In this document: one piece after another, positions 1 through 64,000 of the stretch
How positions within the stretch are numbered: the stretch's first letter is position 1
Layout of the letters: every line of letters starts with the position of its first letter
Source: Antedon bifida
Lineage: Eukaryota; Echinodermata; Crinoidea; Comatulida; Antedonidae
DNA: 64,000 bases
NCBI GenBank assembly: GCA_963402885.1
Contig: OY727096.1
Span: 29,245,820 to 29,309,819 of the forward strand
Direction of reading: 5' to 3'
Notes under the pieces: generated by a model
The model's input: only the letters and a program-made list of their open reading frames with translations
Databases searched by the model: none
Told to the model about the DNA's origin: nothing
Translations under genes and position numbers: made by a program

Positions 1-1110
1 TATTTCAAATTAATATTGGTAAGATAGGCCTAAATATTTTGGCACACATGCCGTTTCTTACGTTCAAAATCTGGTGGATTAACATATAAAAAAAAGAAAT
101 AAATTCAGACTTTGAGCAAGTCTAACTCAGTACTTTTAAACTAAGTATTCAAATATTACCTCCACATTAAGTCCTAGTTCCTAAGTCATCTCAAAATCGA
201 AAGCTCTCTAATATCGTAAATCATAAGGTATCATTTTCTTTCAAATGTCTACGTGCAATATTAATAACAATTTAACACGGCAACATTCGCCAAGTAGACC
301 TAGTCTGTAAATTATCTTCCTCATTATTGTTTTTTTATGTCTATAAAGCATTTACTTGTAGATAAATAGGCCTGTATCTGAAATATAAGCGGAACTTATC
401 TTTAGTAATCTAGATCAAGAAAGTACTAAGGGCCTATTATCAATAACCTAAGAAGGAAGGAATGCATATGAACGTGATAAATCACTACAAATTGTAATTA
501 TTCCGGCAGTATGTGGGTTGCACTGTTATCTGATTCTCGTAAGTATATATTCTCGTAGTTTGTCACCTTACTAAAACCTTCCAAAATTCTCGTAATAATA
601 GAATGGAAAGTAAACAAAGGTAATATAAGTATATAAAGGTAAGTAACAAGGAAAATAATATTTGGAAAGGTTCTTGAGACACATCACAAGTTCTGGAAAT
701 ATTATCTATTGAAAACTTGTTTAAATTACATAAACTCTTAGTAGGATTTAAGGTGTTGAAGGGTTACTGTCCACGTTCTTTCAATGAGTATATTAAAACT
801 AGTGAAAGATGTCCGGGTATGAATTCGAAAGGCAATACTTTTCATAATTCTGTAGGTTGTTTTCTTCCTTATACTATGAGAGCAAATACCAATTTCGATA
901 TTTTTAAAAGGCTGCTCAATTTGTTGTTTTATGTATAGTTTTATTTGTGTTACAATTGTTTAATTTTCTTGTATATAAGGTTTTATTTTACTTATATTGT
1001 ACAGTACTATGGAGTGAGTGCAAAATATGTTTGGGCTAAATTCTCACTCCTATTAATCATTGGTGACCGAATAACCATTATTAATATTGAGCTAGCTCTT
1101 TGTCTGTTTT
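1..1110. other. AT-rich intergenic stretch, no gene seen
   Basis: No convincing coding frame is visible. Two AGGCCT motifs occur near 26 and 368. An ATG-less frame at 717-938 has no recognisable protein features. Confidence 0.5.
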
Positions 1111-1111
1111 C

Positions 1112-1303
1112 AGTCGCGTGGACGCGACTCAATAGTTCACCGGTCGGTCGGTCTGTCTGTCGGTCCGGTATCACTATGCGTTTTATCGCTTTTCTGTACT
1201 TTTTGAACTGTTTTGATGTACAGAAAAGTTTTAAAGTACATTACTTTTTGAAAGTTCATTTTTTTCTGAGAGCACGCGACTTATGGCTGTTGGCCTTGTT
1301 CTT
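1112..1303 (+). repeat. MITE-like element with AGTCGCGTG ends and a GGTC-type microsatellite core
   Basis: The left end reads AGTCGCGTG followed shortly by ACGCGACT. A (GGTC/TGTC)n core follows, and the right end reads GAGCACGCGACTTATGG followed by GGCCTTGTT. Related copies lie at 26258-26381 and 39659-39752 (inverted), and at 41032-41133 and 42037-42138. This copy carries about 80 bp of extra sequence between core and right end. An open frame across it (945-1337) is incidental. The shared ends and core make this a dispersed non-autonomous element; its transposase family is unknown. Confidence 0.6.
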
Positions 1304-2163
1304 GTTTAGTTTCACACTCTTGAAGACAATGATTTGAACCACGTTGAAGTGATTTGTATTTTGTTTGTATTTTTTTTATTTTCTTGTTGACCAGAAGTCA
1401 TTATCACTCGTTTCAATATTATACTTTGCAACACAAATAATAATAGACACTAAAAGTATACTAATCTCATTTTATGACTACAAGTACATAACGTATACGT
1501 GTCAATAAATTCAATATCATCACTTAAAATTACTTTCTTTTGACTAATGTTTTATGCATGTTTTCTTTGTTTATTCAAAACCAGTTTTAATTACCGTTTT
1601 AATAATAGTACAATAATCTTCAACAATCACATATTAATTAAGAGAGTCTTGAAATTGCTACATCTTGCTAATGTACTCCTTTCCTATATTTAAGCTCATC
1701 AAAATACTATTATAACAATATATATTATTCCATAACCATCCAATTGTCAATTTACAGAAAATATTAGTTTTTTTTCTTAAAAAATGCTACATCTTTTTTT
1801 CTTTAGACATCCATCAGATATTTGATAGATTCTCCAATTAGCAATAGCCCAATTAGCCAGAAATAATACAAAGTTAATTTGAATATTATAAACAGGTTGT
1901 TATACTAATTGTTCCATGGAGACATGTACGCTTATTGCTGCCTGGATCGTCATAAGTTAACTTGATAATTTATTTATTATCTGTATTTAATAATTTAAAG
2001 TTCACGTTTATATAATATGGCCAAATTCCGTCATGACAGACGATAACCTCAGGTCCAAAATATTATTTAACTAAGCTAAGTACTTCTCTGCTACGGATGA
2101 GTTCTGTTGGGTTCATTTATTTGTTAACATTTTATAAACATCTGCAATAGGTTTTATTATTAA

Positions 2164-2324
2164 AACATGCCGATTGATCTTTGCCGTTCTTGGCATCTCT
2201 GGTAATGGTATTGTGGTAGCAGTATACCTAAAGAAGCACCTAATACGTAACTCTGCGTCTTATTTTATCGTCTGCCTTGCAGCAGCCGATCTCATTTCAT
2301 CAGTTGCTATGATACCGATCCCGC
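2164..2324 (+). pseudogene. Partial duplicate of the downstream GPCR coding exon (TM1-TM2)
   Basis: These 161 bp match 3360-3520 of the intact receptor with three substitutions. They correspond to residues 38-90, covering TM1 with its Gly-Asn motif and TM2 with the LAAAD motif. All three differences are synonymous (Leu CTG/TTG, Val GTA/GTG, Ser TCG/TCT). Similarity stops abruptly on both sides without splice signals, and the frame soon ends. It is either a short segmental copy of the exon or what is left of a second receptor gene. Confidence 0.8.
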
Positions 2325-2347
2325 ACGTTTACAATCTTTGTAATGAA

Positions 2348-2464
2348 GCTCTGTCTACAAACTAGTTTGACAAAAAAAGGTGTGATGTGCCCAAATATGG
2401 TAAGTCATCGTGTCTATATACGGGCATATTTTTTGCACATAACGTTTGATAGTGTAGACAGAGC
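2348..2464. repeat. Short inverted-repeat MITE (GCTCTGTCTAC ends)
   Basis: The left end GCTCTGTCTAC is followed by AAACTAGTTTGAC. The right end reads GTTTGATAGTGTAGACAGAGC with its last bases complementary to the left end. A relative with the same right-hand sequence lies at 33405-33535, and related TCTACAC...AAAC fragments occur near 39903-40040. It has no coding capacity and is probably a non-autonomous DNA transposon. Confidence 0.55.
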
Positions 2465-2912
2465 GTTGGACTCCCGGTTAGGCTTGTCAGCAGAATTAGT
2501 GTTTCTAGAGTCTGTGATGTTACTCTATACGATTTCATATTCAAAATCTTTACCCTGTTTAAGATGTTACACGCGGGCATATTACCTGATAAATAATTAA
2601 AATAAATAAATAATAATACAATACATTAATGCAATGTATTAATATGTTGTACTTTACATCCTTCGTATATTTGTATGATTCCTGGTGAGACAGGTACGTG
2701 CACGCCCATATGTTAATTAGGTTGGCTCAAATGAGACTTACGTAGTCATAATTTTTCAACAACGTGTGCTATATATGCTACAATACCAGATACGTGATCC
2801 TAATTACATGGTTCGCTAAACGTCCATTACCATAGATTATTATTAAACCATTGGACAGGAAAATATGTAGTCATTTTGATATGATTTATTTCTGTTTTCT
2901 TTTGAATTGCAG

Positions 2913-3000
2913 AACAAATCCTGTGCCAATGGTGACGAGTGAGCTACATCTAGTTGATCCAGTCGCCGCTTCTTTCATGCTATTCAATCCGGAAATCGTT
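2913..3000 (+). other. Possible 5' non-coding exon of the GPCR gene
   Basis: A pyrimidine-rich tract ending TTGAATTGCAG precedes this 88-nt stretch, and GTGAGTATAG follows it. These are good acceptor and donor signals. It has no long open frame, so it would be an untranslated exon spliced to an acceptor before 3250, for example CACAACAG at 3220. Splice-site inspection is the only support. Confidence 0.3.
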
Positions 3001-3249
3001 GTGAGTATAGAGTATTTTGAAACGGAGTAAATCACTCGTGTTCTTCTCTGCATACATATCCGACGATGTATCCAGCCAAAGAAAACTTACAAGGATTATG
3101 TTCATTATATCTTTTATGAGGTAGTGTATATAACAGATTGACGTGAAACCAATCAATCAAAACGTTCGTATGCCGTATGAAGGAAGCTTACCTAATTACG
3201 AAGACGGACCTGCACAACAGACGTATAGTATAGCTAAAAAGTAATTATT

Positions 3250-4320
3250 ATGGCTGTTACATATTCTATGACAGATTATTTGAATCTCACTACACCTGAT
3301 TCTGACCCATGTATACCTCGATCAGATGAGATTAAGAAAAACTTTTGGGATTGGGAGACAACATGCCGACTGATCTTTGCCGTTCTTGGCATCTCTGGTA
3401 ATGGTATTGTAGTAGCAGTATACCTAAAGAAGCACCTAATACGTAACTCTGCGTCGTATTTTATCGTCTGCCTTGCAGCAGCCGATCTCATTTCATCAGT
3501 TGCTATGATACCGATCCCGCGTAAAGATTACGTTGAAAATACGACAATGGGAAATTTATATTGCAAGGTAATCTTTTCATCCTTACTGCTGTGGGTATCT
3601 GTTTTTGCTTCCGTATTGCTTTTAACTGTTTTAACTGTTGATCGATATGTTGCAGTAATCCATCCAACAAAATATAAATATATATTTAAATTAACCAGAT
3701 TGAAATACATAGTACTGGCCGTATGTTTATTCTCCTTCGTATTTTATACATACAGTATATACATTACCGATGTTATAGACTGTAAATGCCAAATCAAGTG
3801 GCCTAACGAAGTGTTCCGAATTTTTATTGGTGTATGTTTGTTCATGTTACAGTATTTTTTACCCGTGTGTATTATGGTGGTTGTAAATTTGAAGATCATC
3901 TATAATTTAAAAAACCAAGCCGACAATCTGATGAGACGTAACACGTCATCTAGAAACCCTGGAGTTTCGCTGATGAGAGCTAGACGAAAAATGATACGGA
4001 TGGTCATTATAGTCGTTGTTATTTTTATTATATGCTGGACTCCTGATCAGGTGTTGCATTTCGCTTACATACTCGATCTGGTAGAGGAAGAATATCTTTA
4101 CTCAGCTACATACCAGGGTTTTGTCCTGATGGCGTACGCCAACTCGTGTGCTAATCCGATAATATACATGTTTGTAAATGAGCAGTTAAGAAATGGAGTA
4201 AAAGGCTGTCTTCCATACAAACTTCGACAGCTTCTGAACATTGAAACGGATAGTTTCCATGGCTCGTCGGTTAACTGTAAAAAAACAGATAAAGAACCTG
4301 GATATGAGACAGTATGTTGA
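3250..4320 (+). CDS. Class A (rhodopsin-family) G protein-coupled receptor, peptide-receptor-like
   Basis: This is an intact 356-residue single-exon frame with seven hydrophobic segments. The N-terminus has an N-linked site (Asn12-Leu-Thr). Class A landmarks are all present: Gly50-Asn51 in TM1, the LAAAD motif (Asp79) in TM2, Cys105 before TM3 pairing with an ECL2 cysteine (178 or 180), Asp131-Arg-Tyr at the end of TM3, CWTP (262-265) in TM6, and NPIIY (302-306) in TM7. Cys320 could be palmitoylated. The general look is of a neuropeptide-type receptor that signals through G proteins at the plasma membrane. The ligand cannot be assigned, and I do not force a named orthology. It is paralogous to the receptor at 28859-29854: the DRYVAVIHP/DRYVHVVHP region and the Lys-Trp before TM5 align. 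Met1 is the first in-frame ATG, and an AATAAA lies at 4721. Confidence 0.93.
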   Translation: MAVTYSMTDYLNLTTPDSDPCIPRSDEIKKNFWDWETTCRLIFAVLGISGNGIVVAVYLKKHLIRNSASYFIVCLAAADLISSVAMIPIPRKDYVENTTMGNLYCKVIFSSLLLWVSVFASVLLLTVLTVDRYVAVIHPTKYKYIFKLTRLKYIVLAVCLFSFVFYTYSIYITDVIDCKCQIKWPNEVFRIFIGVCLFMLQYFLPVCIMVVVNLKIIYNLKNQADNLMRRNTSSRNPGVSLMRARRKMIRMVIIVVVIFIICWTPDQVLHFAYILDLVEEEYLYSATYQGFVLMAYANSCANPIIYMFVNEQLRNGVKGCLPYKLRQLLNIETDSFHGSSVNCKKTDKEPGYETVC

Positions 4321-4720
4321 CATGCTTAAAACGAGTTAACGTCAAGTACTAACGCGTTTTCTCCACATTTTAAACAATCCATGAGACTGTACTGCAATTA
4401 TCGCACACCTTTGCACTATATTACAATGTATTACAGCTATCGCGTTAACATTATATAGGAACGCGTTTCCTTCACACAATACCAAGTCATGAACAAGCTT
4501 ACAAAAACTAATGTACATATATCTTCTACGTTTAGCGATAAGTTAACAGATTATGAACAATGACACAGTTGTTATCCTTATATATTTTTACTGCATATAA
4601 ATCAGACACAACTCTATGTTAATTGTGGTTTTAGGTATAGTTTTATGTTAACATTGTGTTAGCACATGTACAAACATATATCTAGGCCTACATATGAAAA
4701 CTGAGTATGACTGGATTACA

Positions 4721-4730
4721 AATAAATAAA
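4721..4730 (+). promoter_or_regulatory. Candidate polyadenylation signal for the GPCR gene
   Basis: AATAAATAAA lies about 400 nt after the receptor stop codon. It is the first clear AATAAA downstream on this strand. Confidence 0.4.
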
Positions 4731-5097
4731 GCTGTTGCCCACAACACCACGTGTTTATGATGTATGCAGTATTACACTCACTATACAGATGCAAAATCAG
4801 AAACAGTAAATATCGTCTGAATTTGATTTAGAGAACCGGTCAATACTATTCTTGCATACAGTATACCAGACTCAACCCTGTAATCACAGTGGACGACGGA
4901 TAGAGCATAATGGATTGTAACTAGCGCCATCACAACAGCATACAATTGACATGACGCAACATTATCTTATCTTGAAAAAACTTGTTATGCTACAGTTTTA
5001 AATTGTCTTCATTGTGCACCTGGCACCCGATATCTAGAAACAATCGTTTAGACAACGTGAGTGCCATTAATTAAAACATTTGATTTGTTTGCTTTCA

Positions 5098-5320
5098 TCT
5101 TTCCTTTATCAGACAGATCGTTCAGTGTCGCTGGTCCGAAACTTTAGAATCGCTTGCCGAACAAAGTGAGGAATTGAGAGTTTCCCGTCGCATCTTAAAA
5201 ATTATCTTTTATCCAAAACGCTTGAGTATTTCTTTTCCTATTATTTTGTTGTACAGCGCCATTGGATGTGTATTTCTGAGGGATAACAATTGTATTAATA
5301 ACAACAATAATAACATAAAA
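5098..5320 (+). pseudogene. 3' end of a LINE (CR1/L2-type ORF2 tail), 5' truncated
   Basis: Translation from about 5111 gives a peptide containing SDRSFSVAGPKL, then NRLPNKVRN and SFPSHLKNYLL, with two in-frame stops. This matches the characteristic C-terminal end of CR1/L2/Jockey-like LINE ORF2 proteins (FSVAGPKLWNSLP...). The following untranslated part has TACAGCGCCATTGG and an ATAACAACAATAATAAC tail. Only the last part of the element is present, as expected from incomplete reverse transcription. It is not functional. Confidence 0.65.
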
Positions 5321-5699
5321 CTACTTTCAAAGAATTTCTGATTTATTTTACATCCCTGATGTGCATTGTATATCAACAATCGTCGCCAACAGCAACCACT
5401 AGAGAGCATAATACAATACAGCATGTTATTCTTCTTTCATAAATTGTCTTATTTGAATAACATTAATCTTACTTTATAATAGGCCTACATGTTTTATATA
5501 TAATGATAATAAGGTTAATCAATTTTCAATTTTAATTGTTTGAATTATACTACATGTGCAATTCAATTTACGTATCTGTATGATCTATGCCTAAGGGTAA
5601 TTGAATGTTATCGGTGTTTTTATTATTATTACTTTTCCTATCGTTTGTATTTAATCCTTTGTGTAGGTATTTTGTATTTACCCAAAACATTACATTACA

Positions 5700-8315
5700 T
5701 AAATCATCATCATCGTCATCAACACCATCATCATCATCATCATCACCATCAACAATATCACCATCACTATTATTATAATTATATTTATATTATATTATCA
5801 ACATCGTCATAATAATAGTCATCATCGTTCATCATCATAATTATTATTATGATCATCATCATCATTACCATCAACAATATCACCATCAACATCGTCATAA
5901 TAATAATAATCATCATCGTTCATAATCATAATTATCATCATCATCATCATCATCTTCCTAATCGTCATCGTCGTCATCATCTTATAATATCATCCTCATT
6001 GTCATCATCATCAAATATAGTTAATTTAGCATTATCTGGCATGATATTCACTAAAATATTGAAAGAACCATTGCCATCGTCATCATCAACACTATCATTT
6101 TTAACATTATCATCATCATCATTATCATCACCATCGCCATTATCATCATCATTATCAATATCATCGTCGTCCTCGTCGTTATCATCAACGCTACCATCAA
6201 CGCCATCGTCATAATTATCATAATCATCATAAAAAATAGTTAACTCCACGTTCCCTGCCACCATATATTCATTAACAAAATTGAAAAAATAATTCATTTT
6301 TCAAATATCATAATCATCGTCATCATTATCATTATCATCTTTATTAACAATCATCATCGTCATTATTATCAACACCATGCTCATCATTATCTACTGTACA
6401 TAATCACTATCGTCATTATCATCATTATCATCACCATCATCATCACCATCATCGTCATCATCATTATCAATATCATCGTCGTCCTCGTCGTTATCATCAA
6501 CGCTACCATCAACGCCATCGTCATAATTATCATAATCATTATAAAAAATAGTTAATTCCACGTTCCGTGCCACCATATATTCATTAAAAAAATTGAAATA
6601 ATAATTTAATTCTCAAATATCATAATCATCGTCATCATCATTATCATCTTCATTAACAATCATCATCGTCATTATTATCAACACCATGCTCATCATTATC
6701 TACTGTACATAATCACCATCGTCATCATCATCATCATCATCATCATTATCATCATCAACATCATCATCATCTTTATCATCATCATGAACAACAAACACCA
6801 TCATCATCATCTACTGTACATCATCATCACTATCGTCGTCATCATAATTATCATCATCATAAACAAAATAGTAAATTTCACGTTCCCTGCCATCATATAT
6901 TAAGTAAACATTGAAAGAACAATTCAGTTTTCAAAGATCATTATCATCAACACAATCACCATCATCATCGTCATCGTCATTATCATCATTATCATCATTA
7001 TTATCATCGTCATCATCGTCAACACAATCATCACCATCGTCATTATCATCAACACTATCATCATCATCGTCATTGACGATATCACCCTCAACATCATCAT
7101 TATCATCATCATCATCAACACCAACATCATTGCCATCGTCATTATCATCATCTACTGTACATCGTTACCATCGTCATTATCATCATCCACTGTACATCAT
7201 CACCTTCGTCATTATTATCATCTACTGCATCATCACCTTCGTCATTATCATCATTCACTGTACATCATCACCTTCGTCATTATTATCATCTACTGCATCA
7301 TCACCTTCGTCATTATCATCATCTACTGTACATCCTCACCTTCGTCATTATCATCATCTACTGTACATCATCACCTTCGTCATTATCATCATCTACTGTA
7401 CATCATCACCTTCGTCATTATTATCATCTACTGTACATCATCACCTTCGTCATTATCATCATCTACTGTACATCATCACCTTCGTCATTATCATCATCTA
7501 CTGCATCATCACCTTCGTCATTATCATCATCTACTGTACATCATCACCTTCGTCATTATCATCATCTACTGTACATCATCACCTTCGTCATTATCATCAT
7601 CTACTGTACATCATCACCTTCGTCATTATTATCATCTACTGCATCATCACCTTCGTCATTATCATCATCTACTGTACATCCTCACCTTCGTCATTATCAT
7701 CATCTACTGTACATCATCACCTTCGTCATTATCATCATCTACTGTACATCATCACCTTCGTCATTATTATCATCTACTGTACATCATCACCTTCGTCATT
7801 ATCATCATCTACTGTACATCCTCACCTTCGTCATTATCATCATCTACTGTACATCATCACCTTCGTCATTATCATCATCTACTGTACATCATCACCTTCG
7901 TCATTATTATCATCTACTGTACATCATCACCTTCGTCATTATCATCATCTACTGTACATCATCACCTTCGTCATTATCATAATTATCATCATCATTATCA
8001 AACATAGTTATTTCCACGTTCTCTGTCATCATATTATATTCAGTAAAAAAAGTATTGAACCATTCAAGTTTGCAAGATCATCGTCATCATCACCATCATC
8101 ACCATCACTATTATCAATGTCGTCATCATTGTCGTCATCATCAACAACATCAATGTCACCATCAACAACACCACCACCATCATCACAATCGTCATCATCA
8201 CCACCATCACTATTATCAATGTCGTCATCATCGTCGTCGTCATCTTCAACAACAACAAATTCACCATCATCAACAACACCATCATCATTATTATCATCAA
8301 CAACAACATTGATAA
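5700..8315. repeat. 2.6-kb CAT/ATC-rich satellite with higher-order structure
   Basis: The tract is dominated by CAT/ATC triplets. About five copies of a non-triplet spacer, roughly 40-55 bp and containing CACGTTCCCTGCCACCAT-like sequence, separate blocks near 6008, 6230, 6543, 6865 and 8003. One block of about 140 bp is duplicated at 6148-6290 and 6465-6600. Every frame crossing it is open over long stretches because the triplet lacks stops in most frames. The resulting poly-Ser, poly-His, poly-Ile or poly-Asp frames (such as 6911-8491) should not be called genes. Confidence 0.9.
7143..7975. repeat. 35-bp minisatellite inside the CAT satellite
   Basis: More than twenty near-identical units read CATCATCACCTTCGTCATTA followed by TCATCATCTACTGTA. 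The unit length is 35 bp, with 33-bp variants that lack a TA (CTACTGCATC instead of CTACTGTACATC) and CAT/CCT variants. The regular interspersion of 35- and 33-bp forms points to larger blocks being copied by unequal exchange. Confidence 0.85.
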
Positions 8316-8329
8316 TAACCCTATTTTTC

Positions 8330-10540
8330 GAAAGCAGTGAAGAAGAACGAACGTCTGAAATAATCCCAGTTTTTCGTAAATTCACCAGAATTTACTCTCT
8401 TTTATGTAAATCTAAGGAAAAAATATTTAGACGGAACAATCAATATGCTCCTTCAAATTGTTGTTTACAAACAGTTACGTTACGATTGTAAGTCATTAAA
8501 TATTAGTAAAACTCCATCCACTGTGACGTATGGGCTTTTACATTGTCATTGGGCTTTCTCATGTACAGACTATATCGCGGTAGTTACAATATAAAAACAA
8601 AATTATGTTTACATAATTGTCAGGTTTTATAAAAAATGAATTCGTCCTTGCTTCGTCGGTTGGTACAAAGGTGACTCGTTGTTGTTGAGTCAAATTCTAT
8701 CTGACATTTTTGTTAAAGGTTGTCTAGTTGTATTTTGCTTTGAGTTCCATTTAAGAAATGCAATTTTAACATATTTGGAAAAAAAATGGTCGAATGTGTT
8801 TAGTCTGGTCTTATTTTCCGGTTCAGACGTTTCTTTAGTATGATAAAACAAAAATAATGGTCCAAGGCAGTCATCTTATTCACGGTTTTTAGATGATAAA
8901 TATGAAATACAAGGCTACGCTGTCTAATATAGATTAATATAGGCCTATAAATATATATTTTTTTCAGCTTTGCCTTGACAATTTTATCTATACTGTATAC
9001 CCGTAACGACCATGGTTTCAAACGGAAGCGTTAATAAGAAAAAATGCAGGGTATCGATAAAAAAAAAAAACTTCCTATGGCTATGTAAGTGTCGTTAAAA
9101 CATCAATCAAAAATCTACGTAATGAGAATAGATGGCACGAATGCTTGCAATGTACTAGCACTTCCATTAGTGTTTGCGTTTAAAGGTGTTTTCCATCTCA
9201 CATAATACAATTTAATTTGTTGTAGATTGTGGGTTAAAAGTCTTGTTAATTTCTAGATTTTTTATTAACTTCCTAACCTGATATGTTGTTTATTATATAA
9301 AGTATAAATCATTGTTATTATTCAAAACTTCGTATCTCAACAATTTACAGGACAAAATATCATTTGATTTTTATGATAGATTATTCTTATTTTCTCCATG
9401 TTTGAATAGAAAATAGAAATGCAGCATCATGTAGGCCTACTGTAGTTGACGTGTTATGCCTAAATACACCGGTGTTAAATAAGGCTAACAATGAGTAAGC
9501 ATTTCCCAGGAGTAAAATTGAAACTACAAAGATATTAATAAACACAATCCCGACTCTAATACAACAAACAAGTTCATACAATGATACAACACAATGAGCT
9601 GGAAACGATAAACAAGAATGTAGGCCTAAAAAATTCTTGACGTAAGCGGCGCCATTTACATTAAATACACGTAACAACAACAAGGAAGTTTATTTACTAA
9701 CGGAATGTAGAATTATTTTCCGATTACTGTACTCTTATGGAATCGTGTAGCTTGTGTTTATACGGTTCATCTGTAACATAATATTATATTATAATTACAC
9801 TAATGTGTTCACATGCTAGCCTCCGTCGTGAGAAATGGCTGGCCTGGTTGGAGACAACTTTAGGCCTATATAACTGCCGGCCCGAAGCTCGAGTTTGTGT
9901 AGGCCCATACCAAAACACTTTAAAGGAACTGAATGGAATAGTTTTAATAGAGGAGGGGTATGTTTAAAACTGTTGTATAATGATTGATACTGTTATGTTA
10001 TCGTGGTTTGCAATGTGAGACATAGGCCTAACAGTGCTTTGATCTCAGCCGCATGGATAATGTTCTCACATTATTCAAAACCTATGAGATTTCAGCGCTA
10101 CTGCAATTTTGCACCTACTGAAATGATCTTTGGAACTCTGTTCAGACCAGGGCAATCAGCGATTGAAATACGGAGTAGGTGCGAAAGTGCAGACTATTTA
10201 AAGTAAATTGTGCAATGTATATCATCTCTAAACTGAATATCGTTTATCGTATCTTCCATAAGATCCATACCATTATGATTCATCAACAGGTTTTGACTTT
10301 ATGTATTTATTTGTCATATACTAAAGGTGAAGATATTTTGTTTAATAAATGTTTTGTGCTTTCAATGAAATTGTGATATGTTCTTTAATTATTAATGTTA
10401 TTTATTAATATCAGTTGTCACCTGTATAAATTGAGACTGTGAAAGGGCATCTTGTATTGTTACAAACAGGCACTTTACGTTTATTGTTTTTAAATCATCA
10501 TCATCATTCAGTTTTAATCATATACGTTGTCCTTATATTT
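8330..10540. other. Intergenic stretch, no gene recognised
   Basis: Sequence is AT-rich with several AGGCCT palindromes (near 8940, 9434, 9630, 9863, 10025). A hydrophobic 98-codon minus-strand frame at 9387-9683 shows no family signature. Nothing else stands out. Confidence 0.4.
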
Positions 10541-10542
10541 TC

Positions 10543-10897
10543 TTAAAGATATATTGTCCCCCTAAAAAATAATTTTTTAAATTGTTGTTGTTGAATATGC
10601 CATTTTAATATCACATAATAGTTATTCACTTTGACCAAAAACTTGATCCAAAAAAAAACCATTTTACACCAACAAAATGTAATTTAAAGCAAAATATACC
10701 TAAATTGTCTGGAAGACAATGGTTTTTGGTTGAAATTAACCATTTCTTTTGTCTTTTTATAAGTGAAATAATTATTTTTGATGATTTTTTTTCTACAGAA
10801 GTGAATAACCTTATTAAAACTGTAAAATTTCCTAATCAAAATCTGATTTTTATTAATCTTTATTTTTTCATGTTTTTGGGGGACAATACATCTTTAA
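10543..10897. mobile_element. piggyBac-type MITE with TTAA target duplication
   Basis: The element is bounded by TTAA on both sides (10543-10546 and 10894-10897). Its terminal inverted repeats are AGATATATTGTCCCCC (10547-10562) and GGGGGACAATACATCT (10878-10893), which differ at one position out of 16. The interior is about 315 bp and has no transposase. Recognisable relatives or ends occur at 43000-43066, 57440-57700 and 59510-59595. TTAA duplication is the hallmark of piggyBac-mobilised elements, so an autonomous relative is expected elsewhere in the genome. Confidence 0.8.
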
Positions 10898-11134
10898 GTA
10901 AGCCAACATCATCTGAAATTCTAGAGACAGTAAAATGTAACCTCGAATAAATAATACATTAAAAGTTAATGAATATAATAATAGATTACATCAACAGAGA
11001 ATATAAGCAATTACAAGAAAAATGAGACTACAATGGACAGCATAAATTTGACTGACTGTATTCAATTTATGGTAAACTCTGATTATGTAGAGCTTACGTG
11101 CATAATTAACCGTAACATCTCTCAAGCTTGATAA

Positions 11135-11374
11135 ATAATTTGACCAACCACGAGGCGATGGATACCCAAACTGTCGCTTGTGATTGGTCGTTTGCGCCTA
11201 CGTTTGAGTCGGAACCAAGATTATTGCAGGCCGATTTTTGGTTCCCGCTAGAGAGGCAACACAAGGATGTAGACGCAACGGAAGCGAGATGACCAATGAC
11301 AAGCGTAACAGTTTGAATAATTCATCTTTTTTGATTGGGCGTTGCGTTTCGTCCTAGTTGCGAACCAAGCTTTA
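11135..11374. repeat. MITE family with TTGGTTCCCACTAGGACGC-like ends, two adjacent copies
   Basis: Two adjacent copies share GGTTCCC...GACGCAAC and GACCAATC-ACAAGCGACAGTTTG blocks. One runs to GAGTCGGAACCAAG near 11220. The other runs from TTTTTGGTTCCCGCTAG near 11238 to GTTGCGAACCAAGCTT. Relatives occur at 16915-16952, 23435-23572, 30672-30793, 38083-38330 and 44210-44325. The inverted ends and lack of coding capacity indicate a non-autonomous DNA transposon. Confidence 0.6.
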
Positions 11375-12365
11375 CTTATGTGCATATAACAAACAAAAAA
11401 TAATTCTCAGTTACGAATACGCTATAGCTTTAAAAATCACGTGACTAGCGTTACAACTTACAACATCATGTTTAATAGTTATTTTCTATTTACAGTTCAA
11501 AGGCATTTTGAATACAAATCAACTGTTTTCACTATTAGATTAGTTTTTCTCTTGTATGGAAATTCCGACGTCGGGAAAACATCATTGATCATGTTAAATA
11601 ATAATACTAGCGAAATCACGTAGACAGCTGTGTTTACTGGTAATTCGATGATGCATTTGATAATGTAACAACAAAAAGTATTAGAATTGAATGTCTCGAT
11701 TGATTTCATATAAAGCCTTAATAATGGTTGACGACACAGCAGCTAATGCCCGCCAAAATGGCCTACATCTTCGTCGTTCGATTTACAGCTAGCCCTAAAT
11801 AACACAGTCGTCGCCAAATTCTACCATACAAATAGTTCGCGTTATATTAATCGTTTCCATTTTGGAAGAAAGGACAGAGTGATGTTATAAATAAAAACAA
11901 TGTAGAAATGCAATTATTGATTTGAAATAATATCCCACGTTATAGGATTTTCTGAAAAAAGATAGGCCTATACAAACAACCTTTCTTCATAGAAAGATAA
12001 GTTTCTAATTTTAATTCCTTCTCAAATGCTTATTTATCCCATTGATGTTGCTTAAAACATTCCATTTGTTATAAACTGATGCCAGTCAGCAGTTTTAGTT
12101 TTGTCTTTTTTTTTACTAGAGCTTGCTATATTTTTGCCCGGATGTGGATAATATTACATAATGTGGTTTGCGAATATAATATGGCATGCGCGAAATAAAA
12201 AAAAATACGTCTGCTGCGCTAAACACATATTTTGAAATACCTTGTTATATTGTGCAAATGGGCAAAATGTATCGACACTTTTATTTGTTGACAAAATTGG
12301 TTTCTATCATAGCCCGAATTTTTTTAGTAGGCCTATAGAGACATTTTTCTTTTTTCTTTTGTCAT

Positions 12366-13880
12366 AAATTTATTGCATAATAATAGTATTTTGAAAAGTG
12401 TATATTTTGGGCATTTAAAAAAAAAATCCCTGTATCATTATAGTACAGGGATTTTTTCGAAAAATTACCTAATTTCGAACTTTTTATTTTTTTATATAAG
12501 TGGTTGCTATACGTCTATAAGATGATAATAACGTAATATATGCGCATATATAGCAAAATTACTGCATAATAATAGTATTTTGAAAAGTGTATAATTTTGG
12601 GAATTTTTTGAAAAAAATCCTGTAGGCCTCACATAGTACAGGGATTTTTTCGAAAAATTCCAAAATTTCGAACTTTTTATTTTTTGATATCAATAGTTAC
12701 TATAAGATGATAATAACGTAATATATTCGCACATAGCAAAATTATTGCATAATAATAGTATTTTGAAAAGTGCATATTTTGGCCATTTTTGAAAAAATCC
12801 CTGTACTTTCGACCTTTTTTTTTATATAAATGGTTACTATACGTCTATAAGTTGATGATAACGCAATATATACGAATATATAGCAACATTATTGCATAAT
12901 AATAGTATTTTGAAAAGTGCATATTTTTGCCATTTTTTAAAAAAATCCCTGTACTATAGTAGGCCTACAGGGATTTTTTCCAAAAATGCCCAAATTTCGA
13001 CCTTTTTATTTTTTTATATAAATGGTTACTATAGGTCTATAAGATGATAATAACGTAATATATGCGCATTTATAGCAAAATTATTGCATAATAATAGTAT
13101 TTTGAAAAGTGCATATTTTGGCAATTTTTTCGAAAAATTCCCAAATTTCTAACTTTTTATTTTTTTATATAAATGGTTACTATACGTCTATAAGATTATA
13201 ATAGCGTAATATATGCGCATATAGTAACATTATTGCATAATAATAGTATTTTAAAAAGTGCATATTTTTGCCATTTTTTGAAAACATTTCTGTACTATAG
13301 TACAGGGATTTTTTCGAAAAATGCCCAAATTTCGACCTTTTTATTTTTTGATATAAATGGTTTCTATACGTCTATAAGATTATAATAACGTAATATATGC
13401 GCACATATAGCAACATTATTGCATAATAATAGTAATTTGAAAAGAGCATATTTTGGCCATTTTCTGAAAAATCCCTGTACTATAGTACAGGGATTTTTTC
13501 GAAAAATGCCCAAATTTCGACCTTTTTATTTTTTGATATAAATGGTTTCTATACGTCTATAAGATTATAATAACGTAATATATGCGCACATATAGCAACA
13601 TTATTGCATAATAATAGTAATTTGAAAAGAGCATATTTTGGCCATTTTCTGAAAAAACCCTGTACTATAAGTACAGGGATTTTTCGAAAAATGCCCAAAT
13701 TTCGACCTTTTTATTTTTTGATATAAATGGTTACTATACGTCTATAAGAGTATAATAACGTAATATATTCGCATATATAGCAAAATTATTGCATAATAAT
13801 AGTATTTTGAAAAGTTCATATTTTGGGCATTTTTCGACCTTTTTATTTTTTTATATAAATGGTTAATATACGTCTATAAG
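12366..13880. repeat. Tandem satellite array, ~186-bp monomer carrying a perfect palindrome
   Basis: The landmark ATTGCATAATAATAGTATTT recurs at about 12374, 12561, 12744, 12891, 13083, 13232, 13418, 13603 and 13788. Most spacings are 183-192 bp, with two of 147-149 bp. Full monomers contain CCCTGTACTATAGTACAGGG flanked by A/T runs, a stem that could extrude as a cruciform. The short monomers lack one arm of that palindrome. Single fragments occur at 16741-16915 and 48355-48505, and the array resumes after the foldback element. Confidence 0.85.
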
Positions 13881-15128
13881 GGTTCTAGGACACCTACCCC
13901 CTAGACAGTTACCCCCCGGATGTTTACCACCCGGACAACTACCCCCTTAGGACAACTACCCCCCGGACAACTACTCCCCGGACAACTACCCCCTTAGGAC
14001 AACTACCCCCTTAGGATAACAACCCCCCGGACAACTACCCCCCGGACAACTACCCCCTTAGGACAACTACCCCCTTAGGACAACTACCCCCCGGGTAACT
14101 ACCCCCCCCCCCCCGGACAACTACCCCCCGGACAACTACCCCCTTTCTTAGGACAACTACCCCCAGGACAAATACCCCCATGACAACTACTCCCCCCCCC
14201 CCCCCAATCCAAAAGTAGACAAATATATAGGACCGGTTTCTGTAAAAATGAAATCATCTGTTTTTAACGGGTGTTTCGAAACTAGAGACCCGAGACCAGA
14301 GACCTGACAGGGGGGGGGGGGGTAATTGTCCGGGGGGTAGTTGTCCAGGGGTTAGTTGTCCTACGGAGGTAGTTGTTCTAAAAGATTATTTGCCCTCGTA
14401 GTATCGTCAAGGTCCAGGAGGTAGTTGTCCTACGGGGAGTATTGTGTCAGAGGTAGTTGTCCGCGGGGTAATTACCGGGGGGGGGGGGTGGTAATTGTCC
14501 GGTTGTTGAATGGTCTGGGTGGTAGTTGTCCGTCCGGGGGTAGTTGTTCTAAAGGGATAGTTGTCTGGGTGGTAGTTGTCCAGGGGTTAGTTGTCTTACG
14601 GAGGTAGTTGTCCTGAAACATTATTTGCCCTCGGAGTATTGTCCAGGTCAAGAGGTAGTTGTCCGCGGGGTAATTACCAGGGGGAGGGGGTAATTGTCCG
14701 GGGGGGGGGGGTAATTTTCAGGGGGTAATTGTTCCTTGGGGGTAATTGTCCGGGGGGTAGTTGTCCAGGGGTTAGTTGTCCTACGGAGGTAGTTGTCCTA
14801 AAAGATTATTTGCCCTCGTAGTATTGTCCAGGTCCAGGAGGTAGTTGTCCTACGGGGAGTATTGTGTCAGAGGTAGTTGTCCGCGGGGTAATTACCGGGG
14901 GGGGGGGTAATTGTCCGGGGGGTAATTGTTCCTAGTGGGTAATTGTCCGGGGGGTAGTTGTCCAGGGGGTAGTTGTCCTAAGGGGGTTGTTGTCCTAAGG
15001 GGGTAGTTGTCCGGGGGGTAGTTGTCCTAAAGGGGTAGTTGTCCTAAGGGGGTAGTTGTCCAGGTGGTGGTTGTCCGGGGGGTAGTTTTCCGGGGGGTAA
15101 ATGTCCAGGGGGTGAATATCCGGATACG
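13881..15128. mobile_element. Foldback (TU-like) element with tandem-repeat inverted arms
   Basis: The left arm (13881-14205) consists of tandem 15-17-bp units of the type GGACAACTACCCCCC or TTAGGACAACTACCCCC. The right arm (14310-15128) is the same repeat on the other strand (GGGGGGTAGTTGTCC). About 100 bp of unrelated sequence lies between. The outer ends align as inverted repeats, with CACCCCCTGGACA on the right matching CTACCCCCTAGACA on the left. GTCTATAAG flanks both sides (13872-13880 and 15129-15137) inside the satellite, consistent with an 8-9-bp target duplication. Foldback elements such as the sea urchin TU family have this architecture. No open frame in the arms is meaningful. Confidence 0.7.
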
Positions 15129-15432
15129 GTCTATAAGATAATAATAACGTAATATATTCGCATATATAGCAAAATTATTGCATAATATTAGTATTTTGAA
15201 AAGTGCATATTTTGACAATTTTTTGTACTATATATAGGCCTAGTACAGGGATTTTTTCGAAAAATGCCAAAATTTCGAACTTTTTATTTTTTCATATAAA
15301 TGGTTACTATACGTCTATAAGATGATAATAACGTAATATATGCGCATATATAGCAAAAGTATTGCATAATAATAGTATTTTGAAAAGTGCATATTTTGGC
15401 AATTTTTTGAAAAAAATCCCTGTACTATAGTA
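15129..15432. repeat. Continuation of the ~186-bp satellite after the foldback insertion
   Basis: Monomer landmarks recur at about 15177 and 15361 (184 bp apart). The last monomer stops inside its palindrome at 15432. The acetyltransferase duplication unit begins right after, at about 15440. Confidence 0.85.
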
Positions 15433-15439
15433 CAACAAA

Positions 15440-16740
15440 TACTTCAAATCGGCGCTCGACAAAAATGGTACAAGTCCTTCTGTGTGTAAACTAACCCTTT
15501 ATTAGACATGGCTATAACACAATAAATACAAATTGTAAATTGCCCATTTTAATTAATAAACATAGATGCTTACACTTTCGATAAACAATATGGCTATATG
15601 AAATCGGTTTCCCGTCTTTTTGAAAACTACGCCCTTTTTTAATATAATCACGACAAACACTATCGTAATCATAAAGTATATAATATATTGTAATATTTTA
15701 AAATAAGGGTTCATAATTATTTGTAAGAAATTTTCGACATTTATATATAGCAGTTGGCCATCTAGGCTCTCTAAAAGGTACGGTTACAAATCCAAATTGT
15801 CTGTATAGACGTAAGGCTGATTGATGGCACTCTGTACATTCAAGATGTACTTCTCTGTAACCTACTCGTCGACAGAATGCTAGAGCATGTTTCAACAACA
15901 TGCATCCTATTCCTTTAGATCGGTACTCCTTTTCCAACACGAATCGTTTCAACTCGGCGATGTTGCCATCTTCTTTTGTTTCCAATACAGCTAACGTTCC
16001 AATAATCCTTTCACTTTGAAGATTTTTAGCAATGAAGTATTTAGAACGATCCGTGGCATAATGTTTACCAATATCCATAACATCATCTTGTGTTTGACAA
16101 TACGAATATATAGGATAGTAGATATAAACGCAAAACGCACACAAACCAAGTAATAGAGAAGTGCATGCTAGTGCAATAGAATGAGTACAATAGTACACTA
16201 GTGTCAATAGTGCGATGAAAATCACTTGGTATTTCCTTTCCTTGATGCAGCAAATAAACAGACTAGGTATCTGTGATTGCACGTAGATATTTCTAAATAG
16301 GTCAGAACATGTTTGATAGTCTTTCTCTTCAACAGGCTTTATTATCACTTCCATTTTAATGATTTAAACTATTTGTCACAGAGACAATGAATGAATGAAT
16401 TGACAAATGGTTCACAAAATATGAAACGTTACCCTTATTTACACTTATAACCAATTAATCTTTGATACAAAGGCTCTATTCATTTATATAATAATTATAT
16501 CTATAATAATTATACATTTTACGAAGTAGGCCTACGCACACCATATGTGCTTCACCTATTATAATCATTCGCTAATTACTGGTATAATCGAGATTTAACC
16601 GTCCTATACAGTCATTTAATTTTAATATAAACTGGAAAATTTCCGACAGAATTTTTCTAAATAACATAGTGCACCCTATATAAGTAAAAGCAATCATCAG
16701 AATAATCTCTCCAAAAAAAAACAACAAACAAATAAATACA
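15440..16740. repeat. Duplication unit A of the acetyltransferase locus
   Basis: This block matches 17080-18370 with small indels. It starts at ACTTCAAATCGG(C/T)GCTCGAC and includes the 3' flank, the whole coding region and about 380 bp upstream. The offset between coding starts is about 1.65 kb. Both ends of unit A abut satellite fragments. Confidence 0.8.
15698..16354 (-). CDS. NAT8-like GNAT-family N-acetyltransferase, membrane-anchored (copy A)
   Basis: This is an intact, intronless 218-residue frame. Residues 44-85 form one or two hydrophobic segments between an N-terminal region starting MEVIIKPVEEKDY and a C-terminal GNAT domain (about 105-205). The acetyl-CoA loop is Arg145-Ser-Lys-Gly-Ile-Gly150 in GNAT motif A, preceded by AELKRFVLEKEYR. 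Motif B contains ALRLYRQFGF (180-189). A hydrophobic segment ahead of the acetyltransferase domain is the layout of the vertebrate NAT8/NAT8L group, which act at the ER or mitochondrial membrane on cysteine conjugates, aspartate or protein lysines. The substrate here is unknown. CTTTATT at 15495 gives an AATAAAG signal on this strand. It differs from copy B at only a few positions, mostly in the membrane segment and the C-terminus. Confidence 0.88.
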   Translation of the reverse strand: MEVIIKPVEEKDYQTCSDLFRNIYVQSQIPSLFICCIKERKYQVIFIALLTLVYYCTHSIALACTSLLLGLCAFCVYIYYPIYSYCQTQDDVMDIGKHYATDRSKYFIAKNLQSERIIGTLAVLETKEDGNIAELKRFVLEKEYRSKGIGCMLLKHALAFCRRVGYREVHLECTECHQSALRLYRQFGFVTVPFREPRWPTAIYKCRKFLTNNYEPLF

Positions 16741-16915
16741 ATTGCTAACGCAATGTATGCGCATAATAGCAAAATCATTGCATAATAATAGTGTTTTGAA
16801 AAGTGCATATATTGGGCATTTTTCGAAAAAAGCCCATATTTCGCCCCTTTTTATTTTTTAACGTAACTAGTTACTTTAGCTCTATAAGATGATGATAATA
16901 TCCCTGTACTGACGT
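16741..16915. repeat. Fragment of the ~186-bp satellite
   Basis: It contains ATTGCATAATAATAGTGTTT, TTTCGCCCCTTTTTATTTTT and CTATAAGATGATGATAA in the same order as the main array. It ends with a half palindrome (ATCCCTGTACTG). It is followed immediately by a CGTTGCGTCCTAGTGGGAACC end of the MITE family described at 11135. Confidence 0.75.
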
Positions 16916-17079
16916 CCATGCGTTGCGTCCTAGTGGGAACCAAGCTGAAGAAAGAAGGTTCATCGTATAAGAATCCTATATGAATAAATGAAAGACTGCA
17001 AAGTGCTATTGAAAAGGAAAACAGAGCTGGAAGAACAAGTGTATCTGAAGAGCAAACGTTATTCTAAACAAGATTTAAC

Positions 17080-18370
17080 TTCAAATCGGTGCTCGACAAA
17101 AAAGTCCTTTTATGTGTAAACTATACCCTTTATTAGACATTGCTTCGACACAAATAATACAAATTGTTAGCCCATTTTAATTCATTAACATATAACATAG
17201 ATGCTTACACCTTCGATAAACAATGGGTCTATATGAAATCAATTTCACCTCTTTTTGAAAACTACACCCTTTTATAATATAATCACGACTAAGATTATCT
17301 TAATAATAATGTATATAATAATATATTGTAATATTTTAAAATAAGGGTTAATAACAATTAGTAAGAATTTTTCGACATTTATATTTAGTAGTTGGCCATC
17401 TAGTAGTCTCTCTAATAATTGATACGGTTACAAATCCAAAATTTCTGTATAGACGTAAGGCTGATTGATGGCTCTCTGTACATTCAAGATGTACTTCTCT
17501 GTAACCTGCTCGTCGACAGAATGCTAGAGCATGTTTCAACAACATGCATCCTATTCCTTTAGATCGGTACTCCTTTTCCAACACGAATCGTTTCAACTCG
17601 GCGATGTTGCCATCTTCTTCTGTTTCCAATACAGCTAATGTTCCAATAATCCTTCCACTTTGAAGATTTTTAGCAATGAAGTATTTAGAACGATCCGTGG
17701 CATAATGTTTACCAATATCCATAACATCTTCTTGTGTTTGACAATACGAATATATAGGATAGTAGATATAAACGCAAAACGCACACAAACCAAGTAATAG
17801 AGAAGTGCATGCTAGTGCAATAGAATGAGTGTAATAGTACACTAGAGCCAATATTGCGATGAAAATCACTTGGTATTTCCTTTTCTTGATGCAGCAAATA
17901 AACAGACTAGGTATCTGTGATTGTACGAAGATCTTTCTAAATAGGTCAGAACATGTTTGATAGTCTTTCTCTTCAACAGGCTTTATTATCACTTCCATCT
18001 TAATCATTTAGAGACAATGAATGAATTGATAATGGTTCGCACAATATAAAAAGTTACCCTTATATACACTTAAAACCATTTGACCTTTGATACAAAGGCT
18101 TTATTCCTATATATGGATATATAGAATTGATAATTATATCTATATACATTTCCAAAGTACGCACACCATATGTGCTTGACCGATTATAATTATTCTAATT
18201 ATTAGTTTTTTAATTGAGATTTAACCGTCCTATACCGTCATTTAATTTTAATTTAATTTTAACTTGAAAATATCCGACAGAATTTTTCTTAATAACATAG
18301 TCCACTCTATATAACTAAATACAATCTTCAGAATAATCTCTCTCAAAAACAACAAATAAATAATACAATT
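17080..18370. repeat. Duplication unit B of the acetyltransferase locus
   Basis: This is homologous to 15440-16740 over its whole length, including the 3' flank with CCCTTTATTAGACAT and the upstream TTTAACCGTCCTATAC block. Unit B is not flanked by full satellite monomers. Confidence 0.8.
17348..17998 (-). CDS. NAT8-like GNAT-family N-acetyltransferase, membrane-anchored (copy B)
   Basis: This second intact, intronless copy has the same architecture as copy A: a cytosolic N-terminus, a hydrophobic stretch (about 44-85), then a GNAT domain with the RSKGIG acetyl-CoA loop and a Leu-Tyr-Arg-Asn-Phe-Gly-Phe motif B. An upstream ATG at 18007 would add three residues (Met-Ile-Lys). I chose 17998 because it is the start shared with copy A and the third copy. 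The C-terminus diverges from copy A after the TVSII segment and ends at Asn-Cys-Tyr. Both copies keep open frames and most changes are conservative, so both may be expressed. The recent duplication could also be an assembly artefact, which I consider less likely because the flanks differ. Confidence 0.88.
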   Translation of the reverse strand: MEVIIKPVEEKDYQTCSDLFRKIFVQSQIPSLFICCIKKRKYQVIFIAILALVYYYTHSIALACTSLLLGLCAFCVYIYYPIYSYCQTQEDVMDIGKHYATDRSKYFIAKNLQSGRIIGTLAVLETEEDGNIAELKRFVLEKEYRSKGIGCMLLKHALAFCRRAGYREVHLECTESHQSALRLYRNFGFVTVSIIRETTRWPTTKYKCRKILTNCY

Positions 18371-19015
18371 TCACAAATCAACATTTTAATTATTGTGTCC
18401 TTACAAAAACCACACAATTATTATTGCGCATTTTCAGTTGTTTAATTTGAAATTATTCTTCGGGACCCAGTATCGGACAGTTAAAAACTGTGTATAAAAA
18501 GTATATTATATCTAAATCCTATTAAACTGCATCTGTCACCTAGAAGTAGTTTAATGGCATTTTACTAGCATGTAAACACATAGTATTTGCACAGATATTT
18601 TTACTGTAACAAAGTAGGCGCCTTGGTAAAGCAATACACAACTCCACGCTTTGGCCAATCGATTTACTTTATCCAATATCAGTCAAACTAATTGCTGTCA
18701 ATTTTTGATTCGTAACACTTCTCCTAATTGCTCTCAATTCCGGATTTGCAGAATAGTTGTGAACCTACGACACAATCAGTATCTTATGTATTATACTATG
18801 TGCGATTATATACTCAAATGAGGTTCTGCACAGTATAGAAAGATGATGATGACGATGATGATGATAATTCACAATAATATCCGTAAATTTAGTAGTTCTT
18901 TCACGAGAGAATTGATTATTAATATGACATAATACAATGCTAGCATTTAATTGTGCACAACACAACACAAATATAATTTACCTGATTCGAAATGCCTGAA
19001 AAAGGCGGCGCTGTT
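18371..19015. other. Intergenic spacer between acetyltransferase copies
   Basis: No gene is seen. A short GATGATGACGATGATGATGATAA tract occurs near 18843 and a PyPu-rich stretch near 18460. The remainder is AT-rich unique sequence. Confidence 0.35.
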
Positions 19016-19268
19016 GGATTGTACGAGGGGTTGTTAACTTTTTGAAAAAATAACTATTACACGCCATGTGACCAAGATCGTCCAATCAAATGACAGGAAC
19101 TTATTTTAAAAAAAAGTTGCACAGTTAAACGTAACTCTTCGTCATCTTTATTTTTTTTTTAACCAGGGAATTGAAGAGTGTCTCGAAACTGGGCTTCTTT
19201 TCAAGATAATATGGATTGTACGTATTTGAATGTCAAAGAAATAAAATGTATGATTGTCTTATCAAAAT
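19016..19268. repeat. Direct repeat R1 flanking the acetyltransferase fragment
   Basis: About 250 bp, from GATTGTACGAGGGGTTGTTA to TGATTGTCTTATCAAAAT, are repeated almost exactly at 19690-19940. R1 ends precisely where acetyltransferase-derived sequence begins. Confidence 0.85.
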
Positions 19269-19689
19269 TCCTTTTCTTGATGCAGCAAATAAACAGACTA
19301 GGTATCTGTGATTGTACGAAGATCTTTCTAAATAGGTCAGAACATGTTTGATAGTCTTTCTCTTCAACAGGCTTTATTATCACTTCCATTTTAATCATTT
19401 AGAGACAATGAATGAATTGATAATGGTTCGCAAAATATAAAAGGTTACCCTTATTTACACTTAAAACCATTTAACCTTTGATACAAAGGCTTTATTCATA
19501 TATATGGATATATAGAGTGATAATTATATCTATATACCTTTCCAAAGTACGCACACCATATGTGCTTGGCCGATTATAATTATTCTAATTATTAGTATAA
19601 TTGAGATTTAACCGTCCTATACCGTCATTTAATTTTAATTTTAATATAAACTTGAAAATATCCGACAGAATTTTTCTAAATAACATAGT
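19269..19689 (-). pseudogene. Truncated third copy of the NAT8-like gene (5' end and upstream flank)
   Basis: The sequence is homologous to about 17880-18310 of copy B. It contains the start codon (19398), the first 39 or so codons up to Cys-Cys-Ile-Lys-Lys-Arg and about 290 bp of upstream sequence. The coding part stops at the junction with repeat R1, which appends unrelated codons before a stop at 19201. The membrane segment and the whole catalytic domain are absent, so no enzyme can be made. It is framed by direct repeats R1 and R2, as if a locus fragment had been captured or left by unequal exchange. Confidence 0.88.
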
Positions 19690-19940
19690 GCGATTGTACG
19701 AGGGGTTGTTAACTTTTTGAAAAAAAAACTATTACACGCCATGTGACCCAGATCGTCCAATCAAATGACAGGAACTTATTTAGAAAAAAGTTGCACAGTT
19801 AAACGTAACTCTTCGTCATCTTTATTTTTTTGTAACCAGGGAATTGAAGAGTGTATCGAAACTGGGCTTCTTTTCAAGATAATATGGATTGTACGTATTT
19901 GAATGTCAAAGAAATAGAATGTATGATTGTCTTATCAAAA
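19690..19940. repeat. Direct repeat R2 flanking the acetyltransferase fragment
   Basis: This is the second copy of the 250-bp repeat at 19016-19268, in the same orientation. The motif CTGGGCTTCTTTTC in it is matched in inverted form by GAAAAGAAGCCCAACT near 20200, hinting that a larger inverted-repeat element lies here. Confidence 0.85.
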
Positions 19941-20279
19941 TATAAGTATATGAATGACCTTACAAGCATTAATTGCCAATCAAGCCTCATATATTTATCG
20001 TACAATTTATTGTTTTTCAAAATGTAATGATACTTTGATTGCATCTTGTATCTTCTTCTTGTTTGCTTCCTTGGCACATGTGTAAAATTGGCAGGGAAAT
20101 ATCTCAAACATTCATATGATTGTAGTAGCAATTTACACAATTTAAAGAATTCATTTTGAATAGAAACCATCCTTTTCACTTTACACAAGTAATCGCGAAA
20201 AGAAGCCCAACTCGAAAAGAAGCCTATCTCAAAAAGAAGTCCACCGAAGAAAAAGAAGCTGATATTTTACGGTATTTCC

Positions 20280-22340
20280 TTATCTAGGTCTTCTCGACAT
20301 TGCCACAGATACCGTACATACAGTAACATAAAAAAAAACACGATTGCATTTAATACTTACATATAAATAAACTAAGTAATTTGATATATTACTTCAAATA
20401 ATCACAACGGTTTATGTTTCTTTCTTAAAACTTGGTGTTGGCGGCATTCTTCTAAATTAAAGACATATTATTGCTATATAGTTAATAACCTATTAATGAA
20501 ACATATTTTAATACGATACATTGCGGCATTAAACATTATAGATACTTTAATGATCCATTATTGGCAAACAGGTGCGTTTACCTAACCGACGGAACTCAAT
20601 TAGGATACAAAATTGCAATGTCATATTTTTATTACCGAGTATCGACAATCTGATTTTTCTGTAGTTTGTGTCTGAATTTGATAGTATATCTTTTTATACA
20701 TACATTGAGTTAGACCTACTTTGACTCAGTTTGAAGTTGGCGTAAATAAGTGTGAATATGTTTGACAATATTGCACATAATAACGAAATCGTGTTATTAT
20801 CAACCAAAACAGTGTGGATCTGAAAACCACGTGTCATGTATGATTCTCTTTTTCAACTTTAACATATTGAAGATGCACTTCAAAATTGTTATCCTGACAT
20901 TCGATTCAAAATAAAGCGGCCGATTACGTTCCAAAAGAATATTCTTCAATTCTACTCATTATTATTTCAAATACAATTTATAGTATAACAGTAATACTGA
21001 GTACAACCTTCTTTCTCGAGATAAATGTAAGCTTATACAAATGTGATATTACTAATATTAGTATTATCAGAAAATATTTAATTACGGTTTGCATCATACA
21101 ATATTGTAACTGAACTTTATTTTATATTTTAATTGCTTAAATACACGTAAAACGGCATTGAGTGACGTTATTTTTTTTTAAATATCATTGCCAGCAATAT
21201 CCATTGTTGTTAATGGACAATAATTGCCATTAAGCATTATACAGCCGACTATTTTCAGTACCATTAGTGACAGTAAATTTTATTGTATAATAGATCTTCA
21301 AACGCAACAGATATGATTCTGAAGTATGCACACAAAATTAGAAACATTATGTCGATCCCGCACTAGATTTGTTTTTATGGCAAAGCATTGTACAATACTT
21401 GCGTTTTTACTGAGTAAAACGCGTTGTGATATCCGCTTGTTTGTTAAGGATGAATTACACTTAATATACCCATCAGTTTGTTCATATCCAGGTGTGTCGT
21501 ATCATAGCCCAATATCAATTACTCTGGGATGGGGAAGATGGAGAGGGCAAATAGCAGTTCGGGTGTCGATATCAACTAACTCAACGCTCTTTCAAACAAC
21601 ATTGCGGCTAATAGGAGGCATTAGATTTGCGATGATAGACGACCCCAAAACTTGCGCATCGTCGTAATCACTTGAATGTTGGAAAATTTATATTTTAAAT
21701 GGTTAAAAGCCACTTTCATAATAACCGAAACTTAATCCTAATAACGTAATCTCGCTCATGAGATCAATTTTCAAGACCCACACAAATATCATATTTTATC
21801 AAAATTCAACACACAATTATGTAACTTTTCTTAATATATATGTTCTAATTTAATAATCATATGTAGGTCTATACACTTATATAATAAGTAAGGTAATAGA
21901 GTCAATTGTTTTGACATCACAACATCGCGACACTAACAAAGTAAATGGGCCTCTTACTAGAACATTCAGCTAAATCCAATCTTTAATTACGCGGATGTGC
22001 CAACTTAATGTATAAAATTATCACGTACTACAGATGTAAAATGATGTACTTGAAAGAATAAGTCTACATAAGTTATAAGGTTGAACGTATAAATAGCCGT
22101 TATAATAATTAACTCGATGATGAAAAGTAACTCTTTAACGTCCCATCATTATTGTTATTACAGTATTGACCTAGTTCGATAACTGAGACAAGAAGATCGA
22201 CATGAACTACTACTCATAACTACTTTATGTCAGTAATTTTAAACATGGATTGACTCCATAAGATGTCATAGACAACAATATTTTTACAGTACAACTGAGT
22301 TTATCCTTGCCAAAAGTACGTACATGTATTATATTTTTTA
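20280..22340. other. Intergenic stretch, no gene recognised
   Basis: AT-rich sequence. A 113-codon plus-strand frame at 21326-21667 has no recognisable domain and no splice or polyadenylation context that I would trust. No repeats of note. Confidence 0.4.
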
Positions 22341-22346
22341 GTACCG

Positions 22347-22562
22347 GCCTATTTTCATTAGGCGAATTTGTTCGCGCGAATCGGAAGAATTGGTACAGTA
22401 GTTCGAATTGTTTCTACTTTTTGCGAAGCGAATTGCGCAACCAATATATGAGATCAGGAAATGAGCTATGACGCGTTCATGAGCACTCAGCCACTCGCAG
22501 CGATTTTTTTTCTCTGTGAAGCTTTGAATTCGCGCGAACAAATTCTCTTCGTGCAAAAAGAA
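22347..22562. repeat. Inverted-repeat MITE (GGCGAATTTGTTCGCGCGAA ends), degenerate copy
   Basis: The left end has GGCGAATTTGTTCGCGCGAA and the right end TTCGCGCGAACAAATT. The same ends occur much better preserved at 31112-31273 and in a diverged form at 60625-60935. The interior has no coding capacity. Confidence 0.65.
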
Positions 22563-23434
22563 GCTTTAGTTCACTGAACGGAACATTGATATTTCATGGT
22601 AATAAACGGTACTATATTTTCCGATTTTTTTTGTGAACATTATCGACAATTGTCAGGTACGAGAGGTTGTTGACTGATCGACGGTGTCGGCCGTCTAGTC
22701 GTATATAACTAGTCTTCGCCTCCGCCTGTAAAATAAGGCGGTTAATCGTTGAACTCATACAATATTCTTACCATTTAACTCATAAATATTTGTTATTTAA
22801 TCTACTGTTACGAAGGAGGAACTCCAACAAGGAGGAACATAGGCAATATTTGTGCTTGAAAGTATTCATTTCATTATTGACACGTGATGCGAAATCAAGC
22901 ATTTTGTTAAAAATTACACTAATTTCTATATTCAACTTAATATAATTATTATGATACTTCAAAATCAGTGATTAAAGGTGTTTATATTTTAAAAGCAATA
23001 AACAATTACACATATTACGACATTTTTGCTACGAGTAAATTATCATCAAGTTTAAGCAATACATTGACCTTATTTTTTGTTTGAATAGTACTTCCGTTTC
23101 AACAACCCAAGTCAAACCGAATTGAAATTCCTAAAAATACAATCATAACATGCATTTATTCATTACAGACAGACACAATGTCTGGAGAAATGTTACACGG
23201 GAGTGTAATTAAGATCAAATAATCTTCCTTCTTCTGTCGATTTTATGTGTTAATTCATTAAATAACCAATTATAAGAAATATTATTGATTACCTGTATGT
23301 GGTACTCTAAGGACACATTCTGAGAAAATGTAATTTCTTAAAAATTAATCTTAGTGAAGTTTGTTACTAGTTAAATATTATGTCATTTATTTTTATCTCC
23401 GAACATACCGACATTTTAGTGTACAAATTAATGG

Positions 23435-23572
23435 TAAAGTTTGGTTCCCAATCACGACGGAATGGATCATCTGAACTGTCACTTGCGATTGGTCAACTCA
23501 CTTACGTTGTGCCTACGTTTCGGGTTGCGTCCGAGTGGAAAACAACCTTAAGCAAATTCTATCAACAATTAG
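23435..23572. repeat. Copy of the TTGGTTCCC...GACGCAAC MITE family
   Basis: It starts GTTTGGTTCCCAATCACGAC, contains GAACTGTCACTTGCGATTGG and ends GTTGCGTCCGAGTGG. It shares blocks and order with the copies at 11135-11374 and 30672-30793. Confidence 0.5.
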
Positions 23573-23599
23573 GTTAGGTCTGGCTTAAAGACGTTTAAA

Positions 23600-25090
23600 A
23601 ATGTTTGCAAAAATGGCCTCTAAACCTAACGATGGACTGATATCATTTTGTTAGTATGTTCCTGTATTGTTTTTTATTTTCTGTATTTTTATTTTCTACC
23701 CTAAAAACTTTACCACCACGATTGTTAGAAATAAACAACATGTAGGAACAAGAAGACGACAGCTACACTATGCCTCAACATACACAACATAACATATAGA
23801 TACGATCCACACAACGACTTGTCGACCCTTTACGAGCAGTTACAAACTATAAGACAATATGTGTTAAGATAAGATAACTCTATTCGTCCACCGAAAATCA
23901 TGATGCTTATCTCACAGAAGAAAGTTAAAACACAAGATAAAATTCTATCCATTAACCATAATTTATATAACTATAATCAACAAACATAGAGTACGTAGTA
24001 GTAACACTTTTTCAGAAAACTTTCTTTCTTTACATGTCATCGCATTACTGGAGGTACTCTTCTTCTTTATTTCATCAAAAAATACAAATGCTAATTTTTT
24101 CAATGGCTATCTATTGTTCTACAGGTATTGAGATTTAACTTTCTGTAAGTTAAACTTAACCTAATCTAATTTTAACACAATTTTTAACACTGTAGGTTAT
24201 GGTATACCAACGAGGCACATACGTTGTACAAACACAACCGAATTTATATAACCGAATTTATATAATCTCATATATTAAAAAAAGTTAATAACCTAACCTT
24301 TCAAGAAAATGTAGTTTAGAGTTCATTTTTTTATGAGTTTTTCAGTTACGTAAACAAACTTCCATCTGCAGTATTACGATATAGGAAATTGTTTTTTAAT
24401 TGCATCGAATTTTTATATTGATATGGATAATAACAAACATTGATGGCTTTTTTTAATCGCGTGTTGTTTGTCCGTTCATTCCATATTAAAGATGTTTAAT
24501 GTTCTCGTGTCATCTAAAAATTTAAATTATTGATGTAGCACTTACTAACCTTTTAGCCACGGAAGATTAATTTAAGGGAATTTTGAAAAGTGGTGTTTCT
24601 GTCAGCAATTTTGTCAGCGAACTTTGAAATAGACGTCTGGGTGCCTGATAATTAAAAATCTCATATTTTACAATTGTTTCGAAATGTTTTCTATACTTTT
24701 ATTATGATTATTAACACCGGGCCGGAACCTTCTAAATCCGATATTACTGTTCTTAGCAGTGTTTTTTTTAACTTAACTTAACTATTGCACAGAAAACACC
24801 TGAAAATGGACTTCCCTGACAACAACACTCATCCAAATAATCATCTAATCATTGCATTTGGTATTTTGCACCCGATTCTGTAGCTGTAATGAGATAATAT
24901 CTAAACGACTATCGCAAGTCAGTTTCAAACCTGTATTGTCTATTAGGCCTAGTACTTTTAATACATGTTATGCTAAAACTGCAGTTTTTCTCTCTGCATA
25001 AGCTATATAGTTTTTCTAACTGACTTGTGGTAATGCTGGAACCAAATATTTTTGAAATAGTCGAATAATATCAGACTAATTTAAGATTTA
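23600..25090. other. Intergenic stretch, no gene seen
   Basis: AT-rich sequence without a credible reading frame. Only short homopolymer runs and a direct repeat of CCGAATTTATATAA (near 24238 and 24252) were noticed. Confidence 0.35.
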
Positions 25091-25111
25091 CATATTTTTA
25101 TTCGGTGTTTA

Positions 25112-25360
25112 GAGTTGGATAGCCGAGTGGTTAGGACACTTGACTGTCATACAGATAGACCCGGGTTCAATTCCCGACAACTCCCAGTCCACTCAGCTGT
25201 AATTGAGTACCTAGTTGAAAATACTAGGGAGAAAAAAGGCAGCGTGGAAAGGAACTGGCCACCCTACCACATAATGCCGAGGCTTAGTACAATGAGCTCC
25301 TAACAGCTCATTCCCCACGTTCAGAATGAACACGGGACTCACCAGGAGATTCGGTGTCAT
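25112..25360 (+). mobile_element. tRNA-derived SINE
   Basis: The first 72 nt look like a degenerate tRNA. GAGTTG can pair with CAACTC at the end, an A box (TAGCCGAGTGGTTAGG) and a B box (GGGTTCAATTCCC) are well formed, and the anticodon loop CTGTCAT would read GTC (Asp type). Downstream is a conserved-looking body with GGCAGCGTGGAAAGGAACTG, CCACATAATGCCG and an inverted pair ATGAGCTCCTAACAGCTCAT. The anticodon stem is poorly paired and a body follows, so this is a SINE and not a functional tRNA gene. A 62-codon frame over it is incidental. Confidence 0.75.
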
Positions 25361-25663
25361 TTTTTACTTTCGTGGGTATAGTATAATATTTTCATAGCTA
25401 ATTAAAATAAACTATTATTGTTTGATTACCTAACGCAACAGGTGCGTGTCTGCATTATTTTAAACTGAAATACCCTTTACATTATATTAAACAAATATAT
25501 GAGAGTATCAAGATTCGTATTAATATTGCAAATATATGCAATATTTTACAAAACGTCACAAATTGTAGGGAAGGTGTCTTTAAGATAAAAAAAACCCAGA
25601 TATAATGATAATCACCTAAAATCATTAAAATGTAATTGAAAACGATGTCCAATTAGCGTCATA

Positions 25664-25972
25664 ATGTACAAAGATTTCCCGGGAGATACAGCCAACATTT
25701 TCTTTTTCAAAATGAAATCTCTGAATGAATATATTTGTTATGGTTCAATAAAAAACATTGCTTTATCTAAAACTGTTATGTTTGTAACAATTGCATGGTG
25801 TGTATGTTATTGTCTTGAAATTATAGTGTTTGAAGGTTTCCATGGCGAAATAAATAATACGTTGATATATATTTTGCGGTACATTACGTACGTATTACAT
25901 AACGTATACATAAGAACTGTTGAGTTTATCGATGTTTCGATCAATATATACTTCGATCGTCCTCAGGAGTGA
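25664..25972 (+). pseudogene. Possible degenerate GPCR TM6-TM7 fragment
   Basis: The 102-codon frame contains two hydrophobic stretches. The first, SKTVMFVTIAWCVCYCLEII, resembles a class A TM6 with a Trp and Cys where CWxP is expected. The second, ILRYITYVLHNVYIRTVEF, could be a TM7 in which NPxxY has decayed to His-Asn-Val-Tyr. No other transmembrane segments are found nearby. This is a weak visual resemblance only; the frame could be random. Confidence 0.2.
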
Positions 25973-26257
25973 GAAATTGAGAAAGTTCAGGAAACTGGAG
26001 AAAATAAAATTGGATGTCTAGGTTTGATAGGTAAAACAATAGCAAGATGGGAGTGATCACCCGATTCTGTGGCTGTAAGTACACTCAGTGTGGAAGACTG
26101 TCGACAGTTTACTAGAGACCTATCTGACTGTATTAAGTACTTTTAATACACGATATCGCTGTCATTAGATCTCGGGTGGAGTGATTGAAACTATAGAAGA
26201 GCATTGTTTATGAGAGGTGTGAAGAAGTGAAACAAACTAAAAACAATAGCATTGTCT

Positions 26258-26381
26258 GAACAAGGCATTATACATGGCTGCAGTCGCGTGCTAAAATTTG
26301 AGTTAGTGTTTACCGACCGACCGACCGAACAACCGACCGACCGACATAGTGAGCTGTAGAGTCACGTTTGCACGCGACTAA
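26258..26381 (-). repeat. Copy of the AGTCGCGTG/GGTC-core MITE (inverted)
   Basis: It reads GGCTGCAGTCGCGTGC, then GTTAGTGTTTACCGACCGAC and further CCGA repeats, and ends TTGCACGCGACT. The flanking AACAAGGC...ACATGGCTGCAG is shared with the other copies. Confidence 0.7.
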
Positions 26382-26399
26382 AAAGGTTGTGAAGAAAAC

Positions 26400-27940
26400 T
26401 GGCCAAAGACTACGGCATGGTTTAATGTCGATGTCGATTCTTTGTAAATAAAGATAGCCAAATTTAAAAAAAATAAATAACTAAAAATATCGTTCATCAA
26501 GACATTATGTAATCATTTTATCAAAGATTGCAGTTACCACAGGGTTGCTTTCATGTTTGCGGTCATTGGTTGGCCTTACAATGGAATTACTGATATTATT
26601 ATTGTTTTGGATCAAATAAATGTTCTTCTTGATTCTTGATTCTTTTACAAAAATACTAATTTTTATATCTGTGGAAATAAAATAACATAATCATGTAATG
26701 AGAAAAAAAAAATTAGGTAGGATTATGGTAACGAAGGCAACTATCTTAAATAATAAATCATCTCGGAACTCTTCAATCGTCAGTGGAAGTACGAATATAA
26801 AAACAACTTAAAAAGTGTAATAAAAAAAAAATAATGAGTGCTTTGTACTTTTAATATGGAGAATATTTTCATTTGTTGAAAGCCTGACTGTTTTATTAAC
26901 AAGGCGTATCTAGGTAAAAAGAACAGTCAATCTTTCAACTCATTACATTCTCATTATTGAACTCATAAACATTATTATTACGTTGTGCAATTGTATTGCA
27001 AAGGAGAGTAATCTTTAATTACACTCCTTTAATCAGTAATTATTATTTCCCATTATTTTATCAATATGCATTACTAATCTGTCTAATCTCTCAACAGCCC
27101 AGTGATTTATAATCCGAATTAGCGACTGAATTTGATAATCTGATTTAATCCACACTCGAAACACCGATCCATTGATTCACCCGTAAAAAATGTTCTAAAC
27201 ACGACATTTTTATATATCTAAGTACATGGGTAATGGTATTGTTCTAATTTAGTTTGGGTTCATATGGGCATTATATGACTAGGCATGTGAAATGATAGAA
27301 AATCAAATGGTTTGGATGACATTGTTTAATCTGTTGCATTAATAATACTAAATCCGATAAGTCATACAATGAAAGATAGGTATAATGGAGTTCAGTTGTA
27401 ATTGCAGTTACACAAGTAGCATGTACCTTTAGACCAAACGAGTTTGTTTTTATTACAATTTGCTTTTGTTTGTGTTTTCTTATATAAATTGTGTAAGGTA
27501 ATCTTATTTCATGTTATGTAATTAATAAAACTATAGAAGTATGTTTTAAGAAAAAAAACTAGAATGTATAGAAATGGGAAAAAATAGAAACAGATGGGAA
27601 TAAAAACAAGTGACGAGGTATCACATGTTATTACATATAAAGACATGTAGGCCTATACGAAATATTTATGAGAGAACGATGAATATTTTTTTGCTCCCGC
27701 GAAATGCAAAAAAAAAAAATAAACAAATAAAAAATGTATGATTAAGAATGAAAGAAAAATCATTTTCTCATAAGAATGATTGAAAATAAATGTGTTCTTT
27801 GATTGATTGATTGACTGGTCATTAAAAAACAATTCATAGCGAAATTATACAGTAAATTTGAATAATGTTCATAAAAAAATAAAATTCAGCCTACATTCAG
27901 CATATTGTTTTGTTTTTACAGTACTAGTTTGCTACATTAA
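26400..27940. other. Intergenic stretch, no gene seen
   Basis: It contains TTCTTGATTCTTGATTC near 26618 and several A runs. No coding frame or structured repeat was recognised. Confidence 0.35.
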
Positions 27941-27944
27941 ATAC

Positions 27945-28240
27945 AACAACAATAATCATAATTGTTTTTGTATAGCGCCTAACCATGATAAATTCCCTAA
28001 AGGGCTAAAGACTTGAGCCAGGTAGAAATCATATAATCCATATGTTATGCGAAAGAGATGGGTTTTCAGCAACTGTTTGAAGATGTCAATAGAGTTGGCA
28101 TTCTTCTTGATTGATTGTGGAAGAGTATTCCAAAAAGGACGGAGCTGTGCAAGAGAATGACCGGTCAGAAAATATATGTAGGCCTACGTGTTCTTGGTTG
28201 GAATAGTCGAGGCCACAGACCGAGTCGTATTGTTTGAAAT
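27945..28240. repeat. Dispersed repeat, LINE-tail-like (TTGTATAGCGCCTAACCATG)
   Basis: It begins with ACAACAACAATAATCATAAT and TTTTTGTATAGCGCCTAACC, then ATGATAAATTCCCTAAAGGG, and continues with TTGATTGATTGTGGAAGAGT and ACCGGTCAGAAAATAT. A truncated relative (TTTTTTGTATAGAGCCTAACCA) lies at 62588. The TATAGCGCC(T/A) start recalls 3' tails of LINEs such as the one at 5098-5320. Assignment to a LINE or SINE is an inference. Confidence 0.45.
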
Positions 28241-28850
28241 TTTAAAAGTGAACTAAATAGTACCAATTACAGAAGTCACGTAAGCTTCAAGAGTTCAATG
28301 TGTTCTTGATGATATTCATTAAACTATCGTACCATGTTGAGTAATTATTGTGTTATCAATAGGCCTACATAATAAAAAATGTTTTTTTTTGTTTTAAAGA
28401 TACATTTTAAAAGGTGGGCGAACAACCTCAAAAGCGCCTCAAATCAACTTTTGCAATATTTGTTTAACGGTAAAAAATACAGAAATACATTAAACTATAT
28501 TGGTATTTTCTTAATAAATATGTTATTGGAGTAAATTATCATATTGTAGTATACCATCCTTTTGTTATTCACATTATCAGTACAGTTGATAAAATGCTGG
28601 TAGGGATATTAGCATTTCAATATAATAGTTTCTGTTTACAACAATAACTTTACTAATTTTGAAAGGAAAGTTCGCGTGCAATAAAACAGTTCAATAAATA
28701 TTTATGATACTACATCATGTTTTGGAATCCTGTCGTACTAAAGCAGAAAGGTCTACCATAAAGGATGTGCATGCACTTAGTATGTACACAAGGTGTTTGA
28801 TTAGAACACTCTTTAAAGACATTTTATCGATTCTCCTTAATTTCTTTGAA
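28240..28850. other. Upstream region of the second GPCR gene
   Basis: No gene or clear repeat is seen. CTCCTTAATTTCTTTGAAG just before 28853 is a plausible splice acceptor directly upstream of the receptor start codon, suggesting that an untranslated exon lies further 5'. Confidence 0.3.
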
Positions 28851-28858
28851 GATTATCA

Positions 28859-29854
28859 ATGGAGCACTTGATTGATGACAGGTACAATGAAGAGGTATTT
28901 CTAAACACGGGAAAAACATACAGCGAACCTGATTTAGTAGTCCTCTTTAGGATATGCCTGGCAGTCTGTGGTATCACGTTCAACCTCCTTTTACTGGTCT
29001 TGTTCCTGAGACGTCGCGTGATAGACGGAAAACCTACATCCGTATATTGTCTCCTAGAAAGTTTGACATTTTCGAATCTGGTCTCGTCTGTTGGTATCAT
29101 TCCATTTCCTGCAGTGAGTGACGTACCGGATGATACCATGGGCTCCATCTACTGTTTACTTGTGTTTTATCCGATGTTGTTTTGGATTGGTAACATCGCA
29201 GGCATACTTTCATTGCTTTTCATAACTCTAGATCGTTATGTACACGTGGTACATCCAAGGTGTCATCGAAAACACATCGAAAGAAATCACAATCTAAGTA
29301 CACTCGTTACTTTGTGTATATGGATAATAGCAATTTTCATAAACTTTTCCGGAATATTAGTAGTTTCAACAACTGAAAATGACGAATGTACTGTTAAGTG
29401 GGTGACGATTAACCAGTTTCAAGCATTTAGTATTTTCATATTTGTCATTTTATACGCCGTACCAACTTTCTTTCACGTGATGGCGTACTGTCATATCCGC
29501 TATAAAATTAAAAGGAGCAATACGTATGCTATCGATGTCATTTTATCACAGCAATACCCACGATTTGACAGATGTTCTTCAATATCAAATGATATAATTA
29601 GTTTCTTTATATTGTCATTACTATTTGTGGTTTTTTGGGGTCAAGATCATCTTTTCTTCTTGTTGCTCAATCTCAAAGTCATATCGACGTCATTACTGCT
29701 GTCAAATTATCGCCACGTTGTTACACTTGTTGCGTACAGTTTGGCAGTCGTCAATCCGATATTGGTGATGCAAAGTAATCGTCATATTAAACGCACGGCT
29801 TTAAATTGCCGACGGGGTGTAGAGGGCGAAGACTCGACTAACGACGCGATGTGA
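28859..29854 (+). CDS. Divergent class A GPCR, paralogue of the 3250-4320 receptor
   Basis: This is an intact 331-residue single-exon frame with seven hydrophobic segments. DRY (125-127) at the end of TM3, Cys99 and Cys177 for the extracellular disulfide, and Asn42 in TM1 are kept. Several class A switches are changed. The TM2 Asp is Asn73, the Gly before Asn42 is Phe, CWxP in TM6 reads FWGQ (259-262), and NPxxY reads NPILV (299-303) without the Tyr. It aligns with the first receptor around the TM3-DRY segment, Lys180-Trp181 and the end of TM6 (GQDHLFFLLLNL against TPDQVLHFAYIL), so the two are paralogues. The open frame argues that it is used. The changes suggest altered sodium binding or biased or constitutive signalling. 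The ligand is unknown. Confidence 0.88.
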   Translation: MEHLIDDRYNEEVFLNTGKTYSEPDLVVLFRICLAVCGITFNLLLLVLFLRRRVIDGKPTSVYCLLESLTFSNLVSSVGIIPFPAVSDVPDDTMGSIYCLLVFYPMLFWIGNIAGILSLLFITLDRYVHVVHPRCHRKHIERNHNLSTLVTLCIWIIAIFINFSGILVVSTTENDECTVKWVTINQFQAFSIFIFVILYAVPTFFHVMAYCHIRYKIKRSNTYAIDVILSQQYPRFDRCSSISNDIISFFILSLLFVVFWGQDHLFFLLLNLKVISTSLLLSNYRHVVTLVAYSLAVVNPILVMQSNRHIKRTALNCRRGVEGEDSTNDAM

Positions 29855-29928
29855 ATTTGTTCATGACGCCCAGTCGACAAAACTATACACATCGCCATCG
29901 CGACACAACTTTTTCATCGCCAGATGAC

Positions 29929-29934
29929 AATAAA
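29929..29934 (+). promoter_or_regulatory. Candidate polyadenylation signal for the second GPCR gene
   Basis: AATAAA 75 nt after the stop codon, in ATGACAATAAATCATG. Confidence 0.45.
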
Positions 29935-29939
29935 TCATG

Positions 29940-30660
29940 TTTTGTTGGAGCATTTGTGATAGGAATCGAAACATAATATACAAATTATAGCCCAAAGAGG
30001 TTTACACACAATCTATTTCGGGCGGCATCTAGCGAACTAAAACTATAATAATCGTTTCTAATTATAAATTTTATTTAGACTGATAAAAGTTAACAGGAAT
30101 TTAGACCTATATAAAAAACACATTGCCTATTATACAGTAAGTAGTTGAATATGTATATTATGTAATTGCTTATTCATATTTTGTGTACACTGAAATAACA
30201 ATTGTATTTCCCCTATTTGCCTTACTATTTAAAATAAGTTTTATATGTATAAATGGAATCACTTTTTTTTCCTTGAGGGACAACGATATTATCAAAATAG
30301 TAAATTTAATTTACGTTTACGTATTTTAATGATAAAATAAATAAGATTAATGATGCTATTGTGACATATAGTATAGTTAAATCGTATGACATTGTTTTTT
30401 CTCATTAAAATAAGTTTATTTGAACTATATCTTCGTGTCATGGCTAGATACTACTATACCTAGTATTTCAAATTACATGTAACTATGAATTGTGGCTACT
30501 ATCGCTGCTATCCTAGTCGCACTCAATTACAGTAAGTTAGTTTAGTTAGTATAACAGCAGTATTTGTCGGTTAATGGGCAACACTTCACACACGATCACT
30601 TTTTCTGACAATTATTGGCGACATTGATTATTAATGTATGACGTAAGACAGATGCTAAGA
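29940..30660. other. Intergenic stretch, no gene seen
   Basis: AT-rich sequence with no recognised coding frame or repeat. Confidence 0.35.
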
Positions 30661-30671
30661 AGTAAAGGTTT

Positions 30672-30793
30672 TTACTAGGACGCAACGCAAGGACCAATGG
30701 CAAGCGACAGTTTATATAGTTCATCAATTGTGATTGGTCAATTTGTTTGCATTGCACTTACGTCACCGTGTTGCGTTTTAGTGGGAACCAAGT
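30672..30793. repeat. Copy of the GGTTCCC...GACGCAAC MITE family
   Basis: The left end is ACTAGGACGCAACGCAAGGACC and the right end GTGTTGCGTTTTAGTGGGAA. The internal GGCAAGCGACAGTTTATATA and TTGTGATTGGTCAATTTG are inverted relative to each other. This is the clearest complete copy of the family. Confidence 0.65.
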
Positions 30794-31111
30794 TGATATT
30801 ACTATCAAAAATAAATATGGTTTTTTTTCTATCAACATTTCATATTTTCTGATGCCCACCGTAAACAAAATGATCAAGAAACGAAATATTGACAATTTCT
30901 GGCTCGGAACTATCGCTTGCATTTGGCTTCGGTACTAAAAATGTTAAAAGTAACAATTTAGAATTTAGCATAGTTTTCTTTATTCTGCAAAAGTTTGATA
31001 AATTCTTACATGTTTCGATACCTTGGGTTTGATCCTGCTTTAAAATGTAGCAATAATGTCTTTCATAATTATTGCGCATGCGTTGCCAATAACAAAGCAT
31101 GCCGAAATATA

Positions 31112-31273
31112 AAGCCGATCTTCCACTAGGCGAATTTGTTCGCGCGAATCGAAAGCGCCAGCTTGTACGCATGCGTATTCATGTTTACATCTTCCAAATC
31201 CTTCTCTACGCATGCGTATTAGCTAACGCCTTCGATTCGCGCGAACAAATTCGCCTAGTGGAAAATCGGCTTA
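31112..31273. repeat. Inverted-repeat MITE with near-perfect ~35-bp ends
   Basis: The left end runs GCCGATCTTCCACTAGGCGA then ATTTGTTCGCGCGAATCG. The right end is its reverse complement (CGATTCGCGCGAACAAATT then CGCCTAGTGGAAAATCGGC) with one or two differences. The interior is about 80 bp. Similarity of the ends indicates a young insertion. Degenerate copies lie at 22347-22562 and 60625-60935. Confidence 0.8.
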
Positions 31274-31299
31274 ACGTTAAAGTTAAGGTTTACGCTTTG

Positions 31300-32195
31300 C
31301 GCGGGAAACACCCGAATTGAATATTTGTATTCGTTGAATGGAGGAGAAGTTTGGAAGCGTAGTTTTCCTATTCAACTTTACTTCGTCTCGTTGAATATAA
31401 TCTTTCAACTCATTATAATATTCTCCACATTGAACTCACAAACATTCATTATTTGTATTATATAAAAGTTTTTGTATGATTAGTAAAATATATAAAAATC
31501 ATTGCTGTCATTAAAGATATTACGGATGAGTTTTTCTTGATAATGATCGATATTTTTAGGCTAATGGTTTATATTGAAATGATAAGGAGTTGTTAAAAAT
31601 GTGATGTCACTGAGGTTAGTTCATTTTCATCACTCATTTCCTAACTATATAGTTTAAATTTTCGCTCATTAACGAATAAAATCCAAATATAATGACTTGT
31701 TTTTATATCTTTATAGATGGTTCTAGATTAAAAAGTAAAAATAGCACAACATTGATGATCGGCAAACATATATCGCTTTTTATACAATAAACGGTAAATG
31801 ATCGTTATGAACACGCACGTTCCTTAATTAAAATATCTACTTTGAAATAGTGCATTAAGATACGCTGCTCTATACAAAATATTTTCTTATTACCCTCATT
31901 GTCATGTTATTGTTATACATTATAAATCGAAATACCAGTAAAAGGAACAACAAGAGCTAAATAATGTTTTGGATAGGTTTACAAGGTATGATTGTACGTG
32001 TTACTTGTTTATAACACACAGGCCTAAGTATAATTTGCCGTTTTATTTCGTATCACCTGGCATTCGTAATTTCGTTTATTTTTAACGGTTAATGTAATGT
32101 AGTACTAATCAACGGGACAATTATAGGTGTAATCAAAAACAAACAAATGAATGTCTGTCTCATTGAATGGGATGAATATTTAACGATTTTAATCG
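31300..32195. other. Intergenic stretch, no gene seen
   Basis: AT-rich sequence with no recognised feature. Confidence 0.35.
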
Positions 32196-32199
32196 ACTG

Positions 32200-32690
32200 G
32201 ATTCTATACATCCGGAGAGGATCTCTAAACACCCAGAGAAGATCCCTACACTCGGAGAAGATCCCTGTACGCCCGGAGAAAATCCCTAAACACTCGGAGA
32301 AGATCACATACACCCGAAGAGGATCCCTATAAAAGCGGAGAAAAAGGACACCCAGATAAAATCCATAACACCCAGAAAGGATCCCTTACACCCGGAGAGC
32401 ATTCATTATACACCCAGAGAGGACCCCTACACTCGGAGAAGATCCCTTTACACACGGAGAAGACCCATATACACTCGGAGAAGATCACATACACCCAAAA
32501 AGGATCCTATAAAAGCTGAGAAAAGGGACATCTGGATAAGATCCATAACACCCGGAGAGGATCCCTTACATCCAGAGAGCATTCATTATACACCCGAAGA
32601 GGATCCATATACACCCGGAAAGAATCCATGCACACTCGGAAAAGATCTCTTTACACCCGAAATGGATCCCTATAACCCGGATTGCATCGT
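32200..32690. repeat. 18-21-bp minisatellite with higher-order repeats
   Basis: About two dozen units of the type ACACCCGGAGAGGATCCCTA are joined head to tail. A block including GAAGATCACATACACC, AAAGC(G/T)GAGAAAA and GAGCATTCATTATACACC recurs about 181 bp apart (32301 and 32482), showing amplification of multi-unit blocks. Many units contain GGATCC. Short frames on both strands across it have no value. Confidence 0.85.
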
Positions 32691-32699
32691 ACCGTATGT

Positions 32700-33400
32700 T
32701 ATTATGAGATGTATTAGGAGTACCAACTTCTTATCATCAGAAAGATTCATCAAAAAGCTGTTCGCGAAGATCGACGAAATCATCCGTCCTATTAAGTACT
32801 AATATTTAAGAGTATCCATTCACTTAAAATTCGTTCTATTTTAATTAATTTTCCAATAGTAATGGTACATTAACAAATCAAGATCAATTTCGTTATTCAT
32901 TTCCTACTTTTAATATCTGATAATCATAAAGCACTATAAATTAATTCAAACGTAATGTTTATTTCTCAACTAATATGTCACATAATCCTCGTTTTTATTA
33001 CACATATTATTTTAAAGATGCAAAATGTAAAATCTGTGAATCTTCTACCAAAATAAAATTGAAGGCCAGGTAAAGGCAAAACATTTTTGTTGATCATGCA
33101 TTCCAATAATTATCGATTTATTTCCCTTACTTTTTTTTTTCTGTTACACTACTTTATAGTAGTACTTTCTATCTATGTAAGTTTTATAATATAGCCCCCT
33201 AACAATACTAGCATTATTAATTAAAAAGAAAAGTTTTAAGTTGACGTTTTAATAATTTCTATAGGCGGATTGTTGTTTTTAACTTATTGAAACAAGTGTG
33301 AATCATGTTTAAAGATATCTTCTTCAGAATGACAGTAATATACTTAGCAAAAGGTTCTGTATGACTTTCAAGTGTGAATGTGGCTTATGTGTGCATAGTT
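32700..33400. other. Intergenic stretch, no gene seen
   Basis: AT-rich unique sequence; nothing recognised. Confidence 0.35.
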
Positions 33401-33404
33401 TTAG

Positions 33405-33535
33405 GAAGGTAGATGTGCCCATATATGGACATGATGATGCCATATCACTACCATATTTGGGCATATCACTACTCTATTTGGGAACATCGCATTTTTTTTG
33501 TCAAACTAGTTTGATAGTGTAGATAGAGCTTTAGA
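33405..33535. repeat. Relative of the 2348-2464 MITE
   Basis: It contains GATGTGCCCATATATGG, a repeated CATATTTGGGCATATCAC-like block and the end TTTTTTGTCAAACTAGTTTG followed by ATAGTGTAGATAGAGC. The right part matches the complement of the left part of the 2348 element. Confidence 0.55.
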
Positions 33536-33539
33536 ATCG

Positions 33540-35640
33540 GTGATTTTCAATGAAGCGTGTTTTTTTTAGATCAATGTATAATTCTGTCCAACCAAAAGGA
33601 CGATTGGCTAAACACTTCGCAGTTATATAATATTCTCCTCGATAACGAGTTAACGCTTTTAGTTTTCGTTTTCAGTTGTTTTCATAATTCTCATACACAG
33701 AATCGCGTTCATTTATTTTTATAAGAATTATTAATACAGAAAACTGTTTTTTGTATATGACTATAAAAACATAGAAAGTAATTAAAAAAACAATTCCTAA
33801 TTTTTCTTTTGTTAAATAATCCTGTGGTTGTGTTCTTGCAAATGTGATCGTTATGTGCTCCGATAAAAAAAACACTTTACTGGATTTAAATGCCCTATTA
33901 GGCTGATATCAATACAATGTGTATTATAATTTATATCGTTAATTAAGATTTATTTATTTGTATCGTATAAAAAACAGATTTATCATCATACTGTTCGTTG
34001 ATACATTTAGTTTTGGTAAAAATAAACGTTTACGGCAGTTCTGTAACAAAGTACTTGTTAATTTTACTTCGCCTATATTATTACTGTAGGCGCCTAGAAT
34101 CTCTATTAACAGGACAACTTCGGAACCCAGCAAATTAGTACCACCTCAGAATGACCCATACATAGGTCACATTTTCTGAACACAATGTTACCCAGCTATT
34201 TTTATAATATTAACTTGTCATTAATCTCGCCACAAGATTTTTCATATTTTGGGATTCTGCGCGCCTTCGTCTATTATTTTTCATCTCAATTTTTCATTAT
34301 TGGGTTGTTTTTACTATAAATAATCGTTATTTGTATATATGTCAAACTCCGAGCAGCGCCTTTTATGCGTGGAGCCTATCCATTGAATGTTGTGTACAAA
34401 TCGAAATAAGTGATTAACTGAATAAATAATAGTACGATGCTAATTTAACAATTTAACGTTTATACTTCCCTCGTTCATTTCATGGGAAAGTCTCCCATCA
34501 AGGAGTGACCCAATGAGGAGTTCTACTTTGGTCACGGATGCAAAACATACACAGTTTTTGTTTCACAACACGCCGTAATATTCAATTAAGCCGCTGCTAG
34601 CTTCAATTTTGGCCACGAAATAGAACGAACAATTTTAGACAGCGTTGGCTTCGCATGGCACAGAATTTGACATAACTTTTACAAACAACTTCTGTGTAAT
34701 AAAACCATTAAATGGAACTGTTACCATGTAATAGAACTAATATACTAACATTTGATACGGAATTAACCAATCAAATGGCTAGGATACATTCAGGAATTGT
34801 ATATCAAATATAGAATTTGTAGAGTTAACAACGAATAGCGGCGGCACGTGCTTATTTTTCTTCAGGCGACCTACCTCTCGACTTTTGTATCGGTGATTTT
34901 AAAGATTGAAAGCCACGGATGTCAAATGAGATCAAAACCAGAACATCCATCGTTTTATATGTCATTCTGGACGCGTTAAATATAATTTTATCATTCCTAA
35001 TAAAACTGGAACTATGACTACAATGGAATTACCAAGAAGAAGCAATTGCGACATCAGATCATGTGATCAAACGAACGACATTAAAATGCACTTAAGACTT
35101 ATCAGCTATGAGTTTCAATAAATAAATGCCATATGTGGATATCTTTTGAGCAATCAAGCTTTCGGAACGATATAAAACTGATACAGTACTTAACAAAAAC
35201 GAACTACATTATTTTAATGTTCAACTCGGCCTAAAATTATCGAAACATTTTAAGATATTTGTTTCAAAATCGTACACAATTTCATCTTTCATTAGACAAA
35301 TTTAAAATAATTTGAATACGTGTTAGATAGACAATTACATGAACCATTAATCTAGAGAAGATAATTGTAAGTATCAACTTTGCTGTGAAAGTAATATTTA
35401 TAATATTCAATAGACGAAAATGGCGAAAAGACGTCTAGTACGGACATGTATTGGGAATATAATCATAATAAACTATTGGGGGCGCTACTTGTCTTATACA
35501 CATACACAGGGTCTAATGTTTATTTAATATTTCGTGGCGTATATTTGTAACAATTTTAAACGAAAGTTACATTCAAAAAGTATTTACTACGGTACTGGAA
35601 GATTTAGATTCTGAGAAGAGAAGAAGAAACAATGGAAAAT
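33540..35640. other. Intergenic stretch, no gene seen
   Basis: AT-rich sequence. No reading frame above noise and no repeat recognised. Confidence 0.35.
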
Positions 35641-35685
35641 CGGAATATGACCTAGGCCCAGTATGTGCGATGTTGGCTCTGCTCA

Positions 35686-35733
35686 CCACAGCCGAACAGC
35701 TAGGCTAGACAAGGCCCAGCTGTTCGGCTGTGG
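35686..35733. repeat. Perfect 16-bp inverted repeat (hairpin)
   Basis: CCACAGCCGAACAGCT (35686-35701) and its exact complement AGCTGTTCGGCTGTGG (35718-35733) flank a 16-nt spacer. It is GC-rich against an AT-rich background. Confidence 0.8.
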
Positions 35734-35739
35734 TAGGTA

Positions 35740-38080
35740 AAAACGCTCTTTATTTTATCATTTTATCTATTTAATAGTTTATACAGATATAATAGATATA
35801 CATAAAATGTGTACATATACATATACACCATTAGGCACTGCCTATTGTACATTAAATATTAAAATTGAAAACGAAACTAACCATAAATGAATCTACGAGT
35901 TGAGTTAATGCGTTCGTATAATTTCTAAAGCATTACAAAATATAAATGCAAGCTATTTAAGGAACGAGAATAATGTTTATGATTCTGCAAAAAGGTTTCA
36001 ATAAACGTGACCTTAGGCCTATTGACATTCCTTTATAGACATTTAAATTCATATCAAAATAAAAATAGTTGCAAACTGCATCACACACAATTACACTTTT
36101 CACGTGAAAAGAAAAATGCACAGACCTTTCACGGGGTAGTATGCTTATGAGAGATTTTGACAATTTTGATATAATATAATACTAATAGTGATCTTCGTCG
36201 ACGCGCGAGTACGCAACTCCTAATTCGATACAGTCATTCTGCGCATGTTTCTTAGCTGGTCATTCTGCGCATGTTCATAAGCTGATCATTTCGATTTGCG
36301 ACGATTAACGACCAAACTACGTCATGTTAGTCTATTTTGCGCATGCGGAAATACATCGCGTATCCTCTCTCCTCACCTCTCGACACTGGTTTGATGGTTG
36401 AGGTCCAGACGACCACCGACGACACATCGATTGACCTGACCTAGGTTGGTCGTCTGTCGCAAAACGACAGCTCCCTAATAATATATGGAGAACTGAATAA
36501 TGCATTTTGGAATCGACAAAATTCTACGTAGTTGCGTTGTGAAAACAAAAGTTCGGTAATGTTTAGATAGCATGCGGAACTACTTTATTACATACATTGA
36601 AGCATTCTTTTATTCAATGTCTACAGTTGATAGTAAACAATAAAAAATATCAATAAGTATGATTACCACGTATGTGGTCATATTCATTTGAAATTGCAAC
36701 ACATAAAATCAAACTATTTAACGATATATCCGACAGTTAATCTAGAAAACACTGACAAACAACGTATTTATTGTTATCTTATTGTTAGTAAGTAGGCACT
36801 TAACATTGTATTCCTTTCCATGTAACTGTAATTGGATATTTTACAGCATCACATCAAATTAAAAAAGCACAGGCGTGTCAATCAAAGGTGCCGATGCATT
36901 TATTAATTTTCATAAGATATACAAATTGATCGTTCGATTATTTACGACGAACATGGGAAATCATGGATGAGCTCGAAGGGAGTTTCGCTCTCTTTCAACA
37001 TACAAAGTTTGTAAATATGTTGTGTAAGAGAAGTGAACAATAATAATCTTATTTGTTCAATTAATTTCAAATATATCCTTAGTTGACAACAGTTTAATTG
37101 CTACCCTGATAAAGAAAAACAATAATATCAAGACACTAAGTTCAGGGAGAGACTACAGTTGAATTACCTCTAGACAGCGAATAAAGTGTATCTTTACAAA
37201 CAGGGATGTTTTACCTCTTAGAAGAAGTTCTTGCAGATATAGGACCACATGAAAGAAACCTAATATTTGTTTGTATTGATTTACATATTTCATTAAATCA
37301 TTTCGATTTAAATCATTAATTTGTTTGCTTAGTAATAGTAATGTAGACATTATGTTCGGTGGTCGCCTACAGGAGGTTTATCATAGGCCTACAGCACCAA
37401 ACGGTAAATTGGCAGTTATTATGGAGATCACATAATCAGAGGTATAAAAATAATTATTTTATACCTCCTTAGTATAATAAAGGCACCACCAACTAGCACT
37501 ATGCTGGTTAGATGACGAAAAAACCAAGAAGGATTTAAATGATTATCACAAGGCTTCCACTATTACGAGAGATTTTCTCTCAAATGCATACTGTACATCT
37601 TCTTCGACAGCGGGCGTTGTTCGATTACAAAACACGAAAAAAAAATTAATATTAATGGATAGGCGGCGCACTTTTACATTGCGTAGTGAACGTTCAAGGA
37701 CACAGCAGTATGAACGTTGACAGAATAATTCATGATTTCAATTATCGTATACAATTTCAGATTTATTTCTTTATTTACTTCAAACTCAATTGCCCAGAGA
37801 GCACTTATAATAATCCATGAGAGAAATATTCATAAAAACAATAGTTGTTTATTTTTTTTTTTCAATTTTAATAATTCAATGCGTAACAATTATCGTCAGT
37901 AACACGCAGTAACTATTTAAGGGCGTTCAAACAATAAAAATGTGCACGGTATGACAATAGACATTTGTTTTGCTTAATAATTATCTATGCTATAGGACAA
38001 TTGATATACGCCTATCTCCTACATTAAAGGGAGGCATAGAAAAAAGTTAAACCATTTAACGTTAAACCATCGCAAAGCTT
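35740..38080. other. Intergenic stretch, no gene seen
   Basis: No gene recognised. TCATTCTGCGCATGTT occurs twice 30 bp apart (36234 and 36264), with GCGCATGCGG at 36340. These resemble NRF1-type sites, but no adjacent gene was found. A palindromic TATACCTC/GAGGTATA pair lies near 37440-37470. Confidence 0.35.
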
Positions 38081-38082
38081 GC

Positions 38083-38330
38083 TTTCCACTAGGACGCAAC
38101 ACAAAGACCTAAGCCGCAACGCAAGCGAATTGACCAATCAAAAGTGATGGATTATTCGAACTGTCGCGTCTTAGTAAAAACCAAGCTTTACCATGACGCA
38201 ACGCATGGAAGGGCATCCCAAGTTATTTGACAAATCACAAGAGATAGATAATCCAAACGATCGCTTGCCATTGGTCAATTTGATTACGTTGGGCGTAAGC
38301 CCTCTCATTGCGTGCTACTGTAGTTCTCAC
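38083..38330. repeat. Copies of the GGTTCCC...GACGCAAC MITE family
   Basis: CCACTAGGACGCAACACAAAG and AACTGTCGCGTCTTAGTAAA bound one copy. A second, degenerate one follows (GACGCAACGCATGG, ATCGCTTGCCATTGG, TTACGTTGGGCG). Confidence 0.5.
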
Positions 38331-38339
38331 AAGAAAAAG

Positions 38340-39650
38340 ATAACAAAAAATGTTGTTTATTATAATGTATACATAACAATATATTACTCATGTCAAATAC
38401 TTTTAGATTGTGCAATTGTGTGAGGCAATAACACTGAGAGTTTTAATAAGAAGCATTAAGGGAGTGCATTTCCTTCCGTCGTCAAGAAACCAGGTCGAGC
38501 GTAATTAAAAAAACTTCCTTAAATCTTCGGGTATTAATTAATGCATACAAAACGGATATAACAAGATAATAGGAAATCATTGGTCAAGGTGTTATCTCAT
38601 GGTATTGGTAAAAGGAAGATTGGGCCAAATTACCACAAACACCCAAAAACACTGAACTAGATAGAAGGTGAGTCATGTAATGCATTTTTCTGTCCATTTT
38701 TATTAAATATTAGGAAAGAATATGTATCGGATTTGAATTCATACATAGTAAGAAAATAGGTACTTTGCAAAAAAGTCTGAAAATAATATAAATGTCTCTA
38801 TGTGAAACGGGTCATAGGTCATTGCTTATTGAAATTTAAAAAAAACCGAAGGTCTAACTCTATACTATACTATATATTTATCAACATTTTAATTAAACAA
38901 AACAAATGTAAATCGCTTAGAAATTCTGAACGAAATATAAAGATAAATTAAATATCAAGGAATCTTTAATAATTTCAATAAAAATTCACTAACATCTATA
39001 AATCTCTACCATATTTCATGTAGATTATTTTTATTTATGTTTTGTTGATTTTTTGCACTCTGTATCTTTGAACCTAATGCAAGTTTTTTTATAGGCTCTG
39101 TAATTCAATTTCAGTAAATAATATTTCATGTTTATTTACAATTGCAGTAAAATAATTTACAGTTTGAACTTGTGTTTTTACTTAAGTGTAAAGAAAGTCC
39201 CATAACCGAAACTCTAAACCAGAGTCTAAATCTGCATACTATCCTAATCTCGTTAAGACTGTCTTAAGAGGAAGAAACTTTAAAATATCAAATAAGAAAC
39301 TCCAAACTCGCCAGCCAATAAAACTGCAGACAACATAGTACAGGTGTTTTACTTTTAAATATAGATTACCTACTTTGAATTCTTTAGAACCCCTCCTCTA
39401 TGGTACTATTCAGGGAAAACCCTAAGGAAACACCGCCTGTGTACGCCAACCATGATAACGTGACGTCTTTAAACATTTAAAATAAAGATGAATAAAACAA
39501 AACTTTTAAATAAAATCTTCTTTGTTCTTTTAAAATGTTATTTTCCACACCAACACGAGTCATTTCTACTAATAGAAATTAACTATTGTGTTATGTGGAC
39601 AGTTTAAAAATAAATACAAAATAATATTACTAGGTAATAAAGTATTGTAC
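38340..39650. other. Intergenic stretch, no gene seen
   Basis: AT-rich sequence; nothing recognised. Confidence 0.35.
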
Positions 39651-39658
39651 TAAAAAAG

Positions 39659-39752
39659 AACAAGGCCATATACTGTACATGGCTGCAGTCGCGTGCTCAA
39701 GTTAGTGTTTACCGACCAACCGACCGACCGTGAGCTGTAGAGTCGCGACTAA
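39659..39752 (-). repeat. Copy of the AGTCGCGTG/GGTC-core MITE (inverted, short)
   Basis: AACAAGGCCATATACTGTAC is followed by ATGGCTGCAGTCGCGTGC, a short (CCGA)n core and TGTAGAGTCGCGACT. It is the complement-orientation counterpart of the element at 41032. Confidence 0.7.
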
Positions 39753-40328
39753 AAATTGAAAAGGATGCGCTTGATATAAAGATAAAAATTAATTCAATGT
39801 TACAAGGTTGTGTGTAGGAAAAGGAGTTTCAGGTGTGGTGCTCGGAGATACGAAATAATATATGAAACCAACATATAGATTTAATATGGTACTAAAATAA
39901 GCCTAGTCTACACTCAAACTTTTGTCTGTAAGAAGCACGTGCAAACTCTTAGTACAGCTTGCAAATAAAAGTTTGATAGTATAGGCCTACTGTACGGTAG
40001 CCGAGTCTACACAAGAAAGCTGTATTCAGACTTTTGTTTTGTAAACTGCGAGTTTAAAAAAAAAATTTTAAAGAATTTTAAAAATGGAAATTAATTTAGC
40101 TTGGAGCAATTAAGACAATAAAACAACAAGGAATATACAGATATTCCGTTACACGTGCTAAAAATGTCACTCGGTATCAGAAACTTATATCATAATATTT
40201 TCTTTTAATTAATTAGTTTTATTTATCCTTTTGTTGTTTTTCGACGGCATCGGTTTATCATATTAAATGTTGGAACATGAACATAGTTACATGGCTGCGA
40301 CTAAAATTGATATTAAGTTCATACTGCG

Positions 40329-41333
40329 ACATTATAAAATTGAATAAAAGAGATTTACACTGATTACTTAATCGTACGATTTGAGTTTAGAGGTAAGCGG
40401 ATTACTTTTCAAACAAAGGTTACGGTATGTAACCTGTTGATGAAATTTATTATTAATGGGACGTGATATAATTTTTATTTTTAATTCATTTAAAATTATA
40501 TATTTTTTCTTTCTTATTCTTTCTCACATGTCTCATGATATAAACGAACAATTTCTTTCTATGTAAATGTAACCGTAAATTTCAGTTATTAAAGTCTTTA
40601 ATTATCGAACAAAATGGTCGTAAATAGCCTAAATTGAAAAAAAAACAAGTTTAAAAACTAAAGATTGTTTATCAATTTTTATCTAAAATAATTTTCACTA
40701 ATGGTATGATACTAGGCCTACAGGTTAAAATTATGAAATTAATTAATTATTAGGGGAAAACAGAAAATAATGAAAAAAGGAAAATGTTTAGAAATTATGT
40801 AATGAAACATTGAATAAATAAAGGTGCTGGTGAGCTACAAAAGATAAAGAAAAAGATTGTACATACATTGTACAGCTAATACAGTTCAGTTTTTCTGTTA
40901 ACATTGCTTACTTAATGTGTTTCTTTTTCTTGTAAACCAATAACGGTACTGTATACAGATTATAAAATAATACATTATAAATGGTATAATATTCTCTGAT
41001 CGTAAAAATACAGTACGCATTCTTTCTTTTTAGTCGCGTGCAATGCGACTCTACAGCTCACTATGTCGGTCGGTTGGTCGGTCGGTAAACACTAACTTGA
41101 GCACGAGACTGCAGCCATCTATATGGCCTTGTTTTTATCTCGTTCGTGAAACAGTATTATAGTAACTCGCGACTTTGTCGAACCTTTCCTACTTCTAAGA
41201 TATTTAACTCTTTTCTCCAAATTCTTTAAAATCTTAGTTTCCTTTTATTCTCTTTATCGCGGTGTATATTTTTTTTTATTATTTATTTTTTATTTGATTT
41301 GACTGGTAAGTTTAGTTTGACGACTAAGTATAA
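40329..41333. repeat. Tandem duplication of 1005 bp, copy 1
   Basis: Every base reads the same as 41334-42338 apart from about three substitutions that I could spot (for example GATTTGAG against GATTTTAG). It contains a complete AGTCGCGTG/GGTC-core MITE at 41032-41133. Confidence 0.92.
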
Positions 41334-42338
41334 ACATTACAAAATTGAATAAAAGAGATTTACACTGATTACTTAATCGTACGATTTTAGTTTAGAGGTA
41401 AGCGGATTACTTTTCAAACAAAGGTTACGGTATGTAACCTGTTGATGAAATTTATTATTAATGGGACGTGATATAATTTTTATTTTTAATTCATTTAAAA
41501 TTATATATTTTTTCTTTCTTATTCTTTCTCACATGTCTCATGATATAAACGAACAATTTCTTTCTATGTAAATGTAACCGTAAATTTCAGTTATTAAAGT
41601 CTTTAATTATCGAACAAAATGGTCGTAAATAGCCTAAATTGAAAAAAAAACAAGTTTAAAAACTAAAGATTGTTTATCAATTTTTATCTAAAATAATTTT
41701 CACTAATGGTATGATACTAGGCCTACAGGTTAAAATTATGAAATTAATTAATTATTAGGGGAAAACAGAAAATAATGAAAAAAGGAAAATGTTTAGAAAT
41801 TATGTAATGAAACATTGAATAAATAAAGGTGCTGGTGAGCTACAAAAGATAAAGAAAAAGATTGTACATACATTGTACAGCTAATACAGTTCAGATTTTC
41901 TGTTAACATTGCTTACTTAATGTGTTTCTTTTTCTTGTAAACCAATAACGGTACTGTATACAGATTATAAAATAATACATTATAAATGGTATAATATTCT
42001 CTGATCGTAAAAATACAGTACGCATTCTTTCTTTTTAGTCGCGTGCAATGCGACTCTACAGCTCACTATGTCGGTCGGTTGGTCGGTCGGTAAACACTAA
42101 CTTGAGCACGAGACTGCAGCCATCTATATGGCCTTGTTTTTATCTCGTTCGTGAAACAGTATTATAGTAACTCGCGACTTTGTCGAACCTTTCCTACTTC
42201 TAAGATATTTAACTCTTTTCTCCAAATTCTTTAAAATCTTAGTTTCCTTTTATTCTCTTTATCGCGGTGTATATTTTTTTTTATTATTTATTTTTTATTT
42301 GATTTGACTGGTAAGTTTAGTTTGACGACTAAGTATAA
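41334..42338. repeat. Tandem duplication of 1005 bp, copy 2
   Basis: This is the second copy, in direct orientation and immediately adjacent. It ends at AAGTATAA about 45 bp before the neurotrophin-like start codon, so any promoter elements in the unit are present twice. It carries the MITE at 42037-42138. Confidence 0.92.
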
Positions 42339-42361
42339 TACTTAATTTTTCTTATTTACAG

Positions 42362-43940
42362 ACTTTTATTATCTAAACTCGCAAGATGAAAGTTACGGCT
42401 ATATGTCTTGTTATCATAGTTGTCTGTGTTGACTTCACTTACACATGCATTCGACAAAACGGGGAAGATCTAAATCTACATAGAGATGAACGGCAAGCTC
42501 AGAATAGACAACGAGCAAGAAATAGACGGAGAAATGTAACTCGTCAGGAGGAAGCAATGACGACAGAAAGAACATCGCCAGCGGTGACAATTATTGAAAT
42601 AGAAGAGGTTTTGACAGAAGATGAAATCAGCACGGAAGAAGCAGAACTGTTGATAGGGGACATTACAGAAGATGGTAATGTTACATCAATAGACGATGAA
42701 GATATTGAGGATATTGATATCATTATAAACCCAAATAATAAGAGGAGGTGCAAGGTTAACGCTATTACACCACTGGACACTGAACAGAAGTCAACTTTGG
42801 TAATACATTATTTACTACTGTTAATTTTACAGAATGTGTAATAATTAACGATAATTTTTAATCATGTTTTCAGTAACTTTCTACTTTACAATCACTATTT
42901 TTTATAATACATTTTGTGTTGACCTCTTCCCCTGCCCAAAACCTTTTTGTTTTTAGATCCAATTTGTGGTCAAAGTGGATAACTATTATGTAACATTAAA
43001 ATGGCATATTCAACAACAAAATTTAAAAATTATTTTTCAGGGGGACAATACATCTTTAAATACAAGTATTATATTGTTACAAAATAACATGAGAACAATC
43101 CTTTGTTTTAATGTTTTTATTTACAGAAAAAGCACGAGAGAAAGATTAAAGTTTTGGAAAGAAATCACAGAGTTCTGAAAAAGGTGAATGCAAAACGACC
43201 AGTTGTAAAGTTGTCAAAAAGACAGAGAATCGAAGTGAAGGCATATCTATCAGGAGCTTTTATGACAGAAGACTCTTTACCAGAGATACGTGGCGGAGCG
43301 GTCGGTAACACGTCAGATTCACGACGAAGACGTGGTAGTTCATACAGGGTTTGCGAACCAGTCTACAGCTGGAATAATATCTTCATAACAATTGACTCAA
43401 ATGGAACACTAGTACAAGTCATTCAGGTAAATTAAAAATGAAATATGTCTCCTAAATCCGGGATTAAATATTGGTAATCAACCAAGGATATGCCACTCCA
43501 AAATGTTGGTAAATATGAAACGTAATCGTGCAAACATTTAAATTGATATAAATTTATGTTACAATTTTTCATTTTTGTTTTGGAGTTAGTAGAATACATT
43601 TACATAGTATTCATTGCTTAGGCCTACATTAAAAAAACTGTACAATTATTACTGGGAACGTTGGCGTCTGTAAACTCTGGACCAACTCACCACCTTACCT
43701 TAGGTAAAATATATATAATTATTTGTTCCGTTTAACATTGTTTTCCTAAAGCTTCAAGAAGACGAAACCTATCAGTGGTTCATGGAAGAAACCTGTCAAT
43801 CACAGATCAGCCGTGTCGTAAATGCAGCTTGTGACGAAGCAGAAAGACTCCATCTTGCTTACGTCATCAACCTTACAACCGGAAACATAGAACAGACATA
43901 CGTGGTGGTATACTGTTGTGTGGGCTCGTCGACGAATTAA
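42362..43940 (+). CDS. Secreted neurotrophin-like (NGF-family cystine-knot) prohormone, three coding exons
   Basis: The coding exons I read are 42386-42799, 43127-43426 and 43752-43940, all joined in phase 0, giving 300 residues. CTTATTTACAG before 42362 suggests a 5' UTR intron. Residues 1-20 are a signal peptide. Residues 25-200 form a charged propeptide with an acidic run (about 73-113) and N-X-T/S sites. Arg204-207 is a furin-type site. The 93-residue mature domain starts with YRVCEPVYSW, has a Thr-Ile-Asp-Ser-Asn-Gly turn and Val-Gln-Val strand, then TYQWFMEETC, and ends VVVYCC. This matches the order VC..VSVW, D..G..V.V, QYFFETKC and CVC of vertebrate neurotrophins. Cysteines 214, 253, 265, 293 and 294 fit knot positions I, II, III, V and VI. 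Position IV and roughly 12 residues around it are missing, and the last two are adjacent. It could instead be another cystine-knot ligand, but the overall fit favours neurotrophin. Confidence 0.75.
43000..43066 (-). mobile_element. Fragment of the piggyBac-type MITE in intron 1
   Basis: AATGGCATATTCAACAAC to GGGGGACAATACATCT, followed by TTAA, is the reverse complement of the left end of the element at 10543. Only one terminus is seen. Confidence 0.65.
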
Positions 43941-44209
43941 CGGTTCATGAAGTGTAATCCTACCGACACTTTCTGGGGTTCAACCACGAAACTACTACTG
44001 AAAACAGACCTCAACCAAATAATGATAAAATCTATTACGGGGCGCCGTTGGAACATTGTTCATGAAAATGTCATTTTAGAAGGCCTATTTTTAAAAACGG
44101 CGCCACGTAGCAGACAGACCCTCTTTAAAAATATGGACAAAATGTATCAAATTATCTCAATTACTGTGTACCATAACTATTTGTTTTATTGTTGCATATT
44201 ATAGTAATA

Positions 44210-44325
44210 CTTTCCACGTTGGCTCAACGCAATGACGTAATGACTACTTTTGCTTGTGATTAGTCAACTCGCTTGCGTTACGCCTACGTCGTTTTGTTCC
44301 GTCAAGGATAGCAGCACCAGGCTTA
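44210..44325. repeat. Degenerate copy of the GACGCAAC MITE family
   Basis: It contains GCTCAACGCAATGACGTAAT, TTGCTTGTGATTAGTCAACT and CGCCTACGTCGTTTTGTTCC in the family's order. Confidence 0.4.
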
Positions 44326-44329
44326 AGTA

Positions 44330-46320
44330 TTAATTAAGGAGTAATAATCTATAATCTACTACAAATCTTAATTTACTTTGATATTAAATTTTAGACATCT
44401 ACTTGCTTAGTATGTATCTTCTTGCAATGCAAGATTTCAATTTTTATACGAAACCCAATATAACATTTCTAACAATAAACATTTAGTTTTTCATAGTTGT
44501 GTTGAATTGTTTCTTTGTTATTTGTAGTACTATTGACAGATCCATTTTGATCTTCGGGTTAACCCATACTTCCAAATGGTTTTTGATCAATGTGTGGACT
44601 TGTAAATTAGTGATTTAAATATGTACAAATCAAACAATGTCTTAATATCAAATTATAATTAAATTATTCATAATAATTATTACATTATTGATAACTCAAA
44701 CAAATATTTACTACTGTACATTCATTAAAAAAATATGATTCATCTGAATATAATGCTTAAATTTAAGATTAATATGTTAAAATCGTTCATAAAATAAATA
44801 TTAAATATGAATTTAGTACAATTAACAATAAATGTAGGAACAAAAGTTTCACGAAAAATAGAAATGAGCTAATGTTTACGACAATAGGCGAATACAATTG
44901 TTAAAAAAAAATCTTACGTAAGCAATTTTATAGTTGTATTTATTATACGCAAGCATTTTATGCATGGACTCATAAACATTGTCTATAAAATTGTGAGTCA
45001 CTATGTGGTGAAAGAGTAACGTCTCTAAAGAATTATAAACTATACGAAATCTCTAAAACTTTTCTTGTGTTGTGTACATTATTTTTCCAATAAATACAGA
45101 ACAATACAAAATGTTGTCGCGAGGCCACATTCTTTATAATAATAACTTAATTTAAAAACGGATGCAACATTTGAATCACCAGATTGGTGTTTTTCACAAG
45201 GCCGTTACTTACTATAAAACTATTTACACAAGTTTTCATTTACAGTACATAATGACTAAAAAACTATACAAAAAGTGACACAACTGATACCAAAAAAAAA
45301 ATAAAAATAAAAAAAACAACGTTTTCAATTTCAAGTATATCTATTATTTAGTGATATATTATTTTTTTTAAATTTGTTTCTCTATAACTTTCAGGAATTT
45401 GACTGTAACAACATTCTTATGTCTCACCTTTTGGGTGAAATAAAATACTGTATATTATTATTAACGCAATTGCGAAAACATAGAATTCAACTTCTTATCC
45501 TCCATTAAAATTTACAAAAGAAATATCAAATTACATTAATGTGATCAGGGAATGAGTCTTTATGGATTTGATCGCCCACATTTTTGGGATTCGTGTCGAA
45601 GGGAGATATAATGACTGTTGTTTGACGTCACACTTTAATACCTTTATCATTCAACGATTGAATATTTAACCAATATAAAGCATATTTATATCAAGTTTAT
45701 TTTGCCATAGATCATCATAATTCTTTATTCACCAAAGGCAAAACGGTATAAACAAATAGCTTTCGCTAGTCAATGGTTTACACAACTATAATACTGTTCA
45801 GTGCAAACGATTTTGATAATATAATTATACAATAATGTAAGAAAAACACAATGACAAAAAGAAAGAAATGCTTGTCTCACCCAGAGAGTGTACTCTAAAA
45901 AGTGGCAAAATAAAAATTCATTTATAAAATTAGTAAAGCTAAAACCTGCAAAAGCAAAATCAAGTTTCTTAATATCTTTGCATTTGGTACTTTATTTACA
46001 CTTTATTACTTCTTCCGCAAGGTTTTTCCTTAATGTTTTCAGGTTTTGGTTAGAACTACATTATACCTATTCTATCTCCTAGTTTAAGAAACACACTGCC
46101 TTAAATGTACCTAAATAAAATAGTATAAATATACATATTACAGTAGTGTGAATAGGCTTAAATAGAATAACTTGAATCATTGCATTGCATAGGCTACATT
46201 CGAAAATTTCCTAATGATAGTATGTGGAACAAAATGGGATAAACGCCCTTGAAACTTTTTTTTCTCTCTTTCGTGGATTTAGCACACTTTTAATCATTAT
46301 TCCATTCCATGACAAAGATA
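44330..46320. other. Intergenic stretch downstream of the neurotrophin-like gene
   Basis: AT-rich sequence without a credible gene. An AATAAA at 44478 could end the neurotrophin-like transcript but is about 540 nt from the stop. Confidence 0.35.
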
Positions 46321-46322
46321 TA

Positions 46323-46890
46323 TGTAAGGTACGGGTTTTACCCGTCTCCTCGTAGTACATTGTATATATCAGCGTGCAGCCCTGTGGTACTTCGCAGTAA
46401 TAAGTAGTTCTTATTTATGATTATCAATTCTATTATGAAATCTATGTTTACTTCATTGATGATAGAGTTTTATGTTTACATGATGAATAATGTATTTGTA
46501 CTGTAGTTATTATCTAAGTTATGATGATATGATAGAACAAGGTATAATATGGTGCGGATGATTACACCGCAGGTAATTTGTAATTAGGACTAGCGCATTA
46601 CTACTGCGCGTACAGTCAGAACGAATCAAGAAGTATTGTGTGTTAAAGGATACCGTGTTGTGTTTGCAATAGGCAGAATAAAGGAACGTGTGAAGAAGGC
46701 GTATGTTACGCCATTTTACAAAGTGTATTTAAGCTTGGCATACCGGCATTTCTTGTCTTGTCAAGTTGGGGGTATTTAGTTTTTATAAGTTTTGTGGTTT
46801 TATTGCGATACTAGTTCCTATTCGATCTGAATAAATTTGTCATTGAAGATTACATCGTCTCTTTGGCTATTATTCTTCCTGTACTTTACA
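46323..46890 (+). mobile_element. 5' LTR of a Gypsy-type retrotransposon
   Basis: The 568-bp segment starts TGTAAGGTAC and ends GTACTTTACA, the expected TG...CA with a short inverted repeat. An AATAAA (46830-46835) lies near the 3' end. TGGCGTAGTCGGCAGG, a primer-binding-site-like sequence common in invertebrate Gypsy elements, follows two bases after it. No 3' LTR was found in the window, so the element is truncated or rearranged. Confidence 0.75.
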
Positions 46891-46908
46891 TTTGGCGTAG
46901 TCGGCAGG
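46891..46908 (+). other. Primer-binding site of the Gypsy-type element
   Basis: TTTGGCGTAGTCGGCAGG lies directly after the LTR's terminal CA. It is the position and type of sequence used to prime minus-strand synthesis from a host tRNA; I do not assign the tRNA. Confidence 0.6.
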
Positions 46909-47282
46909 ATAGGAACAACAGGATAGTATCCAACCCAAAAAAAACCAAAAAAACAAACAAAAAACAAACCCCCAGCTTGTACTAACACGTGGATTGAAAA
47001 GATGTTTGACACCTCTAAGAAGATTACGAACCAAACACTCGGTGATCGCTACTAACATCGGGCGGAACGTTTACATGTCACCAACCAAGGTATACTGAAC
47101 AACGAAAACCGATCAAGACCCTGACGTCCGAGGTTATACATTTGCAACCTTAGATTCAATGTTCTTACATGCATATTTGTTGTGTTTATAGTTCAAATTT
47201 CAACCATTTTTTTATGTATGTGGAATTTTTATGCAATATTTTTATGCTTGTATTCTAACGATTTTTGTCCCGCATAAATATA

Positions 47283-47984
47283 ATGGAGTTGCAGGAACTC
47301 AAAGACCAAATTGACTCGCTCAAAGCTACATTGGCCGCAGAAAAAGAGAAGTCTGAGACGGCAAAGTTGGATGCAGATGAGGCTAGGGAAGAAATAAAGC
47401 GACAGGAGACTGGTGCAGAGTCGAAGGCTGTATACATTTCCCCTGGTAGAAGGTTGGAAGTATTCCAAGGGAGGCCAAAAAAAGCAACCGAACCGATTGT
47501 AGAGGACTGGGTGGCCGATGTACGTGCCCAACTTGATATGAGAGGTTTGTCACCGGGAGCAGCCGTTGCATTTATAAAACAAAACTTAGGTGGTTATGCC
47601 AGGAAAGAAATCAATGGGCGGGGTAAGGAAGTAGAAAACAACCCCAATCAAGTCCTAGAAATTCTCCTCAAGGTATTTGGAGATGCAAATAACCTCCCGC
47701 AATTACAGCAGAAATTCTTCACTTATAAACAGGGTGCACAGCAAGATGTACTCAGTCTTTCTCTTGAATTGGTCAGCCTATACGACTCGATTGTAATATT
47801 AGATGGTGCGTATAAACCGTGCAGAGAGGCATCTTTGAAAAGCCGCCTGGCAGAAGCTGTCTCGGACCACAATTTACAGAGGGAACTGAGGCGTCTAAAT
47901 ATTGAATCACCACGACTGTCTTTCTTTCAGGACTACCATAGTTCAAACCAGGAAAGAGTTAAATTTTCTTTTCTATTTTCATAG
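47283..47984 (+). CDS. Gypsy-type retrotransposon gag, truncated
   Basis: The frame from ATG 47283 encodes about 233 residues. A coiled-coil-like N-terminus (about 1-45, rich in Glu/Lys/Ala) is followed by a capsid-like helical domain. This contains EDWVADVRAQL, AAVAFIKQNLGGYARKEI and QVLEILLKVFGD, and later QLQQKFFTYKQG, the pattern of Gypsy capsids and domesticated PNMA/ARC-type relatives. It would form the retrotransposon particle core. The frame ends after a short divergent tail, with no zinc knuckle, protease or reverse transcriptase behind it, so the element cannot move on its own. It lies about 390 bp downstream of the LTR, as expected. Confidence 0.75.
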   Translation: MELQELKDQIDSLKATLAAEKEKSETAKLDADEAREEIKRQETGAESKAVYISPGRRLEVFQGRPKKATEPIVEDWVADVRAQLDMRGLSPGAAVAFIKQNLGGYARKEINGRGKEVENNPNQVLEILLKVFGDANNLPQLQQKFFTYKQGAQQDVLSLSLELVSLYDSIVILDGAYKPCREASLKSRLAEAVSDHNLQRELRRLNIESPRLSFFQDYHSSNQERVKFSFLFS

Positions 47985-48354
47985 GGCAGTATCCTGAATA
48001 TATATGTCTGTCATGTAAAGGAAAATTGGTGCAGTGCACACTAAAGAAGAAGACATCTTTTACCAAACGAGAAGGGATTATTTCTGATATTGAACTTGCA
48101 GACTTGGCTGATGTGTGGTCGGTTTGTGGAGATAAATAAAAAATATGATTTGAAGGTATCGAGTCTAGAAGACCTGACTGAAAGGATCAAAGGGAAGAAA
48201 AACAACCTGTTCTGTCTCCTATCTCCTAATGAAACAATTCTCAGAGTTTTCAATATGAATGTGAATGGACAAGTTTTAGTTAACTTCGACATTTCAAACC
48301 ATTTTGTTAGCGTAATGTGCGTAGTGGCAACATTAAATTTGTCGGAAAATGGCC

Positions 48355-48505
48355 AAATTTCGACCTTTTTATTTCTTGACATAACTAGTTATTATGGCTC
48401 TATAAGATTATGTGAACGCAATATATGTGCATAAATAATATTATCGCATAATTGAATTTTAGAAAGTAGCAATTTTGCCAATTTTTCGAAAAAATTCCTG
48501 TAGTT
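48355..48505. repeat. Fragment of the ~186-bp satellite
   Basis: ATTTCGACCTTTTTATTTCT, CTATAAGATTATGTGAACGC, TATTATCGCATAATTGAATT and TTTTCGAAAAAATTCCTGTA occur in the array's order but diverged. It separates the gag remnant from the LINE remnant. Confidence 0.6.
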
Positions 48506-49435
48506 GTAGCACAAATAACAATGTTGTTTATGATGAGTCTGAATTTATAAATTGTGATAATGACCTAAATGCCCCTTCATTAGAAAACCTTGTATTCTCG
48601 CATGAAGATATAATAAATACTATATCTAATTGTAAAAATAATAAAAGCCTTGGCTTAGATTTCATCACAAATGAATTAATGAAAAATGGTGGAGATGGAA
48701 TAATAATATCATTGTATAAATTATTTCAGAGATTATCAAATCTTGAAACAATACCTGATGAATGGAACATTGGGAAAATCATACCAATATACAAAAAAGG
48801 TGACTGTAAAGACTTAAGTAACTACAGAGGGATAACTTTAAACTCCACTGTATCAAAGATCTATAATAGGCTTATCTCACAAACAGTGTCAAACTTCTTG
48901 GAAGAAAATTATTTTACTATCGGAAGTACAGGGGTTTTTTTTTTGTAAAAATAGAAGATGTGAGGATCACATTTTTTTTTTTTAATTTTTATTGCCTGTC
49001 AACAAGCCGAAGGTAAGAACACTTACCTCGCCTTCATGGACTTCAGTAAGGCGTTTGACACTGTTTGGAGAGAAGGTCTTTTTCGTGCAATTAAAAATGT
49101 AGGAATTAGAGGTAAATTATTTATTAGAATTTGTATAAATATGTAAAAGGGAAAGTCTCATTTGGGGAATTTGAAACAGATATTTTTAACATCGACGAAG
49201 GTGTCAAGCATGGTTGCCCACTGTCTCCAATTTTATTCATCATATATATCAATAAACTTAATAAGATAATCAAAGAAAGAGAATTAGGAATTAATATTTT
49301 TGATGTAAAGATTGGCAGTTTATTCTGGGCTGATGATATAATTCTAATTGGAGACAGTGAGCAAGACTTAGAATTACTTTTGAATGCAGCAAATGATTTT
49401 GCAACCAAATGGAGAATGGTATTTAATTTTGCAGA
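48506..49435 (+). pseudogene. Non-LTR retrotransposon (LINE) reverse transcriptase remnant
   Basis: The first frame (to 48946) contains NNKSLGLDFITNELMKN, DEWNIGKIIPIYKKGD and LSNYRGITLNSTVSKIYNRLI, the fingers region of LINE reverse transcriptases. A frame shift and T-runs follow (48933 and 48970), with Arg-Cys-Glu-Asp-His-Ile readable across them. Then AFMDFSKAFDTVW (F/D catalytic block), GCPLSPILFIIYIN, and Phe-Trp-Ala-Asp-Asp (catalytic box, usually FADD/YADD) appear. The domain order is complete up to the palm, but at least two frame breaks make it non-functional. Endonuclease and C-terminal parts are absent. The clade (Jockey/CR1/L2-like) is not resolved by eye. Confidence 0.8.
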
Positions 49436-49439
49436 CTTT

Positions 49440-50100
49440 CAAGATTTTATGATTCCTGATTCAAAAGAAGACAATTATATCTTGTTACACAACTGTTACT
49501 TACAAGGACTTTTCAATCAATATGGCTTGCGATGCAGTTTGTTCAAACAGCGTAAAAGGAATACATCTGGTGCTTTGCACGAATCAACAAACCTACGATA
49601 TGTGGCGCATAGACCTCTAATTGAAAAGTCTTCTCTACAACAAAGACAGAAAAGGTCTTTGAAGAGAAATTTAAACAGACTTAAAGAAAAAGTAAGAGAC
49701 ATGTTTGTTCGACAGACTTGTTTTCTGGTGTGTTGCACTACATGCATACATGCAAAACAGGGTTTTTAAAGTTACCAGCAGTTTCAACAATACACAGAAT
49801 ATGCTCCATCTGGTGCTGGAATTTCCTGTGAACGTATCAAATGTATAAAGGAGGATTACAACATAAGCAATGATCCATTTGATATAAAAACAGAAATGTC
49901 TTTGCTGTTTGACGAGATGAAAGTGAAGTCTGGTCTTTTCAATTAAAGGATTTGTTGTTGGATCGATTGATAATGAAATCAGGAAATTGGAAAGCAAATG
50001 TGCAAAGGAGAAAGATCCTGATTAGAGTAGCAGTAGTAGAGTACATTGACAGAATTGTAGCATACTTTACTAAGATGGTAAAAGATTAGAGAGATGGCTT
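49440..50100 (+). pseudogene. Degenerate transposase region with P-element-like motif
   Basis: A frame to 49769 holds a basic Gln/Lys/Arg-rich stretch (EKSSLQQRQKRSLKRN). At about 49893-49970 the translation LLFDEMKVKSGLF is followed, after a frame shift, by GFVVGSIDNEIRKLES. The pattern DEMK..SGL...G.VVG..D resembles the RNase-H-like core of P-element/THAP9 transposases. Frame shifts exclude function. The family assignment rests on this short motif only. Confidence 0.35.
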
Positions 50101-50659
50101 TCCTAAACACCATCATATTACACCAAAAGAACATTACCAACTAGAGGGAGGAATGTCTCTCAGTGTCTAAGAATGCTTTAAGGTTGAAAGAAACCATCAC
50201 CTCAACCTTTACACCATTAAAGAACATGTTTCATCACTTGGTGTACCATAATCTGTAAAGAATGACATCAGGACAGTTGATAAGATCGGTGAAGATTTAT
50301 AATAAACATTTTGTCAAAACCGACTTTCTATTGACACCAGTATTAGTATTTAGGTCCGAATGAAAGCTAAAATCAAAAGATTTGGTACATGGATGCATAA
50401 ACCAAAGATTTCAGTTGGAGATAAGGCCATTAAACTTAGAGAAGAAAGAAGACTTCTATAAAGATTTCTTGTCATTCTAGACTAGAGTTCTTGCCAAAAC
50501 TTGAAACAACAATAGGAAACTATGGATTGGCCGTGATATCAAGATCTTTATTTGCTAACGATAGATCACTACTTATACCAAGTGATAAATCAAGTCCAAT
50601 ACATGAAATCAACAACTTGGAAAGTGATGAGCAATTCAAAAAGAAGGTCTACTCACACC

Positions 50660-52062
50660 GATGAACATTCCACTTCTAGTACTATATGATCATGCATCAC
50701 ATATTAGTTTTCAACTCATCAATTATGCAAGATAAATGACATACATTTGTATTGCCTCCCACCGCACACAACAAATTATCTGCAACCTCATTGAAATCTC
50801 AATACAACAAATCCAGGCAAAGTAATAACACGGTTCAACTTTTGCGAAATATTGAAAGACCAGACCCGTATGCTGCTTCATGCATTACGGCGAATGCTAA
50901 AAGCGGGTTTCTACAATGGGTATATCCATTTAATCCAGATGCAGTTCGCAAGATTTAAATTTTGGATTTAAAGAACAAGTCATCACAGATATATAACGCC
51001 GGACTTTAGTTTGGTGCACAATCTATCAAAGATCATTAGTAAAAAAGGAAAGAGAACTATCCAGTGGAGACGGAGGTGACAATGTAACAGTGCTAGCATG
51101 TGCAAATGCTGCTGCCTTATTTGCCACCCTTGATTTTTAAAGGCCAGTGAGAGACTCTTTAATACAGAATGCTCCTGCCGATTCTCTCTTTGGTGTCAGC
51201 AGATCATTGATACGGAGTTGTTTGACATGTGGTTTAGAAAGTTTTTTGTCACCTATGTTGGTGCTCCTTTCCACCGCACACAACAAACCATTGCAACCTT
51301 TGGATAAATTTGTTTTCCAATCATTGAAATCTGAATACAACAAAGCATGTGGAAAGTTTCTCAAGAAAAATCTAGGTAAAGTACCGTAATAACACGGTTA
51401 AACTTTTGCGGAATATTGAAAGACGTGTATTTTGCTTCATGCATTACGGCGAATGCTAAAAGCGGGTATATATCCATTAATCTAGATGCAGTTCACAAGA
51501 TTTAAATTTTTCATTTGAACAAGCCAGCAGATTGTTATTAAAAAAGAAAAGAGAACTATCCAGTGTAAAACAAGTGGAGACAGAGGTGAGAATGTAATAG
51601 TGCTAGCATGTGCAAATTCCACCCTTGATTTTTAAAGGCCAGCGAATGAGCGATTCTTTAATGCAGAATGCTCCTGCCGCTACTCTCTTTGGTGTCAGCA
51701 AGTCATTGTTCATTGATGCGGAGTTGTTTCACATGTGGTTTAGAAAGTTTTTTGTTGGTGCTCCTTTCCACCGCACACAACAAATTATCTGCAACCTTTG
51801 GGTAAATCTGTTTTCCGATCATCAGAATACAACAAAGCATGTGAAAAGTTCCTCAAGAAAAATCCAGGCAAAGTAATAACACGGTTAAACTTTTGCAGAA
51901 TATTGAAAGACGTGTATCTTCATGCATTAGGGCGATTGCTGCTATAAGCGGGTTTTTTGCAATGGGTATATATCCATTTAATCAAGATGCTGTTCGCAAA
52001 GAGTTTCTACAAGCTTCAACTGTAGGGAACGTTTTCGTGGATAAGCCTGATAATTCAAATTA
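50660..52062 (+). pseudogene. pogo/Tigger-like DDE transposase 3' end, present in three broken copies
   Basis: Three partial copies (about 50749-50990, 51133-51500, 51630-52060) repeat the same C-terminal segment. It reads TAHNKPLQPLDKFVFQSLKS, then EYNKACGKFLKKN, then ITANAKSGF and YPFNPDAVRK. Upstream of the first copy, IPLLVLYDHASHIS and a CLPPHTTN-like stretch correspond to the catalytic DGHxSH and LPPHTTHxLQPLD blocks of pogo/CENP-B-type transposases. All copies have indels and stops. The copies share a preface (AGGCCAG(T/C)GA...AATGCTCCTGCCG), so the segment itself was tandemly duplicated after decay or insertion. Confidence 0.7.
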
Positions 52063-52099
52063 AGTCAATCCACAGGATCAACCCTTTCGGTTGAACAAA

Positions 52100-52920
52100 T
52101 TGCTAATACCCCACCTACTTCTACTGATGGTAATGCCAACCACAATTCCACAGACAACCCTGGGCCAAGTACATGTTTATTTACTCCTCTCTACTACTAG
52201 GATAGTACTTGATTACATTTCTAATCAGACAAGAATGTTTATGTTAGGAACAGACTAGACCGCATACTCAACACCACACATCCGTCTCAATGGCTAGATA
52301 TTCAATCCCAATAAAAATCCAGCAGAAAAAAAAAACAAGACCAAGCAGGATCAAAAGTTTTTTTTTCCACATGGTATATTATTATGCTTATTATGAGGGA
52401 AAAAAGCAGAGAAAATAGAAAAGTTGTTAAAGGTTCTAGATCTTAATAAGGACTTTATCTTTGTTAATGCAGTTTATGCATAAACAGATCTCGTCAAATA
52501 AATCTGAGAAAACAAGACCAGCTTGAAAAAGATTGGAATATTAATTAAATTAATTAAATATTAATTTAATTCATGCAAATGGCAATTACCGGGCTCACGC
52601 ACCTAAATTTTCAAATTATTATTTAGAACATAAATATTATTTTTTATCGTACAGTTACTTAATTTTAAGTGAAACTAATTAAAACATGTCAATTTCATAT
52701 TTTATTGTTTAGTCTTCCTTAAAGACATGGCACTTGCAAAGGCAATAGAGTTTGCTGTTACAACACTAATGCCATACCAAATAAGTCAATATACAAGCTT
52801 CAATTACCAAACAGAACAGAGATAAGACATATAGCTTCTATAAGAGAAACAGGGAGATGCACAATCTTGCAGCTTCATCAAATTGGAAGAAGTGTCATTG
52901 GACAACCAGTTTGAGAAGTT
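52100..52920. other. Intergenic stretch within the transposon-rich block
   Basis: No gene recognised. A TTAATTAAATTAATTAAATAT palindrome-like run occurs near 52544. The rest may be decayed transposon sequence. Confidence 0.35.
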
Positions 52921-52929
52921 TTGCAGCTA

Positions 52930-53790
52930 GTAGAATTTAACAAAATTAGAAAGTCCAGCATTCACTGCCGTACCTGCAGCCAGGAGTCGTTGTATGACAT
53001 ATGCGTACATTGGATGGCTTCCCGGTTCCGGACGTTGCCGCGTCTGCGGAGATTCAGAAAGAGCCCCCGACCCTGCTAAGCTAAGAAGCCTAAGCGCCGG
53101 TATTAATGCCGTACGCGCCTGCAACGGCCACTGCGCCTCCACCGCCGAGTACGCAGGACAAAGGTTTGTCCCCAGCCGTACTGGAGGCCATCGCAGCAGT
53201 GGTGCGAGCTCTACCGAGGGAGGCTGTGCCCTCGGCATCCTTGTTTAATTTACCACCTGTGCCAGTACTGCCTCCGCAGTACTTCGAAGGTAGAGGGACG
53301 GACCCATCGTTGGATGCCGGTGGATACGATAGCGATAAGACCACAACTCCACTGCTTAGTGAAGATCGTTCCGACGCTGCACAGGGAGGAGATAGGGTTG
53401 CAGGCTCTCGTTAATCGTGTAGTTCCTGCCGTACTATCGTACATAGGAGTCGAGTACGCGTACGAAAAGGTATTCCACCTTTCGGGTGCGCGCTCAACTA
53501 AAGCGGGTGACGACCTGTCCAGTCGCGCCACTGGACCCCGAACTGGTCACCAGACTAGAGGCTATCTCTAAGGAGCCTAAGGCCCGTAGGGCTGCGCCCC
53601 AAGATCTGGCTGCAGCCTTTCCGCTTCTGCAGGAACAATTTCAATGATACATCTCGACACCACCGATTCCGGACGCAGCAAAAGAGCCTGCTCGCGAGGA
53701 CCAAGGACAGGAGGTTTCCTGGTTTTGGCAATACCCGTAGCAATTTCTTTGGACACCAATTTGTTTATCAACGCTTTAAGGTGGTTTGCG
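52930..53790 (+). pseudogene. GC-rich retroelement gag-like remnant (possibly DIRS-type ORF1)
   Basis: The composition is clearly more GC-rich than anything nearby. One frame from about 53010, with two stops, reads DGFPVPDVAASAEIQKEPPT, then after a gap APATATAPPPPSTQDKGLSP and ALFNLPPVPVLPPQYF-like proline-rich sequence. A later frame gives ALVNRVVPAVLSYIGVEYAY. Another frame ends in an arginine-rich FPGFGNTRSNFFGHQFVYQR. Proline-rich and Arg/Gly-rich ends without enzymatic motifs recall retrotransposon ORF1/gag proteins of DIRS type. Three frames are needed, so it is dead. It could instead be another kind of inserted, foreign-composition sequence. Confidence 0.3.
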
Positions 53791-53799
53791 TAAAGAAGA

Positions 53800-54990
53800 G
53801 GTATACACAGTGGAGATCATTCATTTATCAGCGCTACACTGTATACATATAAAATGGATTAAAGTTCCTGATTACCCTTTTAAAACTACAGACTAGCAGC
53901 GGAAGTGTAAATAGGAGTAAACATGCCTACAGATATCTCATGATTATTGTCAAGGAAAGCACATCCAATATTACAAATTATCTTGCCTATTTGTGAATAC
54001 TTCACATAAGTGTAATTTGTGGAAACAGACAGTAGTCCAAATTCTTCGTCTAACACAACAAAATACAAAGATATATATACATATAATTCCTGGACAAAAT
54101 CAAGGCACATCGACAAACAAAAACATACAAAACAGCTGTAGAACAAAATTGTAATGTAAGGTTACGAGAGAAATTCTCATTGTGACAAATAATAAAATAG
54201 TAAAGCATAAGCATACATGCTATTGAGGGCCCTTAAAAGTTATGGGGGAAAAAGACGAATTTGAAGGGTTTCACTTAAACCTTAAAATGTTTGTGAATAC
54301 CACTGAAGTGAAATCCTTATTTATTGTTTTTGATTTAAGAGAAATTCTTAGGATTTGTGCCAATATGACTAATGTTATGTACAGTATTATTAAAAAGGTT
54401 TATAGTACTACATACATGTTATAAACACATGTTGTATTTTTAACACATGTTGTTTTTATTTTATATATCTTTCGTAAAATGAAAGAATGAATAAAAGATA
54501 GCTACACCCATGAAACAGAAAAAAAGAAATTCTTAATAGGATTTAAGGGAAATATCTCACTTAAGTGTGATTGGTGAAAACGGCCACTTAATCAAAATCA
54601 TGCAGATCTGCAGTAGTGCCAAAGTTTACATATGACAAATAAATGCCAGCTTAAGTGAAAAATAAGTTGAAAGAATATTATATTTATTATTCTGTAGATG
54701 GGAATAAAGAAGTCATCTTTTGAATTTTACAATGTAGAACTTCCAGGCTGGTTCACGTTGTTTTTCAAATAAAAGATTACTAAAAATGTTTGTGTTTTAG
54801 GAGGTTCTCTTACATTTTTTTAAAACCAAAAAATATCAATGAATACTGTTTTGGTTTTTTGGTTTTTTTGGTTTTTTTGGTTTTTGTTCGATTAAAATTC
54901 ACCATATTTAAAATGTTATATTTATAATAAAAATTTAAAAAACTATATTTTATGTTCTGTCATACTGTACACACTTATACCTTAATACCA
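53800..54990. other. Intergenic stretch 3' of OSGEPL1
   Basis: No gene is seen. There is a T/G-rich GGTTTTTTTGGTTTTTTTGG run at about 54855-54885. Confidence 0.35.
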
Positions 54991-54993
54991 TTT

Positions 54994-54999
54994 TTTATT
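54994..54999 (-). promoter_or_regulatory. Polyadenylation signal of OSGEPL1
   Basis: On the minus strand the stop codon is followed directly by AATAAA (TAGAATAAAAAA), so the signal begins at the first base after the stop and the 3' UTR would be very short. Confidence 0.5.
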
Positions 55000-57900
55000 C
55001 TACCAAAATTTGACGGCCTTTACTTTGATATTTGCCTCCGCAACACTACTACGTATGTCTTGACCAATTGCATACCTAAAAAGAACCACAAATTAAATCA
55101 CAAACTAAATTAATATCTCGCATAATGTATTATTATTATTATTTTAGTATGGTTGGTACTGAAAAACAGTTTTTTCTCCAATAATGTTCTACTATTATCT
55201 ATATTTGTTATTGGTATTAATGATGTCTGAGTAAGAGCACCTGATTTAGGTACTGTACTTAGGTAGGCCTATATCCAGTAATATAATGAAATGTTCAAGT
55301 GTGTTAAGTGTATCCCCCAGTACAGACCATAACCTAACCTTTAACTTGTGGTATATCTAACCTTATATGATAGATACACATGAGATGCTGTATTTTAAGG
55401 ATTTTTACTACAGTATGATACTGGGCAAATACACCACAGAGAATTGGGTATTCTTTTTAGGTTCATACAGTACGTATACTTGGTCCTGGCAATTAAGCAT
55501 TTCTCTTACCAAAACAATATTATTAATATAATTGAACCAATTATCAAACACACCACAACAATAAGTGTAATTAAATTATTAATATTCAAGTTCGTTGAAC
55601 TTAAAAATTATTCTCATTTCTTGATTGATTTGTTACAAAAAACGTCAGGATTTTACAAATAGATTTATAGCTTAGGATTAACATATAAAGTAAAACATAA
55701 ATTACAATAAATTCTCATTTGTTTCAATGTCAATTTGAATTTTACTCGATAAATTAATTTTGCAATACCTGGAACAGTTTATGTCACTGCCTTAAAGTGC
55801 AGCAGGAAATTTTGATTTAACACATTCCTCTTTTTTTACAGAATATGTCTTAAATCAACATACTGTAAAAATTGTTCCTTTTTTGTTTCTACAACCTTTG
55901 TATTTACTGTGGAGCCTCTCCTTTGGGTAACCACTATTCAGGAAACACCAATAATTATAAGAAGACCCTTTCTCGAGAAACAAAACAACGGGAAATATAT
56001 TACACCATGGGCAACCAATATTAAGGGGACATTTTTTAAGGGAAGACTTTATTGGATCCTGAAGGTATCCCCTTAATAAGTGTCTACTATACATGAAAGT
56101 ACACTTTCCAGTCTGCATAAAACTACCAAAGAAAAAAAAGACAGGAATCTCAACGTGAGAGAATATTCTGAAACAAAGACACCTGGCCACTTTAGACTAA
56201 ATAGTATACAACATGATGATCCAATGGATAAACAGTATTTGCAGCTAAAGATGTTTATTAATGATTGTCCAAACCTTCTCATTGGCGGCCAAACAATTGA
56301 ACTACAGTAATTGAATATGCAGTATTCAGATATGACTATCTGATGGGAGGGACACCAGGATTTGACCAGGGACCTCTCGATCTGCAGTCGAATGCTCCGA
56401 TGGCATTCAACAGAACAGAAATACTTTTTAATGAATTTATAGCCAATTTCAATGACTGTATATTTTAGTAATTATATATAATATAGTAAATACTTTAATT
56501 GTTATTCTTTGCCTTGATATTTAGCAAAAAAAAAAACACAACCTCACACTAAATGACGTCATTTCGTTTAACTCTAGGCACAAGTGGCAATTTCAAAAGT
56601 TAATTATCAAAAGTTAGCTTAAATAACTAAATAATTTCAAACATTCAGTGCTATTATATAGCTCATTTAAAATTCAAACCATCATTTATAAGATGGAAAT
56701 ACTGATTGATAGTTTATTCTGATACCTGATATTACTTTTCCCCCCTCAATGATAGTATAGTAATTTACTAGCCTATTGTGATGTTTATATAATATTGCAG
56801 GCCCTCGTTGCTCAACTGTGTGTATGACAAGGATAATCTTTACAGTGAGAAAGATTGGCCTTTCGGCTTAAAGATCAGCGAGCAGAAAGAACTCTTCCCC
56901 GAGGGCTGAATATATAACAGTATACAGTACCAATACTCAACATTAATATGCGATAATTTTCTTCAAAATTAGGCAATTACTTTAATATTGTATTACATCA
57001 CTAGCAGTATACATTAATCTGAATACAATTTCATATTTTAATAGGTTAATGTATGAATTAAATCAACATAATTTTGACTTACCTTGGCTCGAATCTAACA
57101 TTCTGTGGATTGTCCGAAATTCCTATTCCGAGCTTGAGTTTTTCCATTCCTGCCCAGGCAATCATAATGCCATTATCTGTACACAGTTTAGGTGGCGGGC
57201 AAATTAAATTATATCCTAGAACGCCACATGTTTTTTCAAGAGCAGTACGGATGTATGAATTGCTAGCAACGCCTCCAGATACAACCTATAATTAGAATAC
57301 ACTAGATGTCATATTTTAATTTGATCTTGAATATTATTTTAAAGTTTAAATTTACTGTACCATTACATTTTAAAATAAAAAAAAGTCTTTTCTTCTTTAC
57401 TTAAAGTAACTAGTATTAAATAACAAAATAACAATACAAAATATTAAAGATATAATATTGGGGGGGTTTGTTGAATATGTTCTTGTAATGTCACATTAAA
57501 TAGTTATTCACTTTCAATTTAAAGAAAAAAGTAGTCAAATTGGCTGGCAGCCAATGGGCTTTTGGTTGAATTTAACCATTTTTTTTGTCTTTTTATAGGC
57601 TGTTTTTTTCTACAGAAGTGATTAACTTTATTAAAACTGCAAAACGGCCTATTCAAGGTCTGATTTAATGTTTTTGGGGGACACTTTATAAATGAAAAAA
57701 AAATGAAATAGTTTATTTTTTTCAAATATTTATTGATAAACAAATTGGTAGGTGAAATTTACAAAGGAGGTTGATAAACAACTTTCAAACATTCATTGTA
57801 AAATATGGTATGAAAAAGAAAAGGGAAAAAATATTTATGAAGGTGAAATTATGAAAGAAAAAGGTTATAGGACCTGGAATTTGTTTTCTTATGAATTGGA

Positions 57901-60900
57901 GAAATTGAATTAGAGTTTGCATTATTTCACTTCTACTATTCGGTTCTAATACAATCAGTTAAGCAAATTGTCATGTGGCAACAAGATTGAGGCGGAAAGG
58001 ACATGAAAGGGGATGTATTATTCTAGGCAACTTCAGTTGAAAATACTAATAATAAATTTAATATAGATCCCTAGAAGAAAAATATCAATACAATTCAATC
58101 CTAAATAATGATTATATTATTCACACTCGAGGGCAAAAAACAATTAATTGATTTGCATACAGTAACAAGGTAAAATAATCTTAAAGTGAAAATTAATTAC
58201 AGATTTATGTTTGAACAATCAAATGCTTTCTAGTCTAAATTACAGACCTTCAGAAAATGAAATATCGCAGGTTTTTTTAAAAGTATGTCCAATCTATAGA
58301 GGGTGCTATAACATTTTTTTAAAGTACTTGTTCAGTAATTCTCGACCAATTTCTTTAATCTACTTAAATTATCAATAGCTGTTCTACCCTAAAGTCATTA
58401 ATTTTAAAAGTTTTAAAGTGGTCTCTATTTAGCTTTAATTGAAGGGAGCACCTAATGGTATAAAAGATCATCCAGGGTTTGCGGTACAGTGGTCTTTAAT
58501 TGGGAGTATTTAAATTTGGAAGGTCTTTAATTAAAGGGAGCACCTAAATAAACAAAGATAGGGGATCATCCAGGGTCTGCGGTACAGTGGTCTTTAATTG
58601 AGAGTATTTAAATTTGGAAGGTCTTTAATTGAAGGGAGCACCTAATAGTATAAAAGATCATCAAGGGTTTGCGGTACAGTGGTCTTTAATTGGGAGTATT
58701 TAAATTTGGAAGGTCCTTAATTGGAGGGAGCACCTAAATGATAAAAGATAGGCGATCATCCAGGGTCTGCGGTACAATGCTCTTTAATTGGGAGTATTTA
58801 AATTTGGAAGGTCTTTAATTGAAGGGAGCACCTAAATGAACAAAGATAGGGATCATCCAGGGTCTGCGGTACAGTGGTCTTTAATTGGGAGTATTTAAAT
58901 TTGGAAGGTCTTTAATTGAAGGGAGCACCTAAATGAACAAAGATAGGGGATCATCCAGAGTCTGCGGTACAGTTGTCTTTAATTGGGAGTATTTAAATTT
59001 GGAAGGTCTTTAATTGAAGGGAGCACCTAAATGAACAAAGATAGGCGATCATCCAGGGTCGCGGTACATACGATTTGAGGAAGACCTGTACTTACTAAAA
59101 TTTGATTGTTGTCTGGAATAAGCTTTGTATTATTGCAATATTGAAACGCACGTACAACACGCGTGCAAAGGTGGTGTGTGATCTTGTGTTGAACAGATGC
59201 ACAAATATCAGGCAGATTTTCTAAGAAGCTGTCATCATGATTTGTTATTTCTGAAAAAAAAATGTACACTGTTGAGGACAGATACCCGGATGTTACCAGG
59301 CCAGACAATTTAACATGGAGGTGTAATTTTAAGTTAAGAATTGAGTGGTGATGATTGACAAAATAATAATTGAAGTTGTACCTCAACAAACTATCTAAAG
59401 CCAAAATTAGTTAAACTGTCTAATAATTGTCTACAATTTAAATCTAAACCGTGTCTTTTAAGCGAATTCATTACTTTGTTTATTTTTTTCAGCTAAATAA
59501 TAATTTTAAAAACTGCAAAATGGCCTATTCAAAGTCATATTTTAATAATCTTCATTCTACATGTTTCAGGGGGACAGTATATCTTTAATAATATAATATA
59601 ATATATATCATTCCAGTCCAGTTTTAACAAAAAACATTTGTTTTTTTTAAATTTCCTTTTACCTTGATTCGTTTCTTGACGTCTTATTAGTTCATCTGCC
59701 ACAGTCCTTGTGCCAGAGAAACTAAAATCGCAGGTTCTAGACCTAGGTAGCTGTGTTCCCTTGCCCATCAGCAGACGTATACTTCCCCCAGTAGCTAGCT
59801 TTTCCATAGCCTGTCCACCACTTAGACCTTGGCACTCTGGATGGTGCTGCAGTCGCAGTTTTCTTGCAACCTGAAAAATAAGCAATTTAATAGTTCTAAA
59901 GGCTGCGACACACTGGGACGATAACAATCGACAATAAATTGATAAACATATTTAACTGGATAAACTGTAACGGTAAACTGTGGGACAAGCACAAGTTTTT
60001 CCACTTACCATTACTGCTTATCTGTGTAAATTTGACTTTACACATTTACATTAAATTTTATTCTAGCAGGGGGAGGGAACATGTTACTGGAGCGCTGGGG
60101 ACGAGCAATTAATTGGCAGACTATTTACATTGTATGTAGTGCTCCTGTTCATATTAAAATTGGCAATGTTTGGCCATGTAGTGATAATAATTATTTAATT
60201 GAAGTCCCTTCTCCTAGGGTTGGAAGGTATTGTTCATTAACCAGTGACAGTGGAAAATACATAAATAAATACAGAAAATGATTTGTGATATACTTTTGTA
60301 TATTAACGAAAAGAATACCTTATCAAAAACTTCTCCTGGTGCATTGTCAAGACATTGACCTAATATTAAGAAATCATCTACTCCTCTGGCCACGGTCAAC
60401 AAGCAGTGACCTCCAGAAACTAGAAGTACAAGGAATGGAAATTCAACCCTACAGAAACAAACATTGTTGGTATCATCATAAGCTAAGGAAAAGTTCACTT
60501 TTTTACTGTAGGGATTTTGTATTACTGTACTTGAATGGGGATAATACTTTCAACTCAAAATGTTTAATTATGAAGGGATGGGAATATAATATAAATCAAC
60601 CAATCAAAAGACAAGATACTGTAAAGCCTGTTTTGCACTAGGTAAATTTATTTGTGAGAATTCATTGTTTCTGTAGAGAAAAAATCGTGCTACCCATTAC
60701 ACTACACGAGCGGATTTTGCGATTTTGCGTATTTGATGAGTTTTTCAGTTTGCATAATAAAGTGCTCATGGACGCAAAAATAAACTATTCGAACTACCAA
60801 TTTTGCTGAAGCAAAAAACTCAAAGAACTAGAATTTGTTGCAGAAAGTTATTGGAAGATGGAAACATGAATAAGCATGCGTTTAATCCGACACTATCGAT

Positions 60901-62191
60901 TCACGCAAACAAATTTGCCTATTAAAAAACAGGTGTGTTACAAACTAAAAAAGTACAGGGTGAAATCAGTGAGAAAAAATAAATACCGTTGGATCATTCT
61001 GACTGTTAGTGCATGAGCTTGCATATGATGAACAGGAATAAATGGCAAGTTTGTCCTTGCAACCATTTGCTTTGTATACTCCAGGCCTACCATCAGGCTT
61101 AAGGCAAGACCAGGCATCGTTGTGGTCGCAACGGCCGTCATGTCCTACAAAAAAACAATTAGGTACTTGTCAATGGAAGCAGAAAAAGATCACACAAGAT
61201 TTTCAAAATAGAATTGAATGTTAAAAATGATAATATATAAATACAGTAATAATAATTAACATTATCCATTTTTAATTTATAAATTGTGAATATTATTCTG
61301 GTTGTGCAGAACCCACGCACAATGTTCACCTTTGTTAATGAGACATAATTTCAAAATGTCAAATGCACTGACCTGGATGTCTAATCTACTTTGATCTAAT
61401 GCATCTTGTACCACACTATGTATACATTCCCGGTGTAAAGCTTGAGCAAGCGATGGTATTACACCTCCATTCCTTAAAAAAAGCAAAATTAGATACATTA
61501 TTGGAGTAGAGTTGTGACTTGGTGGTTATGATGCTTGGCTACCAATTCAAGGGTCCTGGGTTAAAGTCCTGTTATATGTCAGGATTTTTTCTAATGACAA
61601 ATTACAACTCCACTCCCAAAGACTTATTAAGACGTATTAAGACTTTGTTTATGTAGAGCATCTTGTGTATGTTTGTCTTGTGAACAGGATTACCACCTTT
61701 AAGAAGGATAGTGAATGAATTCGCTTATCGTTATCCTTGGCAATTTGCCTAAATATATAATTATGTAATTGTAAAGTTAAAACATATTTTCTTGTGGATA
61801 TAGATAATTTTAATGTAGAGTCCTACCATGGTCCTGGAAAAATATGCAACAATTGGCAAGCTGCTGGCCACAGTGTGCAATCATCAAGGCTGCTCACTGG
61901 TCATAAAAAGAGACAAATACTGATACTCCTTAAACACATGCTGAACCACACAGCACTCACAATTTGGTGTTTTTTTTAAATAAAAAATGGTTCATAGCCT
62001 TACTTGACATGTATGTTCTTCTGAGAGCGTAGGCCCTCACCGATGACATCACCACTGTCTGTTACAACTGCTGCTCCAGTTTCATCACAACTGGTTTCAA
62101 TTCCCAAAACAAACCTCTGTTTTACAAAATTACTAAAGAATTTTGAATGATTTTTATAAATAATTGATAGTCTATTTCTCATCCCAAGCAT
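55000..62191 (-). CDS. OSGEPL1: Mitochondrial tRNA N6-adenosine threonylcarbamoyltransferase (Kae1/TsaD/Qri7 family), eight coding exons
   Basis: Exons (minus strand): 62191-62004, 61472-61373, 61144-60987, 60448-60319, 59870-59663, 59250-59096, 57285-57083, 75075 being excluded and the last at 55075-55000. All junctions have GT/AG and keep phase, giving 405 residues, close to the family's usual mitochondrial length. The product transfers threonylcarbamoyl to A37 of ANN-decoding mitochondrial tRNAs. The basic, acid-free N-terminus (1-26) is a mitochondrial presequence. Signature blocks follow: ETSCDET (32-38), [13 protein letters not shown] (64-76), metal-site HHMQAH (135-140), SGGH (160-163), DFSFSG (240-245), SGGVASN (316-322), and [10 protein letters not shown] with Asp350 as metal ligand. 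The C-terminus is VAEANIKV. Between the metal-site histidines Glu is replaced by Gln. TTCATCCTCAG just before the ATG suggests a 5' UTR intron. Confidence 0.95.
56345..56398 (-). pseudogene. Truncated tRNA-Cys(GCA)-derived sequence in OSGEPL1 intron 7
   Basis: Read on the minus strand, GGAGCATTCGACTGCAGATC, then GAGAGGTCCCTGG, TCAAATCC and GGTGTCCCTCC reproduce the 3' three quarters of a tRNA-Cys with GCA anticodon. The 5' acceptor strand and most of the D arm are absent, and one T of the T-loop is missing. It cannot fold as a complete tRNA. It is a tRNA pseudogene or the head of a SINE. Confidence 0.7.
57440..57700 (-). mobile_element. Degenerate piggyBac-type MITE in OSGEPL1 intron 6
   Basis: TTGTTGAATATG, TAGTTATTCACTTT, GGCTTTTGGTTGAATTTAACC, TTTTTCTACAGAAGTG and GGGGGACA occur in the same order as in the complete element at 10543-10897. 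The left terminus has decayed to ATATTGGGGGGG. Confidence 0.65.
58435..59067. repeat. 98-bp tandem repeat in OSGEPL1 intron 6
   Basis: About seven units occur, with GATCATCCAGGGT landmarks at 58466, 58564, 58656, 58754, 58851, 58949 and 59047 (spacing 92-98). Each unit holds GAAGGGAGCACCTAAATGAAC, GGGTCTGCGGTACAGTGGTC and GGGAGTATTTAAATTTGG. The array ends about 28 bp from the exon 6 splice donor. Confidence 0.9.
59510..59595 (+). mobile_element. piggyBac-type MITE end in OSGEPL1 intron 5
   Basis: AAAACTGCAAAATGGCCTATTC to TTTCAGGGGGACAGTATATC, then TTTAA, corresponds to the right end of the 10543 element. Confidence 0.6.
60625..60935. repeat. Diverged copy of the GAATTTGTTCGCG inverted-repeat MITE in intron 3
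   Basis: The left end CCTGTTTTGCACTAGGTAAAT and the right end GATTCACGCAAACAAATTTG followed by CCTATTAAAAAACAGG are inverted relative to each other and related to the ends at 31112-31273. Confidence 0.55.
61505..61770 (+). mobile_element. tRNA-derived SINE in OSGEPL1 intron 1
   Basis: AGAGTTGTGACTTGGTGGTT resembles an A box and GGTCCTGGGTTAAAGTCC a B box, about 40 nt apart. It is followed by a non-tRNA body ending near CTAAATATATAATTATG. The head is too degenerate for a functional tRNA. It belongs to a different subfamily from the SINE at 25112. Confidence 0.6.
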
Positions 62192-62289
62192 ATCTGAGGA
62201 TGAAAAAAAATACTTTATAATTTTTTTTTATCACTCGCCAATAGATTTAACTAGACAGAAGCCTCTCAAGAGCATATAGTACTGCTGCA

Positions 62290-62700
62290 ATCAAATTTAT
62301 TTTTATTTGAACAATATTTAATGAGGGTGATCCATCCAGCATTAAGCTGATCATTAGGAACCCTCAAACAATACAAACAGTAAATACAAAATAAACTATA
62401 ACAATACAAAATTAACAAAGATAAATATATATATATAAATATACAGTAGGCCTAGTCAGCTGTATACAGTAAATATATATACAGTAAATCTAGTCGGCTG
62501 TTTATAATAATACAATAATAATAATACTGTACAGTATTATTATTATTATTATTTAATAATATTATTATTTAACTAATATAGGAATTATTTTTTGTATAGA
62601 GCCTAACCAACACTTGTGTGTGGCACTATTCATTCATTAAGATTGGAGGGAAGAGGCCCGTGCCTATTACAGTACTGTACTGTGTTATATTATTTTTTTT
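62290..62700. repeat. Dispersed-repeat remnants and AT microsatellites
   Basis: TTTAATGAGGGTGATCCATC and TGATCATTAGGAACCCTC look like a LINE 3' tail followed by an A-rich stretch with several ACAGTA repeats. AATAATAATACTGTACAGTATTATTATTATT is a palindrome at about 62510-62550. TTTTTTGTATAGAGCCTAACCA matches the start of the repeat at 27945. Confidence 0.45.
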
Positions 62701-62819
62701 ATTATTACCATCTTTAATAAAGGTGGCCTTTATCTACCAGTTCCAGTAAAGAAGGAGCTGACCATCATTAATAAGAAGGGCCCTCAATAAATAAAAAAGC
62801 AATTAACCCATCAGCTCTT

Positions 62820-63656
62820 TAGTCTTCTTATATACGGAAGGAGGCTGCACCGGTCGTTAAAGAAGTAAGATTTTGCCCGTTGGCAAGCACCCCCCGACGC
62901 CATGTTACTTTGGATGTGGTCCTATGCACAACGCACCTGCCTGGATTCGGAGGAATGCGTAACCTAGCCGCTAGTAGGCCTAGCCTAGCCTAGCTAGTGA
63001 AGTAGAGTAGTCGATTTGGGGACGTCTCAAGACTCGGAAATAAAAAAATATTAAGCTAATTAATGTACATCTAAAAAACTTTACTTTTATACTCATATAT
63101 GCCTAGTACTTAGTAGACCAAAAAAGTGGTAATTTAAACAAAATATCCTCATTATAACTGTAGGCACGCGAGAGAGTCCGGCCGGCCATGTGTGTGGTGG
63201 ATCGGAGAGGGTGGGGGGGGGGGGGGGGGGAGAGAGTGGAGTTTGTTTGTTTGTTTTGATCTTCCGTCTGATACTCTATAGAGGGCGCTCCACTTATTTG
63301 AAAAAAAAAGATTATTTATTTATTATTTATTTGGACACTCTTAGATCGGTGGCACAATAACGGGCGTTTATTCGAATAAATACAGTGAGTATAGGCCTGG
63401 GCCTAATCTCATTTGATCAAAAACAGTACTACACATCGCATCATGTCCATGTTCCAACACACTTTCCATGATACTTTTAAAATAATGCGTGCATGGCGCT
63501 CCATAGAAATATAGTGTAGGCCGAACACGTGTGTAGGCCTACTACTACACACTATCGTTGGCCGGCCGCGGTTCGGTTGTTACGATTGCGAATTGTGGTG
63601 GTGGTGGTGGTGCTCAATGCAGTGCCTAGCCTAGTATACCGTGTGCACATATCATC
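62820..63656. promoter_or_regulatory. Probable bidirectional promoter between OSGEPL1 and the zinc-finger gene
   Basis: The two genes diverge from this block. It is richer in G+C than its surroundings, has CpGs (GCCGGCCATG, GGCCGGCCGCGG) and contains unusually many TAGGCCTA/CCTAGCCTAG motifs. TTCCGTCTG, CGCCATGTTAC and GACGCCATG-like sequence resemble YY1-type start-site elements near 62897. The OSGEPL1 5' UTR exon should lie in the left half. A poly-G run at 63209-63230 follows GGATCGGAGAGGG. Composition and layout only; no start site is proven. Confidence 0.45.
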
Positions 63657-64000
63657 ATGAAATATCAATGTGAACACTGTGGAGATAAATTTGAGTTCAG
63701 TGATTTGAAGGTGCATTTAGGAATACATCATACACCATGGACGAAAGAAGAGTTGAAAGACGAAAGCTATAATGTTAATTTAAATTTCCAAAGTCAAAAT
63801 ACACTGACACTGACATCCGATCGCGATACACTAGGCCAAGCCATTGGGCTCGGAGTACTTGGCCTAGCGCCTGACCTAGGCCTAGACATAGTCTCGTCCT
63901 CGGGCCTATACGAAGATAATTTTAAGTTTAAAGACCGCGAATTAGGCCTAGGGTTAGAGAAAGAAGAAACAACATGCGAATGTAAAAATTGTGGGAAGAC
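63657..64000 (+). CDS. C2H2 zinc-finger protein, 5' part (runs off the window)
   Basis: The frame opens at the first ATG after an in-frame stop at 63627 and stays open for 114 codons to the window edge. Residues 3-25 form a C2H2 finger (YQCEHCGDKF...HLGIHH), with 11 residues instead of the usual 12 between the second Cys and first His. A Cys-Glu-Cys-Lys-Asn-Cys-Gly-Lys at the edge begins a second finger. The linker (30-105) is acidic to neutral with repeated Gly-Leu pairs, several encoded by copies of the AGGCCTA palindrome. It is presumably a nuclear DNA-binding protein. Domain content beyond the edge and the target are unknown. Confidence 0.8.
   Translation, partial: MKYQCEHCGDKFEFSDLKVHLGIHHTPWTKEELKDESYNVNLNFQSQNTLTLTSDRDTLGQAIGLGVLGLAPDLGLDIVSSSGLYEDNFKFKDRELGLGLEKEETTCECKNCGK

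Follow-up and report, generated by a model that had tools for sequence, protein, structure and literature searches.

A 64,000-nucleotide stretch of the Antedon bifida genome, referred to here as the window, contains a gene whose product is probably a variant of a known family: it would be a divergent neurotrophin-superfamily protein, and its mature domain carries five cysteines. The reading that best explains its features, to which we assign a probability of about 0.48, is that this neurotrophin would have lost the III-VI disulfide, would retain two intrachain bonds (one joining Cys I with the middle cysteine, the other II-V) and would form a covalent dimer through a vicinal cysteine pair (CC). 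The gene anatomy, the number, order and spacing of the cysteines and the diagnostic residues were all observed directly in the gene.

The gene lies on the forward strand and consists of three coding exons, which when joined specify a 300-residue product ending at the stop codon at 43938-43940 (Table 1). Both introns (327 and 325 nt) are in phase 0 and have GT-AG ends, and the length of each exon is divisible by three. The GC content of exons 1, 2 and 3 was 0.391, 0.403 and 0.450, versus 0.248 and 0.295 for introns 1 and 2. Codon scores were trained on four other open frames in the window, two of which are mutually 90% identical. The annotated frame had the highest score among the three forward frames of every exon (0.158 in exon 1, where the remaining forward frames were negative, 0.125 in exon 2 and 0.137 in exon 3), with the caveat that one reverse frame of exon 3 scored slightly above it (0.162). 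Under a second-order Markov model, 0.14, 5.3 and 57 stop-free runs of 154, 107 and 73 codons, respectively, are expected per 64 kb, so that length alone marks only exon 1 as unusual; the window actually contained 13, 34 and 111 such runs, several of them in simple repeats. The three phase-0 exons and 300-residue precursor proposed in the first-pass annotation were borne out by the open frames, the GT-AG introns, the exon GC content and the codon scores. Because an in-frame TAA separates the ATG from a good candidate acceptor upstream, a non-coding 5' first exon is plausible, and the position of this acceptor suggests one. The interspersed repeat in intron 1 showed 89.7% identity to positions 10543-10658 on the opposite strand in a blastn self-comparison.

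Table 1. Features of the gene and its immediate flanks (window positions; residues numbered in the precursor unless given as mature).
Feature	Position	Strand	Details
1005-bp tandem duplication	40329-41333 and 41334-42338	+	99.7% identity; directly upstream of the gene
Candidate 3' splice site	42342..42361	+	TTAATTTTTCTTATTTACAG; 24 nt upstream of ATG 42386; predicted from sequence
Coding exon 1	42386..42799	+	Residues 1-138: hydrophobic signal-like N-terminus and acidic propeptide; open frame, donor TTG/GTAATA
Intron 1, phase 0	42800..43126	+	Contains interspersed repeat 42946-43059
Coding exon 2	43127..43426	+	Residues 139-238: remaining propeptide, RRRR and start of mature domain; acceptor TTTTATTTACAG, donor CAG/GTAAAT
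RRRR processing site, predicted	43322..43333	+	Residues 204-207
Mature Cys 7 (C214)	43352..43354	+	Cys I by alignments; seventh residue after RRRR
Intron 2, phase 0	43427..43751	+	Separates Cys I from Cys II
Coding exon 3 with stop codon	43752..43940	+	Residues 239-300, uninterrupted from Cys II to the C-terminus; acceptor TTTTCCTAAAG
Mature Cys 46 (C253)	43794..43796	+	Cys II; Q at -7
Mature Cys 58 (C265), middle cysteine	43830..43832	+	Aligned on III; distance to the last pair fits IV
Vicinal pair Cys 86-Cys 87 (C293, C294)	43914..43919	+	Read as putative dimer cysteine and Cys V; Gly 89 in place of Cys VI
Possible polyadenylation signal	44474..44479	+	Nearest downstream AATAAA in a pattern scan

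The N-terminus of the precursor is hydrophobic and, as judged by eye, resembles a signal peptide. There are two matches to R-x-[KR]-R in the precursor: RNRR at residue 45, within the propeptide, and the RRRR site already recorded in the first-pass annotation, after which the mature domain comprises 93 residues. The secreted precursor proposed earlier is predicted from the hydrophobic N-terminus and the basic site ahead of Cys I. A motif scan placed N-glycosylation motifs at residues 50, 98, 199, 230 and 278. The mature domain contains five cysteines, and its C-terminal pair is CC instead of CxC, as had been described. Two single-sequence AlphaFold models of six strands were all-beta; their low confidence (pLDDT 47.1 and 55.7) counts against the preferred reading.

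According to the first-pass annotation, about 12 residues around cysteine IV were absent, together with that cysteine, and Cys I was left unpaired. In agreement with a missing IV, MAFFT, hhalign and HMMER all aligned the middle cysteine on III. Our own alignment, left unforced, did the same under five of the six parameter sets; under the remaining one, with steep gap costs, the free optimum outscored both forced III and forced IV. Forcing the middle cysteine to IV rather than III cost 7-15 score units in all six sets, which argues against loss of the III-VI bond. Against a missing IV stand the distance to the terminal pair and the dimer cysteine reported beside Cys V in sea urchin NT2, both of which favour loss of III-VI instead. 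From the middle cysteine to the first of the pair there are 28 residues, the same as between IV and V in NGF (28, versus 40 for III-V) and close to the 30 between IV and the first of the CC in Spaetzle. The distance from Cys II to the middle cysteine is 12 residues, compared with 10 (II-III) and 22 (II-IV) in NGF and 7 and 21 in Spaetzle. Spacing was dropped as sufficient by itself to make the middle cysteine IV, since the forced alignments went against it, and both assignments were kept. The figure of 12 absent residues proved too large. With the middle cysteine on III, the gap near IV was 8 residues (MAFFT, hhalign) or 5 (our own alignment). Between Cys II and the terminal pair, NGF has 9-10 residues more than the domain and Spaetzle 11-12 more. 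Relative to NGF the loss is spread: counted from Cys II, 6 residues are missing ahead of the YV.LT/FV.LT strand, and the last hairpin lacks another 3-4. Of 12 forced comparisons, 10 favoured placing the second cysteine of the pair on Cys V, some by just 0.3 units. The two exceptions, in which the middle cysteine was forced to IV under steep gap costs, put the first of the pair there and thus speak against the preferred reading. If Cys 87 is Cys V, Cys 86 would be the dimer cysteine and Cys VI would have been replaced by Gly.

For the product of the gene, we infer secretion, cleavage, bonding, dimerisation and a receptor as follows. The secreted precursor would be cut after RRRR, yielding a mature domain whose motifs follow the neurotrophin order. 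The III-VI knot disulfide would have been lost alongside a shortening of the part that links Cys II to the last hairpin, with the second cysteine of the pair acting as Cys V, the first as the dimer cysteine and Gly standing at Cys VI. Within the chain, Cys I would bond to the middle cysteine (an I-IV type of bond) and Cys II to Cys V, and two chains would be held together as a covalent dimer by the extra cysteine beside V, an arrangement found in Spaetzle and proposed for sea urchin NT2. Since III-VI would be the lost bond while the other two stay and the extra cysteine dimerises, all five cysteines would have a partner. The receptor of the dimer may be of the Trk, p75 or Toll type. As described in PMC2772990, sea urchin Sp-NT2 and acorn worm NTb carry an extra, Spz-like cysteine adjoining the fifth, which permits a disulfide-bonded homodimer. 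More tentatively, the gene could represent a neurotrophin lineage that gave up one knot disulfide and holds its active dimer covalently, standing between the neurotrophin, Spaetzle and IL-17 knots.

The placement of the middle cysteine on III by three aligners and by our unforced alignment would suit a different arrangement, an IL-17-style knot reduced to its ring. Here the middle cysteine would serve as III and the terminal two as V and VI; bonds II-V and III-VI would be kept and I-IV lost, so that Cys I would be unpaired or bonded between chains, an option already raised in the first-pass annotation. A precedent exists in the vertebrate IL-17s, for which four knot cysteines are described, with two intrachain bonds; the third bond is said to be present in invertebrate, non-chordate IL-17s (PMC4517768). 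We nevertheless consider this arrangement less likely than the preferred one. One residue lies between V and VI in NGF and Spaetzle and none between the cysteines of the pair found here, whose side chains would face opposite sides because the two are adjacent. Such a knot would also lack the dimer cysteine that NT2 reportedly has beside Cys V.

Kinship with the neurotrophins is likely, short of proof, and the placement of residues appears to be the best evidence for it. Gln is found at Cys II -7 in the mature domain, in NGF and in Spaetzle, and the residues after it are W/Y-F-x-E both here and in NGF. The domain and NGF also share Trp at Cys I +6, and Asp lies at Cys I +14 versus +15 in NGF. 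By our own mapping, the Gln would correspond to Gln44, described in PMC2772990 as conserved before Cys II across neurotrophins and Spz. The same source distinguishes neurotrophins from Spz by the lack of Pro13, by Ile/Val rather than Phe/Tyr at 133 and by Trp130 (Tyr in amphioxus). When these sites were transferred by hand, the sole Pro of the domain fell at mature position 9 (Cys I +2), off the Spz site, and a run of Val preceded YCC; the Trp130 site had no Trp, with Tyr 81 nearby. The neurotrophin signature around III-IV, as printed in PMC2772990 ([GSRE]-C-[KRL]-G-[LIVT]-[DE]-x(3)-[YW]-x-S-x-C), was present in mouse NGF and absent from Spaetzle and from the domain, the last of which weighs against the preferred reading.

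In the profile searches, Pfam NGF (PF00243) was the top family for the mature domain, at 18.9 bits and E 0.0017 (17.1 bits with the whole precursor), under the curated cut-off of 27; mouse NGF scored 182.7 bits against the same model. None of eight cysteine-fixed shuffles matched Pfam NGF, and an irrelevant bacterial model reached E 0.0037 with the mature domain. Genuine remote relatives score in the same range, because mouse NGF matched the Pfam Spaetzle model at only E 0.00032 and Spaetzle was unlisted for the NGF model. Against a profile of three vertebrate neurotrophins the domain scored 10.7 bits. Of 20,000 shuffles with the cysteines held fixed, 20 did at least as well, and of 20,000 free shuffles, 9. 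Its score against a two-sequence Spaetzle profile, 2.2 bits, was equalled by 2,277 and 1,770 of 20,000, respectively (200-419 shuffles per set gave no score and were counted as lower). Spaetzle (PF16077) was not listed in the Pfam search, the filters of which drop most weak matches. The hhalign comparison with neurotrophins gave a probability of 2.2% (E 0.021), and phmmer returned no neurotrophin from the PDB, its three matches being repeat proteins and an unrelated protein. A profile made from the MAFFT alignment did retrieve 18 PDB neurotrophin chains, but three of its four rows were neurotrophins and the result was set aside as uninformative on the domain. The neurotrophin-like character claimed in the first-pass annotation therefore stood with respect to the shuffle-tested profile and the diagnostic residues and was statistically weak in Pfam; of the two families it had named for comparison, NGF came first below threshold and the Spaetzle profile score stayed within the shuffle range. 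On this evidence we regard membership of the neurotrophin superfamily as quite probable.

The sub-threshold Pfam score, the bacterial match, the hhalign probability and the phmmer search all weaken the preferred reading, and they would be expected of a small secreted cysteine-rich ligand from another family that had become neurotrophin-like by convergence, as would E-values comparable with those of unrelated bacterial models. Convergence is nonetheless improbable, as NGF ranks first among the Pfam families and the placement of Gln, Trp, Asp and Cys I/II, the terminal cysteine pair and the position of the processing site all match neurotrophins. No homologues of the gene were found in the prokaryotic and viral contig collections scanned, and a tblastn search of the window with the precursor gave no convincing further copy (best other E 0.64). 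The distinct cystine-knot ligand class suggested earlier would rest on this one gene, without homologues in these collections. Among the open-licence papers listed for invertebrate, echinoderm, hemichordate or five-cysteine neurotrophins, we recognised none that described a protein of this form.

The tandem duplication that ends 47 nt before the ATG is either recent or an assembly artefact, and it may copy the promoter. Its adjacency to the gene, which is predicted from sequence, would be compatible with a paralogue of an ordinary neurotrophin that is decaying or no longer expressed, and in which the absence of one cysteine marks early decay; the three exons are intact, free of stops and frameshifts, and have coding-type codon scores, which renders this very improbable. 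An exon supplying cysteine IV, which the first-pass annotation had named as fatal to its claim, was sought by a simple splice-site scan that required a pyrimidine-rich acceptor, a GT[AG]A donor and an in-frame length of 15-200, and no such exon was found. Each intron yielded one candidate, neither with a cysteine (that in intron 2 is 48 nt long). Applied to 43900-46500, the same rule gave no cysteine-bearing candidate, nor did a terminal exon containing C-x-C turn up downstream. A gene-model error that hides the missing cysteine in another exon is thus the least credible explanation: the three-exon model is a prediction from sequence and weaker splice sites would escape the scan, but exon 3 runs from Cys II to the stop uninterrupted and no cysteine-bearing exon emerged.

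Elsewhere in the window, two single-ORF GNAT acetyltransferase genes on the reverse strand (15698-16354 and 17348-18001) encode proteins that are 90% identical and apparently represent a tandem duplication. Two single-ORF genes on the forward strand encode rhodopsin-type receptors: among the best 60 of 462 PDB matches, that at 3250-4317 was closest to opioid and somatostatin receptors (E 3e-29), and the best PDB match of that at 28859-29851 was galanin receptor 1 (E 4e-8). Arrays of 15-bp units occur in opposite orientations at 13886-14195 (GGACAACTACCCCCC) and, with breaks, at 14317-15123 (GGGGGTAGTTGTCC), adjoined by longer-period satellite arrays at 12451-13833. Likely retroelement remains comprise a PNMA-like match that is weak and falls below cut-off (47259-47984) and a reverse transcriptase fragment (PF00078, 49128-49769). 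A short interspersed repeat was found in both orientations (39656-39746, 41045-41136, 42050-42141 and 26259-26385), and the tRNA and Rfam scans of the window were empty.

From a neurotrophin with five cysteines, two of them vicinal, one could learn which knot bond is dispensable and how a non-covalent growth-factor dimer can turn into a covalent one. The small size of the 93-residue domain makes it amenable to simple protein chemistry.

In vertebrate neurotrophins, six cysteines are joined I-IV, II-V and III-VI. Neurotrophins are described as having six knot cysteines (PMC2772990, PMC4812194, PMC2586362), whereas the mature domain reported here has five. It shares with NGF, BDNF and NT-3 the plan of the precursor, the motifs VC..V..W, D..G..V.V and Q[YW]F.E..C and a terminal cysteine pair, at 23-27% identity in the MAFFT alignment. 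It differs from them in lacking C-[KRL]-G-[LIVT]-[DE], in being 9-10 residues shorter from Cys II to V, in having CC instead of CVC and in a precursor split by introns. In common with Spaetzle C-106 it has Gln at Cys II -7, a vicinal CC near the end and, putatively, the dimer cysteine reported for Spaetzle; unlike Spaetzle, it has no cysteine after the CC, whose surroundings lack all the Pro positions of Spaetzle, and its Spaetzle profile score is not distinct from shuffles. No IL-17 family was listed for the domain by Pfam, whose filters drop most weak matches, whereas the IL-17s resemble it in having five conserved cysteines, four of them in a reduced knot (PMC4517768). Compared by description, Sp-NT2, NTa and NTb differ in that PMC2772990 states six knot cysteines for neurotrophins and Spz. 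Sp-NT2 further differs in Asn at the Asp30 position and in Pro136, where the domain has Asp and no Pro beside the CC, a discrepancy that tells against the preferred reading. Sp-NT2 is like the Antedon gene in its multi-exon precursor and, together with NTb, in the extra cysteine next to Cys V (PMC2772990). Reduced or altered knots are reported in related folds, namely in Spz6, in a moth Spaetzle and in the vertebrate IL-17s.
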